From Spirochaetales bacterium (GTDB lineage Bacteria > Spirochaetota > Spirochaetia > UBA9216), in assembly GCA_016839055.1 (NCBI GenBank), contig JAEKNX010000004.1:1-64000 (forward strand): DNA of 64,000 bases, given 5' to 3'. Every line of letters starts with the position of its first letter. The stretch's first letter is position 1. The notes under the pieces are model-generated. The model saw only the letters and a program-made list of their open reading frames with translations. It was not told the DNA's origin and did not search any database. Positions 1 to 64,000 of this stretch are shown here, piece by piece. Made by a program: the position numbers and the translations under genes.

Positions 1-72
1 GACGGACAAGACGGACAAGACGGACAAGACGGACAAGACGGACAAGACGGACAAGACGGACAAGACGGACAA
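1..72 (+). repeat. Eight perfect 9-bp tandem repeats encoding Asp-Gly-Gln
   Basis: The unit gacggacaa is repeated eight times without a single substitution from the first base of the window, so the array probably extends further upstream. In the reading frame of the surrounding gene it encodes Asp-Gly-Gln, placing a glycine at every third residue. Perfect nucleotide identity points to recent slippage expansion rather than selection on codons. Confidence 0.95.
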
Positions 73-468
73 GACGGGAATGACCCCGGCCAGATGCTTG
101 AGAGGCAGCAGGATCTCAGCGGCCGCACGAGAAGCGGGGACGGCACCGCTTCGGAGCTTGCCGATGAGCAGAAGCAGCTGCAGAAAGCTTCCGAGTCGGC
201 CGGCCTGAATGACGCGGCTGTCAGCCAGAGCAAAGCGGCTGAAGCCCTTAAAAAGGGGGATCGCGAAAGAGCCGCTGAATACCAGGCGGCGGCCGAACAT
301 TCGCTTTCGGCTGCCGGGCAGCCTTCTGCCGAAGCCGTCGACAAAGTCGATGATAAAGCAAGTGACGGCGAGGCTGAAGACATCCTCAATCAGGAAGCCG
401 AGAATGATGAGCAGCGAAACCGACTTGATAAAATGGGAGGCATTACCGATGCTGAGCGGAACTGGTAA
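1..468 (+). CDS. C-terminal part of a Bat-operon protein (BatB/BatC-like), 5'-truncated by the window
   Basis: Only the last 155 codons are visible. They start with the DGQ repeat and continue into a charged, alanine- and glutamine-rich helical segment that ends in DAERNW. Acidic tails that close in an aromatic residue are typical of the TPR-containing proteins encoded just before batD in Bacteroides and Leptospira type aerotolerance operons. I infer BatC, or a VWA-TPR BatB fusion, from this position and composition; no VWA or complete TPR is visible here. The stop codon lies 20 bp inside batD, so the two genes are probably translationally coupled. The glycine-every-third-residue pattern resembles short collagen-like tracts, but may be only a flexible linker. 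Confidence 0.6.
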   Translation, partial: DGQDGQDGQDGQDGQDGQDGQDGQDGNDPGQMLERQQDLSGRTRSGDGTASELADEQKQLQKASESAGLNDAAVSQSKAAEALKKGDRERAAEYQAAAEHSLSAAGQPSAEAVDKVDDKASDGEAEDILNQEAENDEQRNRLDKMGGITDAERNW

Positions 469-2197
469 AAAACTCACTCTGATTATTCTGATATTCCTGA
501 TGTCTGTCGCCGGACTGTCGGCGCAGAGCCTGTCTCTGTCTGCCGAGCTGGGAGAGGAACAAATTTGGCTTGGTGACTCTGTTGTGCTTACACTTTATCT
601 TCAGGGAAGCGAGGATGCCATATCCCCTAATCTGGATATTCCGGAAGTGAGGGTTGAACCTCTGGGCGGAACTGTCCGGAGCAGCAGATCCATTACTAAT
701 ATAAACGGCAAGGTCAGCGAAAACATCCGCAAGGCTTATGTTTATGCATATAAGCTGACTCCCAAAATAGCGGGGCGGATTATTATTCCGAGCATTGAAG
801 TTAATATAGAAGGTGCAAACCTTATAAGCCGACAGCTTGTTCTCGATGTGAAGCAGCCTCAGCAGTCTGATGATTTTAGACTTGAACTTGAGTTTGACCG
901 AAGCCGGGTATACCTGAATGAGGAATGCAGTCTTAAGGTGAGATTCCTGTATGGGCAGAGTCTTCGGACTCTTGAAATATCTATACCTGGTCTTGAGTCT
1001 ATGCCCTTTAAGAGTGATACAGGAAAAGGAAACAATGAAAGTTATGAAATAAACCTTAACGGCAGTCCTGTTATATTCAGCAGAGAGGATCAGGGGGATA
1101 AGGCCGGATTATCGGCAGTACTGAAAATCCGGCCGGCGGCTGCCGGACGCATCTCGCTGCAGAATGCAACGGCTTCATTTGAGAGAGTAACCGGCTATCA
1201 GAGGGTGCAGGACTTTTTCGGCAGGACTCAGCGGCAGGAGGTCTACGGCCGTTCCGTGATTGCAGGCAAGTCTGCAGCTATTCAGGTTCTGCCTTTTCCG
1301 AAAGAAGGTCAGCCGGATGATTTTTTCGGTTTATCCGGTCGGATTTCTATGGAAGTAAGTGTCGAACCCTCTGAGGTCCATATTGGTGATCCTATGACCT
1401 TGAGTCTGGCTGTTACAGGAATGAATAATACCGATATAAGAATTCCGCCGCTTGGCGGGTATCTCGGAGAAGGAATTGATCTTCCTGATACGCGATCTTC
1501 GTCCCGGGTTGAAGGACGCAGTAAAATAATCACGCAGACTGTGAGAATTAAGGATGCTTCGATTAAGATGATTCCGCCCTTGAGCTTCAGTTACTTTAAT
1601 ACCGAATCCGAAAACTATGAGTATTCTTCTTCTGCAGCTGTTCCAATCCGGGTTCTTGATACAAAGATTGTCACCTCGGCGGAGATCGAAGGCTCGGACC
1701 CTGGAGGGGCGGAAGACAAGAAAATTCTGCTTGAGAGAAAACGTGAAGGAATCTACTACAACTACAGCGGAAAAGAACTTCTTACATCAGACAGGATAAT
1801 GATCGATAGACTCACTGATTCTGCTTTGATAAAGATTCTGCTTCTCCTTCCGCCGGCGGTCTTTCTGATAATATTGATATATACAGGACTGCTTCCCCAG
1901 GTCAGAGCGCGGGCGGAAGCCCGAGTGGATCGGCGCAGGGCCTTGAGACGGCTTCTGAAAGCATCCCGGAAAGCCGGAACAGATGACCCGAAAAGTTATA
2001 TCAGGGATTTTGACCGGCACCTATCAGCTTTTCTTAAAGCACACGGAGATGCTCAGGATGAAACCCGTCTGAAAGATGTCATAGAACAGATAAACTCTGT
2101 TCTCTATGGGAAAATGGAGATTTCTCCCGAACAGGCCAGGGCCGTTGCGGCAACGGCGGTTGAAATTCTTGGGGCAAAGGAGGAGCGAAATGCATAA
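449..2197 (+). CDS. batD: BatD-like oxygen tolerance protein
   Basis: 582 residues. The start at 449 is chosen because GGAGG lies 8 bp upstream and the product then begins with a clean signal peptide (hydrophobic residues 9-24, ending GLSAQ); the open frame extends further upstream but would run deep into the preceding gene. The large middle part is beta-rich and periplasmic, with repeated immunoglobulin-like segments around EVSVEPSEVHIGDPMTLSLA. A transmembrane segment at about residues 458-480 is followed by an arginine-rich cytoplasmic tail. This is the usual BatD plan. The Bat genes accompany MoxR ATPases and VWA proteins and have been linked to oxidative stress tolerance in Bacteroides and Leptospira, though the molecular role is unsettled. 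It overlaps both neighbours, consistent with an operon. Confidence 0.85.
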   Translation: MLSGTGKKLTLIILIFLMSVAGLSAQSLSLSAELGEEQIWLGDSVVLTLYLQGSEDAISPNLDIPEVRVEPLGGTVRSSRSITNINGKVSENIRKAYVYAYKLTPKIAGRIIIPSIEVNIEGANLISRQLVLDVKQPQQSDDFRLELEFDRSRVYLNEECSLKVRFLYGQSLRTLEISIPGLESMPFKSDTGKGNNESYEINLNGSPVIFSREDQGDKAGLSAVLKIRPAAAGRISLQNATASFERVTGYQRVQDFFGRTQRQEVYGRSVIAGKSAAIQVLPFPKEGQPDDFFGLSGRISMEVSVEPSEVHIGDPMTLSLAVTGMNNTDIRIPPLGGYLGEGIDLPDTRSSSRVEGRSKIITQTVRIKDASIKMIPPLSFSYFNTESENYEYSSSAAVPIRVLDTKIVTSAEIEGSDPGGAEDKKILLERKREGIYYNYSGKELLTSDRIMIDRLTDSALIKILLLLPPAVFLIILIYTGLLPQVRARAEARVDRRRALRRLLKASRKAGTDDPKSYIRDFDRHLSAFLKAHGDAQDETRLKDVIEQINSVLYGKMEISPEQARAVAATAVEILGAKEERNA

Positions 2198-3008
2198 AAA
2201 ACTCCGATTTTTTACTTTAATATCAATAATAATTCTCACCGCCGGTAATCTGGGTGCAGAGACCATGACCGATAGTGAAGCGCTGCTTTCAAGCGCGGAG
2301 GCTGCTTTCAAGGAAGGAAACGAGCTTCTTCTGACTGACCCTGCAGCAGCTAAAGAGTTTTACCGGGAGGCAGTGAGTTATTACAATTCAATCATCAGCG
2401 CTGGGACGGTTAATTCGGGCTTGTATTATAATATGGGGAATACCTATGTGCGGCTCGATGAAATTGGTTACGCAATACTTAACTACCGCAAGGCTCTTCT
2501 TTATTCTCCGAACGATGCACAAATTAAAGATAATCTGGATTATGCAAGATCTCTTCAGAAAAACGGATTCAGTATTAACACCGAGAACGAGATTCTTCAT
2601 ATCCTTTTATTCGGTCACTATCTTCTGCCGGCAATGTGGAAGATGATTATATTAATTGCAGCAAACCTTGTTTTCTGGTCGTCGCTGATAACAAGCAGGC
2701 TAGGAAGAGCGTTCATAAAGACTGCTGTTGTCTCGCTGATTATTGCTTTGGCTATGGGCGGATCCTTTTTCATTGATATACGCAGTTCAAAGATTATGCA
2801 TGGGGTTGTTACCAAAGATTCAACCATAGGCCGTTTGGGCGACAGCCGCAGTTATGAATCTGCATTTGACGCTCCCTTATACCAAGGTGTCGAGTTTGCT
2901 GTAAAGCAGCGGCGGGTAGGCTGGATTCTCGCGGAGTTGCCGAACGAAGAGCTCGTCTGGCTTGAGGAGGCTGACTGCGGTATTGTCGAGGAGATAAAGG
3001 GGAATTGA
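2190..3008 (+). CDS. batE: BatE-like TPR/SH3 membrane protein
   Basis: 272 residues from the ATG at 2190, preceded by AAGGAGG and overlapping the end of batD by 8 bp. A signal peptide (residues 1-24, ending LGAET) is followed by a region with two TPR-like helices (about 30-130, including YYNMGNTYVRLDEIGYAILN), two adjacent membrane segments (about 148-195) and a C-terminal SH3-like domain (about 200-272, ending around GWILAELPNEELVWLEE). This order of TPR, two membrane helices and SH3 matches BatE. It is probably the last gene of the operon: the next gene is convergent, with about 50 bp between them. Confidence 0.8.
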   Translation: MHKKLRFFTLISIIILTAGNLGAETMTDSEALLSSAEAAFKEGNELLLTDPAAAKEFYREAVSYYNSIISAGTVNSGLYYNMGNTYVRLDEIGYAILNYRKALLYSPNDAQIKDNLDYARSLQKNGFSINTENEILHILLFGHYLLPAMWKMIILIAANLVFWSSLITSRLGRAFIKTAVVSLIIALAMGGSFFIDIRSSKIMHGVVTKDSTIGRLGDSRSYESAFDAPLYQGVEFAVKQRRVGWILAELPNEELVWLEEADCGIVEEIKGN

Positions 3009-3061
3009 GTGAGGTAATTTTAAGAGGTTAAAGCATTATAACCAAAACAATTCTATCAGCT

Positions 3062-5359
3062 TCAGAATAGATCCAGCTGGCGGCCGTCGATTATTGAGTC
3101 AAAATCCTCACCGCCTGCAAAGAGCACACCGTCGGCTATGGGTCTTATCTGCTTCTCGATATAATGCGCGTAATCCACGGTCCCGCCGTCCATTCCAACA
3201 GGTGTGGGGCCGGAGGCGGTCATTATATAGGATATTTCGTGGAGATTCATCTTCCATTCCGGGTCAATCTTCCTTGCCGCCTTGATATGAGGGGGGCTCG
3301 TTTTTATATACTTGTCTTTACCTTGTTTTATCCGTTTTCGGTATACAATTTGATCATCGTAGCGGCCGTCTTTCAGATCTTCTACAAATCCCCTGATCCA
3401 TTTTTTCATATCTTCCCCGCTGAAGAAGCGACGGAACAGTTCTTTTTGAAAGTTTTTCGCAAGTTCGGTCCAGTCGGAACGCACTGTTTCAAGTCCCTTG
3501 AACTCAATCTCTCCATTCTCAAGGAGGCCTGCATATCTTTTTCTCGCTCCCTCATTTGAATTGCGCATCGGCGGCAGGAAGAACTTGGGATAATGCTTTT
3601 CAAACTCGATCTCGAGCTGGGACTCTACACCCCAATCCTGTGATAGTATCCGGGTGAAATAGATGTTCACATCATCAGCCAGGCGTTCTCCGGCCTCAGA
3701 AGGCTTGTTCTTCTCCTCTTTAGTCAGGGAAACAAAGACAGAGTCGGTATCTCCGTAGATGACAGTATAGCCGCGATCCCGCAGATATTCGGTACAGGTT
3801 TTCAGTATCCATTGTCCTGTTCCGGTTATTGCCGTCGGGAGATCCGGGTGGTAGAAGCGGCAGCCTGTTGTTCCCATAACCCCGTAGAAGCTGTTTAAAA
3901 GGATCTTTACTGCCTGAGATAGATACTCATCTCCGTCGGTCTTTGCGCGAGCCCGTTTGCCCATGAGCTCTTTGAGAAAGACCGGAAGAATGTGTTCAGT
4001 CCGGGAGAATGCAATGCCTTCGGGCGTCTTTACAGTATGGGTGGCTGATTTCATCCTCGAGTAGGGATCGATGAAGAAGGTTCTCATAATAGTGGGGTAA
4101 AGGCTTTTGAAATCCAGGACAACAACGTGAGGATAGAGCCCGGGGGCTGAGGTAAATACATGGCCGCCGGCCGCATGGCCTCCAGGGATGACATCGGCGG
4201 TATCCGGAGCAACAATGCCCTTTCGGTGGAATTGCGGCAGCATGAAATGATCGAAGGCGGCGACAGACATATGTACCTTGTCAACCTGAAGACCTGTTAT
4301 CAGACTTCGGGTTACAAGCTGATCGATGATGGCGGTTTTCTGAAAAATCTCTGTTACAAGCACCGCATCCTCGAGATTGTAGTAGGCGAGTGCTTTCTTG
4401 TCCTCATTAAAGCGCCTTTCTATTTCGGCTACCTTATCCTCATCAGGAGTAATGTCCTTGCCGCGGCCGAGCAGTTCCTGCGCTACAGTTTCAAGTTTAT
4501 AGTTTTCAAATTTATAGAAGGCTGTCCTGAGGGTTTGGGGACCGTCGATTACCAGGCGACCTTCTATCTCGGCGGAAAATAATCCGCTGCGTTTTTCATT
4601 GATTCTTAATTTCCTGAATCCCCTTCCTGTTTTGAGGCTTATTCCATGAACCGCCGCGCGGGTTTCAAGAAACTTCAGGTCGAAGCCTATCACATGCCAG
4701 CCGATAATCAAGTCAGGATCATGTTCGCCTATGAAGCGAATGAAGCTGTTAAGTAGAACCTTCTCGTCGGAGCAGAAGGTTATCCAGTTCTCTCCGGGCG
4801 GCTCAGATTCACCCCGCATCAGGACATGCTTTACCTCTGTGCCGCCGGTAAGGTGAAAAGCGATAGAATATATGCTTCCGTCGTTTCCTGTCTCTATGTC
4901 AAAGGAGAGCCATTTAAGCTCAGGTCGGTAAACCGCCCCGGTTATTCCGGGGTTATGAAATATGTTGAGATTTCCGTTTTTATACGATGTTCCCTCAATT
5001 TCTATGCCGCCATTGATGTATCGCTCCATCAGGAAACGGTCTTCTGCTCTGATATCCGATTCATATAATCTGATACCGTTTTCCTTAAGCCGGCGACGGC
5101 AGTCAAAGAAACTATTAAGAGAGTTGAAATAGAGTGCATCAACTTTATTATCTGCAAAATCCACCATGGCAAGTTCTTTTCGTTCATATTCGGATGTGTT
5201 TTCGATTGGAAAATTTCTGTTCACGAAGAACAAAGGCCGGTGTGGTGAAAATATTAATTTAAACGGCCCGTTGGAACCCGTGCCGTAAAAATGAAGTTCA
5301 CATTTCCCTTTAATGTCCAGGCAGTGAGATGTCAGAATGAATCCAGTTTCCTTAGTCAT
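3062..5359 (-). CDS. polB: Family B DNA polymerase (Pol II type)
   Basis: 765 residues, close to the 783 of E. coli DNA polymerase II. The 3'-5' exonuclease motif FDIETG is at residues 153-158. The polymerase motif A, DFKSLYPTIM, lies near residue 413, and the palm motif YGDTDSVF near residue 535, so both active sites look intact. The protein ends in QLDLF, a good match to the QL(S/D)LF beta-clamp binding peptide. Pol II works in replication restart and translesion synthesis, and is SOS controlled in E. coli; I see no obvious LexA box here. No strong ribosome-binding site precedes the ATG at 5359. It stands alone between a convergent Bat operon and a divergent glycosidase region. Confidence 0.93.
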   Translation of the reverse strand: MTKETGFILTSHCLDIKGKCELHFYGTGSNGPFKLIFSPHRPLFFVNRNFPIENTSEYERKELAMVDFADNKVDALYFNSLNSFFDCRRRLKENGIRLYESDIRAEDRFLMERYINGGIEIEGTSYKNGNLNIFHNPGITGAVYRPELKWLSFDIETGNDGSIYSIAFHLTGGTEVKHVLMRGESEPPGENWITFCSDEKVLLNSFIRFIGEHDPDLIIGWHVIGFDLKFLETRAAVHGISLKTGRGFRKLRINEKRSGLFSAEIEGRLVIDGPQTLRTAFYKFENYKLETVAQELLGRGKDITPDEDKVAEIERRFNEDKKALAYYNLEDAVLVTEIFQKTAIIDQLVTRSLITGLQVDKVHMSVAAFDHFMLPQFHRKGIVAPDTADVIPGGHAAGGHVFTSAPGLYPHVVVLDFKSLYPTIMRTFFIDPYSRMKSATHTVKTPEGIAFSRTEHILPVFLKELMGKRARAKTDGDEYLSQAVKILLNSFYGVMGTTGCRFYHPDLPTAITGTGQWILKTCTEYLRDRGYTVIYGDTDSVFVSLTKEEKNKPSEAGERLADDVNIYFTRILSQDWGVESQLEIEFEKHYPKFFLPPMRNSNEGARKRYAGLLENGEIEFKGLETVRSDWTELAKNFQKELFRRFFSGEDMKKWIRGFVEDLKDGRYDDQIVYRKRIKQGKDKYIKTSPPHIKAARKIDPEWKMNLHEISYIMTASGPTPVGMDGGTVDYAHYIEKQIRPIADGVLFAGGEDFDSIIDGRQLDLF

Positions 5360-5541
5360 AATGACATTTTAGCAGATAAACCTGATATATGCTCCTGTCA
5401 GTAAAAAAATGGTAGCGGTTATTTACAGGCCCGTTCTATAATTAACAAAATGCATAATTTCCGCTGAATGTTGGAGGATCCTATCATGATTGAAAAAGAC
5501 AGCCTGCAAAGCACCGAGCACCGCCTGAGCGGTGCCAGAGA

Positions 5542-6051
5542 TGGGAAGTCTGCATGACTATGGGTGACAGCTGGGCATATAAGCCGGACGAGACGGCCTG
5601 GAAGAATCCGGTCGACCTGGTTGAAAATCTCATGAATGTGGTCAGCCGCGGCGGGAACTATCTTCTCAATGAAGGCCCGACTTCAGATGGAGTTTTTTCT
5701 CCTGAAGCGGTAGAGCGGATGCAGTATGTCGGCAGGTGGACGCGCAGAGATGACAAGGGTTTTTTGCATGTTTTTAAATGGCCCTCCGACGGCAATCTCA
5801 GCATATCAGCTAAAGTCCGGCAGCGGCGGGTTCTGAAACTGCCTGAGTGTACGGCGCTTCGGGCCCTGATCATAATGACCGTCAGTGCTGTCCTTTTTGG
5901 AAGACTTCTTCTGGACGGTCTAATCTACCTGATCAGCCCTGAAGGTTTAAGCAATTGGGCGTACATTGCAGTAAAAACGTTCTATACCGGAGCTGCCGGC
6001 TCCATAGCAGTCGTACTTGCCCTGTGGTCTGTCGTCAATGATAACCGATGA
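5542..6051 (+). pseudogene. GH29 alpha-L-fucosidase C-terminal remnant fused to a membrane segment
   Basis: From TGG at 5542 the frame reads WEVCMTMGDSWAYKP and then VSRGGNYLLNEGPTSDGVF, the conserved C-terminal third of the GH29 catalytic domain. The N-terminal ~300 residues, including the nucleophile, are absent. After LPECTA the sequence changes to two hydrophobic segments (about LRALIIMTVSAVLFGRLLL and FYTGAAGSIAVVLALWSV) that fusidase-type fucosidases do not have. The likely history is an internal deletion that joined a fucosidase tail to another gene's end. A separate 23-codon frame with a good GGAGG site begins at 5486 and stops across the ATG at 5554 (ATGA overlap), so the fragment could still be translated. 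The intact gene follows with another ATGA overlap at 6048. Confidence 0.75.
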
Positions 6052-7520
6052 TGGGAAAATATCAACCGACTCTGGAATCTATTACAAACCACAGTCTTCC
6101 CGACTGGTATGATGATGCCAAGCTTGGCATTTTTGTCCACTATGGTCTGTACTCCGTGCCCGGCTGGGCTGTTGTTTCCGAAGGTGACATCATTGCGTCA
6201 TTGAAGAAGTCCGGCTGGGCCGGGAGCCTGCCTGTGAACCCTTATGCCGAATGGTATCTCAATACCCTCCGGATTAAGGGCAGCCCCACCGCAGAATATC
6301 ATAGAAAGACCTATGGGGCAGAATTTACTTATGATGATTTTACCGAAGGCTTCAATAAAGAGAATGAGAAGTGGAATCCTGAGGCCTGGGCCGTGCTTTT
6401 TGAACGGATAGGAGCCCGCTATGTTGTCCTGACGAGTAAGCATTGCGAGAGTTTTAATCTCTGGCCTACGTCTTACCCAAACCCGTTTAAGAAAAATTAT
6501 ACCGCAAAACGTGATATAGTCGGAGAGCTTGCCTCTGCGGTGAGATCACATAAAATGCGGATGGGAATTTATTATAGTGGCGGTTATGACTGGTGCTTCA
6601 ATATTAAACCTATCACAACGGCCGCCGATCTGGGACTTAGCGTCCCGCAAAGTCTCGAATACGTGGATTACTGTACAAACCACTGGCATGAGCTGATTGA
6701 CCGCTACCAGCCGTCGGTTATGTGGGGCGATGTCGGATATCCTGTAAAGGCAGATATTCCCGAACTCTTTTCTCATTATTACAACAAGGTTCCCGACGGA
6801 GTTATAAACGATCGCTTCTACCAGGTGGATCTCGGTCGTATGGGAAAACTTATGCGGCTTCCCGGGCTTCGAACCTTCGTGGATCGGACTCTTACAAAGG
6901 CATTTATTGAAGGAAAGACGACTGCCCCGAGCCTGCACTCCGACTTCACAACGCCCGAGTATACCAGTAATCCGGGCCTGCTTGAAAAAAAATGGGAGAC
7001 ATGCCGCGGCCTCGGCTATTCATTTGGATATAACCGAAACGAAACATCAGAGCATATGCTGTCAGTCAAAGATCTGGTTCAGATGTTTGTCGATATTGTC
7101 AGCAGGAATGGTAACCTCCTGCTTAACGTAGCTCCTATGGCCGACGGTACAATTCCGACCCTTCAGCTTCAGCGGCTGGAAGGTCTGGGGGAATGGCTCG
7201 CGGTAAACGGTGAGGCTATCTTCGGTACCCGTCCGTGGCATACCGCTGAAGGACAGACGCGTGAGGGAATTGATGTCCGCTTTACCCAAAAAGCTGACAC
7301 ACTTTACGCCGTTCTTCTGGGCACTCCTTCCGGTGTATCTGTCACACTCAAAGACATGTGGGCTGACCCTGAGATGGAGGTGAAACTTCCGGGGACCGAC
7401 ATTCTCCTTGGCTGGAGGCAGGAACGAGACGGCATAACAATCTTATTTCCATCATCACCACCGTATAGCCCGGCACTGGCACTTAAGTTAACACCAAAAC
7501 CCTCGAAGGTTGAATCCTGA
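6048..7520 (+). CDS. Alpha-L-fucosidase, glycoside hydrolase family 29
   Basis: 490 residues, full length for the family and without a signal peptide, so probably cytoplasmic. It hydrolyses terminal alpha-L-fucose by a retaining mechanism. The N-terminal LGIFVHYGLYSVPGWA and the SKHCESFNLWPTS strand are classic GH29 barrel motifs. The nucleophile is expected to be Asp228 in VMWGDVGYP. The region LLEKKWETCRGLGYSFGYNR is a full version of the segment preserved in the upstream remnant. A C-terminal beta domain starts near residue 400. The start overlaps the stop of the remnant (ATGA), suggesting they are co-transcribed. The gene ends directly against the convergent lipoprotein gene. Confidence 0.92.
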   Translation: MMGKYQPTLESITNHSLPDWYDDAKLGIFVHYGLYSVPGWAVVSEGDIIASLKKSGWAGSLPVNPYAEWYLNTLRIKGSPTAEYHRKTYGAEFTYDDFTEGFNKENEKWNPEAWAVLFERIGARYVVLTSKHCESFNLWPTSYPNPFKKNYTAKRDIVGELASAVRSHKMRMGIYYSGGYDWCFNIKPITTAADLGLSVPQSLEYVDYCTNHWHELIDRYQPSVMWGDVGYPVKADIPELFSHYYNKVPDGVINDRFYQVDLGRMGKLMRLPGLRTFVDRTLTKAFIEGKTTAPSLHSDFTTPEYTSNPGLLEKKWETCRGLGYSFGYNRNETSEHMLSVKDLVQMFVDIVSRNGNLLLNVAPMADGTIPTLQLQRLEGLGEWLAVNGEAIFGTRPWHTAEGQTREGIDVRFTQKADTLYAVLLGTPSGVSVTLKDMWADPEMEVKLPGTDILLGWRQERDGITILFPSSPPYSPALALKLTPKPSKVES

Positions 7521-10052
7521 TTAGAATGTAGTGAAACTCCAGACAGGGCTCTCGGTTGTAATGCCTATGCTGAACTCATACGCAACCTTCCAGTAATAAG
7601 TAGTACCCGCAGTCAGTCCTGTCAGCTGGTAACTGGTTTCTCCAGTGTTCACTGTCGGAGGGTTGTCCGGCGGGGCACACGCTGCAAGAATCAGACCTGT
7701 GACTGATAGGAGAACAACCAGAATTTTTATCAGACCATGTTTTCCCTTTGCACGTTTCCGGAGAAAAACTCCGGCTGTCAAAAAGCTGCTCAGAATGCCG
7801 ATTCCCGCCAAACGTATTCGAGCTGCTCCGGTACCGGCGATTTCAACCGGAGTTACTCCTGTAAAGGCTTCGTCGGTTCCTATATATAGCTTTGCTGCGG
7901 CTGTCTGTAATGTCGGGATACTGGGTTCCTCCCAGATAAACGTTAGATCATAACTTAGGCCGGTCGCGCCGTTACTGGGGTAGACTGGAACCGGTGCCGA
8001 CCATACACAACCGGAAGATCCGCCGGAAACGAACGATATTGTTGTCGGGTCCCATGAGTTGTCCATATAGCTTGCTATGTAATTCTGGCAGTAGGGGTTG
8101 ATTGCCAGAGAAGGAAGAGCCTGAATTCCTGCTGAGACATCGATAGTAAAATCCGCTTCCGGCATAGTCCCGGCGGCTGTAACTCTTCTACCGTAGATGT
8201 CATAATCGGTGCCTCGGTTATCCCGCCAGATTACCAGATAGTTATTGTTATAGGCGTCATATACTATATCCGGTTCTGTCATTTCAGCGTCGGCCAGATC
8301 TCCAATAACTATTTCTGCACCGGAAGCTGTTCCGTCTGCCCCTACTATACGTCCCAGGATATCAGGATTATCATCCCAGTCATATTCCCGCCAGACAACC
8401 AGATAATTTCCGGCTGCTCTATTGTAAGCAGCCGCAGGGTAGCTTTTTGTCCAATTGGTTCCGATGCTGAAGATTTTTGTTGCTGACGGAGTACCTGCCG
8501 CAGATACAAGATTCCCACAGATGAATGCATCGCTCTCGTTTTTTGTATACCAGGTCACCAGGTATTCAGCTTCCGTGGGATTGAAAACAACATTGGGGTC
8601 CCATTGATCCTTTTCGGCTGAATCAATGGCGAATCTCGAACCACTGCGGCTTCCTCCGGAGGTTATGAGCTGTCCGTATATAAAACAAGAATAATCACTG
8701 ATGTCATAATTCATAAATACGCTCAGATATCTGTTATTTATAGAATCCCAGGAGAGATCCGGTGTCAGCTGATTATTTACATCATTGTCGATTATAAAAT
8801 TTGAAAGAATACTGATAACCCCGTCAGCTGGAACTATTTGTCCGTAGATATCGACTTCTGAACTTCCCGAGGTTCGCCTGTCTTCCCACACAACCAGATA
8901 GTTATTATCTGTTGCATTATAAGCGGCTTGTGGATGTGTGCAAGAACTACCGGCTGCATTGTCTATTAGGAATTCGGAACCGCTTTCTGTCCCGTCTGTG
9001 TTCAGCAATTGTCCATATATATTCCAATCTCCTCCTGACTCACGCTGATAGACAGCGAGGAAATTATTGGCTGCTGTATTAAATGCAATATCTGATTGAT
9101 AAAAGACTGTTGATACAGTGCCGTAAAGCGAAAATGCTATGTCAACAGAGTCTCCGGAACTTATTCCGGCTTCTGCAAAAGGGATTTTAAAGTTGTAGGT
9201 TTTGTGCTGATATTCGACTTTGTCTGTATAAATAAATTCAGTATTTCCCCAACTTGATTTTTCAGTAGTGATCCTGAAACTTTTCAGTCCTTTTTTTGTT
9301 TTCAGATAAACTTTAGCGTAATCCAGTCCGCCGTCCATGGTATTATCAGGAGTCAGATCTATATCAATTTTAAGGTTTTCATAGTCGTCTGTAATGTTTA
9401 GGTAGACATACCCGTCCGGATGCCCTGAACCTGAGAGGCAGTATTCTTTTATCCCGAGGGATTTATCAGCTGCGGCTGTGTAGTGATAGAAATCCCTGAA
9501 CTGCCATGGTTCTTTCATTAAATTTGTCTCAGGAAGATTAATAGGAGATGTGTCAAATACTTCATTTTCTATTCTTGCTCTTACTGTGAGAACGGCAGGC
9601 ATGCCCCGGGCCTTAAAAATACATTCAATGGTTTTTTTTGAAACATCGAGAACGTCGTTGTCGGACTTCAGCAGTTTCAGCAGACTGTTATCAACACCGC
9701 TGACCGAAAGGGGAGGATTTTCATTCAACCTGACTGAATCGAGATGCGCTGCGCCGCCTCCGTTTTGGGTAATTCTGATTCGGACAATATCGCTGGTAAG
9801 CTTTGCCGGAACATTTAAGTTTAATTCACGGTAAAACTTATCGCAGAAAATGGTCCCGGATTCATTCCATCCTGATGGTGTATAAATGCTGATTGTAAAG
9901 TCTCCATTCGGAATCATGTTTTCAATTGAATTGAAAGAAAGGCTCGATTTAGACATTACAACAGTTTCTTGAGCATCGGTCTTAATTGCTGCATTTTCAG
10001 TGCAGGCAATGATTAGCAGTGGAAGGAAAACCAGCAGAAAAAGTTTTTTCAT
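7521..10052 (-). CDS. Large lipoprotein with a probable six-bladed propeller and an interrupted FN3-like domain
   Basis: 843 residues with a lipoprotein signal (lipobox LIIAC near residue 17) and AGGAG before the ATG. Residues about 50-310 are beta-rich with carbohydrate-binding character. About 315-670 hold roughly six copies of a ~57-residue repeat with the core NYLVVWxDxRxxxxDIYGQ, which suggests a beta-propeller. A fibronectin-III-like domain begins at about 682 (PSNGATGLSYDLTFIW) and finishes as AGTTYYWKV at the C-terminus. Between these halves, at about 743-805, lies a foreign-looking insert: a hydrophobic helix, RKRAKGKH, a second hydrophobic helix and a new lipobox-like LAAC. Function is unknown; surface sensing or adhesion is a guess. 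An extended -10 (TGATATACT) lies in the upstream gap. Confidence 0.75.
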   Translation of the reverse strand: MKKLFLLVFLPLLIIACTENAAIKTDAQETVVMSKSSLSFNSIENMIPNGDFTISIYTPSGWNESGTIFCDKFYRELNLNVPAKLTSDIVRIRITQNGGGAAHLDSVRLNENPPLSVSGVDNSLLKLLKSDNDVLDVSKKTIECIFKARGMPAVLTVRARIENEVFDTSPINLPETNLMKEPWQFRDFYHYTAAADKSLGIKEYCLSGSGHPDGYVYLNITDDYENLKIDIDLTPDNTMDGGLDYAKVYLKTKKGLKSFRITTEKSSWGNTEFIYTDKVEYQHKTYNFKIPFAEAGISSGDSVDIAFSLYGTVSTVFYQSDIAFNTAANNFLAVYQRESGGDWNIYGQLLNTDGTESGSEFLIDNAAGSSCTHPQAAYNATDNNYLVVWEDRRTSGSSEVDIYGQIVPADGVISILSNFIIDNDVNNQLTPDLSWDSINNRYLSVFMNYDISDYSCFIYGQLITSGGSRSGSRFAIDSAEKDQWDPNVVFNPTEAEYLVTWYTKNESDAFICGNLVSAAGTPSATKIFSIGTNWTKSYPAAAYNRAAGNYLVVWREYDWDDNPDILGRIVGADGTASGAEIVIGDLADAEMTEPDIVYDAYNNNYLVIWRDNRGTDYDIYGRRVTAAGTMPEADFTIDVSAGIQALPSLAINPYCQNYIASYMDNSWDPTTISFVSGGSSGCVWSAPVPVYPSNGATGLSYDLTFIWEEPSIPTLQTAAAKLYIGTDEAFTGVTPVEIAGTGAARIRLAGIGILSSFLTAGVFLRKRAKGKHGLIKILVVLLSVTGLILAACAPPDNPPTVNTGETSYQLTGLTAGTTYYWKVAYEFSIGITTESPVWSFTTF

Positions 10053-10295
10053 AATATACTCCTCTGAATTGGCTTGGCTGAGGAATCTTTCTGTCTGAGC
10101 TTTCTTTCAGTATATCATGAATCTGATTATTCTTCCTCTAAAACAGGAACAAGAGAACTGCGCAAACTATTCCTCTCATTACCGTGGTAACACTTATTGT
10201 ATTATGTTCAGGAATTGGATCAGAAGCTCTGAACAGCTGAATGTAAATGACGTAATCAGCCTGAAACTCTTAGTAAATTGACTAAAGACAGATAG

Positions 10296-10978
10296 CTTTT
10301 CCTGGTTTATCTAAATCAATATCTCGATGAGAAGAACAAACAACTGAGTGGAAATATGTCCAGAATTAATGCGCTTCTCGGTGAAAAAGAATTAATCCTT
10401 AAGGAAGTACATCATCGGGTTAAAAACGACCTGAATGTCATAAATAGCCTTCTTTCAATCGAGGCTGAAATTTTTCAAGATCCTGCTGTTGCCGCCGCAT
10501 TTCAGGATACCGGCTTGCGTGTTCAATCTATGATGGTCTTGTATGACAAGCTCTACATGAATGCTGATTATGACAAATTATCGGTTACAGAATATTTTCC
10601 ATCGCTTATAGATGAAATCATTTCAAATTTTCCAAATAGATCTATAGTTAAAACAAAAAAAGGTTTGATGATTTTGCTTTAGATTCAGAGGTGCTGCAGC
10701 CGCTTGGAATTATAATTAACGAGCTTTTAACAAATATCATGAAGTATGCATTTATCGGAAAAGAAGACGGCGTGATTACAGTCTCGGCAACATTGGAGGA
10801 CAGGAGAGTTTCTTTTATTATTGATGATAACGGCTGTGGAATACCGGAGTCTGTTAATTTTGAAAATTCAACCGGCTTTGGTCTTGTGCTTGTAGGTACT
10901 TTGGCGGAACAGCTAAATGCGTCGATCAAGATGGAACGTGACGCGGGTACGAGGTTTATTTTAGAATTTGAAATATAA
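10296..10978 (+). pseudogene. 5'-truncated, frameshifted histidine kinase (HisKA_2-type and HATPase)
   Basis: The open frame starts after a TAG at 10293 and reads into a coiled-coil stretch, then EVHHRVKNDLNVINSLLS, the phospho-acceptor helix of HisKA_2/HWE-related kinases. After an A7 run at 10655-10661 the frame ends at a TAG (10680), but reading one base back gives RFDDFALDSEVLQPLGII and a complete HATPase with NELLTNIMKYAF and DDNGCGIPES, ending at 10978. No sensor domain or proper start codon is visible upstream; an ATG at 10356 exists without a Shine-Dalgarno. The simplest reading is a dead gene fragment with a one-base insertion in the A tract. The 10053-10295 gap between it and the lipoprotein gene holds no coding sequence I can support. 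Confidence 0.8.
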
Positions 10979-11015
10979 TATTAAAATCAGGATTTTGCAG
11001 AGAGGCATTCATTTT

Positions 11016-11897
11016 TTAAAACAGAAACAGCAGCACAGCGCCGCCGACAGCCGTTAAGGTTCCAAGGAGTATGCCAGGATTCAGTTTTCGCCCCATGAAC
11101 ACCGCCTCAATCGGTAGAAGGATGACGGGGCTTATCTGATTTAAGGTTGTAACTATTCCGACCGGCGCAAGCTGGAAGGCGTAGAGGGTCAGGATGATCC
11201 CGAGTACCGGTCCTATTATCGCGCTGACCGAGATTAGCGCGAGGGCCTTGCGGTCTTTCATTTTTCTGAAGTCGTCTATGAATGAGCGCCTAAGCAGTGC
11301 GAAGATCACAAGCCCGGTTAGTCCCGCAGTAATCCTGATGAGGTTCGCCGAGATGGGGTGTACCCCTTCCATCCCTATTTTCGCGAGAATCATCCCCGCG
11401 GCCTGACCTATGGTGCCGATCAGGGCAAATATTATCCCCTTCATCTTATGAGAATCCATTTTTGATATCCTGTTCTCATTGTAGATGACAAGGAGTACTC
11501 CGGCCACCGTAACAATAATTCCAATTATCTGGGCAGAATTAAGTGTCTCTCCGACAAACAGGAATGAAAATATTGAACTCAAGATAGGGGAGAGAGTAAG
11601 AATCAGCAGGGTCCTGCCGGGGCCAATGGCAACAAAGCCGTAAAATATAAAGATGTCCGCAATGAAGAAACCTACAAGTCCGGAGGTGAAAAGAAATCCT
11701 AGCGAGCGCCAGGAGCCTATGTCCGGAAGAATGCTTCCGAGGAAAATAAAATGGACGATGATGATGGCCGGAAGCGCAATCCAGAGCCGGATGTGGGTGA
11801 CAGTGCCGGATGAGACTCTTTTGCCTGCGATGCTGTAGAAAACCGAATTCTGCGCCCAGCAGAAGGCTGTCAGCAGGGCGAATAGTTGTCCCAGCAT
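11016..11897 (-). CDS. EamA/DMT-family membrane transporter
   Basis: 293 residues with about ten hydrophobic segments arranged as two EamA repeats of five helices. The second-half motif LAPVGIVTTLNQISPVILLP and the conserved proline/glycine positions are typical of drug/metabolite transporters. Members export or take up small metabolites; the substrate cannot be deduced. Its ATG overlaps the stop of the upstream nicotinamidase gene by one base (TAATG), so the two are almost certainly co-transcribed and the protein may handle a pyridine or amide compound. That link is inference. Confidence 0.85.
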   Translation of the reverse strand: MLGQLFALLTAFCWAQNSVFYSIAGKRVSSGTVTHIRLWIALPAIIIVHFIFLGSILPDIGSWRSLGFLFTSGLVGFFIADIFIFYGFVAIGPGRTLLILTLSPILSSIFSFLFVGETLNSAQIIGIIVTVAGVLLVIYNENRISKMDSHKMKGIIFALIGTIGQAAGMILAKIGMEGVHPISANLIRITAGLTGLVIFALLRRSFIDDFRKMKDRKALALISVSAIIGPVLGIILTLYAFQLAPVGIVTTLNQISPVILLPIEAVFMGRKLNPGILLGTLTAVGGAVLLFLF

Positions 11898-12460
11898 TAT
11901 TTAATCAGGTTCACGACTGAATCGAAAATGGCTCCTGCTTTGATCATCTCTTTTACCGCCTGCTTGCCGTCTTCAGGATTAATATTTACGGCTCTTATGC
12001 ATTCTTGTGCAACCGTTGTTTTGTATCCGAGTCGCAGTGCATCAAGGACTGTGTTTTTTACGCAGTAGTCTGTCGCAAGCCCGGCAATAATTATTTCATC
12101 TGCATCGAGATTTTTAAGTTCGGTATCAAGATCGGTGCCTTCAAAGCCTGAATAGGCGTCCTTGTCCGGCCTGTCTGCTTTTGAAATGATGAGCGCGTTA
12201 TCCGGGATAATCAGATTATCATGAAAATCCGCGCCGGAGGTCTCTGCAACACAATGAGAGGGCCATATTCCGCCGAAGTCCGTGAATGAGCAATGGTTTG
12301 CCGGATGCCAGTCTCTGGTAAAAATGACAGGCAGACCAGCTTCTTTAAATGCGCCTAATAACCGGTTCGAGGGTGAGAGAACCGCGTCCCCGTCTTTGAC
12401 GGCAAGTCTTCCGCCCGGACAAAAATCCTTCTGTATATCCACAATGATTAAAACTTTCAT
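11897..12460 (-). CDS. pncA: Nicotinamidase / isochorismatase-family amidohydrolase
   Basis: 187 residues, the usual PncA length. It converts nicotinamide to nicotinate and ammonia for NAD salvage. The catalytic triad is visible: Asp8 (VDIQKDF), a lysine near 94 (IISKADRPDKDAYS) and Cys133 (LATDYCVKNTV). The metal site motif DWHPANH is present around residue 51, which separates PncA from other isochorismatase-like hydrolases. The cis-peptide signature before TDYC is conserved. It is the first gene of a two-gene minus-strand unit with the EamA transporter. Confidence 0.93.
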   Translation of the reverse strand: MKVLIIVDIQKDFCPGGRLAVKDGDAVLSPSNRLLGAFKEAGLPVIFTRDWHPANHCSFTDFGGIWPSHCVAETSGADFHDNLIIPDNALIISKADRPDKDAYSGFEGTDLDTELKNLDADEIIIAGLATDYCVKNTVLDALRLGYKTTVAQECIRAVNINPEDGKQAVKEMIKAGAIFDSVVNLIK

Positions 12461-12517
12461 GGCAATAGATTAGCGAGAAAGAGATAATTATTCAATGTTC
12501 CAGTATCACGGTTTTTG

Positions 12518-12546
12518 TTGACTCAGTATGGTTTTGATTCTACTTT
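12518..12546 (+). promoter_or_regulatory. Possible promoter directly before the ABC ATPase gene
   Basis: TTGACT at 12518-12523 is followed after 17 bp by TACTTT at 12541-12546. Start of transcription would fall at or beside the ATG at 12553, implying a leaderless message. The -10 match is weak, and no Shine-Dalgarno is seen before either candidate ATG (12553 or 12565). Confidence 0.35.
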
Positions 12547-12552
12547 CTATAT

Positions 12553-13428
12553 ATGAGTACTTTAATGCGTATAGAGAATCTTTGGAAGAACTTCGGAAGC
12601 GTTAAGGCGGTGAATGGAATCAGTTTTTCGATTCCCGAAGGAATCTGTTTCGGACTTCTGGGGCCGAACGGGGCCGGCAAGACTACGACTATAGAGATGA
12701 TGGAGGGTATTCTTACTCCTACTTCAGGAAAGGTTTTTTTTCGTGAGAAGGAGATTGATAATCACTTCAAGCAGAAGGTCGGTATTCAGTTCCAGAATAC
12801 GGCCCTCCCGGAGTTCATAACTGTAAAAGAGACTCTCAAGCTTTTCAGGGCGCTCTACCCGAATCCCCGCAGTATTGATGAGATTGTCGAGGTGTGTTCG
12901 CTCTCCGATATCATAGACAGGGATAACAGGAAGCTCTCCGGCGGGCAGCGACAGCGTATGCTGCTTGGACTTGCAATAATTCCAAGGCCTGAAATGTTGT
13001 TTCTCGATGAACCCACGACAGGACTGGATCCGCAGGCAAGGCGTAATTTCTGGAATCTTATTGAGAAGATAAAATCTGAGAAGACTACGATACTTCTCAC
13101 TACTCATTATATGGATGAAGCCGAGGTCCTCTGTGATCAGGTAGGGATAATTGACAGCGGCAGGCTGCTGGAAATTGACAGTCCGGAGCGCCTTCTGTCC
13201 AGCCATTTTGACGGGGCCCTGGTCAGGGTACCTCATTCGGGGCGGGACGACCTCATTTTCGATGAAGGGATATTAATCGGCGATTTTCTCGAAATTACAA
13301 CGAGGAATCTCGATACCACGATGAAAAAACTTCTCCGGACAGATTTGAATCTTGAGGGCCTGACCATCAAGAAGCCGAATCTCGAGGATCTTTTTCTGAA
13401 ACTGACCGGATCCACACTGCGATCCTGA
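12553..13428 (+). CDS. ABC transporter ATP-binding protein (ABC-2 exporter type)
   Basis: 291 residues. Walker A is GPNGAGKTT, the signature is LSGGQRQRM and Walker B is MLFLDEPTTGLDP, followed by the H-loop in LLTTHYMDEAE. All elements for ATP hydrolysis are intact. The C-terminal 70 residues are the usual extension of CcmA/DrrA-type ATPases. It pairs with the permease 16 bp downstream. Such pairs export drugs, lipids or polysaccharide precursors; the cargo is not predictable. No Shine-Dalgarno precedes the ATG; a second in-frame ATG at 12565 is an alternative start. Confidence 0.92.
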   Translation: MSTLMRIENLWKNFGSVKAVNGISFSIPEGICFGLLGPNGAGKTTTIEMMEGILTPTSGKVFFREKEIDNHFKQKVGIQFQNTALPEFITVKETLKLFRALYPNPRSIDEIVEVCSLSDIIDRDNRKLSGGQRQRMLLGLAIIPRPEMLFLDEPTTGLDPQARRNFWNLIEKIKSEKTTILLTTHYMDEAEVLCDQVGIIDSGRLLEIDSPERLLSSHFDGALVRVPHSGRDDLIFDEGILIGDFLEITTRNLDTTMKKLLRTDLNLEGLTIKKPNLEDLFLKLTGSTLRS

Positions 13429-13444
13429 TCTGAGGATGATATAA

Positions 13445-14440
13445 ATGAAAAAATTTAATGCAATTGTTTACGCGCGCACAATGGAATTTATCCGTGACAG
13501 GGGAACTCTATTCTGGAACCTTCTTTTTCCTGTAGTTCTTGTTGTCGGGTTCTCCTTCGCCTTCGCCGGGGGCAGTGATTCCCTGTTTAAAGTCGGAGTC
13601 AAGGGGCAGCCTAGCTTGCAGAGCAGAACGTTTCTCGAGCTCTCTTCGATTGAAGTGATTCCATATGAATCTGACATCGAAGAGGTGATTGAGAAAATCA
13701 GGCGCCATCAGATAGATATGCTGATAGATTTTGATGAACAGAAATACTATCTGAATGATGAGTCTTCGGCCGCCGAACTACTTAGAATCTTAAGCGGCAC
13801 CGAGCTTGCGGGTTTTCAGGAGAAGGCCTTAACCGGAGCGCCTATCCGCTATGTTGACTGGGTTGTTCCCGGAATTATCGGAATGAACATGCTCTTCAGC
13901 TGCATGTTCGGCGTAGGTTTTGTTATTGTCAGGTACAGGAAGAACGGAGTGCTCAAGCGGATGAAGGCTACCCCAGTTTCCCCCCTGCTCTTCATCACTG
14001 CGCAGATGGGAAGCCGTTTTCTGATAGTCCTTGTTACTTCAATTGCAGTATTCACCGGGACAAATTTATTTCTCCATTTCGCGGTTAACGGTTCATATCT
14101 GCTGCTGATTTTAATAACGATGCTTGCAATACTCTGTATGCTCTCGTTCGGGCTGATTTTCGCGGCACGGATAAAGAGTGAGGAACTCGCAAGCGGCCTG
14201 ATGAACCTCCTGACGTTTCCAATGATTATTTTCTCAGGTGTATTCTTTTCACTCGAGGGCGCTCCAGCCTTTATGCAGACTGCATCAAAATTTCTGCCTC
14301 TGACCCATTTCATAGAAGCCGCCCGTGCTGTTATGATAGATGGTGCCGGGATTATTCAGATAATGCCAAACCTTCTGATTTTAGTAGGAATGACAATAGC
14401 ATTTTTGATTACTGCATCGGTACTTTTCCGCTGGGAGTAA
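13445..14440 (+). CDS. ABC-2 type transporter permease
   Basis: 331 residues. One N-terminal membrane segment (about 22-40) is followed by an extracytoplasmic loop of about 110 residues and then five membrane helices from about 140 on, the layout of ABC2_membrane_3 permeases. The conserved start of the membrane block, VVPGIIGMNMLFSCMFGVG, and the GVFFSLEGAP segment fit the family. The gene starts 16 bp after the ATPase gene with a TGAGGA site and together they form a complete exporter. The stop is 2 bp before the next start, so the oxidoreductase downstream is in the same operon. Confidence 0.88.
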   Translation: MKKFNAIVYARTMEFIRDRGTLFWNLLFPVVLVVGFSFAFAGGSDSLFKVGVKGQPSLQSRTFLELSSIEVIPYESDIEEVIEKIRRHQIDMLIDFDEQKYYLNDESSAAELLRILSGTELAGFQEKALTGAPIRYVDWVVPGIIGMNMLFSCMFGVGFVIVRYRKNGVLKRMKATPVSPLLFITAQMGSRFLIVLVTSIAVFTGTNLFLHFAVNGSYLLLILITMLAILCMLSFGLIFAARIKSEELASGLMNLLTFPMIIFSGVFFSLEGAPAFMQTASKFLPLTHFIEAARAVMIDGAGIIQIMPNLLILVGMTIAFLITASVLFRWE

Positions 14441-14442
14441 GA

Positions 14443-15966
14443 ATGGGATATAAGGAACAGGAATTAGCTCTGCCGACTGATTACTCGGAAGAGCAGTTAA
14501 AGAGAAAGATACAAAAAAGTAACGGCATTTCAAATTTTTCATATAGCATCATTAAAAAGAGTCTGGACGCCCGAAAAAAGGACAATATACTCTGGCGGAT
14601 AAAGGTTATAATATCCTCCGACAGTTTGAAAGGAAAGTACTCCGAACCACTTTCTCTTGAAATCCCGTATGAAAAGCGAAAAGAGAAGGTCCTTGTTGCC
14701 GGGAGCGGTCCTGCCGGCTTTTTTTCAGCCTACGTTCTTCAGAAGGCGGGGTATGAGGTCACTCTTATCGAGCGCGGACTCGATGTTGACAGCCGAAGCA
14801 CCGGAATAGAAAGCTTCGAAGCCGGAGGAGATTTCAATAGCAAAGCCAATTACGCCTTCGGAGAGGGCGGGGCGGGTACGTTCAGCGACGGCAAGCTTAC
14901 CAGCAGAACAAAGAGCATAAAAAGGGAACGAGACTTTATCTTTGATTCCTACATTAAAGCAGGCGCGCCGGAAGAAATCAGTTATCTTACTCATCCGCAT
15001 TTAGGAACTGATAATCTGAAACTGATTGTGAAGAATCTTCGCGCCGACTTTGAGGCAATAGGCGGTAGAATTGTTTTTGACTGCCGGCTGACCGATATTG
15101 AGACCGTTTCAGGTACTGTAAAATCGGCTGAGACAAGCAGGGGCAGGATGGATTTCGATTATCTCTTCATAGCACCGGGGCACTCTTCTTTCGAGACCTA
15201 CCGCATGCTGATTAAGCGCGGGGTTGAGTTCCGGAATAAGAATTTCGCCATCGGAAGCCGGGTGGAGCATCCTCAGAGTATAATAAATCTTGCCCAGTGG
15301 GGACATGCCGAGCTTGCGGGAGTAAAGGCAGCCGAATACCGGCTTACATCCCAGACTGACACCGATCACCCTGTCTACACCTTCTGCATGTGTCCCGGCG
15401 GAACCGTTGTTCCTGCAACTGCCTACGAGGGCAATAATATTGTCAACGGGATGAGCCTCTACGGCAGAGACGGGGAGTTTGCAAATGCCGCCTGTGTGGC
15501 AGGCGTTAACATTGAGCAGCTTACCGGCCATGAGAGCTCACCCCTTGAAACCCTCGATTGGCTTGAGGCGCTCGAACGGGCCTTCTTCGGAATATCCCCT
15601 GATTACAAAGCTCCCGCTGTCAGTATTAAAAGCTTTCTCGCACAGGAAATTACCTCTCCCCTCGGAAAGAGCAGTTTCCCCCTTGGGTTAACCGAATACC
15701 CGATATGGGAGGCTCTGCCTCCTTCGGTTTCGCGGGCTATGCGGCATGGTCTTCAGGATTTTTCGAGGAAAATAAAGGGATGGGACACAGGTATTATCAT
15801 TGGGCTCGAGAGCAAGACAAGCGCGCCTGTGCAGGTCCTTCGGGACGAAACGGGGCTTGCCGACGGATTTGATAACCTTTTTATCGTAGGCGAGGGAAGC
15901 GGCTGGGCCGGCGGCATTATTTCTAGTGCCGCCGACGGAATCCGCTCTGCGATGAGCCTTATATAG
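14443..15966 (+). CDS. FAD-dependent oxidoreductase of the COG2509 family
   Basis: 507 residues. The dinucleotide fold starts at about residue 85 with VLVAGSGPAGFFSAYVLQ, ending in the acidic ribose-binding VTLIERG. A second FAD contact is seen near the C-terminus, FIVGEGSGWAGGIISSAADG. The N-terminal ~80 residues form the small domain typical of this uncharacterised dehydrogenase group. The cysteine-containing YTFCMCPGG is also characteristic. The physiological substrate is unknown. It begins 2 bp after the ABC permease gene, so expression is coupled to the exporter, which is unusual enough to note but does not define a function. Confidence 0.85.
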   Translation: MGYKEQELALPTDYSEEQLKRKIQKSNGISNFSYSIIKKSLDARKKDNILWRIKVIISSDSLKGKYSEPLSLEIPYEKRKEKVLVAGSGPAGFFSAYVLQKAGYEVTLIERGLDVDSRSTGIESFEAGGDFNSKANYAFGEGGAGTFSDGKLTSRTKSIKRERDFIFDSYIKAGAPEEISYLTHPHLGTDNLKLIVKNLRADFEAIGGRIVFDCRLTDIETVSGTVKSAETSRGRMDFDYLFIAPGHSSFETYRMLIKRGVEFRNKNFAIGSRVEHPQSIINLAQWGHAELAGVKAAEYRLTSQTDTDHPVYTFCMCPGGTVVPATAYEGNNIVNGMSLYGRDGEFANAACVAGVNIEQLTGHESSPLETLDWLEALERAFFGISPDYKAPAVSIKSFLAQEITSPLGKSSFPLGLTEYPIWEALPPSVSRAMRHGLQDFSRKIKGWDTGIIIGLESKTSAPVQVLRDETGLADGFDNLFIVGEGSGWAGGIISSAADGIRSAMSLI

Positions 15967-15980
15967 ACAGCCTGCAAAAA

Positions 15981-17462
15981 TCAGCTTAAGGATTTACTCC
16001 TGTCCATGCTCCTCGTGTATTTTCCGTAGGTTTCTTCGCGAGGAAAGTCTTTGCCGGGGGTAAAGGTTCCGGTCTTTATTCCCTTTGCAACTGCGGCCCG
16101 AACCTTTTTCAGAGTCGCTGAACCGTCATGATAGAGAACCTGGGAAGCAATAGTTCCGAGTGATGTTGCCTCTTCGGGGCCGGTAATTACCGGTTTATCT
16201 GTGATGTCGGCTGTAAGCTGGTTGAGGTAGGCATTCCTTGATCCGCCTCCGATTATATGAACAGCCTCGAAACCGTGGCCGCAGATGTCTTCAAGATCGG
16301 CTATAGCCTCCCGATAGCTGCAGGCAAGCGAGATGAAAGAGGATGCGAGGATTCGCTCAATTTCGGATTCTCCGGTAAGCGCGATTATCGCGTCAATCAT
16401 CTTCTCGGGATTATAGAGGCTCTGATGATTCGGATCATAGAGTGCGACCGACAGGCCGGCGCCTGAGGCCATCGATATCAATTCGGGCCACTCAAATTTC
16501 CTGTTATTAAGCTGTTCCAGCTCATGTTTGACATTTTGAAGGATGTGCATTCCGGCCGAGTTTTTCAGCAGAGTAATCGTATCGGCAGCCCCTCCCTCAT
16601 TGGCAAAACTGTGATCATAGACCTTGTCGTTAATTATAGGCTCATCGAGTTCTGTCCCGATGAGCGACCAGGTTCCGGAGCTGATAAAGATGAAATTATC
16701 CTCTGTTGCCGGAACCGAGACAACCGCTGAGGCTGTATCGTGAGACGGCACCGAGATAAACGGCATTGTGGAATCAATTTCAAGGTGCTTTGCAATAGAG
16801 CCGAGCATCACCCCGCGCTCTTTCCCATGTGGTACAACCGGGTGAAACATGCTCCTGTCAAGATTTGTTACCTGGAAGATTTTATCACTATAATCCTGCG
16901 TCCGCATATCAAGAAGCTGTGAGGTGCTTGCAATTGTATTTTCGGTTCCTTTTTCTCCGGTGAACATGAAGTTTAAAAGGTCAGGTATGAACAGAATATC
17001 CTTAGCCCCCTCATAATATTCGGGCAGCATGTCTCTTATGCCAAGAAGTTGATACATCGAGTTCATCGGGTGGTTCTGTATGCCGCTTAAGTCGAATAGC
17101 TGTTTTTTTGTTGCCGTGTCGATAGATTCAAGACCCTTAAGGCCGAAAATGTTTCGGTAGCAGAGCGGGTTGCCCAGCAGGTGGCCCGATGTGCCTAGAA
17201 TCCCAAAATCTATCCCCCAGGTTGAAATACCAACTGAGTCAATTTCCCCATATTTGTTTTCAGCGGCTTTGAGACCTGTCTGCATCGATTCAAATATTTT
17301 CAGGATGTCCCAGAAATCCACTCCGTTTACGGTGATTGCCCTGTTGGGCACCTGAAGAATTACCTCGGAGGTTACCGAGTTTCCGTCATACAATCCTATA
17401 ACTGTTCTCACTGATGAATTGCCGCAGTCAAATCCTACGCATCTAACGCTGTCATGTTTCAT
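15981..17462 (-). CDS. rhaB: FGGY-family sugar kinase, probably rhamnulokinase
   Basis: 493 residues of the FGGY kinase fold. N-terminal phosphate-binding GFDCGNSSVRTVIG, the RhaB-like SVGISTWGIDFGIL, the PSHDTASAV catalytic aspartate region and FISSGTWSLIGTEL all match rhamnulokinase, with the ATP-binding IIGGGSRNAYLNQL near the C-terminus. It phosphorylates a ketose such as L-rhamnulose on the way to dihydroxyacetone phosphate and lactaldehyde. L-fuculose is an alternative substrate given the nearby fucosidase, but the sequence reads more like RhaB. No isomerase or aldolase is adjacent. A strong promoter lies upstream. Confidence 0.83.
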   Translation of the reverse strand: MKHDSVRCVGFDCGNSSVRTVIGLYDGNSVTSEVILQVPNRAITVNGVDFWDILKIFESMQTGLKAAENKYGEIDSVGISTWGIDFGILGTSGHLLGNPLCYRNIFGLKGLESIDTATKKQLFDLSGIQNHPMNSMYQLLGIRDMLPEYYEGAKDILFIPDLLNFMFTGEKGTENTIASTSQLLDMRTQDYSDKIFQVTNLDRSMFHPVVPHGKERGVMLGSIAKHLEIDSTMPFISVPSHDTASAVVSVPATEDNFIFISSGTWSLIGTELDEPIINDKVYDHSFANEGGAADTITLLKNSAGMHILQNVKHELEQLNNRKFEWPELISMASGAGLSVALYDPNHQSLYNPEKMIDAIIALTGESEIERILASSFISLACSYREAIADLEDICGHGFEAVHIIGGGSRNAYLNQLTADITDKPVITGPEEATSLGTIASQVLYHDGSATLKKVRAAVAKGIKTGTFTPGKDFPREETYGKYTRSMDRSKSLS

Positions 17463-17538
17463 ATCAAATTCCTGTTTTCATGGTGTAAAGTAACGCTATT
17501 GGAAATAAATGTTTCAAAACTCCCAACAATATGGTAGT

Positions 17539-17566
17539 ATTATAACACAATTATCCGTGGTGTCAA
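17539..17566 (-). promoter_or_regulatory. Sigma-70-like promoter for the sugar kinase gene
   Basis: On the minus strand TTGACA (17566-17561) and TATAAT (17544-17539) are separated by 16 bp. Both hexamers are perfect. Transcription would begin near 17532, leaving a leader of about 70 nt before the kinase ATG at 17462. Confidence 0.75.
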
Positions 17567-17607
17567 ATTATTGGCAGTAATAGTAATTTTATATTGGAGA
17601 AGGAATT

Positions 17608-18387
17608 ATGACTTATACAACAATTAAAACCGACAGTATTAACAAAAATATTGCCGTGATCATCCTCAACAGGCCCGATGCGCTGAATACCTTTAATACT
17701 CCTCTAGCCGAAGAGCTTTATGCTGCGCTTCTGACTGCCGATGCTGATGAAGCTGTCCGGGTCATAATGATTAAGGGTGAGGGCCGTGCCTTCTGTGCGG
17801 GCATCGATGTTAAAGAACTGGAAGGTAAATCGACCCTCGACTATGAGAGATGGATAGACTCTATGGAGCGTCCTCTACATGTTATCTCGACTTTAGGTAA
17901 ACCGGTTATTGCCGTGCACCATGGGGTAGCGGCGGCAAACGGAATGGGACTTGTGGCTTCCGCTGACCTTGTCATCTCCGCTGATACTGCGAGGATGGGG
18001 CTTACTGCAATCAATGTCGGGTTGAACTGTGTGGGACCGGTTATTCCCGTTTTCAGATGCATAGGCAGAAAGAGGGCCCTGGAACTTCTTTTTTCAGGAA
18101 GATTAATTAAGGCCGATGAGGCAATGTCCATGGGGCTGGTCAACCGCGTGGTTCCCGAGGCTGAACTCGATGAGCAGGCTCGGCTTTGGGCGGAAGAGCT
18201 TGCCGCTAAAAGCCCCGTGGCCCTCCGGATAGCCAAGACCGCCTTCTATAAGGCTGAGGACATGAGTTACGAAAAACAATTTGCATATATGAATGAGGCC
18301 TTCGCGCGGCTCTGCTCAACAGATGACGCTAAGGAGGGGGTAAATGCCTTCTTCGAAAAGCGAACGCCGAACTGGACCGGCAGATAG
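17608..18387 (+). CDS. Enoyl-CoA hydratase/isomerase superfamily protein, ECHDC3-like, probably not a hydratase
   Basis: 259 residues with a GGAGAAGGA site before the ATG. The oxyanion-hole motif AFCAGIDVKEL and the trimerisation tail are preserved. However, the two glutamates that hydrate enoyl-CoA in true crotonases are missing: the first position reads AANGMGLVASADL and the second LTAINVGLNCVGP. The latter, with NVGLNC, closely resembles the ECHDC3 subgroup, whose reaction is uncertain. Compare the crotonase at 56920, where both glutamates are present. It is a single gene between divergent and convergent neighbours, with no strong promoter of its own that I can see. Confidence 0.8.
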   Translation: MTYTTIKTDSINKNIAVIILNRPDALNTFNTPLAEELYAALLTADADEAVRVIMIKGEGRAFCAGIDVKELEGKSTLDYERWIDSMERPLHVISTLGKPVIAVHHGVAAANGMGLVASADLVISADTARMGLTAINVGLNCVGPVIPVFRCIGRKRALELLFSGRLIKADEAMSMGLVNRVVPEAELDEQARLWAEELAAKSPVALRIAKTAFYKAEDMSYEKQFAYMNEAFARLCSTDDAKEGVNAFFEKRTPNWTGR

Positions 18388-18487
18388 GTATCTATAAATT
18401 CCAACCTAAGACGCATGTGATATTAAAAAAGCTTTTAAAGAAATCGCCATATCTTTCTGATGTGGGATAATTTGAACAATTTCTGTC

Positions 18488-19411
18488 TTAAATAAGAAAG
18501 AAAAAGCCTAGAAGCACCATCATTACCGCTCCGGCCAGTGAGACAGATAGATGAATGCGTTCGCCTGTTTTGGGATTCCATTTGCCGATAACAGGCTTGA
18601 GCCTGTCCTGAAGCAAGATGGCCGCAGGCGGAATGAAAGCCAGCACTGTTCCCATTCCCAGCGACATTGCAAGGACTGAGTATATGCCGATAAGCGGTGC
18701 CTGAACTGCTATTGAGAAGATCATGATGGTCGCGGCCCCAGGGCAGGGAATGAGGCCGGAGGCCAGAACAAAGACTATTGTTCCCGGGCTTAAGTTGTTC
18801 CCCCCCTGGCGGGGCCCCTTCCTGTAATACATAATATTCAGGATTATTAGATAGAAACCCAGTAGTACAATTATTCCGTAACTGATTCCTTCAATAAGGG
18901 GAGTCAGGTTGTTGAATCTGGTTAACAGTGCTCTTGAGGTAATCAGGTAGAGTCCGCCGATGAGAAATATCGCTGAAATGGCATGAAGGACGGCTGTCAT
19001 GAAGCCCGCCGCCATTCCCTGCTTCCATTTGTTCTTTGATGACATAAAGTAGGAAAACAAGAATATCTTCCGGTGTCCGGGACCTATGACATGAATCAGG
19101 CCGTAGGCGTAAGAAAAAAGAAGAAAGGTAAGAAGAACTCTGCTGTCTTTCTCTGTATTGTAGCCGGTAATATAGCCGGATATTTTTGCCTGAAGATTTT
19201 TCTGAACTCCCTTCATCTTCTGCATTAAAGGACTTTCTGCGAAGGGTGACAGGAACTCTGTCCTCTCGGTCTGCGCCCCCGCGTTATCCGCCACAGAGCT
19301 CTGAGTATCACCGGTTGTGATGAATGGGTTCTGCTGAGCCGCGGACTGAAAGAGAGGGGCAAGGCTTAGAAGCAGAACCAGGGCGCCTGCTTTTAGAAGA
19401 GGCTGTCTCAT
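18488..19411 (-). CDS. NicO/RcnA-like nickel-cobalt (metal) transporter
   Basis: 307 residues. A signal peptide (residues 1-25, LAPLFQSAAQQ) and a periplasmic stretch precede six membrane helices. The motif GLIHVIGPGHRKIFLFSYF and the later LIPCPGAATIMIFSIA are the conserved histidine and cysteine-proline motifs of the NicO family. These proteins move Ni2+, Co2+ or possibly Zn2+. The start overlaps the end of the DUF1007 gene by 4 bp, a conserved pairing in which DUF1007 acts as a periplasmic partner. Nickel or cobalt supply could serve the B12-dependent MetH of this organism, but that is only inference. Confidence 0.82.
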   Translation of the reverse strand: MRQPLLKAGALVLLLSLAPLFQSAAQQNPFITTGDTQSSVADNAGAQTERTEFLSPFAESPLMQKMKGVQKNLQAKISGYITGYNTEKDSRVLLTFLLFSYAYGLIHVIGPGHRKIFLFSYFMSSKNKWKQGMAAGFMTAVLHAISAIFLIGGLYLITSRALLTRFNNLTPLIEGISYGIIVLLGFYLIILNIMYYRKGPRQGGNNLSPGTIVFVLASGLIPCPGAATIMIFSIAVQAPLIGIYSVLAMSLGMGTVLAFIPPAAILLQDRLKPVIGKWNPKTGERIHLSVSLAGAVMMVLLGFFFLI

Positions 19412-20040
19412 TTTCTGGCTACTGAAAGAACAAGCTCAACCGGGAATGCCTGGCCTGAATATTCGGCACCCTCTCTTGCAACCTTTTGGGCGGTGTTGTC
19501 GTAAAATATTGGAGCGTTCTTTTTCTCCGACAGAACCCAGTTAACCAAAATGTTTTCTGGCGATTTTACGCTTACCGGCTTAGCACCGGTATAGGCTATA
19601 TCGCAGAAGAAGGAATCGTCATAGACAGCAATTCTCACTTCACCCGCCTCTTTCTCTTCCCCCTTGTAGGGGAGAAAGAACTCATAGCCCAGGCGGTTGT
19701 CGGTCATGAAGGCCCTGAAATTACTGAAGGTTTCCGGCCGGCTGAAGTGCCCCCCGGTATTGAAATAAGTGTAGTAGCCGTAATTTTTGAGATTTATAAA
19801 GGAGGTATCCCTTATTATTTCGATCTCCTCGTCTGAGAACTTTTCAGTCCAGCCTATTCCGTTGTCCATAAGGACGGAACCGGTAAAAATCATATCAAAA
19901 AGCCATCGGATTTTCACTCCGTCAAAACCGTCTTCGGAAAAAACAGCTTCGGTTGTCATGTCTATGAACATATGCGGATGAGAGAAGGCCGCAACTGGAA
20001 GAGTCAGGAGAAATATAAATAAAAGAGTTAGTTTTCGCAT
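19408..20040 (-). CDS. DUF1007 family periplasmic protein
   Basis: 210 residues starting at the ATG at 20040; a TTG 15 bp upstream is in frame but less likely. The signal peptide ends in AAFSHPHMFID, and the histidine-rich start of the mature protein is the family hallmark, suggesting metal binding. The rest is a beta sandwich with conserved GVKIRWLFDMIF. DUF1007 proteins are encoded beside or fused to NicO/RcnA-like permeases, exactly as here, where the permease overlaps the end by 4 bp. A role in delivering nickel, cobalt or zinc to the permease is the usual proposal and is not proven. Confidence 0.83.
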   Translation of the reverse strand: MRKLTLLFIFLLTLPVAAFSHPHMFIDMTTEAVFSEDGFDGVKIRWLFDMIFTGSVLMDNGIGWTEKFSDEEIEIIRDTSFINLKNYGYYTYFNTGGHFSRPETFSNFRAFMTDNRLGYEFFLPYKGEEKEAGEVRIAVYDDSFFCDIAYTGAKPVSVKSPENILVNWVLSEKKNAPIFYDNTAQKVAREGAEYSGQAFPVELVLSVARK

Positions 20041-20086
20041 ACCGGATATTAGCAAAAAAAATTGAAAGAATCCAGATAAACCCCTT

Positions 20087-22513
20087 CTATGCTCGTCGAG
20101 TCACGGCCTTTATAAGCCGTGATAGACCTCGTAACAACCGGCCTCTGCCCATATCAATCAGGGCATCTACCATCTCGAAACTTATCTTCCTGTCGCTTAG
20201 TCCGGCAACGGCTCGGAGGGGCATGTCTCTGACCATAGCCTGATACATACCGGCTGAATTCTCATTACCGTGGCTTTGTTTTTCGGCATTTTTCAATGCA
20301 AATTTAAGCAGCAGCTTCCCGGTAAGGGTTGATGAAAATTCTGTCAGGGTCGTAGTCCGGTCAATATTTTTTTTTGGAAAATTAGCAGGAAGTTCTCTCC
20401 CGTAAGCGGCCTCGAAACAGTCGTCAGATATCCTGTGGATGAGCCCGGGATCTTCACCGATTCTTTGATAATCGCTGCCCTTCGCGGAAGAAGAACTGTA
20501 GTCGGACAGAATGCTCAGATCAGCTTCGAGTCTTATGTCATTCGCCGACGCTCCAATCATTATGCGGTATTTTCCCGGTTCCACCGCCCAGCGCTCTGAG
20601 CCTGAATCCCAGTGTGAAAAAGATCTCAGACTGAGGCTGAGATTCGCTTTTTGTCTCTCTCCAGGTGCGATTTCAAGCTTTATGAACCCCCGGAGCTCTC
20701 TGTCGGGCCTATGAACAACCTTTCCTGGCCCTCCGACATATAGCTGACATATTTCTTTGCCGGTACATTTGCCGGTGTTTTCAATATCGAAACTGAGGTT
20801 GAGAAGTTCCTCATCAGAGCTGCTGCCCCGGACATCAATCTCTTTCTGACTGAGCCTCAGTTCGCTGTAAACGAAACTTGTGTATGATAGTCCGTGGCCG
20901 AAGGGGTAGAGAACCGGAACTCCGGCTGTTTCGTAGTAACGGTAGCCGACATAGATTCCTTCTCTGTATTCCACCTGCCGCGGACCTCCTGGGAACCAGG
21001 CTGATGACGGATTGTCTTCGAGTCTCAGCGGAAAGGTTTCGGCAAGCTTGCCGGAGGGGCAGATGGCGCCAGTCAGTACATCCGATAGGGCTCCTGCCCC
21101 GGCCTGTCCCCCCAGGTAGCATTCGAGAACTGCATGCACTCCCTCATTCCAAGGCATCTGGACAGGCGCGCCGTTGCTCAGACAGATAACCAGTTGTTTT
21201 CCGGTGGAGATCAGCGCCTCAATAAGGCGATTATGGCTCTCCGGAAGTTTGAGATCCGGTCGGTCAAAACCTTCGGATTCATGTTCATCCGGGAGTCCTG
21301 TAAGAATAATTATCTTATCCGCATTCTCCACTGCACTGACAGCCTCAACTATTAAACTAGTCTGAATCGAGTCGGAGCCGAGCCGGTAACCGGCAGCGTA
21401 GACGGCTTCCGGATAATGTTTTCTAATTTCATCGAGGAAGATATCGAGAGCCGTTGGATTTACCCGTGAGCTTCCGGCGCCCTGGTATCTAGGATTAACG
21501 GCGAACTCTCCAATTACAGCAATTCTGTCATCGGCTGTTAGTGGAAGAACTGAGTTCTCATTTTTAAGAAGGACTATGGATTCCGCCGCGGCTTCTCTGG
21601 CGAGCAGGTGGTGATTCTCGAGAGAGACCGGTTTAGGGGAATCTATCGGAGCGGCTTTATCCAGGAGGTTCAGAATCCTCGTCACGGTTCTATCAAGGAC
21701 TTCCTCTGGCAGACTTCCCGTTCTCACCGCCTCGGCTATTTTTGCTGCGTTCTCCGGCCCGGAGTCCGGCATCTCTATATCCTGGCCGGCTGCAAGGCCC
21801 TCGGTTCTGTTGTTGCAGGCTCCCCAATCGGTGATGAGCACGCCGTCCCATCCCCAGTCGGTTCTGAGTATATCGGTCAGGAGACGGCGGCTTTCACTGA
21901 CATACTCTCCGTTAATTCTGTTGTATGAGCACATTATCGTCCAGGGGCTGCTTTTTTTGACAGCTGTCTCGAAGGCGGGAAGGTATATCTCACGAAGAGT
22001 CCGCTCATCGATGAGCGCGTCAATGGTCATGCGGAGGCTTTCCTGATTGTTGGCGGTGAAATGCTTCAGCGAACAGCCTACTCCGGCATCCTGGACTCCG
22101 TTTATAAGTGCTGAGGCAAGTTCCCCGCTCAGGAGCGGATCTTCCGAGAAATATTCAAAATTTCTTCCGCAGAGCGGCGAGCGTTTTATGTTTACTCCGG
22201 GACCGAGCAGGACCGATACTCTCTCGGCACGGCATTCATCGGCCAGGATAGTCCCAATGCGATACATGAGATCTGTATTCCAGCTTGATGCAAGGGCTGA
22301 TGCCGTCGGGAAGCATGTTGAGGCAAGGCTTGAAGCTCTAGGATTTACAGCATCATCATCTTGTTTTCGGAGGCCATGCGGGCCGTCGCAGGCCATCAGC
22401 TCGGCTAATCCATACTTCGGAAGGCCTCTGAAGTGCCAGTCTTTTCTACCGGCGCAGAGAACCGCCTTCTCTTCTATCGAAAGTTCTTTGATGATTTTTT
22501 TTATATCAGTCAT
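20087..22513 (-). CDS. Glycoside hydrolase family 3 beta-glucosidase
   Basis: 808 residues without a signal peptide, so intracellular. Residues 1-280 form the GH3 barrel, with MACDGPHGLRKQ at the substrate site and the nucleophile aspartate in VLITDWGACNNRTEG. The second GH3 domain follows (ESIVLLKNENSVLPL, YQGAGSSRVNP), with the acid/base region near GLPDEHESEGFDRPDL. A fibronectin-III-like domain (NLSFDIENTGKCTGKEICQL) completes the core. The last ~130 residues are helical and charged, longer than many members. It releases glucose from beta-glucosides or cello-oligosaccharides. It stands alone, with 45 bp to lon. Confidence 0.93.
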   Translation of the reverse strand: MTDIKKIIKELSIEEKAVLCAGRKDWHFRGLPKYGLAELMACDGPHGLRKQDDDAVNPRASSLASTCFPTASALASSWNTDLMYRIGTILADECRAERVSVLLGPGVNIKRSPLCGRNFEYFSEDPLLSGELASALINGVQDAGVGCSLKHFTANNQESLRMTIDALIDERTLREIYLPAFETAVKKSSPWTIMCSYNRINGEYVSESRRLLTDILRTDWGWDGVLITDWGACNNRTEGLAAGQDIEMPDSGPENAAKIAEAVRTGSLPEEVLDRTVTRILNLLDKAAPIDSPKPVSLENHHLLAREAAAESIVLLKNENSVLPLTADDRIAVIGEFAVNPRYQGAGSSRVNPTALDIFLDEIRKHYPEAVYAAGYRLGSDSIQTSLIVEAVSAVENADKIIILTGLPDEHESEGFDRPDLKLPESHNRLIEALISTGKQLVICLSNGAPVQMPWNEGVHAVLECYLGGQAGAGALSDVLTGAICPSGKLAETFPLRLEDNPSSAWFPGGPRQVEYREGIYVGYRYYETAGVPVLYPFGHGLSYTSFVYSELRLSQKEIDVRGSSSDEELLNLSFDIENTGKCTGKEICQLYVGGPGKVVHRPDRELRGFIKLEIAPGERQKANLSLSLRSFSHWDSGSERWAVEPGKYRIMIGASANDIRLEADLSILSDYSSSSAKGSDYQRIGEDPGLIHRISDDCFEAAYGRELPANFPKKNIDRTTTLTEFSSTLTGKLLLKFALKNAEKQSHGNENSAGMYQAMVRDMPLRAVAGLSDRKISFEMVDALIDMGRGRLLRGLSRLIKAVTRRA

Positions 22514-22558
22514 TCCGGCCCCCGTGAAAATATTATCACGAAAGGCCGGAAAACTGAA

Positions 22559-24943
22559 TTAAAAAAAGGTTAAGCCCGCGGTTTTACCGCTACTGTTCAT
22601 GTGCAGTACTTCCGCCGGTGGAAGGTCGATATCAAGGGCAATTTTTACAACATCCTCAATTCTTTCAACAAAGAGGAATTCTATATCATTACGTACATCC
22701 TCAGGTATCTCTTTTATGTCATTCCGGTTTTCTGATGACATGATTATGCTTCTGATACCCGCCCGGTGGGCCGCGAGGACTTTTTCCTTAATTCCGCCGA
22801 CAGGGAGCACTGTGCCTCTGAGGGTTATCTCTCCTGTCATAGCTGTTTTTGTATTAACGGTTCTTCCCGTGAGAAGGGAAGCGAGAGATGTGAACAGGGT
22901 TATTCCGGCAGACGGTCCGTCTTTTGGAGTGCTTCCAGCCGGAACATGGATATGAATATCATTCTTAGCAAAATCGAAGTGGGTGATCTGGTTTGCCATC
23001 CTGGACCTTATCAGGCTCAACGAGATTCTCGCTGATTCCTTCATGACATCTCCCAGCTGGCCGGTGAGGACAAGCTCGCCGCTTCCTGGCATGAAAGTGC
23101 TTTCAATGAAGAGGATATCGCCGCCGACCGGTGTCCAGGCAAGGCCTGTTACTATTCCGGGGAAATTTTCTTTAAGCACATCATCCAGTCTTACTTTCTG
23201 CTGTCCAAGAATGTCTTCGAGGTTCTCTGCTTCGACTACAATCTGCTTATCTCCGCCGCCGGTTACAATCATTTCTGATGAAACCCTGGTGATTTTAGCC
23301 AGCTGTTTCTTGAGACCTCGTACTCCGGCTTCCCTTGTATATTTTTCAATCACAGCTGACAGAGCCTCATCGGTTATCTTAAGCCGGCTTTCATTAAGGC
23401 CATGGTCGGAAAGAACTGACGGAAGCAGATGTTTCTTCCCTATGTGAAATTTTTCATTATTTGTATAGCTTGATATTGAGATAACCTCCATCCTGTCCAG
23501 CAAAGGCCCAGGGATTGCGCTTACCGTATTGGCGGTGGCGATAAAAAATACTTCTGACAAATCGAAGGGGATATCAAGATAGTGATCCGAGAAAGAATTA
23601 TTCTGTTCAGGATCGAGAACCTCAAGCAGCGCGCTGGCAGGATCGCCATTATAGCCGGTCATAAGTTTGTCTACTTCATCAAGAACGAAGACAGGATTTT
23701 TCGCTCCTGCTTTTTTCATCTCGTTGATTATCCGTCCGGGCAGGGCTCCGACATAGGTTCGTCTATGGCCTCTTATTTCGGCTTCGTCTTTTATACCGCC
23801 GAGGCTGAGTCTTACATACTTTCGTCCGAGTGCATTCGCTATGCTTCGACCCAGACTCGTCTTCCCTGTTCCCGGAGGTCCCTCAAATAGGAGAATTGTG
23901 CCCTTTCTGTTCTCGGTCAGTTTCATTACCGCCAGATGTTGAATAATCCTATCCTTTACCTCAGCAAGCCCGAAGTGATCAGCATCAAGAACTTCACGGG
24001 CTTTTTTCAGATCGATAGGTCCGTTGTCCGTTGAAAACCAGGGCAGTGCCAGGATGAGGTCAAGATAGGATTTTATCATTCCTTCTTCATGTCCGTTTGG
24101 TCCCTGTGCCTCGAGCTTTTCAACCTCTTCGAGAGCAGCTTCCATAACATTCTCAGGCAGCCTGGTTTCTTCAAGCAGCTCACGGTAGTTCTTTTTCTTC
24201 TGTTTTTTTACGGTATCCTCATTCAGCTCTTTTTGAATTTCCTTCATTTGTTCTCTTAGTAGAGCATGCCGGTAGTGCTTGTTTGTACTCTCGGCAAATT
24301 TCTGTGCCATTTCAATTTGAAGTTTGAGAGACTCTTTCTGTCTCAGTAGATAGTCCAGGAATCTTATCCCGCGGTTGTGGAGTGATTTTTCCTCAAGAAG
24401 TTCCTGTTTTTCATTCCTCGTGATATTAAGATAAGGAGAAGAAAACCCTATCAGTTTTGTTATTGTTTCCTGACGATTCATTATGTTCAAAATTGAACCG
24501 GAACCCCGGAAATTCTCCGCGATATCATGCACAAGGCTCTTTAGGTAAAGGAGCATATCATCCTGCTCCTTTACCGATATATCAACAATATCCGGTGCTT
24601 CGGTGAAGTCTGCATAAGTCTCCTCTCCTTCGACGTAAATTTTGTCAATTTCTGCACGGTTGGACACATAAGCCTTCAGTAAAAGTGAATCGCCGTCTTC
24701 CATGGTTGATTTGATGCTGATTAGTACTCCAGTCTTATATATATTGTCTCCGGTTTTTCCAATCTCGCTTCCACTGTCTTTTAGTCCTGAGGCGAGAATA
24801 AGCGAATGACCGCTTTTCATCCACATTTTTATCATTTCGGCTGTCGGCTGGCTGATTTTTATTTCCGCGGATCCTTCATGAAGCAGAATTGCATTTTCCA
24901 GCGGTAAGAGGGGGAGTCTTTCAGTTTTTTTCTCTGCAGTCAT
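22559..24943 (-). CDS. lon: ATP-dependent protease Lon (LonA)
   Basis: 794 residues, the normal LonA length. Order: N-terminal substrate domain (1-200, starting PLLPLENAILLHEG), coiled helices, AAA+ module with Walker A GPPGTGKTSLGRS and Walker B NPVFVLDEVDKL, and the C-terminal protease domain. The catalytic serine is in KDGPSAGITLFTS (about residue 678) and its lysine partner in PVGGIKEKVLAAHRAG (about 720). It degrades misfolded and regulatory proteins in the cytoplasm. The upstream region carries two copies of a 19-bp sequence with a short palindrome, possible operator sites. It lies downstream of marR on the same strand. Confidence 0.96.
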   Translation of the reverse strand: MTAEKKTERLPLLPLENAILLHEGSAEIKISQPTAEMIKMWMKSGHSLILASGLKDSGSEIGKTGDNIYKTGVLISIKSTMEDGDSLLLKAYVSNRAEIDKIYVEGEETYADFTEAPDIVDISVKEQDDMLLYLKSLVHDIAENFRGSGSILNIMNRQETITKLIGFSSPYLNITRNEKQELLEEKSLHNRGIRFLDYLLRQKESLKLQIEMAQKFAESTNKHYRHALLREQMKEIQKELNEDTVKKQKKKNYRELLEETRLPENVMEAALEEVEKLEAQGPNGHEEGMIKSYLDLILALPWFSTDNGPIDLKKAREVLDADHFGLAEVKDRIIQHLAVMKLTENRKGTILLFEGPPGTGKTSLGRSIANALGRKYVRLSLGGIKDEAEIRGHRRTYVGALPGRIINEMKKAGAKNPVFVLDEVDKLMTGYNGDPASALLEVLDPEQNNSFSDHYLDIPFDLSEVFFIATANTVSAIPGPLLDRMEVISISSYTNNEKFHIGKKHLLPSVLSDHGLNESRLKITDEALSAVIEKYTREAGVRGLKKQLAKITRVSSEMIVTGGGDKQIVVEAENLEDILGQQKVRLDDVLKENFPGIVTGLAWTPVGGDILFIESTFMPGSGELVLTGQLGDVMKESARISLSLIRSRMANQITHFDFAKNDIHIHVPAGSTPKDGPSAGITLFTSLASLLTGRTVNTKTAMTGEITLRGTVLPVGGIKEKVLAAHRAGIRSIIMSSENRNDIKEIPEDVRNDIEFLFVERIEDVVKIALDIDLPPAEVLHMNSSGKTAGLTFF

Positions 24944-25011
24944 ATTATACTTCCTTATCCGAATATTTCGATATACGTAATATAATATTATAATTCTAAA
25001 AGGGCAAATTT

Positions 25012-25067
25012 AAGATATCTGATATTCAATACATTTGGAAGGAATTTCAAGATATCTGATATTCAAT
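25012..25067 (-). promoter_or_regulatory. Two 19-bp direct repeats with palindromic cores upstream of lon
   Basis: The sequence aagatatctgatattcaat occurs identically at 25012-25030 and 25049-25067, spaced 37 bp. Each contains the 11-bp palindrome ATATC-T-GATAT. They sit between marR and lon, about 70-125 bp upstream of the lon start. A TATAAT on the minus strand lies between the first copy and lon. The layout suggests paired operator sites for a dimeric regulator of lon, possibly the neighbouring MarR. Confidence 0.5.
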
Positions 25068-25081
25068 GTAATTTATGAAAT

Positions 25082-25516
25082 TCAAGGAGTTACATTAACT
25101 ACAATCTTATTAAGAAGCCTTAATAGTTCTGTCTGTTCAGAATCTGATAGTGAGTTCAATATTTCAACGGCAAATTTCTGCGAAGTGCGGTTTTTTATTT
25201 TTGCCGCTTCCTGGCCTTTTTCAGTAAGATCGACCCGGACAACCCTACGGTCATGCTTGCAGCGGTCACGGCTTACAAGACCCCTTGATACGAGTTTATT
25301 GAAAATCCCGGTCAGGGTACTCATGGGAAGTGAGAGTTCCGCGGATATTTCCTTGATATTCGGGCTGTTTTTTTTGCACAGGGCGCAGAGAACCTTTAAA
25401 TCGTTGCCGTTGAGGCTGAACAATGGGGTGTCGGCACAGGCGGATTTCTCATCATTATAGTGGGTTTCAATCAGTTGAGTAAACAGATTAATCAATTTAT
25501 CCGCTTTTGCTTCCAT
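25082..25516 (-). CDS. MarR-family transcriptional regulator
   Basis: 144 residues. The winged helix-turn-helix is visible at about 45-105 (IKEISAELSLPMSTLTGIF, then LVSRGLVSRDRCKHDRRVVR with the wing RDRCKHDRR), flanked by the N- and C-terminal dimerisation helices. MarR proteins repress efflux, stress or degradation genes and respond to small ligands or oxidation; one cysteine pair (SACADTPLF, VLCALCKKNS) might be redox-active, which is speculative. A near-perfect promoter lies so close to the ATG that the message is predicted to have almost no leader. No Shine-Dalgarno is visible, consistent with that. Confidence 0.88.
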   Translation of the reverse strand: MEAKADKLINLFTQLIETHYNDEKSACADTPLFSLNGNDLKVLCALCKKNSPNIKEISAELSLPMSTLTGIFNKLVSRGLVSRDRCKHDRRVVRVDLTEKGQEAAKIKNRTSQKFAVEILNSLSDSEQTELLRLLNKIVVNVTP

Positions 25517-25523
25517 GTTGCTA

Positions 25524-25552
25524 ATAATGTTTCAGAAAGAGTATTTTGTCAA
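25524..25552 (-). promoter_or_regulatory. Strong promoter of marR giving a predicted leaderless mRNA
   Basis: On the minus strand TTGACA (25552-25547), a 17-bp spacer and CATTAT (25529-25524). Transcription would start at about 25517, one base before the ATG at 25516. Confidence 0.7.
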
Positions 25553-25617
25553 GGAAAGAGGCCCTCCGCCTGAGGAGAGCTCTACCTATTAAGTCGTTCT
25601 TCTCAGAACTGCTTTTT

Positions 25618-26109
25618 TTAGTGGTTACCGCAGTCACAGTCTTCATCATGATCATGTGAAAACTGCTCTAAATCTTCATCCGTTGTTTTATGAACATCAA
25701 TAACTTCAATATTGAAAGTGATTTCTTTTCCCGCATAGGGATGGTTTCCGTCTAGTGTGACTTCGTCCTCAGCTATTGCGACTATAACCATCAGACTTTC
25801 CTCTTCACCATCGCCGACGATTAGTTCACTGCCTGCTTCAAGCGTTTTCGGATCTTCAAATTCAGCGATTGGGACTTTAATGACCAGTTCCTCGATTCTG
25901 TCGCCGAAGGCCTCATCAACCGAAAGGTCAAGCGTTACCTTGTCGCCGGATATCCTTCCTTCTAGTGCTTTTTCTACAGCCGGTAGCATCATTTCGAGCC
26001 CCTGAAGATAGGTGACCGGATCATCGGGCTCGGTCTTCTCGAGGATTTCCCCGCCTTTCTCTGATAGTGTATAGTGTATTGTAACTGTAGTTTCATTAGT
26101 AATTTTCAT
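25618..26109 (-). CDS. slyD: SlyD-like FKBP-type peptidyl-prolyl isomerase
   Basis: 163 residues from the ATG at 26109, which has AGGAG 8 bp upstream; a longer frame to 26184 lacks such a site. The FKBP half-domains (TVTIHYTLSEKGGEILEKT, LQGLEMMLPAVEKALEGR) surround the insert-in-flap chaperone domain (SVDEAFGDRIEELVIKVP, TLDGNHPYAGKEITFNIEV), the SlyD arrangement. The C-terminus HDHDEDCDCGNH is a metal-binding tail, as in SlyD proteins that help load nickel. It catalyses proline isomerisation and acts as a cytoplasmic chaperone. It is transcribed towards marR with about 100 bp between them. Confidence 0.92.
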   Translation of the reverse strand: MKITNETTVTIHYTLSEKGGEILEKTEPDDPVTYLQGLEMMLPAVEKALEGRISGDKVTLDLSVDEAFGDRIEELVIKVPIAEFEDPKTLEAGSELIVGDGEEESLMVIVAIAEDEVTLDGNHPYAGKEITFNIEVIDVHKTTDEDLEQFSHDHDEDCDCGNH

Positions 26110-26219
26110 ATTGGCTCCTGAATTGCATTTTCGGTAATATAGCATTTTAACCATCCGGCGGATACCTCGGGGAAACAGCTTCACTTGATTAACTCCGGAA
26201 ATGCCGGTACTCTAAGCCC

Positions 26220-27593
26220 GTGAATCGAAATGACAGAATAGAACTCCTCAGATCAGGCGGGATCGGAAAGGCTCTCTGGACTCTGGCAATGCCGGCGGTC
26301 ATAGCAATGTTTGTGAATGCTGTATACAACGTCGTAGATACTGCCTTTATCGGACTGCTCCATGATACAGCCTCGATAGGCGCTTCGGCTGTTCTCTTTC
26401 CTATCTTCATGCTTATAGCGGCAATCGGGCTTACCTTCGGGATGGGGGCTGCATCGGTTATTTCCCGTAAACTTGGTGAGAACAAACCGGAACACGCGCG
26501 CAGAACGGCGTCTACCGCTTTCTACACAAGCGTCATCGCTGGTATTATCTTCGCCGTCCTTGGAAATGTTTTTATCGAACCGCTTTTAAGGCTGTTCGGC
26601 GCTACCGACACAATTCTCGAGAAAGCTGTTATTTACGGCAGGATAATTATTGGAGGTTCAATATTTCAGGTGCTTAATATGTGCATGAACAATATTCTCC
26701 GAGCTGAAGGCGCGGCAGGCTATAGCGGGAGGGCATTGATGCTTGGAGGGATTCTCAATATTATCCTCGATCCGATATTCATGTTTGTGTTTAAAATGGG
26801 ACTTGCGGGAGCCGCCGCCGCTACAATTACGGCTCAGTTTATCAGCACTATCTATCTTTTGCGTTTTTTTATAATGAAGAAAGGCATTCTGAGTATTAGG
26901 ATTATGGATTTTCACCCAACCCGGGCCATTTACCATGGAATAATGACAATCGGAATACCTACCTTTGCCCGGCAGGTGTTCATGAGTATTTCCATGGGGA
27001 TGCTCAATTCCGCCGCGGGGCTTTACGGAGATGCCGCTGTTGCTGCGGTAGGTATTACTCTACGTGTCATCTCGCTTGTGATGATGGTAATCTTCGGGAT
27101 AGGGCAGGGACTGCAGCCTCTTGCAGGATATAACTATGGGGCCCGGCAGTACGACAGAGTAATTAAATCTACAAGAAAAGCTATAATCTGGAGTGTCTCT
27201 TTCGCGGCTGTGATGTCGGTAGTTTTCTGGATAGCGGCCGGACGAATTGTATCCCTGTTTTCACAGGATCCCATGGTAGTCGAAATAGGCATCAAGGCCC
27301 TGAGATTTACCTCTACAACCCTGGTTCTTGTTGGAATTCAGAATTCTTACGGAATACTGTTTCAGGCACTGGGAAAGGGGCTACAGGCGGCGATCCTGGC
27401 AATAGCGCGTCAGGGTTTATTCTTTATCCCCGCCGTGCTCATCCTTCCGAGGCTGTTTGGGCTTAATGGTGTAATTGTGACACAGGTGACAGCCGACGTG
27501 CTCAGCATCATGGTAACCATCCCGCTAGCGATTATTGAGGTAAAACATCTGCGCAAACTCATTAATCCTTCTGGCATTACCGCGGAAGAATAG
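26220..27593 (+). CDS. MATE-family multidrug/sodium antiporter
   Basis: 457 residues with twelve predicted membrane helices in two homologous halves. The N-terminal LWTLAMPAVIAMFVNAVYNVVD and QVLNMCMNNILRAEG, and the second-half GIGQGLQPLAGYNYGARQYD, are conserved MATE motifs. It should expel cationic compounds in exchange for Na+ or H+ at the inner membrane. The start is a GTG; no ATG lies between it and the upstream in-frame stop at 26190, and the Shine-Dalgarno is weak. Divergent from slyD, with 110 bp between the starts. Confidence 0.92.
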   Translation: MNRNDRIELLRSGGIGKALWTLAMPAVIAMFVNAVYNVVDTAFIGLLHDTASIGASAVLFPIFMLIAAIGLTFGMGAASVISRKLGENKPEHARRTASTAFYTSVIAGIIFAVLGNVFIEPLLRLFGATDTILEKAVIYGRIIIGGSIFQVLNMCMNNILRAEGAAGYSGRALMLGGILNIILDPIFMFVFKMGLAGAAAATITAQFISTIYLLRFFIMKKGILSIRIMDFHPTRAIYHGIMTIGIPTFARQVFMSISMGMLNSAAGLYGDAAVAAVGITLRVISLVMMVIFGIGQGLQPLAGYNYGARQYDRVIKSTRKAIIWSVSFAAVMSVVFWIAAGRIVSLFSQDPMVVEIGIKALRFTSTTLVLVGIQNSYGILFQALGKGLQAAILAIARQGLFFIPAVLILPRLFGLNGVIVTQVTADVLSIMVTIPLAIIEVKHLRKLINPSGITAEE

Positions 27594-27603
27594 GTTAGAA
27601 TAG

Positions 27604-27642
27604 AGAGGAGCTTTTTAAAACGGTGTTTTAAAAAGTTCCTTT
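27604..27642 (+). other. 18-bp hairpin with GGT loop after the MATE gene
   Basis: Left arm 27604-27621 and right arm 27625-27642 pair over 18 bases around the triloop GGT, with only two G-U wobbles (27605/27641 and 27610/27636). Wobbles without mismatches fit an RNA structure. It begins 11 bp after the MATE stop. It shares the GGT triloop with the hairpin at 58921. There is no T tract immediately after it. Confidence 0.7.
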
Positions 27643-27672
27643 AAAGTATTAAGGTTGGAATTACATAAGAGC

Positions 27673-27696
27673 GGAGATTTCCAATCTCCCGGTTTT
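27673..27696 (+). terminator. Probable Rho-independent terminator before ettA
   Basis: GGAGATT (27673-27679), loop TCC, AATCTCC (27683-27689), then CGG and a run of five T. The stem is short but perfect and the T run is in the right orientation for the MATE transcript. Confidence 0.5.
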
Positions 27697-27730
27697 TGTG
27701 AGTCCCTCTATAAGTAAACGGAGAGTAATA

Positions 27731-29413
27731 ATGGCTAATGAAACAGAAAAAATAATCTACTCGATGGTAGGTGTTAGTAAGACGATAAATCAGAAGGTAA
27801 TCCTCAAGGATATCTACCTTTCATATTTTTACGGCGCGAAGATAGGCGTCCTGGGTCTCAACGGTTCGGGAAAGAGTACTCTGCTCAAGATTCTCGCCGG
27901 AGTGGATGAGGATATTCTGGGAGAAACTGTTCTGACTGAGGGCTTTACAATCGGTTATCTCGAACAGGAACCGGAAATTGATCCTGATAAGACTGTTAAG
28001 GAAATAGTTCAGCAGGGGGTTCAGGAGACTATGGACCTTCTCGCCGAATATGATTCAATAAACGAGAAGTTTGCCGAACCTATGGATGATGCTGAGATGA
28101 CGAAGCTTCTCGACCGTCAGGGCATCGTTCAGGACAAGCTGGAGCAGCTCGGAGCCTGGGAGATTGACTCGAGGCTTGAGATGGCAATGGATGCTCTTCG
28201 CTGTCCGCCTGAGGATGCCAAGATCGGTATTCTGTCGGGAGGAGAGAAGCGTCGGGTAGCCCTCTGCCGCCTGTTGCTGCAGAAACCGGACATCCTGCTT
28301 CTTGATGAGCCCACCAATCACCTTGATGCCGAGACTGTAGGCTGGCTTGAGCAGCATCTTCAGAAATATGAGGGAACCGTTATCGCCGTTACCCATGACA
28401 GGTATTTTCTCGATAATGTCGCCGGCTGGATTCTTGAGCTCGACCGCGGGAAAGGAATACCGTGGAAGGGCAACTATTCATCATGGCTTGAGCAGAAGCA
28501 TCAGAGGTTAGCCCAGGAAGAGAAGCAGGAGAGTGATCGGCAGAGGACTCTCCAGCGTGAGCTCGACTGGATTCACATGAGTCCGAAAGGCCGCCACGCG
28601 AAAGCCAAGGCCCGAATCAATTCATACGAGCAGCTTCTTAACCAGGATACTTCAGATAGAGAGTCCAAGCTTCAGATTATCATCCCGCAGGGACCGAGGC
28701 TGGGTGATGTTGTAGTCGAGGCTGAGAATATAAATAAAGCATTTAATGATAATATTCTTGTAGAAAACATGAGTTTCTCTATGCCTCCGGGTGCGATTAT
28801 CGGTATAGTCGGACCTAATGGAGCCGGCAAGACAACCCTGTTCAGGATGATTACCGGGGTTGAATCTCCCGATTCGGGAGAGCTCAAGGTCGGTCAGACT
28901 GTGAAAATTGCTCATGTAGATCAGATGAGAGATATCCTTGACCCGAATAAAACTATCTATCAGCAGATATCCGATGGTCAGGAGACTATGAAGATTGGAA
29001 ATCGCGAAATCAACGCCAGGGCTTATTGTGCCCAGTTTAACTTTACCGGAGCTGATCAGCAGAAAAAATTGGGAGTTCTATCCGGTGGTGAGCGTAACCG
29101 TGTACAGCTGGCATTGATGCTGAAAGAAGGTTCAAACCTATTACTGCTTGATGAACCTACCAATGATCTTGATGTTAATACTATCCGTGCCCTCGAAGAG
29201 GCGATTAATACCTATGCAGGCTGTGCGGTTATTATAAGCCATGACAGATGGTTTCTCGACAGGGTAGCCACGCATATCATTGCCTTTGAGGGTGACAGTC
29301 AGGTGTTTTTCTTTGAAGGAAATTATTCTGAATATGATGAGCACCGGAAAAAACGGCTTGGAATAGAAGCCGACAGGCCGCACAGAATTAAGTACCGGCA
29401 TCTTACAAGATAA
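27731..29413 (+). CDS. ettA: Energy-dependent translational throttle protein EttA (ABC-F ATPase)
   Basis: 560 residues from the ATG at 27731, with GGAGAG upstream; an in-frame GTG 33 bp earlier is less likely. Two ABC modules: first Walker A GLNGSGKSTL, signature LSGGEKRRVALCRL and LLDEPTNHLDAETV; second GPNGAGKTTL, LSGGERNRVQLALML and LLDEPTNDLDVNTI. They are joined by the charged linker WIHMSPKGRHAKAKARIN that reaches the ribosomal P site. E. coli EttA is 555 residues, and the match in length and linker supports the assignment over Uup or drug-resistance ABC-F proteins. It gates the first peptide bond in response to ATP/ADP ratio. Soluble, ribosome-associated. Confidence 0.94.
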   Translation: MANETEKIIYSMVGVSKTINQKVILKDIYLSYFYGAKIGVLGLNGSGKSTLLKILAGVDEDILGETVLTEGFTIGYLEQEPEIDPDKTVKEIVQQGVQETMDLLAEYDSINEKFAEPMDDAEMTKLLDRQGIVQDKLEQLGAWEIDSRLEMAMDALRCPPEDAKIGILSGGEKRRVALCRLLLQKPDILLLDEPTNHLDAETVGWLEQHLQKYEGTVIAVTHDRYFLDNVAGWILELDRGKGIPWKGNYSSWLEQKHQRLAQEEKQESDRQRTLQRELDWIHMSPKGRHAKAKARINSYEQLLNQDTSDRESKLQIIIPQGPRLGDVVVEAENINKAFNDNILVENMSFSMPPGAIIGIVGPNGAGKTTLFRMITGVESPDSGELKVGQTVKIAHVDQMRDILDPNKTIYQQISDGQETMKIGNREINARAYCAQFNFTGADQQKKLGVLSGGERNRVQLALMLKEGSNLLLLDEPTNDLDVNTIRALEEAINTYAGCAVIISHDRWFLDRVATHIIAFEGDSQVFFFEGNYSEYDEHRKKRLGIEADRPHRIKYRHLTR

Positions 29414-29428
29414 TTTAGCTGACTGATA

Positions 29429-31609
29429 TCAACTAACCGGGTTATTTCCGGGCTGTCTGTCTGAAAAGACGGCCCGGTTTCCCGCCACTCTTTTTGCCTC
29501 ATACATTGCGTTATCCGCTTTTAAAAGAAGCTCATCAATTCCGTTTCCATCATCAGGAAAAACAGCAATACCGATGCTTATGCCGAGATTGAAGGTTTTT
29601 TCTTTTATAACAAGATCTTTTCCAACGGAAGCAATGATTTTTTCTGCTGCCGACTGGATTCCGTCGGTGTTGTCGCTGTTGTATAGTACAGCGACAAACT
29701 CGTCTCCGCCTATTCTGGCAACGGTATCTGAAGTCCTTAGGGTCATACAGAGTCTCTCGCCGATAATGCGGAGAACAAGGTCTCCGGTTCCATGCCCGAG
29801 AGTGTCGTTGATTGGTTTAAACTTATCCAGATCCATATAGAGTACCGCTATCCGGGTCTTTTCTCTCATTGCAATCTTTATTCCCCGTTCGAGAAGTTCA
29901 TTTAGCAGATGCCTGTTTGGAAGCTCTGTTAGCGGATCATGGTTGGCCATATGCGCAATCTTCCGATAGGCTTTTTCAAGCTCCTGTTTTTCTGTAGTAA
30001 TTATTTCGTTGAGTTTATTGAGCTCATGATGTGCATTGCTGTTATCCAGAGCTATTCCAATGAAAGATGATATTGCTCCTAGAATTTCAAGATGGTTCTC
30101 TGTATAGGAGTTTTCGAGGGGGCTCTGAATCGACAGGCAGCCTATTATCTTCTCCCTGTTCATGATAGGTAGAAAGATCGCAGATTTAGATTTCCCCCCG
30201 CTTCTTGATTCCCAATGGGCAACATATTTTTTTGAGTCTTCCCGTTTTTTGATGAAGGCCGGCTGCCTGTTTTTAACGCACCATACCGAGATGCTTCCAT
30301 CATTATCGAGTCCTATCCGAAATGGCTCAACACGTTTTCCTTCGTTAATGAAGTATTTGAAATCAATTGTTCTGTCGTCTTCGGAGTATAGCGCAATTCC
30401 GAAGATCGTAATATCTACGAGTTCGATAAGCCGCCGGTAAGTGCAGTGAACAATTTCCTCCAGCTCGAGTGAGGCCGTTATTTCCTTGCCTATCTCGTTT
30501 ATAAACCCGATTTCCATATTTAATTTCTCAAGTCTAAGTGACTGCATCCGGTAGGATTCTTTCTCGGTCTCTGTCTGCTCGGTTTCATAGAGGATGGTGA
30601 TCTTTTTTAACCTGTTCTTGAGTCTTTCACTGCGCTGATTTGTCTCCATTTTATAGAAGCGTTCATGATATTCGAGTGCCTTCCCGGCATTGCCAAGTGC
30701 TTTTTCTATCTGCGATTTTCTGCGCAGGCAGCGCCGGATCAGGTCCTCGTTATTTAATTTTTTGGCAAACGCTTCTGCCGCATTAATATAGGGGTTGGCT
30801 TTTTCGGGTTTTAAATCTTTAAGGTAGAGGATGCCCTTTCGGTAGCTGCATTCTGCTATGCCGTTTTTGTCACTGACCTTTTCGTAGTAGGAGAGTGATT
30901 CTGCTATTCTGTTCTCGGTTTCTGAATAATTTCCCAAGATTAATTGAATCCTGCCCAAACCCAGAAGGGCATCGGCTTTTATGTGATTGTAGTTATTTTT
31001 TTCTGCCAGGTTGAGAGCCCTGCTGAAATGTTCCTCCGCTAAATCAAGGTCTTTAATTTTCAGATAGATCTCTCCGAGATTCTGTGAAGTTACCGCGTAA
31101 AGAATCTGGTTCTCACATCCCGAGGCCAGGGTGTTAGCCTTGTGGTAATAGCTCAGGGCTTCCTCGATGTTATTGATCAGCCGATGAATCTCTCCGATAT
31201 TATTGAGAACCCTGATCCTTATTTCTTCATTTTTTGTCAGATCACTTTGAGCCAGGGCCATGAAATAGAAATTCAGCGCGGTTTCGTAATCTGAGGCCTC
31301 ATGCGCCCTCATTCCAAGTGAGTTGAGCGTTCTCATCTCACCGGCTTCACTTCTTTCGTTAGAATCTGATCTGAATAGATCGAGAGCCTCATTAAGATCT
31401 TTCTCAGCCTGAGCAAGATCGGAGAGGAATAATCTGCATCTGCCGATATTAAGAAAGCTTTCGGCTTTGCCTAGATCGTATCCTGCTTTATCTGCGAGAC
31501 AAAGGGCCTCGGTAGCGTTTTTGAGACTGGTTTTAGGATCATTAGTTGCGTTGTTCCAGATTTCACTGTTCAGTTGATCAATCTTCTGAATCACATCATT
31601 CCCATTCAT
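29429..31609 (-). CDS. Diguanylate cyclase with TPR and GAF domains
   Basis: 726 residues, no signal peptide or membrane segment. Residues about 1-330 are tetratricopeptide repeats (YYHKANTLASGCENQILYAV, AEEHFSRALNLAEKNNYNH). A coiled coil leads to a GAF domain (about 385-530, ISVWCVKNRQPAFIKKRED). The C-terminal GGDEF domain carries an intact active site, RIGGDEFVAVL (near 631), and the inhibitory RxxD site, RTSD, five residues before it. The protein should therefore make cyclic-di-GMP and be feedback-inhibited. TPR input suggests control by a protein partner, GAF by a ligand. It is convergent with ettA, 15 bp apart. Confidence 0.93.
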   Translation of the reverse strand: MNGNDVIQKIDQLNSEIWNNATNDPKTSLKNATEALCLADKAGYDLGKAESFLNIGRCRLFLSDLAQAEKDLNEALDLFRSDSNERSEAGEMRTLNSLGMRAHEASDYETALNFYFMALAQSDLTKNEEIRIRVLNNIGEIHRLINNIEEALSYYHKANTLASGCENQILYAVTSQNLGEIYLKIKDLDLAEEHFSRALNLAEKNNYNHIKADALLGLGRIQLILGNYSETENRIAESLSYYEKVSDKNGIAECSYRKGILYLKDLKPEKANPYINAAEAFAKKLNNEDLIRRCLRRKSQIEKALGNAGKALEYHERFYKMETNQRSERLKNRLKKITILYETEQTETEKESYRMQSLRLEKLNMEIGFINEIGKEITASLELEEIVHCTYRRLIELVDITIFGIALYSEDDRTIDFKYFINEGKRVEPFRIGLDNDGSISVWCVKNRQPAFIKKREDSKKYVAHWESRSGGKSKSAIFLPIMNREKIIGCLSIQSPLENSYTENHLEILGAISSFIGIALDNSNAHHELNKLNEIITTEKQELEKAYRKIAHMANHDPLTELPNRHLLNELLERGIKIAMREKTRIAVLYMDLDKFKPINDTLGHGTGDLVLRIIGERLCMTLRTSDTVARIGGDEFVAVLYNSDNTDGIQSAAEKIIASVGKDLVIKEKTFNLGISIGIAVFPDDGNGIDELLLKADNAMYEAKRVAGNRAVFSDRQPGNNPVS

Positions 31610-31673
31610 AGTATATTATTCTATTATTATAGCAGAAATTGTAAGTATGACAAAGTCTATTTATGGAGGTAAA

Positions 31674-34496
31674 ATGTACAGACGACATTTAATTAGAATA
31701 ATAACGGCAGGTATTCTGCTTCTCATGGTTTTTACGTCCTGCGGGACCTTCGATACAGAGGGTGAAACCGGAGCTGGAGAGCTTGCTATAGCACTCGATC
31801 CTGAGGTGAGAAGCGGTGTCCTCGACAATGGTTTGAGCTGGTATGTCCGTCCTAATTCGGAGCCGGAGAAGAGGGCCTCTCTCAGGCTAGTAGTTGATGC
31901 CGGCTCGATTCTTGAGGAGGACGACCAGCAGGGGCTGGCGCATTTCTGCGAGCACATGGCTTTCAACGGAACGGAAAACTTTGAGAAGTCGGAGCTCGTC
32001 GATTATCTTGAATCTATAGGGATGGCTTTCGGCCCGGAAATAAACGCGTACACCGGTTTTGATGAGACCGTCTACATGCTTGAGATTCCTACCGATGACG
32101 ATGAAATAATCAGCAATGCCTTTCAGGTTCTCGAAGACTGGGCTCACCTGGTCTCCTATGAAGATGAAGAGGTCGAGAAGGAAAGAGGGGTTATTCAGGA
32201 GGAATGGCGGCTTGGCAGAGGCGCTTCCGGCCGAATCCTGGACAAAATGATTCCAGTGCTTTTTAAGGATTCAAAATACTCGGAAAGGCTTCCTATCGGT
32301 AAGATGGATGTTGTAATGAACGCCCCTGTGCAGCGGCTCCGGGATTATTATAAAAGCTGGTATCGTCCTGAGCTGATGGCCGTAATTGTCGTCGGAGACA
32401 TTGAGCCTGAGAAGGCTGAGAAGCTTATCAGGCAGCATTTCGCCTTTAAGTCTCCGGTGGATGCTCCCGCACGGCCGGTTTTCAGTGTGCCCTCGTCAAC
32501 CGGAACAGATGTGCTCATGATTCCTGATCCGGAACTGACATATGTCACGGTAGAAATAACAGCGAAGACAGGTCCTGTCTCACAGCGGACCGAGTCTGAT
32601 TACCGCAGGATGCTCCTTGAGTCACTGAGCTGGTCTATGTTTAATGACAGGCTCGATGAGGCGGCCAAGCGGCCTGAACCTCCATTCATCGGCGCAGGCG
32701 GAGGCGTTGGCCGGATAGTCAGGACCAGCGGAACTGTCAGCTGTTATGCCTCGGCAGATACCGACTCCGCCATCAAGGCCCTCGAAGCGATGGTTTACGA
32801 GCTTGAAAGAGCCTCACGGTACGGATTCACCGATGGGGAGTGGGAGAGAACCAAGGCCAATTATCTCAAATCAATTGAGGAATATTATCTCGAACGTGAA
32901 AATATCTCTTCATCCGGATTTGCATCGGAGCTTGTTGATTATTATCTCCTGGATGTCTTCATGCCGGGACCCGAAGCCGAGCATGAGCTGTATAACCGGC
33001 TGATACCGGGAATCAGTCTTGCGGAGATAAACACTTACGCGCAGGACATGCTTCCATCAGGCGGCCGGACCCTGACCCTGATCTATCCGGAAAATGCCGA
33101 TGCTCCCTCGGAGGAAAGCATCAGGCAGCTATTAGAATCCGGAAAGGACATGAATGTTGAGAGATGGGTTGATGATGCCCTCGATCGTGAATTAATGGAA
33201 GGCGTTCCCGTAAAAGGCAGTATTATTTCAAGAGAGAGCTTTGACGGGATTCAAGCCGAACTCTGGCATCTGTCCAATGGTGCCGATGTGGTTTTCAAGA
33301 AAACAGACTTTAAGGAAGATGAGATCCTGTTTTCGGCATTCAGCCGCGGAGGATTGTCTTTGTCCTCAGATGAGGAATTCATATCAGGCAGATATGCGCC
33401 GCTGCTTTTAACTCAGAGCGGTCTTGGCGGATTCAATTCAAATCAGCTTCAGAAAAAACTTTCCGGGCTGAGTATCAGGCTTTCTCCCTATATCGGCACA
33501 GCATTTGAGGGCATGTCGGGTAGTTTCTCACCCGATGAAATAAAAGTCTTTATGCAGCTTGTTAATATGTATTTCACCGAAGCTGTTTTCAGTCCTGAAG
33601 TTCATGAAAACCTGGTTGTCAGGCTTACAAGTATAGTCGAGAACAGGAAGGCTGATCCTATGAATGTTTATTACGACCGTATTTCCGAGCTCCTGTCAGG
33701 CGGTGACTTCCGAAGCCGGCCTCTTGATGAACCGAGCATTAAAATGTTTACTCCTGATCTCTCCGAGCAGGTGTATTTAGAGCGTTTCGGCGGGGCTGAT
33801 GACTTTGTCTTTGTTTTTACCGGAAATATCAATCCTGACAGACTCGAACAGGAGGTGATTACCTATCTTGCGTCACTGCCCTCGGGTGTTACAGGCGAGA
33901 GTCCTGTCGACCTCGGGGTAAGACCTCCGGAAGGTGTTGTTGAAGATATTGTCGCAAAAGGAATTGAGATGCAAAGCAGGGTTCATCTGACCTTTCACGG
34001 CGGGCTCGATGTCTGGTCTTCCAATATTGAACTTCAAATGGGTGTTACCGCTTCAGTTCTTGAGACCCTGCTCCGGGAAAACATCCGGGAAGAGCTTTCT
34101 GGAACCTACCATATTTCAGTTTCGGCCGATGTGCAGCGGGAACCTTATCCGTCCTACAAAATACATATTGACTTCGGATGTGAGCCTATCAGGCTTGATG
34201 AGCTAACTTCTAAAGTTTTTAAGCTCCTATCTGATGTAGCGGGGGGAGAGCTGGAAGGGAATTATATAATCCGGCAGGAAGAGCAGTATCGCAGATCATA
34301 TGAAAAATCGATTGAGAAGAACAGCTTCTGGCTGAAGCATCTCGAAGACTCATTCGGGTACGGAGACGATCCTGAAGATCTCCTGACCCCCGAGGATTTC
34401 AACGAGAAGATAAGCCGTGAGTCGGTAATAGCAGCTGTAAATGAATATATAAACCCTGATGAATATGTCAAGGTTGTCCTTGTCCCCGGGAATTAA
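31674..34496 (+). CDS. M16-family zinc peptidase, lipoprotein
   Basis: 940 residues from the ATG at 31674, with GGAGG 6 bp upstream. The lipobox VFTSC near residue 24 marks an outer- or inner-membrane lipoprotein. The inverted zinc motif HFCEH is at residues 90-94 with the third ligand in the EVEKERGVIQEEW helix about 75 residues later, so the active domain is intact. Four M16 domains fit the length, as in pitrilysin-like PqqL/YhjJ proteases. The C-terminal half has the usual inactive domains (for example NIREELSGTYHISVSADVQR). It probably cleaves peptides in the periplasm. The gene ends at a cluster of short palindromic repeats. Confidence 0.92.
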   Translation: MYRRHLIRIITAGILLLMVFTSCGTFDTEGETGAGELAIALDPEVRSGVLDNGLSWYVRPNSEPEKRASLRLVVDAGSILEEDDQQGLAHFCEHMAFNGTENFEKSELVDYLESIGMAFGPEINAYTGFDETVYMLEIPTDDDEIISNAFQVLEDWAHLVSYEDEEVEKERGVIQEEWRLGRGASGRILDKMIPVLFKDSKYSERLPIGKMDVVMNAPVQRLRDYYKSWYRPELMAVIVVGDIEPEKAEKLIRQHFAFKSPVDAPARPVFSVPSSTGTDVLMIPDPELTYVTVEITAKTGPVSQRTESDYRRMLLESLSWSMFNDRLDEAAKRPEPPFIGAGGGVGRIVRTSGTVSCYASADTDSAIKALEAMVYELERASRYGFTDGEWERTKANYLKSIEEYYLERENISSSGFASELVDYYLLDVFMPGPEAEHELYNRLIPGISLAEINTYAQDMLPSGGRTLTLIYPENADAPSEESIRQLLESGKDMNVERWVDDALDRELMEGVPVKGSIISRESFDGIQAELWHLSNGADVVFKKTDFKEDEILFSAFSRGGLSLSSDEEFISGRYAPLLLTQSGLGGFNSNQLQKKLSGLSIRLSPYIGTAFEGMSGSFSPDEIKVFMQLVNMYFTEAVFSPEVHENLVVRLTSIVENRKADPMNVYYDRISELLSGGDFRSRPLDEPSIKMFTPDLSEQVYLERFGGADDFVFVFTGNINPDRLEQEVITYLASLPSGVTGESPVDLGVRPPEGVVEDIVAKGIEMQSRVHLTFHGGLDVWSSNIELQMGVTASVLETLLRENIREELSGTYHISVSADVQREPYPSYKIHIDFGCEPIRLDELTSKVFKLLSDVAGGELEGNYIIRQEEQYRRSYEKSIEKNSFWLKHLEDSFGYGDDPEDLLTPEDFNEKISRESVIAAVNEYINPDEYVKVVLVPGN

Positions 34497-34531
34497 ACGG
34501 GGAGGTTATTAGAGCGGAACTGTTTTTCCGT

Positions 34532-34600
34532 TTGCTCCTCAAGCGGAGCTTGCTCCTCAAGCGGAGCTTGCTCCTCAAGCGGAGCTTGCTCCGCAAGCTC
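34532..34600 (+). repeat. Palindromic 18-bp tandem repeats at a convergent gene junction
   Basis: TTGCTCCTCAAGCGGAGC is present three times without change (34532-34549, 34550-34567, 34568-34585), followed by a partial fourth copy. Each unit folds as GCTCC-TCAAGC-GGAGC and the register can also pair GCTTG with CAAGC. The array starts in the gap after the M16 gene and runs into the last nine codons of the convergent thiF-like gene, so it encodes that protein's extreme C-terminus. It may end transcription from both sides, but lacks a T tract. Confidence 0.85.
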
Positions 34601-35327
34601 TGCACGATGGGTTCCGCTCAAGATTCAGGTTGGCGATTTCCCAGGTGAAACCGTCTATTATCAGCAGTTTGTTTTTTAGCAACTCACCGCTCTCCGTCAA
34701 ATATTTGACCGCCTCCATGGCCTGCATAGAGCCAATTATACCGGCAGTCGCCCCTATTACAGGAATCGGGCCGTCTGCCTTGTATGCATCAGGGAAGATA
34801 CATCGCAGGCATGCGGTCTCGGGAGGCGCGATAAAACTTATCTGACCGGCATAACCGTTGATTCCGCCATGGACAATTGGAATTCTAGTTTTCAGTGAAA
34901 AGTCGTTTAAGACATAACGGGTTTCGATATTGTCCAGGCAGTCTATTATCAGGTCCGCTCCGTCAATCAGCTTCGATATATCTCCTTCAAGTTTGACGGT
35001 ACGTATCTCAACTGCAATTTCCGGATTGAGCTCGGTAAGCCGCCTGCGGGCAGATTCGGCCTTTAGTTCTCCAATGGCCGCTGTTGAATAAAGTATCTGC
35101 CGGTTCAGGTTCGACATATCAATTAGATCGTAATCTGCTATTATGAGCCTTCCGACGCCTGCCGCCGCGAGGTAAATGGATGCCGAACTACCAAGTCCTC
35201 CCGCTCCTGCAATGAACACGGTTGCCTGTTTCAGCTTTTTCTGGCTGAATCCATAGTCTGTTTCGAGAAGAAGCTGTCGTTTATAGCGTTCACTTTCATT
35301 CGAATTAAGTTTATATTCCAAATTCAT
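34575..35327 (-). CDS. ThiF/MoeB/HesA-family adenylyltransferase
   Basis: 250 residues. The nucleotide-binding motif FIAGAGGLGSSASIYLAAAG is followed by DLIDMSNLNRQILY, and two CxxC pairs (ETACLRCIF and NPSCRACGA) make the structural zinc site. It activates the C-terminal glycine of a small sulfur carrier such as MoaD or ThiS by adenylation. It lacks the rhodanese domain of MoeZ. Given two moeA-type genes about 10 kb away, MoeB for molybdopterin synthesis is plausible, but thiamine synthesis cannot be excluded. The final residues are encoded by the tandem repeat. Confidence 0.87.
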   Translation of the reverse strand: MNLEYKLNSNESERYKRQLLLETDYGFSQKKLKQATVFIAGAGGLGSSASIYLAAAGVGRLIIADYDLIDMSNLNRQILYSTAAIGELKAESARRRLTELNPEIAVEIRTVKLEGDISKLIDGADLIIDCLDNIETRYVLNDFSLKTRIPIVHGGINGYAGQISFIAPPETACLRCIFPDAYKADGPIPVIGATAGIIGSMQAMEAVKYLTESGELLKNKLLIIDGFTWEIANLNLERNPSCRACGASSA

Positions 35328-35363
35328 ATTGAAAATATACCATATTTTGGCGATATTAAGAAT

Positions 35364-35564
35364 ATGGATTGTTTTTCTAAAAATCCGCCCAGGGCACCGA
35401 ACTGTCTGAAATGTGAATACTTCAACGTTACCTGGGACAGGAATTTTCCTCGCGGATGCAGGGTTTTCGGCTTGAAAGGTAAAATGCTTCCGTCAATTAC
35501 CATTTTCAGGGCTACCGGAATACATTGTCCGTCTTTTATTAAATCTGACAGAATAAAGGACTGA
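35364..35564 (+). CDS. Small cysteine-containing conserved protein
   Basis: 66 residues. The core NCLKCEYFNVTWDRNFPRGC and GCRVFGLKGKMLPS, then GIHCPSF, resemble a widespread small-protein family with the pattern CxxC...YF.VTWD..FP.GCRxFG.K...P...V....G..C. Four cysteines suggest a zinc or redox site. The function is unknown; database names linking it to uracil-DNA glycosylase are probably errors. The Shine-Dalgarno is weak. It is divergent from the thiF-like gene, with 36 bp between starts. Confidence 0.7.
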   Translation: MDCFSKNPPRAPNCLKCEYFNVTWDRNFPRGCRVFGLKGKMLPSITIFRATGIHCPSFIKSDRIKD

Positions 35565-35627
35565 AGGCTTTTCACAAAACGTTATAAGCTTTATAATCTA
35601 TGGACTTCCAGATGAACGGAGAAAGTT

Positions 35628-36071
35628 TTGCAGGATATTTTTCAAAACAGAATATTATGGTCTGTCATAGTCGCACTTTTTGCTGCGCAGATTTTGAAGG
35701 TTATAACAGTACTCATAAGTGAAAGACATTTTAACCTCAGAAGAATCAGGGGGACAGGTGGAATGCCCTCTTCTCATTCTGCTTCAGTTGTAGCCTTGGC
35801 AACATCTGTCGGGTTTGAGAAAGGCTTTGCCAGCGCTGAGTTTACTATTGCACTTGTATTGGCATTCGTTGTGATGTATGACGCCTGTGGTATTAGAAAG
35901 GCCGCCGGTGAGCAGGCCGAAATTTTAAATGATCTGATGCAGCAGTTCTCCGATATGTTTAAAGACGGCTTTGAGTCGAAGAAGCTAGGCACTCTTCTTG
36001 GTCACACCCTTCCCCAGGTTTTCTTTGGGGCACTTCTTGGAATTTTTATATCTATTATAATCTACCTTTAA
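35628..36071 (+). CDS. Divergent PAP2-family (DUF212, YuiD-like) membrane protein
   Basis: 147 residues starting at a TTG with GGAGA 7 bp upstream. The signature RIRGTGGMPSSHSASVVALA contains the conserved PSSHS motif and is followed by YDACGIRKAAGEQAEILN, which together define the DUF212 family related to acid phosphatases and vanadium haloperoxidases. Four membrane helices are predicted. A phosphatase acting on a lipid or polyprenyl phosphate is likely by fold but unproven. It lies 14 bp before ychF and may be co-transcribed with it. Confidence 0.85.
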   Translation: MQDIFQNRILWSVIVALFAAQILKVITVLISERHFNLRRIRGTGGMPSSHSASVVALATSVGFEKGFASAEFTIALVLAFVVMYDACGIRKAAGEQAEILNDLMQQFSDMFKDGFESKKLGTLLGHTLPQVFFGALLGIFISIIIYL

Positions 36072-36084
36072 TTCGGAGGAATCT

Positions 36085-37194
36085 ATGGGTTTGAATTGCG
36101 GGATCGTGGGGCTTCCCAACGTGGGAAAGTCTACGATATTCTCAGCTCTTACATCTGCGCCGGCCGAGGCCGCGAACTATCCTTTCTGTACTATTGATCC
36201 AAATGTGGGCATTGTGAATGTTCCGGACGCTAGGTTAGAGAGGATTTCAGAAATTATTGTGCCGGCAAAGAAAGTGCCGGCCATAGTTGAATTTGTTGAC
36301 ATTGCAGGCCTTGTTAAAGGCGCGTCAAAGGGTGAAGGTCTTGGTAACCAGTTTTTGTCCCATATCCGTCAGGTAGGGATGATAATTCATGTGGTACGCT
36401 GTTTCGATAATGACGATATTACCCATGTGAGCGGTAAGATCGATCCAGAGTCGGACATTGAGATTATCAATATAGAACTTGCTCTAGCTGATCTTTCCAC
36501 CGTTGAAAAACGAATTGAGAAGAGCAGTAAACAGCTACGTTCTCCTGATAAGGATATATCGAAGAAGGCCAGGGCTATGGAGCCTGTGCTCGTGCAGCTT
36601 CAAAATGCTCTTTCTGAGGGAATTCCTGCGCGTTCACTCGAGTTTGATGATGATGTTATTGACGATGTGAGGGAATTGCAGCTGATCACTATGAAGAAGC
36701 ATATGTTTGTCTGCAATGTTGATGAAACAAATGAGGAAGAAAGCAATCCTTATGTCGAGGCTGTGAAAAAGATCGCCGCGGCCGAAGGCGCGGAAATCGC
36801 CGTAATTTGCGGTGCCCTCGAGGCTGATATAGCCGCCCTCGAGACCGAGGAAGAGAAGAAGGAATTTCTTGAGGAAGCAGGACTGTCGGAGTCCGGGCTG
36901 TCCCGGCTTATCCGGAAGGTCTACGGAGCCCTTGGTCTGAGAACATTCTTCACCGCCGGAACCGATGAAAACAGGGCCTGGACATATCATGAAGGTGCTC
37001 TTGCCCCCGAGGCTGCCGGCGTAATTCATACCGACTTTCAGAAAGGATTCATAAAGGCTGAAGTCTATCGCTGTGATGATCTTTTCGAGCTTGGTACGGA
37101 AGACGCTATCAGAAGGGCCGGAAAACTCAGGCAGGAAGGAAAAAATTACATTGTCCGTGACGGTGATGTAATGCATTTTAAATTCAACGTTTAA
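36085..37194 (+). CDS. ychF: Ribosome-associated GTPase/ATPase YchF (OLA1 family)
   Basis: 369 residues, the usual length, with GGAGG before the ATG. The P-loop GIVGLPNVGKSTIFSAL, switch region DIAGLVKGASKGEGLGNQFL and the variant NxxE-type base motif FVCNVDE (instead of NKxD) explain the ATP preference known for this family. The C-terminal TGS domain (LRTFFTAGTDENRAWTYHEG to the end) binds the ribosome. YchF is linked to translation quality control and oxidative stress sensing. Confidence 0.95.
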   Translation: MGLNCGIVGLPNVGKSTIFSALTSAPAEAANYPFCTIDPNVGIVNVPDARLERISEIIVPAKKVPAIVEFVDIAGLVKGASKGEGLGNQFLSHIRQVGMIIHVVRCFDNDDITHVSGKIDPESDIEIINIELALADLSTVEKRIEKSSKQLRSPDKDISKKARAMEPVLVQLQNALSEGIPARSLEFDDDVIDDVRELQLITMKKHMFVCNVDETNEEESNPYVEAVKKIAAAEGAEIAVICGALEADIAALETEEEKKEFLEEAGLSESGLSRLIRKVYGALGLRTFFTAGTDENRAWTYHEGALAPEAAGVIHTDFQKGFIKAEVYRCDDLFELGTEDAIRRAGKLRQEGKNYIVRDGDVMHFKFNV

Positions 37195-37234
37195 TGCTAA
37201 ATGAAAAATCGGCTAATCCGAAACCAATGGAAAT

Positions 37235-38326
37235 ATGATTTATAGAGAATACGGAAAAACAGGAAAAAAAATATCGGTGGTTGGATTCGGAGGAATGAGG
37301 TTTGATCTGCCTAATGAGACTGACGCCTCCGCCGAGCTTTTGCTGCATGCTTTTAATAAGGGTATCAATTATTTTGATACCGCACCTTTTTATTTTAAGG
37401 GAAAGTCCGAAAAGATTTTCGGAAGGGCTATCCCGGAACTCAGGAAGGCGGGCGGTGATTTCTATATATCTACAAAATCAATGGCCAAGGATGTAGACAG
37501 CCTGAGAATGGATCTCGAAAAATCATTAGAAAGGCTTGGAATTGATAAGGTCGATGTCTATCACGTCTGGTGTGTGCTCTCTCCTGATGATTACTCGAGG
37601 CGGAAGGCCGCGGGTATTATTGATGAGTTCTGGAAGATAAAAGAGGAGGGCCTGACTGATCACATCAGTATTTCTACCCATATGAGCGGGGTCGAAATAG
37701 AGAACCTTCTTGGAACCGAAGTCTTTGAAGGCATAACCGCGGGTTATTCAGCTATAAATTTCCCGTTCAGGGAAAGCGGAATAAATGCCGCCGCGAGGCG
37801 GGATATGGGTGTCGTTATAATGAATCCCCTCGGCGGAGGCTCTATAGTAAATAACCCAGATGAGTTTTCCTTTATCAAAATGAGACCCCGGCAATCTATG
37901 GTTGAAGCCGCCCTCCATTTTCTGCTTTCAAATACCGGAATAACTTCTGCTCTCGTAGGCTTTGGAAATAAAGACCACATTGACGAGGCCGTGGCTGCTG
38001 TTGACTCATTCATTCCTTATACCGAAGCCGAGACAGAGAGACTGAAAGAGAAAATACAGGAAGATTTTCAGAACATGTGTACTACCTGCGGTTACTGCAA
38101 TGTCTGTCCTGAAGATATCAAGGTCTGGGCATTCATGGAATCATATAATCATCTCATGTTAAAGTCACAGTACAAGGCTTCAGACCGGATTCACTGGCAT
38201 TGGAATGTTTCACCCGGTGAACTCGATAGATGTATCAGCTGCGGGAAATGCGAAGAGGCATGCACTCAGCATCTGCCGATACTCGAGCGGTTCGAAAAAT
38301 TGAGGAAGAACCTCAATACAAAGTGA
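37235..38326 (+). CDS. Aldo/keto reductase with C-terminal 4Fe-4S ferredoxin-like domain
   Basis: 363 residues. The aldo/keto reductase barrel starts at residue 1 (VVGFGGMRFDLP) with the catalytic aspartate in GINYFDTAPFY, the lysine in YISTKSM and a histidine in VDVYHVWCV. From about 285 the cysteines CTTCGYCNVC and CISCGKCEEAC give two cluster motifs, typical of the anaerobe subgroup COG1453. Electrons may come from reduced ferredoxin instead of NADPH. The substrate is unknown. It is followed after 16 bp by an unknown gene that probably shares its transcript. Confidence 0.88.
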   Translation: MIYREYGKTGKKISVVGFGGMRFDLPNETDASAELLLHAFNKGINYFDTAPFYFKGKSEKIFGRAIPELRKAGGDFYISTKSMAKDVDSLRMDLEKSLERLGIDKVDVYHVWCVLSPDDYSRRKAAGIIDEFWKIKEEGLTDHISISTHMSGVEIENLLGTEVFEGITAGYSAINFPFRESGINAAARRDMGVVIMNPLGGGSIVNNPDEFSFIKMRPRQSMVEAALHFLLSNTGITSALVGFGNKDHIDEAVAAVDSFIPYTEAETERLKEKIQEDFQNMCTTCGYCNVCPEDIKVWAFMESYNHLMLKSQYKASDRIHWHWNVSPGELDRCISCGKCEEACTQHLPILERFEKLRKNLNTK

Positions 38327-38342
38327 GGAAGGGAGCTGCGTA

Positions 38343-38933
38343 ATGGATGACATGCTTTTTAAGATAGTCGAATACATTCTCAATATAGCAGAGCCGGAGG
38401 AACTTGAAGTTGTACAGGCGGCTCTGAAGAAAAGGCTTAGCGAAAAAAGGAATAGTCCGGTACTCGGCCTGAATCCCGGCAAACTGGCATCTCAGACCAC
38501 CGGCAGATTAAATGATCAACTCGAAATGCAGAAACGCAGTGTAACCGAGATGGCCGTCAAATTCGCCGCGGATATAATCAGAAAGAACGCGCCCGAGCTA
38601 AATGAAGATCAGGTGCAAGAACTGCTTTCGGGATTTATGCCGGAGTTTGCTGGAGGATCTCCCTCAAAGGGTTCGGCTGCGGGAAGTATTCCGGACGGAC
38701 AAAGCCTTCCTCCGGGAATGATTGTTCAGATGGTTACTCAGTTTGTTGAGTACAGCGAAGGCTCAATGGGCGCCGGAGAACAGGTTCAGATGGAGCAGAA
38801 TATTCCCGGCTGGAAAGAAAAATACTGGCGTTCATTTCCCGGGCAGGTGCAGAAACTTATTTCTCTCTACTTGAATGGAGACATAGACCGGCAGCGTTTT
38901 GAGGCCCATGTTTATGAGGTTCTGGGGCTCTAA
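38343..38933 (+). CDS. Uncharacterised 196-residue protein
   Basis: I do not recognise this protein. It starts with a good GGAAGGGAG site. Residues 1-45 look like two amphipathic helices (LFKIVEYILNIAEPEELEVV). The middle (about 55-100) is helical and charged, then a Gly/Ser/Pro-rich linker (GGSPSKGSAAGSIPDGQSLP) precedes a C-terminal helical part with YWRSFPGQVQKLISLYLNGD. No membrane segment, signal or cysteine motif is present. It follows the aldo/keto reductase by 16 bp and overlaps the convergent methyltransferase gene by 4 bp. Composition matches its neighbours, so it appears to be a real, lineage-restricted gene. Confidence 0.7.
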   Translation: MDDMLFKIVEYILNIAEPEELEVVQAALKKRLSEKRNSPVLGLNPGKLASQTTGRLNDQLEMQKRSVTEMAVKFAADIIRKNAPELNEDQVQELLSGFMPEFAGGSPSKGSAAGSIPDGQSLPPGMIVQMVTQFVEYSEGSMGAGEQVQMEQNIPGWKEKYWRSFPGQVQKLISLYLNGDIDRQRFEAHVYEVLGL

Positions 38934-39658
38934 TCCCTGGAGGCCAGACCCCGGATTTTATCGAAAATATTTTCAAGGCGGTTTGCTTCTCCCGCGGACA
39001 GTGAAGCCCGTGCTAAAATGTCCCTGAAAAATATTCTCATATCGGTGTCGTCGACCTGTTTGAAAAAACCTATGTCCCGGAGGTTTTCAGTAATTCCCGA
39101 AGTCAGCTCATCGAGCTTTTCTCTGTCTAACGGACGGTAGCCCAGGTGTTTCGTTTCCTTTCGCGCTTCATTGTAAATCTGGTAGGTGATGATCTGAACG
39201 GCGTGAGATAGATTCAGTGAAGGGAAGTCCTCGGATGTCGGAATCCTGACAGCCGCATTGCAGAGGGAAAGATCATGATCATTTAATCCGGAAACCTCGT
39301 TGCCGAAAACCAGGGCAAGCTCTCCTTTCTCCTCTCCGCTGAGACTTAAGACCTTCACTGTAAGCTGCTCGGGCAGTATGCTGAAGTATTTTCTCTTCTT
39401 GCCCCTCCGTCTTGAAATTGCCGCCGAGTACACCGTCCCTTCGAGCGCCTGCTCAACTGAGCCGCAGAATACGGCATTTTCTAGAATATCAATGGCATGA
39501 ATGGCGGTAACTGCCGCTCTTTCAAAGTCCACATCGGTTGTGCCGGCAATATAAAGCCTGGAGAAGCCCATGTTCTTCATCGCCCTGCAGACCGAGCCGA
39601 CGTTTTTCCCCGACCGGGGGTTCTCGAGTATTATTCTAATATTTGAAAATCTGTTCAT
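38930..39658 (-). CDS. SpoU-family RNA 2'-O-methyltransferase, TrmJ-like
   Basis: 242 residues. It has the three SpoU motifs: ENPRSGKNVGSVCRAMKNMG near the N-terminus, LVFGNEVSGL in the middle and LNLSHAVQIITYQIY, forming the trefoil knot that holds S-adenosylmethionine. The sequence order and length agree with TrmJ, which methylates position 32 of the tRNA anticodon loop, and the C-terminal ~80 residues are the extra TrmJ-like helical extension. Another tRNA or rRNA target is possible. It is located just downstream of the rsh gene on the same strand. Confidence 0.85.
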   Translation of the reverse strand: MNRFSNIRIILENPRSGKNVGSVCRAMKNMGFSRLYIAGTTDVDFERAAVTAIHAIDILENAVFCGSVEQALEGTVYSAAISRRRGKKRKYFSILPEQLTVKVLSLSGEEKGELALVFGNEVSGLNDHDLSLCNAAVRIPTSEDFPSLNLSHAVQIITYQIYNEARKETKHLGYRPLDREKLDELTSGITENLRDIGFFKQVDDTDMRIFFRDILARASLSAGEANRLENIFDKIRGLASRD

Positions 39659-39679
39659 CTATTTCCTTCCTGGAGCATG

Positions 39680-41689
39680 TTAGGACAGCGGCCTGATATT
39701 TAAAACTGATGGAATAGTTCTGATGCTTTTTAGAATCTGCTTATATTCTACACTGCGGTGCATTTCCATTGTGAAGCTGCCCTTCAGGTTTCCCTTGTCG
39801 TTTTCCTCGAGTTTTCCCTCAATCAGGTGGCCGCCGTATTTTCTTACCGAGCCTTCAATCTCCGAGAAAAGATCATTAGTCAGCTTTGAAGTTACTTCGA
39901 ATCTCCTGGATGTCACTGGTGAGACAGCCTCCCATTCGACTTCGATACTTCGCTCACTGAACTCGTTAATATTTTTAAGGTTCGTGCAGTTTCTTTTATG
40001 AACTATTATTCCTCTTCCGCGGGATACGTAACCGATGATATCATCACCTGTAGTCGGGTGACAGCAGTTTGCCAGGCTGATCATCATGTTTTTCTCATCC
40101 CCAATCTTGAAGACAACCCTCGCGGAGTCAAGGACTTTCTTAATTACCTCGGCTGTATCGCTTCCGCCTGATTTTTGTTTCGGCTTTACTTCTTTTGCCG
40201 GGAGGCCTGGGACCTGGGCTTTCTTGGCTATGATATTTTTTTCAATAATCAGATCTTCATTGTGTTTGTTCAGCCATTGCCTGATTTTGTCTCTTGCCTT
40301 CGACGTCTTGGCAAAACGCAGCCAGTTTAAATTTGGCTTGCCTCTGTTTGATGTAAGAACTTCCACAACCTGAGTGTTTCGGAGGGGCATGTTGAGGGGG
40401 ATAATAGACCCGTCAGCCTTGGCTCCTATACAGCGATTGCCGACCTCAGTATGGATGTGGTAGGCGAAATCAATTGGGGTTGAGTCTTTTGCCAGTTCCA
40501 TAATATGACCCTTGGGAGTAAACACGTAGATAGAATCACGAAGAATTTCACCCTTTATCTCTTCCCAGAAGTCCATCTGCGGAACATGCTGCTCATTCCA
40601 GCGTTTCAGTTTGTTGATAATCGCGAGATCTTCAGTCTTTAGTTTGTCTGTATTATTTATATCTTTATATATCCAATGGGCCGCTACTCCATACTCGGCA
40701 GTATAATGCATGGCATAGGTTCGGATCTGAACCTCGAGCCTTCTTCCTTCATTACACATGACAGTAGTATGCAGGCTCTGATACTGATTTGATTTGGCCA
40801 TGGCAATATAATCTTTAAACCTGTTTTCAATCGGGGGCCACAGCCGATGCACTATCCCGAGAATCGTATAACATTCATTCTGGGTATTGCAGAGAATCCT
40901 GATTCCCAGGAGGTCGTTGATATCTTCAAGCGCCTTCTTCCGTTTTTTCATCTTCCTATAGACGGAGTAGATGTGTTTTGCCCTGGTGGTCACCTCAATC
41001 TGTATGCCCTCTTCATGGGTCGTTTTGAGGATGGTTCGTTCGACTTTTTTCAGATAGTTTGTATTCTCATGCTGAACAAGATGGAGAGTACCTGAGAGCT
41101 GTTTGTAAACTTCCGGTTTGAGATGTTTCAGCGCCAGATCTTCGAGATCAGTTTTAAGTCCGGATATTCCGAGTCTTCCCGCAAGGGGGGCATAAATCTC
41201 AAGACATTCCTGTGCAATGCTTTTTCTTTTAGCTTCAGGAAGATGCTGCAGGGTCTGCATATTGTGAAGCTTATCGGCCAGCTTAATGATGATTACCCGG
41301 ATGTCTTTGGTCATGGCAATGAGCATCTTGCGCATAGTCTCGGTTTCCTGAATACTCTTGCTCTTTGCTTTTACGATTGAAATTTTTGTAACCCCGTCGA
41401 CGAGGGCAACAACCTGCCGGCCGAATTCTTTTTTCATCTCGGTTTCGGAAGTCCCTGTATCTTCGAGTATGTCATGAAGCAGGGCTGCTATAACGGTCTC
41501 ATCGTCCATTCCGAGTTCTACGAGAAATTCCGCTACTTTAAGTGGATGGATGAAAAAGGGTTCGCCGCTTGCCCGTTTCTGATCACCATGTTTAAGCTCG
41601 GACCAGGCTACAGCCTTCATTATCCTGGCTCTTTCAGTTGGGCGGTATTTATTTAGTTTATTTTCAAATTTCTGTATTTTATGATCCAC
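39680..41689 (-). CDS. rsh: RelA/SpoT homologue, (p)ppGpp synthetase/hydrolase
   Basis: 669 residues, slightly short for the long RSH class. The HD hydrolase is intact (FFIHPLKVAEF, LLHDILEDT), as is the synthetase (GIRILCNTQNECYTILG, NQYQSLHTTV, EVQIRTYAMHYTAEYGVAAH). Next come the TGS domain (IYVFTPKGHIMELAKDSTPI), a zinc-finger-like CC motif (SLANCCHPTTGDD) and a C-terminal ACT domain. So the cell's stringent-response alarmone may be both made and destroyed by this one protein. The start is GTG, overlapping prmC by 11 bp in the same direction; this places rsh in a prfA-prmC-rsh-methylase operon. Confidence 0.94.
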   Translation of the reverse strand: MDHKIQKFENKLNKYRPTERARIMKAVAWSELKHGDQKRASGEPFFIHPLKVAEFLVELGMDDETVIAALLHDILEDTGTSETEMKKEFGRQVVALVDGVTKISIVKAKSKSIQETETMRKMLIAMTKDIRVIIIKLADKLHNMQTLQHLPEAKRKSIAQECLEIYAPLAGRLGISGLKTDLEDLALKHLKPEVYKQLSGTLHLVQHENTNYLKKVERTILKTTHEEGIQIEVTTRAKHIYSVYRKMKKRKKALEDINDLLGIRILCNTQNECYTILGIVHRLWPPIENRFKDYIAMAKSNQYQSLHTTVMCNEGRRLEVQIRTYAMHYTAEYGVAAHWIYKDINNTDKLKTEDLAIINKLKRWNEQHVPQMDFWEEIKGEILRDSIYVFTPKGHIMELAKDSTPIDFAYHIHTEVGNRCIGAKADGSIIPLNMPLRNTQVVEVLTSNRGKPNLNWLRFAKTSKARDKIRQWLNKHNEDLIIEKNIIAKKAQVPGLPAKEVKPKQKSGGSDTAEVIKKVLDSARVVFKIGDEKNMMISLANCCHPTTGDDIIGYVSRGRGIIVHKRNCTNLKNINEFSERSIEVEWEAVSPVTSRRFEVTSKLTNDLFSEIEGSVRKYGGHLIEGKLEENDKGNLKGSFTMEMHRSVEYKQILKSIRTIPSVLNIRPLS

Positions 41690-42527
41690 TTGTTCTACCG
41701 CTTGTTATCCTGTTTCTTCCGGCGAGATCCTTTGATATTTTAACATCAAGGAAACCGGTAGCGGTCATCAGGCTGCTGATAGTTTCCGCTTGCTGCGGTC
41801 CCGCCTCAATTAGAAGATAGCTGTTGTTTTTTAGATGATTCAGTGAAACAAGTACTATTTTCCTTATCAGATCCAGTCCGTCATCGCCGCCGTCGAGGGC
41901 CAGTTCAGGTTCAGGCCAGCCTGAAAGTTTCATTCCGTTGGTTTCCCGGCTGCTGAGGTATGGCGGATTAGTCACAATCATGTCAAATTTCCCGGAAATC
42001 GAGTCAAAGAGACTGCTCTCTATGAATTTTACTTCTGCACTGAGATATTCAGCGTTGGACTCTGCGACATCTATCGCATCAGATGAAACATCCGATGCGG
42101 TGACTCTAATCAGGGGATTCTCAAGCTTCAGGGTGACAGCTATGCATCCGCTTCCGGTGCATAGATCGAGTAAATCAGGATGTTTCTGGCCGGAGAGCAA
42201 AGTCAGCGCCTGGTCAATTATACATTCGGTATCAGGTCTTGGAACCAAAACCCTCTGGTCAACATAAAAATCCCTGCCGTAGAACTCCTTCTGTTTTCTG
42301 ATATAGGAGACCGGCAGTCCTTTGAGCCTTTTTTCAATAAGATTTATGAAGTTTTCGTAGATTTCAGAATGAAGTTCTTCGGGATACCTTGAGAACAGCT
42401 GTTCTTTTGAAAGCCCCGCGGCAAAGGCGAGCAGAACAGAAGAGTCGAGAAAAGGTGTGTCACAAAATAGAATGTCGCCCGACTGAAGCCGGGTCGAGCC
42501 CTCTATGAGAGCGTCTCTGAAGGTCAT
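41679..42527 (-). CDS. prmC: Peptide chain release factor N5-glutamine methyltransferase
   Basis: 282 residues when started at the ATG at 42527, which gives the family length; the longer frame to 42590 would overlap prfA by 53 bp. The N-terminal helical domain precedes the methyltransferase fold with LLDLCTGSGCIAVTLKL and the catalytic VTNPPYLSSRE. It methylates the glutamine of the GGQ motif of release factors, so its position directly after prfA (10 bp) makes biochemical sense. It overlaps the following rsh gene by 11 bp. Confidence 0.94.
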   Translation of the reverse strand: MTFRDALIEGSTRLQSGDILFCDTPFLDSSVLLAFAAGLSKEQLFSRYPEELHSEIYENFINLIEKRLKGLPVSYIRKQKEFYGRDFYVDQRVLVPRPDTECIIDQALTLLSGQKHPDLLDLCTGSGCIAVTLKLENPLIRVTASDVSSDAIDVAESNAEYLSAEVKFIESSLFDSISGKFDMIVTNPPYLSSRETNGMKLSGWPEPELALDGGDDGLDLIRKIVLVSLNHLKNNSYLLIEAGPQQAETISSLMTATGFLDVKISKDLAGRNRITSGRTSGS

Positions 42528-42537
42528 AGTGTGCCTG

Positions 42538-43605
42538 CTACTTGTCAGCTTGCAGATATTCTTCCCTGTCGCTGAGTTGTAATGCTTCAATTACCTCATC
42601 CATGTTGCCTTCGATAATCGAATCGAGTTTATATAGAGTCAGATTGATCCGGTGATCGGTTAACCGGTTCTGGGGGAAGTTATAGGTTCTAATCCTTTCG
42701 GATCTGTCGCCTGAGCCGACCTGGCTTTTTCTGTCGTCCGAACGGATTTTTGCCAGTCTTGCATCTTCAGCTTCATATAGCCGGGCTTTAAGAACCCTCA
42801 TGGCCTTAGCCTTGTTTTTGATCTGGGATTTTTCATCCTGACAGGTGACCACCAGACCTGTGGGTAGGTGGGTAATTCTAACGGCAGAGTCAGTCGTGTT
42901 AACACTCTGGCCGCCGGGACCTGATGATCTGTAAACATCGAACTTCAGATCTTCGGTTTTTATAACAATGTCGGTGCCTTCGGCCTCCGGCAGAACCGCG
43001 ATGGTAACGGCCGAGGTGTGAACCCTGCCTGATGACTCGGTGGCAGGAACCCTCTGAACCCGGTGAACCCCGCTCTCATATTTAAGATCGCCGAATACAT
43101 GTTTGCCGCCGATTGAAAAGACAATTTCCTTGAATCCGCCGAGGTTGATTTCATTTGTAGACAACACCTCAACCTTCCATTTTCGGGTCTCGGCGAGCCT
43201 TGAATACATTCGGAAGAGGTCCGCAACAAAGAGCGCCGCCTCGTCTCCGCCGGTACCGGCCCTTATTTCCATGATTATATTCTTGCTGTCCCTCGGATCT
43301 TTTGGGATGAGGAGGGCTTTGAGCCTTTCCTCACTCGCCTTAAGGCTGTCCTCGAGACCGTCCAGCTCTTCGCGGGCCATTTCCTTCATCTCAGCGTCTT
43401 TTTCATTTTCGATGAGGAGTTTGGCATCGGAAATTTCGGCGCGTATTTTCCGGTAAAGCTGTATTTCGGCGACAGTTTCCTGCATATGCGAGTGCTCTTG
43501 AGCTATCTCTTTATATTTTTTCATGTCCTTCATTATATCCGGATCACTGATTTGAGCTTCAAGATCTTTGAAGTGGATTTCTATTTCGTCTAGTTTCGCT
43601 ATCAT
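42538..43605 (-). CDS. prfA: Peptide chain release factor 1
   Basis: 355 residues. The stop-codon recognition tripeptide lies in [17 protein letters not shown] (PAT, specific for UAA and UAG), and the catalytic GGQ is in [17 protein letters not shown]. The acidic N-terminal coiled-coil domain is complete. There is no frameshift site, so it is RF1 and not RF2. It starts the operon prfA-prmC-rsh-trmJ-like on the minus strand. Confidence 0.97.
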
Positions 43606-43636
43606 AGGATTACTTTATCAGAATAAGCTAATTAAT

Positions 43637-44203
43637 TCAACGTTTCCTCGGCCGCAGAAAACCAAACAGGCTCCCGAAAACTCCTCCGATAATATGGGCA
43701 AACTGGGATATATCGTCATAGCTGAACGCGTTAATAATTTCAACTGCGAGGTAAAGAATCAGGATTAGAATGAATGTCAGAGGAATTTCGCCGTTTCTAT
43801 TGTTTGTGAATGATGTAAGCAGAATCATCATAAACACTACGCCGCTTGCACCGAGCAGGGCTGTCGGGAATAGAAAGGCGTTCAGAAGCCCTGTAACAAT
43901 TGCCGTAATAAAGATCATGAAAAAGAGGGAAACCGAGCCGTATTTTTCCTCAAGGATTGGTCCTAAAAGAAGCATCAGGGCCATATTGCTCAGCAGGTGA
44001 GTCCAGCTGGAGTGTCCGAGAATATGTGTAAACAGGGTCATCCAGTCCAGGGGGTCCGATGTATTGAACAGGCCCCGGCCGGGAACCATGAAATAAGTCG
44101 GTATAAGATGTGAGCCCGATACCTGATCGATTAAAACCAGAATTGTTGCTATCAGCGCAATCGTTAAGGTTGCCGGTGCATTATATTTTATTTTGACGCT
44201 CAT
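43637..44203 (-). CDS. Rhomboid-family intramembrane serine protease
   Basis: 188 residues with six membrane helices and no extra domains. The catalytic serine is in LLGASGVVF (near residue 119) and the histidine in FAHIIGGVFGSLFGF (near 169). The helix 2 motif HSSWTHLLSNMALMLLLG matches the conserved HxxxHxxxN pattern region. Rhomboids cut other membrane proteins within the lipid bilayer. Upstream, between this start and the tRNA, lie a small perfect hairpin (44253-44274) and the 48-bp repeats. Confidence 0.9.
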   Translation of the reverse strand: MSVKIKYNAPATLTIALIATILVLIDQVSGSHLIPTYFMVPGRGLFNTSDPLDWMTLFTHILGHSSWTHLLSNMALMLLLGPILEEKYGSVSLFFMIFITAIVTGLLNAFLFPTALLGASGVVFMMILLTSFTNNRNGEIPLTFILILILYLAVEIINAFSYDDISQFAHIIGGVFGSLFGFLRPRKR

Positions 44204-44307
44204 TAATTTCTCCGGAAATAGTGTTTATAATGAGTATCGGCAATTTTTAACGTTGGAGTAATACCGTACTCCAATAAGTTATACCTCGAGCCTCTAACTG
44301 ACTGTTT

Positions 44308-44442
44308 CTCCATGGACGTTTTGCACAGCAAAACTCCAGAGCAATCGAAGGAGCTCTCCATGGATGTTTTGCTTTGCAAAACTCCAGAGCAATCGAAGGA
44401 GCTCTCCATGGATGTTTTGCTTTGCAAAACTCCAGAGCAATC
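44308..44442. repeat. 48-bp structured tandem repeat array between rhomboid and tRNA-Arg genes
   Basis: Units start at 44308, 44356 and 44404, exactly 48 bp apart; the third is cut after 39 bp. Each has CTCCATGGA, then GTTTTGC-NNN-GCAAAAC, then CTCCAGAGCAATC. The first unit differs mainly in the triloop (ACA in place of TTT) and in one stem-flanking base, leaving the stem intact. GCTCT/AGAGC can close an outer stem. The third unit runs into GAGCAATC-TCT-GATTGCTC, a further perfect hairpin. Substitutions confined to loops suggest the fold is kept. Its direction is unknown: it could be in the rhomboid leader or precede the tRNA. Confidence 0.85.
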
Positions 44443-44495
44443 TCTGATTGCTCCCTTGACAGTATCAGGCGGCAGGGGTATGTTTTACTCAATAC

Positions 44496-44569
44496 GGTCA
44501 CGTAGCTCAGCTGGATAGAGCGCCTCCCTCCGGAGGAGGAGGTCGTGGGTTCGAATCCCGCCGTGATCA
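44496..44569 (+). tRNA. tRNA-Arg (anticodon CCG)
   Basis: A full cloverleaf can be drawn. Acceptor GGTCACG pairs with CGTGATC (one G-U), D-stem GCTC/GAGC, anticodon stem CCTCC/GGAGG with loop CTCCGGA giving anticodon CCG at 44530-44532, T-stem GTGGG/CCCGC with loop TTCGAAT. Discriminator base is A; CCA is not encoded. It reads the CGG codon. The last three bases overlap the stop codon of the convergent kinase gene. Confidence 0.95.
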
Positions 44570-45187
44570 GTTTTTCTTTTCCGGATCATCAATAATAAGC
44601 GAAAATGTCAAACCTTCTTCTGTCTTATTAAACTCGGGCTTGGCTCCCAACTGCCGTGAGAGTGATTTGATGAACAGCATTCCGAGTGTCTTTGCCTGCT
44701 CCGGTATTATCTCTTCAGGAAGTCCTGGCCCGTTGTCAGAATAGAGAATTACAAGATTCTGATTGTCTTCCTTCAGGGATATGCTGATCTTTTTTTCTCC
44801 TGAAAAATCATTGAAAGCATGCCGGTGAGAATTTGTAAAAAGTTCCATTATTATCTGAGCTATTGGTACTGCCCTCTTAAGCGGAAGTTCTTTTTCGGCA
44901 ATCTCTGCGCTTATCCTGATGTCCACTTGCCGGCCTGAGTGGTTTCTGCCGGTTCGGGATAGCAGCTCTTCAACAAATGTTTTCATGTTTATAAAGGGAT
45001 AGTTTTTATTCTGGTAGAGTTTCTCGTAGGCGGATGATATGACATTCTGTCTCTCCTGAATCCGGTTCAACAGATCCTCTGTCTGGATTTCCCCAGCATA
45101 CTTTCGGTGAAGATTGGTCAATGCCGTCATAGAGGCGAAATCATTTTTTAAATCATGAAACAATTTTACCATCTGCTCACTATCCAT
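44567..45187 (-). CDS. Small soluble histidine kinase (HisKA_2-like and HATPase_c)
   Basis: 206 residues from the ATG at 45187, preceded by AGGAG; a longer frame to 45418 would overlap the divergent moeA and is unlikely. The phospho-acceptor helix reads LFHDLKNDFASMTALTNLH. The ATPase domain has MELFTNSHRHAFND (N box) and YSDNGPGLPEEI (G1 box), with TLGMLFIKSLSRQLGA for the following G box. There is no sensor, HAMP or membrane part, so input must come from a partner. No response regulator is adjacent. Its stop overlaps the 3' end of the tRNA gene by three bases. Confidence 0.83.
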   Translation of the reverse strand: MDSEQMVKLFHDLKNDFASMTALTNLHRKYAGEIQTEDLLNRIQERQNVISSAYEKLYQNKNYPFINMKTFVEELLSRTGRNHSGRQVDIRISAEIAEKELPLKRAVPIAQIIMELFTNSHRHAFNDFSGEKKISISLKEDNQNLVILYSDNGPGLPEEIIPEQAKTLGMLFIKSLSRQLGAKPEFNKTEEGLTFSLIIDDPEKKN

Positions 45188-45356
45188 TCTTTGCTCCTGT
45201 AATTTAAACCGCTTCAGGGTTATTAGTATATTTATCACCGGCGGCAGGCGCAAGTTCTTTTTTCCTTCGAGGCGAAATAGTGCAATGAGCCGATGATGCT
45301 TGTCAATCGCCTGTCGATGTGTTTTATTGTAAGTATCAGCATAGAAGGAGATTGTA

Positions 45357-46592
45357 ATGGAGCTGCTTAAAGTAATAACGGTGGATGATGCAAAGAGGAT
45401 GATGACTGATAATTTCAAGGATTATATCCTAGGAATCGAAACCGTCCCTCTCCGCCTTGCCGCCGGACGTTTCCTTGCCGAAGACATAAAAGCCTCAGTT
45501 CCTGTTCCCGCCTTCAGGCGATCGACCAAGGACGGCTATGCGGTTAGAAGCCGTGATGTTTCAGGTGCTGCCGAAACTCTTCCGGCCTTTCTGAAACTTA
45601 CCGGCGAGATCCAGATGGGGCAGGCCGCCGATCTGCCCGTCGGAGATGGCGAGGCAGTCTATGTGCCAACAGGCGCGATGATTCCCGACGGCGCTGACGC
45701 TATAGTAATGATTGAGTATACCGAAGTCCTGACAGAAGATGAGATTGCCGTTTACAGACCCTCTTTCGTTAAGGAGAATATTATAAACCGAGGAGAGGAT
45801 ATTCAGGCCGGCGCACTCGTGCTTTCGGCCGGCAGGAAGCTGAAGGCGGCCGACCTCGGGGTCCTGACATCAGTCGGCAGACTCGAGGTCAAGGTTTTCA
45901 GGAAACCTGTTGTCTCTGTTATTTCAACCGGAGACGAGATAGTCGCGCCTGACCAGGAGCCGGCTATGGGCCAGATAAGGGATATTAATACCTATACTTT
46001 GGCTGCCTCCGCTGAGGCAGCCGGATTTGTGATCGGCGGTATTCATGTTTGTGGCGATGATAGAGCTAAGCTCGGCAGGATACTCAAAGATTGCCATGAA
46101 GAGAGTGATATAGTCCTGCTCTCCGGAGGCAGTTCGGTCGGGACGAAGGATTATTCACTCGAGGTGATATCCGGCCTCGGAGCTCCGGGGATCCTCTGCC
46201 ACGGTCTTGCCTTCAAGCCCGGTAAGCCGACGATAATTGCTAATTCGGGAGGGAAGCCGGTCATTGGTCTCCCCGGGCACCCTGTATCAGCCCTGGTTGT
46301 CTTCGGGATAATTGGGGATTATCTGCTTAATCTGATGAACTGCGCGCCGCAGCGTATCGAGGGCAGGGTGGAAGCGGTGTTGACCGAGAATGTTTCCGGA
46401 GCGCCTGGACGCGAGGCCTGGCAGATGGTGAGGCTCGTGGAAACCCCCTCAGGTTTCGAGGCCCGACCGGTGCACGGGGAATCAGGTCTCATAACGCTCC
46501 TAGCTGAGGCTTCCGGCACAGTAAGAATACCCAGGAATACCGAAGGGATCCCGGCCGGAACAGCCGTTCAGGTTTTTTTAATTGAAAGATAA
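45357..46592 (+). CDS. moeA: Molybdopterin molybdenumtransferase MoeA
   Basis: 411 residues, full length, with GAAGGAG before the ATG. The substrate-binding FRRSTKDGYAVRSRDV, the active region VPTGAMIPDGADAIVMIEYT and the MoCF-fold VLLSGGSSVGTKDYSLEV are all present, as is GLPGHPVSALVVF. MoeA inserts molybdate (or tungstate) into the adenylated pyranopterin. It is followed after 12 bp by a second MoeA homologue with an extra domain. No molybdoenzyme gene is seen in the window. Confidence 0.94.
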   Translation: MELLKVITVDDAKRMMTDNFKDYILGIETVPLRLAAGRFLAEDIKASVPVPAFRRSTKDGYAVRSRDVSGAAETLPAFLKLTGEIQMGQAADLPVGDGEAVYVPTGAMIPDGADAIVMIEYTEVLTEDEIAVYRPSFVKENIINRGEDIQAGALVLSAGRKLKAADLGVLTSVGRLEVKVFRKPVVSVISTGDEIVAPDQEPAMGQIRDINTYTLAASAEAAGFVIGGIHVCGDDRAKLGRILKDCHEESDIVLLSGGSSVGTKDYSLEVISGLGAPGILCHGLAFKPGKPTIIANSGGKPVIGLPGHPVSALVVFGIIGDYLLNLMNCAPQRIEGRVEAVLTENVSGAPGREAWQMVRLVETPSGFEARPVHGESGLITLLAEASGTVRIPRNTEGIPAGTAVQVFLIER

Positions 46593-46604
46593 GGGAATAA
46601 ATTA

Positions 46605-48527
46605 ATGAAACAGAGAAAAATATATCTCGATAATCTCCGGTTTGAAGAAGCTCGTGAGCTGCTTTTAAATAGTTTCAGGGCCGGAGGGCAGACAGAGTCG
46701 GAGAGGGTTCGTGTTTTTGAGGCCCTCGGCCGGGTTTCTTCCGTGCCGGTTTCTGCTGTACTGTCGGCGCCTAATCACAATGCCTCGGCCATGGACGGAA
46801 TTGCCGTTACTGCCGCGGCCACCGAAACCGCCGATGAGCGCAGCCATCTCGAGCTTGAACTTGGAAAGGGTTTTATCTATGTCGACACAGGAGATCCTGT
46901 AACCGAGCCTTGGGACGCGGTTATCATGGTGGAAGATCTTCTCGAAGCCGATGAGGAGCGGGTAGTCATAAAGGCCGCGGCGAGAGCCTGGCAGCATATT
47001 CGGCCGGTAGGGGAGGACATTGCCGCGGGCGAGATGATTGTCCCGTCTTTTCACCGGATAAGACCTGTTGATATCGGCGCGTTGATAGCAGGCGGAATTA
47101 CGGAGATAGCTGTTTTCAGGAAACCCCGGGTAGCTATTATTCCTACCGGTACCGAGATAATTGAAGATCCTTCGCAGATGAGGAAGGGGAGCATCATCGA
47201 TTCAAATTCGAGGATGTTTGCCGCCATGGTTACCGAAGCCGGGGCCGAGGCAATTTGTTATTCTCCGGTTATAGATGACAAAGAACTCATAAGGGCAGCC
47301 TTTAAAAAAGCTATCGGGGAGGCTGATGTCGTTATTCTCGGAGCGGGCTCTTCGGCCGGTAGTGAGGATTATTCGGCTGAGATAATCTCAGATTTCGGTG
47401 AGCTGCTTTTTCACGGTGTAGCCGTTAAACCTGGAAAACCGGCAATCTTTGGAAAGGCGGGGAATAAACCGCTTGTAGGCCTTCCCGGCTACCCTGTCTC
47501 CGGCTTTATTATATTTGACCGCCTCGTGAAACCGCTTCTTCAGGTGATGCAGGGACTCGGCGCGGATACTGAGACCTTCAAGCAGGGGCTTCTAAGCCGC
47601 AGGATAACCTCCTCACTTGAGCACCGCGAGTTTGTGAGGGTCAAATGCGGTTACGTCGGGAGCCGGCTTGTCGTCAGTCCATTAAGCCGGGGCGCGGGAA
47701 TTACAATGAGTCTCGTCCAGGCCGACGGTATCCTCGAAGTGCCGCAGGAATCTGAAGGGTACGAAGCTGGTGAAGAAGTCACCATAAGGCTTTCAAGACC
47801 CGCCCGGGAGATCGAAAACCGGCTTGTCAGTATAGGCAGTCATGATCTTCTTCTTGATGTCGTTGCCGAGCAGCTGCACCGCGGCGGTAGTCACACAGGA
47901 CTGTCTTCGACGCATCAGGGAAGCATGGGCGGAGTAATGGCTATGCGTAGGGGTGAATGCCACCTTGCACCGGTTCATCTACTTAATACCGAAGACGGAA
48001 GGTACAATGAATATCTTTTTAACAGGTATTTCAAGGACGGAGGAGCAGCCCTTATAAAGGGTGTCGGCCGCATCCAGGGGCTGATTGTCCAGTCAGGCAA
48101 CCCGAAGAGGCTCGGCGGAATAGCCGATTTGGTCCGCGAGGATGTCGGTTTTGTGAACCGCCAACGCGGCTCTGGGACCAGGGTGCTTCTCGATTATCTT
48201 CTTGAGAAGGAAGGTTTGGACAGCAGCAGTATCAGGGGCTATGAGCGTGATATGACTACCCATATGGCCGTTGCCTCAGCTGTTAAATCCGGAACGGCCG
48301 ATGCCGGTCTCGGTGTCTACAGCGCCGCGGCGGTAAACGGTCTTGATTTTATCCCCTCAGGCAGGGAAGATTATGATTTTCTCGTCCGGACAGACATGAT
48401 AGATCATCCGGCTGTAAGGCAGTTTATTGAATGTCTCAGATCTGAAGTATTTAAATCAGCGCTGACTGAGCTCGGCGGTTATGAGTTTTCAGAGCCCGGG
48501 AAGATTTTTCTTTTTGATGAGAGCTGA
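46605..48527 (+). CDS. MoeA-like protein fused to a periplasmic-binding-protein-like domain
   Basis: 640 residues. The first ~400 are a complete MoeA (NHNASAMDGIAVTAAATE, DPVTEPWDAVIMVEDLLEA, VILGAGSSAGSEDYSAEI, GLPGYPVSGFIIF). From about 405 to the end is a PBP-like domain related to ModA/LysR ligand domains (SIGSHDLLLDVVAEQLHRGG, GFVNRQRGSGTRVLLDYLL, ADAGLGVYSAAAVNGLDFIP). The same fusion is known in archaea and anaerobes, where the extra domain is thought to bind molybdate or tungstate and feed it to the MoeA site. Having both the plain and the fused form side by side suggests two metals or two cofactor forms, which is inference. Confidence 0.9.
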   Translation: MKQRKIYLDNLRFEEARELLLNSFRAGGQTESERVRVFEALGRVSSVPVSAVLSAPNHNASAMDGIAVTAAATETADERSHLELELGKGFIYVDTGDPVTEPWDAVIMVEDLLEADEERVVIKAAARAWQHIRPVGEDIAAGEMIVPSFHRIRPVDIGALIAGGITEIAVFRKPRVAIIPTGTEIIEDPSQMRKGSIIDSNSRMFAAMVTEAGAEAICYSPVIDDKELIRAAFKKAIGEADVVILGAGSSAGSEDYSAEIISDFGELLFHGVAVKPGKPAIFGKAGNKPLVGLPGYPVSGFIIFDRLVKPLLQVMQGLGADTETFKQGLLSRRITSSLEHREFVRVKCGYVGSRLVVSPLSRGAGITMSLVQADGILEVPQESEGYEAGEEVTIRLSRPAREIENRLVSIGSHDLLLDVVAEQLHRGGSHTGLSSTHQGSMGGVMAMRRGECHLAPVHLLNTEDGRYNEYLFNRYFKDGGAALIKGVGRIQGLIVQSGNPKRLGGIADLVREDVGFVNRQRGSGTRVLLDYLLEKEGLDSSSIRGYERDMTTHMAVASAVKSGTADAGLGVYSAAAVNGLDFIPSGREDYDFLVRTDMIDHPAVRQFIECLRSEVFKSALTELGGYEFSEPGKIFLFDES

Positions 48528-48576
48528 GCACCCGGTACCTAGTGCCAAAACAGCTGGAAATTGCTATATTTGAGAA

Positions 48577-49218
48577 GTGGCTTATGTTAGACAATTTTCA
48601 TACATACCGAAAGAGATTCCGCGCAGGAGAATTTTAAAGAGGCTCGGCTACAGCGGGCACACGACGGAAATATCCGGGGACTCGATGAGCGAGATAGACC
48701 GCTGGATACAGAGGTCTTCAGATTTGATTAGCCTTCAGGGGCAATGTCTGCGTGCTGAATTTGAAGCGCCCCAGGGTGAGGAAGATGATTCAATAATACT
48801 GAATCCAAGCGGAGAGCTTATAAGGAGCCGCAAGCTGCGGGGGCTTCTTGAGCATTCGGATCAGATGCTTCTGTTGGGGCTAACCGGCGGCTCCGTAGTA
48901 GCCGCAGAGATAGCCTCGCTTCAGGCGGAAGGCCGGATGACCGAGGCGGTCGTTATCGATGCCGCCGCGGGCGAAATAGTCGATCAGGGCTTCCAGTGGC
49001 TGGCAAATCTGTATTCCGGAGAGCTGCTGCGTGAAGGCCGGAGGCTCACCGGGCGAAGGTTTTCGGCCGGCTACGGTGATTTTGAACTAAATTTTCAGAA
49101 GGATATGTTCAGGCTGCTTAAGCTTGATAAGATAGGTATAACGATAACCGACAGCTGCATACTGGTGCCGGAGAAATCAGTTACTGCTGTTTACGGAATC
49201 GTGAAATCGGCAAATTGA
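48577..49218 (+). CDS. Stand-alone methionine synthase activation-domain homologue
   Basis: 213 residues starting at GTG with little Shine-Dalgarno. The C-terminal part RRFSAGYGDFELNFQKDMF followed by LVPEKSVTAVYGIV is the signature of the S-adenosylmethionine-binding activation domain of MetH; the N-terminal PRRRILKRLGY also fits proteins of the Thermotoga TM0269 type. It is 12 bp before a metH lacking that domain, so the two probably make a split enzyme: this partner would bind SAM and help re-methylate oxidised cob(II)alamin. A direct reductase is not seen nearby. Confidence 0.85.
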   Translation: MAYVRQFSYIPKEIPRRRILKRLGYSGHTTEISGDSMSEIDRWIQRSSDLISLQGQCLRAEFEAPQGEEDDSIILNPSGELIRSRKLRGLLEHSDQMLLLGLTGGSVVAAEIASLQAEGRMTEAVVIDAAAGEIVDQGFQWLANLYSGELLREGRRLTGRRFSAGYGDFELNFQKDMFRLLKLDKIGITITDSCILVPEKSVTAVYGIVKSAN

Positions 49219-49230
49219 CAGGAGACGAAT

Positions 49231-51666
49231 ATGAATACTAAAGACAGGCTTAATAAGATATTAGATGAAAGAATATTAGTTCTCGATGGCGCCACTGGTA
49301 CCGAACTTCAGAAACGCGGCATGCCGACGGGGGTAAGCCCTGAAATTTGGTCATCCGAGAATCCGGAAGTCTCTGCCGACATTTACCGGAGCTACATGAA
49401 AAGCGGCTCGGATATTCTTTATTCCTGCACCTTCGGAGGAACTCCCTTCAAGCTTGATGAGTTCGGCGCGGCGGACAGGACCGAAGAGATAAATCGAATA
49501 ATAGTCGAAAACGCCGTCAGGACTGCCGAGGACGCTTCCGCCGAGTTTGGCAAGCGGCCCTTTATAGCGGGTGACATAGGACCGTCGGGAAGATTTGTCA
49601 TGCCGTTCGGGGACCTCGGCTTTGAGGAGGCGATAAGCGGATTCAAGCGGCAGGTTACCGGTCTTCTTGACGGCGGAGCCGACCTCTTTGTAATCGAGAC
49701 CCAGATAGATATTCAGGAATGCAGGGCCGCGCTGATAGCAGTCAGGGAAATTACCGACAGCTTTACAATGGTTACGATGACCTTCGACGAGTATGGCCGC
49801 AGTCTTAACGGGACCAGTCCCGAGGCAATGGCGGTGATTCTTCAGAGTCTCGGCGCCGATGCTGTAGGCGTTAACTGCTCAACCGGACCTGTGGAGATGC
49901 TGAAACTCATCCGCAGGATAAACTCCGTCGTAAATATTCCGGTGGTAGCCAAGCCCAATGCCGGTATGCCTGTGATAAAAGACGGAAAAACCGTCTTTCC
50001 AATGGGTCCTGCCGAATTTGGCTCCTATGCGGAGGCCTTTGTAGAAGCCGGCGTCAATATAATGGGCGGCTGCTGCGGCACGAGTCCCGAGCATATCAGG
50101 GTTTTATCAGACAACATGAAGGACCTCCGGCCGGGAAAGGCCGTGACCTCGAATATGGCGGCCTTGAGTTCGGCTACCGACATCCTCCTGACCGGAGCAG
50201 CTAGTCCAATAAGAATAATCGGTGAGCGGATAAATCCTACAGGCAAGAAAAAACTCCAGGAGGAACTCAAGAGCGGCAATATGGCTTATATCCGGGATCT
50301 TGCCAGGCAGCAGAAAGATGCGGGTGCTGATCTTCTTGATGTTAACGCCGGAATGCCAGGGATTGATGAAAAAGAAGTTCTCATAGACATAATCTCAACC
50401 ATAGTCCCGGCTGTAAACCTGCCGCTCGTAATTGACAGCTCCGATCCTGCTGTAGTTGAGGCGGCTGTAAGATATTATCCCGGCCGAGCGCTTATTAACT
50501 CAATTTCGGCCGAGAAAGAGAAGCTTAAAACCCTCCTTCCTGTTGCCGCCCGTTATGGGGCTCTTCTTGTTATCCTTCCAATAGCCGACAACGAGCTTCC
50601 GCCGAAGGCGGAGCGGAGGATTGAACTGATTGAAGAGATCTGGTCTGCCGCAGAGAAATACGGATACCAGAAGAAGGATCTTATAGTCGACGGCCTTGTC
50701 ATGACCGTCTCGAGCGATCAGGCGGCTCCGGCCGAGACGCTGAAAACAATAAAATGGGCTTCAGAGCAGGGCTTCGGTACGGTTCTCGGTCTGTCTAATA
50801 TATCTTTCGGGCTTCCCGAGCGAGGCTGGATAAACAGTTCTTTCTTTTCAATGGCTGCCTGTAATGGGCTTTCATATGCTATTGCTAATCCGTCGCATGA
50901 ACTGCTGATGAATGCAAAGTATGCCTCTGATGTTCTAACCGGCCGTGACAGGGACTCTCTTCTATATATTGAGCAATTCAGCGGGACAGAGACAGTTAAG
51001 GCTCCTTCCGGCGGCAAGGGAGAGGCGGAACTCAGCCTCGAAGAGCTTATCGTCAGGGCAATTATTGAAGGACGGAGAGAAGAGATAGCCGCCCTCGCCG
51101 TGAAGGCGCTGGATGCCGGTTATAATCCGTCCAAACTTCTACAGAATGAGATGATTCCGGCGATAATGACCGTAGGAAAATATTATGATGAGAAGAAGTA
51201 CTTTCTTCCTCAGCTGATTGCCAGTGCTGAAACCATGGAAAAGGGTTTTACGGTTCTCGAACCTGCGCTTAAAGCCGGCGGAGATCACCGGTCTAAGGGA
51301 AGCATCGTCTTTGCCACCGTTCAGGGTGATATTCATGATATCGGTAAGAATATAGTCGTACTGATGCTTCGTAATTTCGGATTTGAGGTAATAGATCTTG
51401 GGAAGGACGTTTCTGCGGAGAAGATTGTCGAGGCTGCTGAAGAAAGCAATGCCGATCTCATAGGCCTCTCGGCCCTGATGACAACGACAATGATCAGGAT
51501 GCCGGAAGTCATAGAGCTAGTGAAAAAGAAGGGTCTCAGATGCAGGGTCATGGTGGGCGGCGCGGTGGTTACCCGTGAATGGGCCAATTCGATCGGCGCC
51601 GAGTATTCGGCCGACGGAGTAGAGGCTGTTCACAAGGCCGGTGAGCTCTGCGCGTCAGTGAAGTGA
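49231..51666 (+). CDS. metH: B12-dependent methionine synthase without activation domain
   Basis: 811 residues. Domains: homocysteine-binding barrel (1-290, zinc cysteines in VGVNCSTGP and MGGCCGTSPEHI), methyltetrahydrofolate-binding pterin domain (about 320-580, IRIIGERINPTGKKKLQEE), four-helix cap and cobalamin-binding domain with the lower-ligand motif GDIHDIGKN near residue 699. It ends after the cobalamin domain, whereas E. coli MetH has about 1,230 residues with the activation domain. The missing domain is supplied by the gene just upstream. It methylates homocysteine to methionine in the cytoplasm. MetH of this short type is common in anaerobes. Confidence 0.95.
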   Translation: MNTKDRLNKILDERILVLDGATGTELQKRGMPTGVSPEIWSSENPEVSADIYRSYMKSGSDILYSCTFGGTPFKLDEFGAADRTEEINRIIVENAVRTAEDASAEFGKRPFIAGDIGPSGRFVMPFGDLGFEEAISGFKRQVTGLLDGGADLFVIETQIDIQECRAALIAVREITDSFTMVTMTFDEYGRSLNGTSPEAMAVILQSLGADAVGVNCSTGPVEMLKLIRRINSVVNIPVVAKPNAGMPVIKDGKTVFPMGPAEFGSYAEAFVEAGVNIMGGCCGTSPEHIRVLSDNMKDLRPGKAVTSNMAALSSATDILLTGAASPIRIIGERINPTGKKKLQEELKSGNMAYIRDLARQQKDAGADLLDVNAGMPGIDEKEVLIDIISTIVPAVNLPLVIDSSDPAVVEAAVRYYPGRALINSISAEKEKLKTLLPVAARYGALLVILPIADNELPPKAERRIELIEEIWSAAEKYGYQKKDLIVDGLVMTVSSDQAAPAETLKTIKWASEQGFGTVLGLSNISFGLPERGWINSSFFSMAACNGLSYAIANPSHELLMNAKYASDVLTGRDRDSLLYIEQFSGTETVKAPSGGKGEAELSLEELIVRAIIEGRREEIAALAVKALDAGYNPSKLLQNEMIPAIMTVGKYYDEKKYFLPQLIASAETMEKGFTVLEPALKAGGDHRSKGSIVFATVQGDIHDIGKNIVVLMLRNFGFEVIDLGKDVSAEKIVEAAEESNADLIGLSALMTTTMIRMPEVIELVKKKGLRCRVMVGGAVVTREWANSIGAEYSADGVEAVHKAGELCASVK

Positions 51667-51735
51667 TATAAAAAAAACATAACCATATTTTTATATTTAT
51701 GATAATCTTTCTTATCTGATAAATTGGAGAGAGAG

Positions 51736-53001
51736 ATGAATCCTGATAAATTAAAAGAAATTTCAACGGTCTGGACGCATGCTACTGATATTCTGGTAGA
51801 TCATGCTAAGGGCTGCTGGATGTACGATAAAGAAGGCAACAAATACCTGGATTTTACAAGCGGAATTGGGGTAACAAATACAGGTCATTGCCATCCTAAG
51901 GTCGTAGAGGCAATCCAGAAACAGGCTGAGAAGCTGCTTTTTGGGCAGTTTAACATCGTCTACCATCAGCCGGTCCTTGACCTTGTCGAAGAGCTGAAAC
52001 CGGTTATGCCCGAAGGCCTGGATACTTTTTTCTTTGCAAGCAGCGGAGCCGAGGCTGTTGAGGCCGCGGTCAAACTTGCCAAGCATGCTACCGGAAGACC
52101 TAATGTAATCGTTTTTAACGGAAGCTTTCACGGACGTACTCATCTGACTATGGCCATGACGACAAGTAAGACTGTGTACAGGGAGGGTTATAGTCCTCTT
52201 CCTGCCGGTATCTTTGTGACCCCCTATCCCTATTCCTTTTATTATGGATGGGATGATGAGACAACAAAAGAGTTTGCGATTAAGGAACTTAAAAGAACCC
52301 TTCTAGGACAGACCAAGCCGAGCGAAACATGTGCAATAATAATTGAACCCATTCTCGGCGAAGGCGGTTATGTAGTGCCGCCAGCAGGATTTCTCAAGGC
52401 TGTGAGAGAGATCTGTGATGAACATGGAATATTGATGATAGTCGATGAAGTTCAGTCAGGATTTTGCAGGACGGGAAAATTCTTTGCTGTTCAGCATGAA
52501 GATATTAAACCCGATATCATGACAATGGCCAAGGGCCTGGGTTCGGGCATCCCTATTTCGGGTATCGCCTACAGGAGGAAACTTCAGGAGAATTGGATTC
52601 CGGGAACGCACGGCGGAACTTATTCAGGTAATACTCTCTCCTGTGCCTGCGCGGCTGCTACAGTGAGGGTGATGAAGGAAGAGAAACTCGATGTCAATGC
52701 CGCCGAACGCGGACACCAGTTGATGAGCGGCCTGAAGGAACTTCAGAAAAAATATCCGGCAATCGGCGATGTCAGGGGCAGAGGATGCATGATAGCCACC
52801 GAGTTTATGACTGACGGAAAACCGGATGCCGCCGCGGCTAAGGCTCTGATAGGAGCCGCCCGTGACGAGAAGCTGCTGTTGCTCGGATGCGGAACTTTCG
52901 GAAACATCATCCGCTGGATACCGCCGCTTGTTGTTTCAGATGATGAGATAAAGATCGGTCTCGAACGCTTTGAAACCGCGTTAAAGAAGGTCTTGGGCTG
53001 A
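51736..53001 (+). CDS. gabT: 4-aminobutyrate (class III) aminotransferase
   Basis: 421 residues from the ATG at 51736, with GGAGAG upstream. It is a class III PLP enzyme: the PLP contacts SSGAEAVEAAVKLAKHAT and FNGSFHGRTHLTMAMT, the aspartate in MIVDEVQSGFCRTG and the lysine in TMAKGLGSGIPISG are all intact. Aminotransferases for ornithine, acetylornithine or beta-alanine are related, but the GABA operon immediately downstream makes GABA the best substrate. It converts GABA and 2-oxoglutarate to succinate semialdehyde and glutamate, the first step of the pathway encoded from 54151 to 61111. It has its own unit, ending in a strong hairpin. Confidence 0.87.
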   Translation: MNPDKLKEISTVWTHATDILVDHAKGCWMYDKEGNKYLDFTSGIGVTNTGHCHPKVVEAIQKQAEKLLFGQFNIVYHQPVLDLVEELKPVMPEGLDTFFFASSGAEAVEAAVKLAKHATGRPNVIVFNGSFHGRTHLTMAMTTSKTVYREGYSPLPAGIFVTPYPYSFYYGWDDETTKEFAIKELKRTLLGQTKPSETCAIIIEPILGEGGYVVPPAGFLKAVREICDEHGILMIVDEVQSGFCRTGKFFAVQHEDIKPDIMTMAKGLGSGIPISGIAYRRKLQENWIPGTHGGTYSGNTLSCACAAATVRVMKEEKLDVNAAERGHQLMSGLKELQKKYPAIGDVRGRGCMIATEFMTDGKPDAAAAKALIGAARDEKLLLLGCGTFGNIIRWIPPLVVSDDEIKIGLERFETALKKVLG

Positions 53002-53029
53002 GAAAAAGTCTTAATGAAAATCAATGATT

Positions 53030-53070
53030 ATTTCTGTCAGCGGCTCTCTTTTCGCGCCGCTGACAGAAAT
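53030..53070 (+). terminator. Strong hairpin after gabT, probable transcript end
   Basis: ATTTCTGTCAGCGGC (53030-53044) and GCCGCTGACAGAAAT (53056-53070) form a perfect 15-bp stem around an 11-base loop. It starts 28 bp after the gabT stop. There is no T tract, so Rho-independent termination is uncertain; it could instead protect the 3' end. Confidence 0.55.
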
Positions 53071-53326
53071 GTAGCTTTGAAGTGAGCGCGCGGAGTATCG
53101 TCTATCCGAAGGCTTTTGTATCATGAATATCGATATCAGCTCAAATATTGTCACCTTGCCTGTTTCGGGCATGCATTTATTTCTTCATTTTTTTACTGCG
53201 GCCCGTCATTCTGAAGGATTTACAGTTCTTTTTCTAATGGTAATTCTTTGTCTCTCGCCCTGACTGAATACGAAAAGTTTCTTATAGTATGGGTCCGAGT
53301 TTTGAACTGAAATAAATTTAAATTTC

Positions 53327-53354
53327 TTGACAAATCATCTGAATCGTATAAGAT
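53327..53354 (+). promoter_or_regulatory. Promoter of gntR
   Basis: TTGACA (53327-53332), 16-bp spacer, TAAGAT (53349-53354). The predicted transcription start near 53361 falls inside the 22-bp palindrome. Confidence 0.7.
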
Positions 53355-53357
53355 ATT

Positions 53358-53379
53358 TATAGATTGCATGCAATCTATA
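53358..53379. promoter_or_regulatory. 22-bp perfect palindrome, probable GntR operator
   Basis: TATAGATTGC followed by its exact reverse complement (the whole reads the same on both strands, centre 53368/53369). It begins 3 bp after the -10 hexamer and covers the likely transcription start of the GntR gene, the classic place for autorepression. The core ATTGCATGCAAT is the type of inverted repeat bound by FadR/FCD-subfamily regulators. No second copy is evident before gabT or abfD. Confidence 0.75.
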
Positions 53380-53407
53380 GTAAATACATACAAAGGCGCA
53401 GAATTGC

Positions 53408-54067
53408 ATGGCAGATCGTAAAAAGCTTGGGGATACTATCTATAAAGAAATAACAGATATGATTCTGAGGCAGGAGATCGCCTGCGGAGACAAGATTGCT
53501 GTTGATTCTCTATCAAAAAAACTCGGAGTCAGCCGGACTCCGGTTACTGAAGCAATACAGAGACTAGCCAAAGAAGGCATTGTAAAACTCTCCCCTCACC
53601 GAAGCGCTGAGGTTATTGAGTTAACAAAAAAAGACATAACCGACCTTGGATTAACCAGGGTTGCCCTGGATACTCTTGCAGTTCAACTTGCCGTGCGAAA
53701 CGGCAGCGATGCCGAATTCGATGAGCTTCGAAAGGTCGCTCAGCAGTGTTATGACGTTGCAAAATCAGGAGATATCTTCAATTGGATAAGACTCGAATGT
53801 GAGTTTCACCTGGGGCTGGCAAAGATAGGCAAGAATGAGAACCTCTCGAAGATAATGGAAGATCTTTACCTCAAGGTAAGGCTGCTGCAGTTTGTCACTT
53901 ACGAAGACAGTGAGGTCAGCCTGAACATGATTAAACTTCATTTTGATATTATAGATAAGCTTAAAGAGCGCGATGTAGATGGAGTTATCAGCTTTATTCA
54001 CAAGCATCTGGCATACTTCTATGATCTCAATGATCATGCAATCAATACAATAAGGATGAATTTTTAG
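53408..54067 (+). CDS. GntR-family regulator (FCD subfamily) of the GABA operon
   Basis: 219 residues. The N-terminal winged helix includes DKIAVDSLSKKLGVSRTPVT and KEGIVKLSPHRSAEVIE. The C-terminal all-helical FCD domain (about 80-219) has the metal-binding aspartate/histidine positions around RLECEFHLGLAKIG and MIKLHFDIIDKL. Ligands of this subgroup are usually small carboxylates or acyl-CoA compounds, so 4-hydroxybutyrate, GABA or crotonyl-CoA are candidates. It is the first gene on the strand of the operon, 83 bp before abfD, and a perfect palindrome overlaps its own promoter. Confidence 0.9.
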   Translation: MADRKKLGDTIYKEITDMILRQEIACGDKIAVDSLSKKLGVSRTPVTEAIQRLAKEGIVKLSPHRSAEVIELTKKDITDLGLTRVALDTLAVQLAVRNGSDAEFDELRKVAQQCYDVAKSGDIFNWIRLECEFHLGLAKIGKNENLSKIMEDLYLKVRLLQFVTYEDSEVSLNMIKLHFDIIDKLKERDVDGVISFIHKHLAYFYDLNDHAINTIRMNF

Positions 54068-54150
54068 TTTGAAACAGGCCCGCTTTTATGTGGGAATGAA
54101 AATAAATTATTTAACAGATGCGCCGTAAATACGGGCGCGGGAGGAAGAAT

Positions 54151-55614
54151 ATGGCTTTAATGACAGGAAAGGAGTACCGGGCGAGTCTCAGAAACAGGCG
54201 TCCGCTGAATGTTTATATGGCAGGTGAGAAGCTGGACAATCCCTATGATCACCCGATTATAGCGGCATCGATCAATTCTATCGCGCTGACCTATGAGCTT
54301 GCAGAAGAGGGTTCAGTACATAGAGACGCTCTGACTGCTACATCTGCACTCACCGGTAAGAAGATTAACAGATTTTGCCATCTTCACCAGAGTCCTGAAG
54401 ATCTTTACAAAAAGGTCGGAATGCAGAGACTTCTCGGACAGCAGTGCGGAACATGCTTTCAGAGATGTGTCGGAATGGACGCATTTAATGCGACATTCTC
54501 AACAACATTTGAGATGGATGAAAAATATGGAACCGACTATCACGAAAGGTTCAAGAAATATATGCTTGATGTCGAGGAGCGGGATCTCGTAGTCGACGGC
54601 TGTATGACCGACCCCAAGGGAGATCGCGGCAAGAGGCCTCATCAGTGTAAGGATCCCGATGTCTATGTTCATGTTATCGAACGGCGTAAGGACGGCATCG
54701 TAATTCAGGGCGCTAAGGCTCATCAGACAGGATGCATCAATTCACATCACGCTCTGATAATGCCCACGGTAACGATGGGTGAGGATGACAAGGACTTTGC
54801 TGTTACCTGTGTCGTAGAGTCGGATGATCCCGGAATAACCTATATCTATGGCCGTCAGTCATGTGATACAAGGCTTCTCGAAGATCCTGATGGGGATAAT
54901 ATGGACGCCGGAAGTCCTAACTTCGGCGGACAGGAAGCCTTGATGGTGTTCGACAATGTGTTTGTTCCCTGGGAGAGAGTCTTCATGGACGGTGAATGGG
55001 ACTTTTCCGGAATGCTCGTCGAGCGTTTTGCCGGCTACCATAGATCGAGTTATGCCTGTAAGACGGGTGTAGGAGATGTTGCAATAGGCGCCGCCCAGCT
55101 CATTGCCGAGTACAATGGAGCGGCAAAGGCCTCACATGTCAAAGACAAGATTGTCGAGATGAATCATCTCAATGAAACCATATGGTCAAGCTCTGTTGCC
55201 TGTTGTTGGCTCGGAACTAAAATGAAGGCTGGAAACTACCTCATTGATCTCCTTCTTGCAAATGTCTGTAAGCAGAATGTTACCCGCTTTCCTTACGAGA
55301 TTGCCCGGCTTCTCCAGGATATCGCAGGCGGCTTGATGGTAACGGCTCCCCATGCAAAGGATCTCGAGAATCCTGCAACATCCGAGATGGTGAAAAAATA
55401 CCTCGGTGGTGCTGACGGTGTTGATACCAGAGACAGACTTAAAGTTCTCCGCCTCATTGAAAACCTGACAATGGGCCGGGCAGCTGTCGGTTACCTCACC
55501 GAGTCGATGCATGGCGCCGGCTCTCCTCAGGCGCAGCGAATAATGATTGCCCGTCAGGCCGATGTTCAGCGAAAGAAAGAATATGCTAAAAAACTCGCGA
55601 AGATCGTGGACTAA
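54151..55614 (+). CDS. abfD: 4-hydroxybutyryl-CoA dehydratase / vinylacetyl-CoA isomerase
   Basis: 487 residues from the ATG at 54151 with GGGAGGA upstream; an earlier in-frame ATG at 54118 has none. This enzyme dehydrates 4-hydroxybutyryl-CoA to crotonyl-CoA by a ketyl radical route using FAD and a 4Fe-4S cluster. Cluster ligands are visible: Cys102 and Cys106 in CGTCFQRCV, and a His297/Cys303 pair in YHRSSYACKTGVGD, matching the region of the His and third Cys ligands in Clostridium aminobutyricum. The flavin-binding acyl-CoA dehydrogenase-like fold is complete. The enzyme is oxygen-sensitive, so the host is probably anaerobic. Next gene follows after 14 bp. Confidence 0.95.
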   Translation: MALMTGKEYRASLRNRRPLNVYMAGEKLDNPYDHPIIAASINSIALTYELAEEGSVHRDALTATSALTGKKINRFCHLHQSPEDLYKKVGMQRLLGQQCGTCFQRCVGMDAFNATFSTTFEMDEKYGTDYHERFKKYMLDVEERDLVVDGCMTDPKGDRGKRPHQCKDPDVYVHVIERRKDGIVIQGAKAHQTGCINSHHALIMPTVTMGEDDKDFAVTCVVESDDPGITYIYGRQSCDTRLLEDPDGDNMDAGSPNFGGQEALMVFDNVFVPWERVFMDGEWDFSGMLVERFAGYHRSSYACKTGVGDVAIGAAQLIAEYNGAAKASHVKDKIVEMNHLNETIWSSSVACCWLGTKMKAGNYLIDLLLANVCKQNVTRFPYEIARLLQDIAGGLMVTAPHAKDLENPATSEMVKKYLGGADGVDTRDRLKVLRLIENLTMGRAAVGYLTESMHGAGSPQAQRIMIARQADVQRKKEYAKKLAKIVD

Positions 55615-55628
55615 GGAGCAGATTGAAT

Positions 55629-56915
55629 ATGGCAGACTGGAAGACTCTGTATAATCAGAAGAAAACAGATCTCAAGACCGCCGTCGAAAAAAGCGTAAGA
55701 TCCGGGGACCAGGTGGTTCTCGGGCATTGCGCCGGTGTGCCGGTTGAACTTACAAATGAGATGATGGCCCAGGCGGGCAGGTTGAAAGATGTCCGCGTTT
55801 TTCACATGGTTCCCCTGCATGACTGCTCCTACTGCGACCCTAAGTGGGAAGGAACATTCAGGCATACGACTATATTTGCAGGAGGGCCCACCCGGAACTC
55901 GATTAACGAGGGGCGGGGCGACTTCATTCCCTGTTTTTTCTCCGAACTTCCCGGAAGGCTGCGCGACGGTTCCATCGATTGTGATGTCGCGATGATAATG
56001 GTCTCCCCTCCGGATGAGGACGGCTTCATGAGTTACGGCATCTCGGTCGATTACACTCTTCAGGCCGCATCGTCAGCCCGAGTTGTAGTTGCCGAGGTAA
56101 ACCCTAAGATGCCGAGAACATTCGGCTCCTGCATCCATGTCTCGGAGATCGATTATCTAGTCGAGACCGATTATTACCCAATAGAGATTCCTCTGCCGAA
56201 GATTACCGAAGTGGAAGAGAAGATCGGCGAATTTGTGGCCGGACTTGTCCCTGACGGCGCGAATCTTCAGCTCGGAATAGGCGCTATTCCCGATGCCGTC
56301 CTGCACTTTCTCACAGAGAAAAAGGACCTCGGTATACATTCTGAGATGTTCTCGGACGGAGTAGTGGATCTCTACGAGAAGGGCGTTGTTACCAATAAAT
56401 ACAACAATCTGAATCCTGGGAAATTTGTAGCAACCTTCCTTATGGGAACCAGGCGTCTCTATGATTTTGTTAATAATAATCCGGACATCGTCATGAAGCC
56501 GGTTGATTATACTAACAATGTCCTGGTTGCTGGCCGGCTGAATAACCTCATCTCCATCAATTCGGCTATCGAGGTGGATCTCTACGGTCAGGTATGCGCC
56601 GATATGATAGGCTCCAAGCAGTTCTCGGCCGTAGGCGGCCAGGTTGATTTTGTCCGCTCTGCGATGCACTCAGAGGGCGGCAAGTCAATAATAGCCTTCC
56701 CGTCCACCGGACGGAATGGCACTATCTCGAGGATTACGGCCCGACTCAATGAGGGCGCCTGCGTTACTACCTCCCGCCATGATGTTGACTACATCGTGAC
56801 CGAGTACGGAGTAGCGCATTTAAAGGGCAGGAGCAATGCCGAGCGTGCCGAAGCTTTAATAAATATCGCCCATCCTGATTTTCGGGATGCTCTCAGAGCG
56901 GGAAGGCAGGGATAG
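55629..56915 (+). CDS. abfT: 4-hydroxybutyrate CoA-transferase
   Basis: 428 residues, acetyl-CoA hydrolase/transferase family (Cat1/AbfT type). AAGGAG lies 10 bp before the ATG. The catalytic glutamate is expected in GIHSEMFSDGVVDLYEKG (near 239), and the oxyanion/CoA loops LQLGIGAIPDAVLHFL and AVGGQVDFVRSAMHSEGG are conserved. It moves CoA from acetyl-CoA to 4-hydroxybutyrate, giving acetate and 4-hydroxybutyryl-CoA for AbfD. It lies 14 bp after abfD and 4 bp before the crotonase gene, with tight operon spacing. Confidence 0.92.
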   Translation: MADWKTLYNQKKTDLKTAVEKSVRSGDQVVLGHCAGVPVELTNEMMAQAGRLKDVRVFHMVPLHDCSYCDPKWEGTFRHTTIFAGGPTRNSINEGRGDFIPCFFSELPGRLRDGSIDCDVAMIMVSPPDEDGFMSYGISVDYTLQAASSARVVVAEVNPKMPRTFGSCIHVSEIDYLVETDYYPIEIPLPKITEVEEKIGEFVAGLVPDGANLQLGIGAIPDAVLHFLTEKKDLGIHSEMFSDGVVDLYEKGVVTNKYNNLNPGKFVATFLMGTRRLYDFVNNNPDIVMKPVDYTNNVLVAGRLNNLISINSAIEVDLYGQVCADMIGSKQFSAVGGQVDFVRSAMHSEGGKSIIAFPSTGRNGTISRITARLNEGACVTTSRHDVDYIVTEYGVAHLKGRSNAERAEALINIAHPDFRDALRAGRQG

Positions 56916-56919
56916 AATA

Positions 56920-57708
56920 ATGGAATCCTCGAATTTGAAATACGAGAGGAAGGGCAATGCTCTTCTTCTGACATTCACAAATCCTGAGACCCTTAATTCC
57001 CTGAGCAGAGAGGTCCTCGCGGATTTCTCTGCAGCCCTGACCGAGATTGCCGAACTTGCGGATAAGGATAAAACAATCCGGAGTCTGATTTTAACCGGTG
57101 AAGGCCGAGCCTTCATAGCAGGAGCCGATATTAAGGAGATGAGCTCGATGAGTGCCGTCGAGGCCTGTGAATTTTCGAGGCTCGGAAACTCGGTGCTGAT
57201 GAAGCTTGAGAATATGAGGCTGCCTGTTATTGCCGCCGTCAACGGCTTTGCCCTGGGCGGAGGCCTCGAGGTTGTACTTGCCTGTGACTTTGCCTATATT
57301 TCAAAAAAGGCGAGGCTGGGGCTGCCGGAGGCTACCCTCGGCATTATTCCGGGTTTCGGTGGAAACAAAAGGCTGACCGACCGTATAGGAAGGGCTGCGG
57401 CTAAAGAGCTTATCTATACCGGGCGGATGATCGATGCTGTAGAGGCTCATCGACTGGGTATCGCGAACAGGCTCTGCGAGCCCGATTCGTTGATAGAGGA
57501 CGTTCTATCCCTGTCGGATGAAATGGAAAAGGCTAGTCCTAATTCGCTCCTTGAGGTCAAAGAGCTTCTGAACCTCTGTAGCGATAATGATCTTCAGACG
57601 ATGCTGGCCTTTGAAACGAATAAATTTGGTTTGGTTTTCTCTCATCCTGATGGGCTTGAGGGAAAAAACGCGTTCATAGAAAAAAGAAAACCTGAATGGA
57701 GGAAATGA
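56920..57708 (+). CDS. crt: Enoyl-CoA hydratase (crotonase)
   Basis: 262 residues when started at the ATG at 56920, four bases after the abfT stop and with GGCAGGGA upstream; an earlier in-frame ATG at 56887 overlaps abfT. Unlike the homologue at 17608, both catalytic glutamates are present: [11 protein letters not shown] and [15 protein letters not shown]. The oxyanion hole is IAGADIKEM. It hydrates crotonyl-CoA from AbfD to 3-hydroxybutyryl-CoA. Its stop TGA overlaps the ATGATG at which the thiolase begins. Confidence 0.92.
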
Positions 57709-58892
57709 TGAAGGAAGTTTACATTGTTGATGCACTAAGAACGGCTGTAGGAAATTTTGGCGGAAGCCTGTCTGAAATTCCCGCTGCAAAGATTGCGGAA
57801 CCTGTTATAAGGGAGATTCTCAAGAGGAATAATCTTGAAGGAAAGGATGTTGATGAGGTTCTCCTTGGAAATGTTCTTCAGGCCGGACAGGGTCAGAATC
57901 CCGCTCGTCAGGCCCTGCTCTATGCTGGTATCCCCAAGGAAAAGACCGCCCTCACTGTCAACATGGTCTGCGGATCAGGCCTCAGGACTGTCGCCATGGC
58001 CGCCCAGAGTCTGAAATGTGAAGATGCAGATATTATTATAGCCGGCGGAACCGAGAATATGTCTCTGGCTCCCTACCTTCTTCCAAAGGCCAGAACCGGC
58101 CTCAGAATGGGAGACGGAGCTGTCGTGGATGAAATGATTAAGGACGGCCTCTGGGATGTTTTTAATGATTACCACATGGGAATAACCGCCGAGAACCTTG
58201 CGGAGAAATATGAGATAAGTCGCGGGGAGCAGGACCTTTTTGCGGCCGGTTCACAGAATAAGGCTGAAGCGGCAATAAAGGATGGAAAATTCAAGGACGA
58301 AATTCTTCCGTTCGAGATTCCGCAGAGAAAGGGTGAGCCTATTATTTTCGACACCGACGAGTTTCCGAAGATGGGTGTTACTCCCGAAGGCCTCGGAAAA
58401 CTCAGACCTGCTTTTAAGAAAGATGGAACAGTAACCGCCGCAAACGCTTCTGGAATTAATGACGGTGCTGCAATAATCCTAATGGCAGGAGCTGATGCTG
58501 TAAAGAAGAAGAACCTCAAGCCCATGGCCAAGATCGTGTCCTACGGCTGGGCCGGAGTTGATCCTTCGATCATGGGGATAGGTCCCGTTGAGGCTGTCAG
58601 AAAGGCCCTCGCTAAAGCCGGCTGGAGCATTGATGATCTTGAGCTCATAGAGGCAAATGAAGCATTTGCGGCCCAGTCCCTCTCTGTTAACAAGGAACTC
58701 GGCTGGAATACCGATATCATCAACGTGAATGGCGGCGCAATTGCTATTGGTCACCCAATCGGCGCGAGCGGCGCTAGAATTCTCGTAACTCTGTTGTATG
58801 AAATGAAGAAGAGGGGTCTAAAGAAAGGCCTCGCAACCCTATGTATCGGCGGCGGAATGGGTGTAGCCCTCTGCGTTGAAATGGTAGGTTAA
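57708..58892 (+). CDS. thlA: Acetyl-CoA acetyltransferase (thiolase)
   Basis: 394 residues taking the ATG at 57708, 5 bp after GGAGG inside the end of crt; ATGs at 57705 and 57696 are alternatives. Catalytic residues are Cys88 in [11 protein letters not shown], His349 in [14 protein letters not shown] and Cys379 in [12 protein letters not shown]. It splits acetoacetyl-CoA with CoA into two acetyl-CoA, the last carbon step of GABA breakdown. The stop lies inside the first hairpin of the intercistronic element that follows. Confidence 0.95.
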
Positions 58893-58978
58893 TTGAACCT
58901 CCATGTTCAATTAACCTAATGAAGTTTCAGAAGCGGTGCTTCTGAAACTTCCTATCAAACCCCGCTCTCCATGGCGGG
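58885..58978 (+). other. Intercistronic three-hairpin element A (thiolase-hbd)
   Basis: Three perfect or near-perfect hairpins in 94 bp. H1: 14-bp stem 58885-58898 / 58905-58918 with loop CTCCAT; the thiolase stop is in its left arm. H2: 14-bp stem 58921-58934 / 58938-58951 with loop GGT. H3: CCCGCT (58961-58966), loop CTCCAT, GGCGGG (58973-58978), closing pair T-G. AAAGGAGGAG for hbd follows. No T tract, so these are not simple terminators. A like-organised element follows hbd. Confidence 0.85.
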
Positions 58979-58998
58979 AATAAAAGGAGGAGATAATT

Positions 58999-59850
58999 AT
59001 GGTAGTTAAGACTATAGGAGTATACGGCGGCGGAACAATGGGCAACGGTATTGTCCAGGTCTGCGCACAGGCCGGGTTCACTGTGCAGCTGGTGTCAAGA
59101 AGGCAGGAAACTGTCGACAAGGCCGTGGCGACAATAACGAAGAATCTCGAACGGATGGTAAGCAAGGAGAGGATAAGCGAGGATGACAAGGCCGCGGCCC
59201 TCGGATGCATCAGGACATCAATTGATGTAAATGATTTTGCCGCCTGCGACATGGTCATAGAGGCTGTTGCCGAAGACCGGGAAATTAAGAAAATCGTATT
59301 CGAGACCCTCTCGGGCATAGTGTCGGATGATTGTATTCTCGCAACCAACACCTCAACAATATCAGTTACCGAGATTGCTACTTACGCCGCAAAGCCCGAG
59401 AGACTCATCGGCATGCATTTCATGAATCCGGTTCCGGTCATGAAGCTTATCGAAGTAATAGCTGCTCTTCAGACTAGGGCTGATGTTACTGAGGCAGTCC
59501 TGGAAGTTTCGAAAAAGATCGGGAAAACTGCAGTCCTCGTGAAGGACTCTCCGGGATTTGTCCTCAATAGGATTCTGATTCCTGTCATAAACGAGGGAAT
59601 AGGATGCCTAGCCGATGGTCTGGCCGATGCAGCCGCCATCGATGAGATAATGAAGCTTGGAGCTAATCACCCGATTGGGCCTCTGGCCCTCGGAGACCTT
59701 GTAGGTCTCGATGTATGCCTGAAGATTATGGAAGTACTCTACAGTGATTTTGGAGATTCGAAGTACCGGCCACACCCCCTCCTTCGGAGAATGGTTGCGG
59801 CAGGTTACCTTGGACGAAAAACAGGCAAGGGTTTTTACGATTATAATTAA
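58999..59850 (+). CDS. hbd: 3-hydroxybutyryl-CoA dehydrogenase
   Basis: 283 residues, the usual short form, with AAAGGAGGAG before the ATG. The NAD-binding motif is [20 protein letters not shown], with the middle glycine pattern slightly different from GxGxxG. The catalytic histidine-glutamate pair is in [19 protein letters not shown], and [14 protein letters not shown] and [16 protein letters not shown] are typical of the C-terminal domain. It oxidises 3-hydroxybutyryl-CoA to acetoacetyl-CoA, yielding NADH that balances the alcohol dehydrogenase step. It is the only gene of the operon bracketed on both sides by structured elements. Confidence 0.94.
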
Positions 59851-59855
59851 AAAGG

Positions 59856-59950
59856 AATGATGATTGTCCTTCCATGTTCAATCATCATTTTCAGGTTGAG
59901 AAGCATTGCCGCATCAGCCTGAATTCCCATCTCTGCCGTCCATGGCAGGG
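59856..59950 (+). other. Intercistronic three-hairpin element B (hbd-alcohol dehydrogenase)
   Basis: H1: 11-bp stem 59856-59866 / 59879-59889; inside it a C-G pair closes the loop TTCCAT. H2: TTCAGGTTGA (59890-59899) with TCAGCCTGAA (59914-59923), all paired with one U-G. H3: CTCTGCC (59931-59937), loop GTCCAT, GGCAGGG (59944-59950), one U-G. The order and the NTCCAT loops repeat those of element A while stems differ. A 34-codon frame starts at the AUG next to the H1 loop and ends across the next gene's ATG (ATGA). Confidence 0.82.
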
Positions 59951-59974
59951 AAGCTCTATCAGTAGGAGAACAAG

Positions 59975-61111
59975 ATGAATATTTGGCCTGTACCCCAGGT
60001 TAAAATCGGGGAAAACTCAATATTAGAAATACCTGCTGCACTCGACTCTCTCGGTGCGGACAAGGTCATGGTTGTAACCGATTCCGGTATAATCAAGGCC
60101 GGAATATACGCAAAGATCGAGAAGGTTCTCAAAGATGCGGGAAAACAGATAATTCTCGTTGATGATGTGAAACCAGATCCCTCAATGCAGCTCGTCGACA
60201 GTATCGCCCGGAAGGCCCGGACAAGCGGTGCCCAGGCAGTTATAGGTCTCGGCGGAGGAAGCTCAATCGACTCGGCAAAGGTCGCGGCGGCTCTCGTCGG
60301 AAACGAGGGAAGCATCAAGGACTATCTGGGTGTCGGTCTTCTGCCGAAGCCGGGGCTTCCGATTCTTGCTGTCCCGACAACCGCCGGAACAGGATCAGAG
60401 GTTACTTATCTCTCAATTTTGTCAGATCTTGAGAATGAGACGAAGAAGGGATTCGGAACACCATTTATAATGCCGAAGTTTGCCTTCCTCGATCCTCTCT
60501 TGACCCTGGGCCTGCCTCCCCATATCACGGCGGCTACCGGAATGGATGCTCTCTGCCACTGCGTCGAGGCTTATACCTCGGCCAATGCGAATGACTACAG
60601 CGACGCCATGGCAGTGAAGGCAATAAAACTCATTGGAGCAAATATCCGGACAGCCTTTAATGATGGTGCAAACATTAAAGCGCGTGAAAACATGCTTATA
60701 GGAAGCCTTATGGCCGGCATTGCCTTTGCAAACGCCGGGGTTACAGCCGTTCACGCCTTTGCATACCCACTGGGAGGCATGTTTCATGTGCCCCACGGCC
60801 TCGCGAACAGTCTGATGCTGCCCGTCATTATTAAATTCAACGCCTCGGCCATGAAAGACCGCTTCGGCCATGTAGCCGAGCTCCTGACCGGAAAGACTGG
60901 TGTCGACTGGCAGGACTGTATAGCGGAGGTTGAGAGACTCAGTGAGGATGTTAAATTGCCGCGGAACCTTAAGGCTATAGATATTCCCGAGGATGCCATA
61001 GGTCCAATGTCAGTTTCAGTGATGGATCAGACCAGACTGCTGGTAAATAACCCCCGGGAAGTGACCCAGGCTGACGCCTTCGATATTTATACCGAGGCTT
61101 ATAATAGATAA
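59975..61111 (+). CDS. Iron-containing alcohol dehydrogenase, probable 4-hydroxybutyrate dehydrogenase
   Basis: 378 residues with GTAGGAG before the ATG. Group III alcohol dehydrogenase: the NAD-binding GLGGGSSIDSAKVAAALV, the metal ligands in GMDALCHCVEAYTS and AFAYPLGGMFHVPHGLANS are intact. Related enzymes use 1,3-propanediol, methanol or 4-hydroxybutyrate; the operon makes 4-hydroxybutyrate the most likely product, by NADH-dependent reduction of succinate semialdehyde. This consumes the NADH formed by Hbd. It is the final gene before a strong terminator. Confidence 0.88.
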   Translation: MNIWPVPQVKIGENSILEIPAALDSLGADKVMVVTDSGIIKAGIYAKIEKVLKDAGKQIILVDDVKPDPSMQLVDSIARKARTSGAQAVIGLGGGSSIDSAKVAAALVGNEGSIKDYLGVGLLPKPGLPILAVPTTAGTGSEVTYLSILSDLENETKKGFGTPFIMPKFAFLDPLLTLGLPPHITAATGMDALCHCVEAYTSANANDYSDAMAVKAIKLIGANIRTAFNDGANIKARENMLIGSLMAGIAFANAGVTAVHAFAYPLGGMFHVPHGLANSLMLPVIIKFNASAMKDRFGHVAELLTGKTGVDWQDCIAEVERLSEDVKLPRNLKAIDIPEDAIGPMSVSVMDQTRLLVNNPREVTQADAFDIYTEAYNR

Positions 61112-61130
61112 GGCCCGACATAACAACCCG

Positions 61131-61166
61131 GCTGCTTTTAATTCCGGTTAAAAGCAGCTTTTTTTT
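61131..61166 (+). terminator. Rho-independent terminator of the GABA operon
   Basis: GCTGCTTTTAA (61131-61141), loop TTCCGG, TTAAAAGCAGC (61148-61158), then eight T. The 11-bp stem is perfect and it lies 19 bp after the dehydrogenase stop. Confidence 0.92.
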
Positions 61167-61330
61167 TAATTGGAAGCCGGTTTCAGCTCTTGATTGAAAA
61201 GGATATTTATAATACTGTCCTATTGCTTGAACAAATGCCTCCTTGATTTTTCGTTTCACAGCTTATATTCGCTTTTTTTTCATCAGAAGTGGACGTTTGT
61301 ATTTCAGCTTATTATAATGATAGATGGACT

Positions 61331-62845
61331 ATGACAGATAGATCAATACACACTGGTAACACTATAAGACGCATTATCGAAGCCGCAGGCAACTGGCTGG
61401 GTGATTCGCGCTCCTTCTCCTCTCCCGTGATAGAATTTTCGGGAAAATGCAGAACAGGACGATTTTATCTCCTGATTACCCGCGTGAATTCGAAGAATCT
61501 TCACCTCCAGGAGATTGTGACGGCTGAAGATGGCGAAAACCGAATATTTCGTAACTGGACATTCAAGAAAGAAGGAGAATGGCAGGTACTGAGTCTTGAG
61601 AAAAACGGAAAGCACATTATTCTTATCAATCTTATTGAGGAACTCGCCGAACTTAATGCAAGAATCGACAGTATCTTCAGAAAAGTCAACAATTCGAATC
61701 TTTATTTTGAAGAAGAATATATTACTTCCGAATATGATGAGAGCCTCGAGCGGATGGCCGCAGCAAAAGGCCCTGTGAGGCGATTTTTCAGCGGAATTTA
61801 TCATGAGGTAGCCTTGCATCCTGCCGTATTCGTGCCGGTTTTTTCTCTTGCAGTAATCTTTATGGCTATATTTGTAAGCAGTTATTTTCTGCAGGTAAAC
61901 AAGATTCAGAAGGGTCTGGACAGTACCGTCAATGAATATCTTCTGCAGATAAAGGGACAGATAAAGAACCTTGATGATTTTATGGTTAATGCCGGGGGTG
62001 ATCTTGAGGTGCTTAAAGAGGATCTCGAGCGTTCGAAGGCAGATTTTGATTTCAACAAGCATAACGCATATGCCAATGTCATGCGGCTCTCCGAGGAGCT
62101 TACAAAGTATCTGCCCGCCAGAAAAGAAGCGTACAAGCTTATAGCCTCGAATATAAAAGACGCGGTATCCTACGGCGAGATAATATATGAGATGGCGCAG
62201 CTGCCCTCCGAGGAATACCAGGCGAGGATATTTCTTGCAACCGAGGAACAGCGGGTAATGCCGCTCAGCCGGTATATTCCGGTGTTTACCGACATGGTTT
62301 ATCCAGTCATGGTAACAGGGCTTGATAACGACGGCCGCGGCTTCAGGATAACCGACGGTTTTATGGAAAAACGTGAGGACCCCCTGGGGTCGGGAGGGGT
62401 GGCGCCCCACTTTGCCGTTGATATTATTAATGTGAGCAATATAGATTTTATTTCTTATGCGGGAGAAATTATCCGTGAAGGCATGCCCGATGGTGATGTC
62501 TCGGCTGCGCATGATGGAGTTGTTAAGTCGGTAGTCCAGGATGATCCGAGATACGGCTGTCTCATCGAGATCGAGCATCCGCTAACCGAAGAAGTCAAAA
62601 AGATGTACCCTGATGCGGACTCCTGGTCTACGGCATACGCTCACCTGAAGGTTGATCCCTTTGTGGAAGTCGGTCAGTGGGTTAATGCCTCCGACCCCAT
62701 CGGTCTCATAGGCAATACCGGCCACTCGACAGGGCCTCACCTGCATTTTGAGGTGAGAATCTACCGCGATGGCGGTGACTATGCTGACGAAATTGGTACC
62801 CGCTATGAAAAGATAAATCCCTTTCCCCCCGAAAAGAAAAAATAA
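61331..62845 (+). CDS. M23 (LytM) metallopeptidase with cytoplasmic domain and coiled coil
   Basis: 504 residues if started at the ATG at 61331; a GTG at 61289 in the same frame is an alternative and neither has a good Shine-Dalgarno. The N-terminal ~155 residues have no signal peptide and should be cytoplasmic. One membrane segment follows (PAVFVPVFSLAVIFMAIFVS), then a coiled coil (about 200-270) and the M23 domain, with zinc ligands in APHFAVDIIN (HxxxD) and GPHLHFEVRIY (HxH), so the peptidase looks active. It should cut peptidoglycan cross-links in the periplasm, perhaps in division or envelope remodelling. The soluble N-terminal part is unfamiliar to me. Confidence 0.85.
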   Translation: MTDRSIHTGNTIRRIIEAAGNWLGDSRSFSSPVIEFSGKCRTGRFYLLITRVNSKNLHLQEIVTAEDGENRIFRNWTFKKEGEWQVLSLEKNGKHIILINLIEELAELNARIDSIFRKVNNSNLYFEEEYITSEYDESLERMAAAKGPVRRFFSGIYHEVALHPAVFVPVFSLAVIFMAIFVSSYFLQVNKIQKGLDSTVNEYLLQIKGQIKNLDDFMVNAGGDLEVLKEDLERSKADFDFNKHNAYANVMRLSEELTKYLPARKEAYKLIASNIKDAVSYGEIIYEMAQLPSEEYQARIFLATEEQRVMPLSRYIPVFTDMVYPVMVTGLDNDGRGFRITDGFMEKREDPLGSGGVAPHFAVDIINVSNIDFISYAGEIIREGMPDGDVSAAHDGVVKSVVQDDPRYGCLIEIEHPLTEEVKKMYPDADSWSTAYAHLKVDPFVEVGQWVNASDPIGLIGNTGHSTGPHLHFEVRIYRDGGDYADEIGTRYEKINPFPPEKKK

Positions 62846-62910
62846 TTTAGCTGCCGATAGTTAGGGTACAAATCCTTGGAAGAACCTTTTATTTTTATAT
62901 CCGAGTCAAT

Positions 62911-62945
62911 AAAAAAAGGGACATTTGATATTCATCAAATGTCCC
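62911..62945 (-). terminator. Rho-independent terminator of the acyl-CoA ligase gene
   Basis: Read on the minus strand: GGGACATTTGAT, loop GAAT, ATCAAATGTCCC, then seven T (plus-strand A run 62911-62917). The 12-bp stem is perfect and lies 20 bp after the ligase stop. Confidence 0.92.
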
Positions 62946-62965
62946 CGCTACTTTTAAGATGTAAT

Positions 62966-64000
62966 TTACATATACAAAAAGCGTTTTACCTTCAGTGAAG
63001 GAGTCAGTTTGAATGGAATTTCCTGTTCAACAATGTGACTTATTTTTGAAAAATTGCTGAGCCTTTTATTCATTGTTTTTCTGATGTCTTCGAGCGTGTT
63101 TTCTTTCCAGATAGGGAAATTATTCACATTATGTTTAAGTTCTTCAAACTGCAGCTTCAGTTTCTCCTGGTCAAGAAACACTCTCGCAACCAGTCCTATA
63201 TCATCGTTTAGTACAAGGCATTCTGAAACAAGGGGATTAGCCTTCAGTTCATTCTCGATTTCTTCAGGATAAATATTTTCACCCGAGGGTCCGAGAATCA
63301 GATTTTTTAGTCTACCCTTTATATATAGATTACCTTTCGTGTCAATACTGCCGAGATCGCCGGTTTTAAACCAACCGTCTTCGGTGAAGACCTCGGCGGT
63401 TTTCTCTTCATCCTTATAGTAACCACTCATTATAGTGTCACCAGAGGCTTGAATCTCTCCTTCGTCTGATACCCGCAGTTTTACATGTTTGAATTCTGGG
63501 CCTATACCTTTGAATATCGTCTCAAATGGAGCTGATCCTGCAAGACATGGGGCCGTTTCGGTGAGACCGTAGCCAACCGCATATGGAAATGCCGCCTCTC
63601 TTAGAAACCGTTCAACCGTTTCAGAAAGCGGAGCTCCGCCTATTCCAAAAAATTTCAGTCTTCCGCCGAAGGTCTTGAGGAGTTTCTTCCCTATTACGAA
63701 CTTGTTCAACAATTTGCGAAGCGGAGGTATCCGGTAGATGATGCCTAGCGCCTTGCTCTTTGAAACAGGTCCAAGTACTGAAGTCTTGTATATCTTTTCG
63801 ATAAGAAGCGGAACGCTGAGCATGAAATGTGGTCTGACGTTTTTCAGGGCCTTCATCATCAGGGTCGGTGATGGTTTCTGCCCAAGATAGGTGATGTTGG
63901 CTCCTTCAATCATAGGGGTCATAAACCCTTGAGTGAACTCATACATATGAGCCAGGGGCAGTACGGAGAGCATGGCGTCGCCGGGTTGGAAGTCGCCTAC
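62966..64000 (-). CDS. AMP-binding long-chain acyl-CoA ligase, N-terminus outside the window
   Basis: About 345 C-terminal residues are visible; the frame runs to the window edge without a start. Present are LSVLPLAHMYEFTQG, the A5-type motif YGLTETAPCLAGSA, FKTGDLGSIDTKGNLYIKGR and the hinge region KNLILGPSGENIYPEEIENE, which belong to ANL-superfamily ligases. The P-loop TSGTTG motif would be upstream, outside the window. The protein ends SLKVKRFLYM, containing the C-terminal lysine region. It activates fatty acids to acyl-AMP and then acyl-CoA. It resembles the FAA1/FadD15 long-chain type used in membrane lipid salvage. Confidence 0.92.
   Translation of the reverse strand, partial: VGDFQPGDAMLSVLPLAHMYEFTQGFMTPMIEGANITYLGQKPSPTLMMKALKNVRPHFMLSVPLLIEKIYKTSVLGPVSKSKALGIIYRIPPLRKLLNKFVIGKKLLKTFGGRLKFFGIGGAPLSETVERFLREAAFPYAVGYGLTETAPCLAGSAPFETIFKGIGPEFKHVKLRVSDEGEIQASGDTIMSGYYKDEEKTAEVFTEDGWFKTGDLGSIDTKGNLYIKGRLKNLILGPSGENIYPEEIENELKANPLVSECLVLNDDIGLVARVFLDQEKLKLQFEELKHNVNNFPIWKENTLEDIRKTMNKRLSNFSKISHIVEQEIPFKLTPSLKVKRFLYM

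Follow-up and report, generated by a model that had tools for sequence, protein, structure and literature searches.

To our knowledge, known lipoproteins are anchored at the N-terminus, and the bacterial lipoprotein signal that is processed by Lgt and LspA comprises a basic start, a hydrophobic helix, and a lipobox Cys preceded by a small residue. Two other systems combine elements of such a signal with a C-terminal location. In MYXO-CTERM proteins, the substrates of myxosortase, C-terminal anchoring is suggested to involve an invariant Cys that is lipidated (PMC11980579). The NCBIfam family NF058595 (invert_tail) is described as a "lipo-invert putative C-terminal anchoring domain"; a search of the literature for "lipo-invert" and "invert_tail", with most subscription papers lying outside its coverage, returned nothing. 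There are also two precedents for an FN3 domain that is made of two chains. One is the insulin receptor, which contains an FN3 domain with a cleaved insert, and complementation of FN3 fragments was reportedly described by Dutta in 2005. The other is HCF-1, the fragments of which stay associated after proteolysis through an interdigitated Fn3 unit (SAS1/Fn3nc; PMC6582346).

The window analysed here, a stretch of 64,000 nucleotides, is the start of contig C10 of a Spirochaetales assembly of 5.0 Mb in 43 contigs. The reading frame at 7521–10052 (−) is open over 843 aa and contains the following features:

7521..10052, minus strand: gene for a surface protein of 843 aa that carries the module (open reading frame; full-length homologue L005)
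10002..10052, minus strand: N-terminal signal with lipobox-like IIAC, residues 1–17 (sequence)
7827..8000, minus strand: FN3 domain, first part, strands A to C′, residues 685–742 (profile match to solved FN3 domains; model strands)
7638..7826, minus strand: inserted 63-residue stretch AARIRL...NTGE, residues 743–805 (coordinates; conserved in 27 modules)
7761..7814, minus strand: hydrophobic helix 1, residues 747–764, with Ala-Gly near its start (hydropathy; conservation)
7734..7760, minus strand: basic loop RKRAKGKHG, residues 765–773, predicted to be cytoplasmic (net charge across modules)
7677..7733, minus strand: hydrophobic helix 2 and lipobox LAAC with Cys792, residues 774–792, an internal lipoprotein-type signal (conservation of Cys and of the small residue before it)
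7638..7676, minus strand: linker after the lipobox Cys, residues 793–805 (Gly/Ser-rich in most relatives)
7524..7637, minus strand: FN3 domain, second part, strands E-F-G, residues 806–843, at the extreme C-terminus (Pfam, profile, and model)

As the original prediction had described, the 63-residue stretch at 7638–7826 lies inside an FN3-like domain and consists of two hydrophobic helices, both called by hydropathy, with a basic loop between them and a lipobox Cys at the end of the second. In particular, the first FN3 part ends with AGTG (residue 742), helix 2 ends with LILAAC (final residue Cys792), and FN3 resumes after the linker at TSYQL (from residue 806). The two likenesses drawn at that time also stand: the first half resembles a C-terminal sorting tail, having a helix rich in small residues and Gly and a basic end, and the second half resembles a lipoprotein signal, having a basic n-region (RKRAKGKHG), hydrophobic helix 2, and a lipobox (LAAC) that conforms to the pattern [LVI][ASTVI][GAS]C. 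The location differs from that of an ordinary lipoprotein signal, which is N-terminal, whereas the module's signal is internal, follows a first membrane helix, and ends about 50–65 residues from the C-terminus (Cys792 of 843 in the window protein). The window protein also has a lipobox-like signal of its own at the start, MKKLFLLVFLPLLIIAC (10002–10052), which was absent from the earlier account. The module is like MYXO-CTERM in the C-terminal anchoring proposed for it and in its invariant Cys, and differs in order: in MYXO-CTERM, the Cys precedes a single helix and a basic tail ends the protein, whereas in the module the Cys follows helix 2 and half an FN3 domain comes after (PMC11980579).

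Elsewhere in the window, a frame at 5554–6051 (+) encodes a C-terminal fragment of alpha-L-fucosidase (PF01120 positions 278–342) that runs into a hydrophobic tail. It lies directly upstream of a full alpha-L-fucosidase gene at 6048–7520, and looks like the remnant of a duplicated or truncated gene. The bacterial contig also contains a gene for a family B DNA polymerase at 3062–5359 (−) (PF00136 and PF03104).

The sequences on the two sides of the hairpin match one FN3 domain. Pfam PF00041, run on the whole window protein, reached 20.2 bits against a gathering threshold of 25, and matched the second half alone; a sub-threshold match to one half is what would be expected for an interrupted domain. 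In a comparison with the sequences of the PDB, a profile of aligned module proteins (A3, see below) matched one FN3 domain of neogenin in two successive pieces, with profile positions 23–51 and 128–167 corresponding to chain residues 123–151 and 164–203. According to this alignment, the 76 profile positions between the two pieces replace about 12 residues of the C′–E region. Structure prediction for the C-terminal segment, which had been suggested as a check, is compatible with this. A first AlphaFold model, for which two sequences were used, was of low quality, with a mean pLDDT of 54.7. A second model, computed from an alignment that included eight plain FN3 rows from viral contigs, has FN3 strands flanking a hairpin that is itself poorly modelled; most FN3 strands have a pLDDT of about 90 or higher, and the hairpin is at <60. 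The best Foldseek match of the second model is an FN3 domain (E 2.3e-4), and VIA-align 2 superimposes model residues 7–166 on single FN3 domains with a Z of 10.9 and an rmsd of 2.0 over 89 residues. Because FN3 rows were built into the alignment, the second model supports compatibility with FN3 and is not an independent proof. Taken from profile matches and modelling, both flanks are predicted to form one FN3 fold, interrupted between strands C′ and E.

The same hairpin occurs at the same FN3 position in a homologue. Among 60 relatives, it was found in one genome, G033, which belongs to the same class as the window genome and to another spirochaete family: protein L005 is 31% identical over query residues 87–842 (about 756 residues). 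At its C-terminus, SLAGTG is followed by two hydrophobic helices separated by a basic stretch, the second helix ending with MISSC, and then by a linker and EYSVTGLTPATTYYWK. The search for homologues with and without the insert, as the original prediction had proposed it, had a divided outcome: L005 contains the same insert, whereas proteins related to the N-terminal part and propeller of the window protein (L010, L011, and L013) have other C-termini. Specifically, L010, from a Bacillota MAG, has leucine-rich repeats; L011, from a Nitrospiria bacterium (genome G426), has a CFI-box-CTERM with a membrane helix (NF041770, E 1.6e-31); and L013 has neither. The protein body thus seems to swap anchors.

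When 148 genomes of the phylum to which G426 belongs were searched with a profile of two rows (A1), its FN3-plus-hairpin columns matched many other Nitrospirota proteins. We aligned 21 of these, leaving out L135, whose extracted segment was truncated, and with the resulting profile A3 found 25 full-length copies in 9 of the 148 Nitrospirota genomes (one each in G439, G461, and G504; two each in G470 and G573; four each in G520, G547, and G567; and six in G566) and module fragments in three more. With the window protein and the G033 homologue, and after one duplicate row from the same gene had been dropped, this makes 27 distinct modules in 11 genomes of two phyla. The full module is present in 2 of 392 Spirochaetota genomes by profile A2 and in 1 of 198 by A3 (G033 lies outside those 198). 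The other A2 and A3 matches in Spirochaetota, outside G000 and G033, cover one FN3 half only, and those opened (L044–L046) are plain FN3 proteins without the hairpin. In the phylum of the Bacillota MAG, none of 129 genomes had the module at E 1e-10.

All Nitrospirota copies end within a few residues of the protein C-terminus, and the bodies to which the modules are attached fall into nine BLAST clusters, one of them large and joined by shared repeats; Pfam matches on eight bodies include GDSL lipase, laminin-G-like, FG-GAP, PKD, SBBP, chondroitinase-B-like, and ASH-type repeats. An N-terminal hydrophobic stretch is present in 21 of the 27 frames. By eye, these stretches mostly look like ordinary signal peptides, and are lipobox-like in the window protein and in L194 (1001 onwards, +), where the signal reads LMACGS; like the window protein, L194 may therefore be lipidated at both ends. 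Comparison of short flanks revealed no dedicated protease or processing gene beside the modules. The only neighbour gene common to several modules lies downstream of three SBBP-type relatives (L127:3838(+), L131:2625(+), and L133:4303(−)), where the products are about 58–63% identical.

Versions in which the module appears split between genes were encountered in G492 (L188), G477 (L189), G566:C5 (L191), and G501 (L190), and are short remnants, frameshifted, or chimeric. In L190, the module tail is fused in frame to an unrelated frame resembling an acyl-CoA ligase or AMP-binding enzyme, perhaps through a contig chimera. Halves encoded by separate genes, if genuine, would be a natural proof of a two-chain domain; since these pieces look decayed or chimeric, we do not count them as support.

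Across the 27 modules, which have a mean pairwise identity of 34%, the lipobox Cys is invariant and lies 50–65 residues from the C-terminus. The residue before it is small in every case (Ser in 22, Gly in 3, Ala in 2), and both positions are kept in all six of the modules that were outside the A3 build. The strict lipobox [LVI][ASTVI][GAS]C is present in 18 of 27. The loop between the helices carries a net charge between +2 and +6 in each of the 28 rows, which represent 27 distinct modules, Ala and Gly near the start of helix 1 are present in 24 of 27 modules each, and the FN3 core residues L, Y, W, F, and T are present in 27 of 27. The residue after the Cys is Gly in 22 modules, Ser in 3, Ala in 1, Phe in 1, and Asp in none. 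In E. coli, an Asp after the lipidated Cys (position +2) causes retention in the inner membrane; by this rule, no module carries the retention signal.

NF058595 matches the same stretch. On the window segment, its match (E 0.023, 15.0 bits) covers the hairpin and lipobox, with segment residues 62–128 aligned to profile positions 24–94; on L005, it gives E 2.7e-4 and 19.7–21.3 bits; and among 20 Nitrospirota copies scanned, 18 match at E up to 0.01 (20.5–32.9 bits), and two have no match at E 0.01. None of the scanned copies reaches the curated cut-off of 37 bits, the best being 32.9, and the full window protein gives no match at E 0.1. No match over the cut-off was found in 392 Spirochaetota genomes, and the matches listed do not include the window locus. 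Ordinary N-terminal lipoprotein signals also score 20–32 on this profile, and many of the sub-cut-off Spirochaetota matches whose DNA was inspected are such signals. We therefore rejected the NF058595 match as a proof by itself. The match is at the C-terminal end and over the hairpin, and the family name fits an anchoring function; since the same stretch is matched, the curators have recognised this or a close kind of tail. The present 27 modules are a divergent group relative to NF058595, and the split-FN3 structure is a description of these modules.

On this evidence, we consider it likely, with a probability of roughly 0.58, that the stretch forms the core of a portable module for C-terminal anchoring, one that is lipidated, cut by LspA, and clasped by its FN3 domain. 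The positive-inside rule and the Lgt/LspA pathway are the basis for reading the hairpin as two successive elements, a stop-transfer helix and then a prolipoprotein signal. In this reading, the body would be exported by Sec until helix 1 stopped transfer; the basic loop would stay cytoplasmic, the hairpin being inserted with its loop inside; and helix 2, like the signal of a prolipoprotein, would expose the lipobox on the outer face. There, Lgt would lipidate Cys792, and LspA would cut before it. Two chains would result: the body with FN3 strands A–C′, and a lipidated tail of ~52 residues with strands E-F-G. One FN3 fold takes both halves, so the two chains would stay together non-covalently; judging from the FN3 fold, a cut by LspA would leave strands of both chains in both sheets. 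The body would thereby be held to a lipid near its own C-terminus. LspA (PF01252) is encoded in all 11 module genomes checked, in two copies in G000; as LspA is near-universal, its presence is a necessary condition only. In the window protein and L194, the need for a second lipid is less obvious, because an N-terminal lipobox-like signal is present already. HCF-1 is a precedent for an FN3 unit split over two chains, as proposed for the module (PMC6582346), and its chain 4go6_B matches the module profile weakly (E 0.037). It differs in being a eukaryotic nuclear protein that is cut by OGT with no membrane or lipid involved.

The stretch could instead be an uncut two-helix anchor, in which the hairpin would remain in the inner membrane, with or without a lipid on Cys792, and the FN3 domain would close over it as one chain. 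The conserved anatomy is the same for such an anchor, and the model has one uninterrupted chain that folds as FN3 about the hairpin; yet an uncut anchor gives no reason for the Cys to be invariant, with a small residue always before it and Gly mostly after it, and LspA and Lgt are expected to act on such a site, so that we regard it as possible but rather unlikely. We think it a good deal less probable that helix 1 is a protease-processed sorting signal of the CTERM type and the main anchor, the lipoprotein part merely releasing or protecting the C-terminal piece. The nearly invariant Ala-Gly near helix 1 would suit this arrangement, and a small-residue motif, a helix, and a basic end do resemble CTERM tails in general, including the MYXO-CTERM architecture (PMC11980579). 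Against it, among the CTERM families of NCBIfam only NF058595 matched the window and L005 segments at E up to 10, in a search where the HMMER filters remove weak matches, and the short flanks of the modules contain no dedicated protease gene.

The original interpretation was that the end of one gene and the beginning of another had been joined in frame, or that the stretch is a mobile insert at the protein level, and the halves do resemble a sorting tail and the signal of a new lipoprotein. Comparison across genomes makes this very improbable. The hairpin recurs at this position in a homologue of 31% identity, and 25 more full copies are attached to unrelated secreted proteins, so the arrangement is more than chance. 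Nor does the segment look foreign or private: its GC is within the range of its gene, no flanking repeat of ≥7 bases was found, and searches of the own genome with the full protein, the module profile, and a tblastn-type query of the last 101 residues found no second copy, in other lipoproteins or elsewhere. (Weak matches at C7 and C20 are an RND-type permease and an unrelated lipoprotein, and not paralogous copies.) Two tblastn searches of plasmids gave no match. Occurrence as a standard domain in many unrelated genomes, named beforehand as evidence against a fusion or insert, is largely what was found (11 genomes, two phyla, nine body clusters). An ancient fusion or insertion may have created the module originally; that is not what is seen here. 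An assembly error or frameshift artefact is hardly credible: the contigs are of MAG type and some relatives are visibly broken or chimeric, but the frame is open throughout and 27 independent copies share the design. The arrangement is real and conserved, and is not a fusion.

Beyond the single LspA cut of the lipidated, FN3-clasped module, a second cut at or close to the conserved Ala-Gly may take away helix 1 as well. The hairpin would then be excised on both sides, by LspA at the lipobox and by a second, putative protease near the Ala-Gly before helix 1, and the two-chain FN3 clasp alone would join the body to the lipidated tail. We consider this double cut unlikely. If it were true, the product would be a lipoprotein with its anchor near the C-terminal end, able to leave the inner membrane.

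It is the proposed two-chain mechanism that makes the module interesting. An LspA-type site inside a beta-sandwich domain, if it is one, would mean that a secreted protein is held by a lipid near its C-terminus. If true, this would provide a bacterial example of a domain that is made to be cut and clasped, and a putative NCBIfam family would become directly testable by simple experiments.
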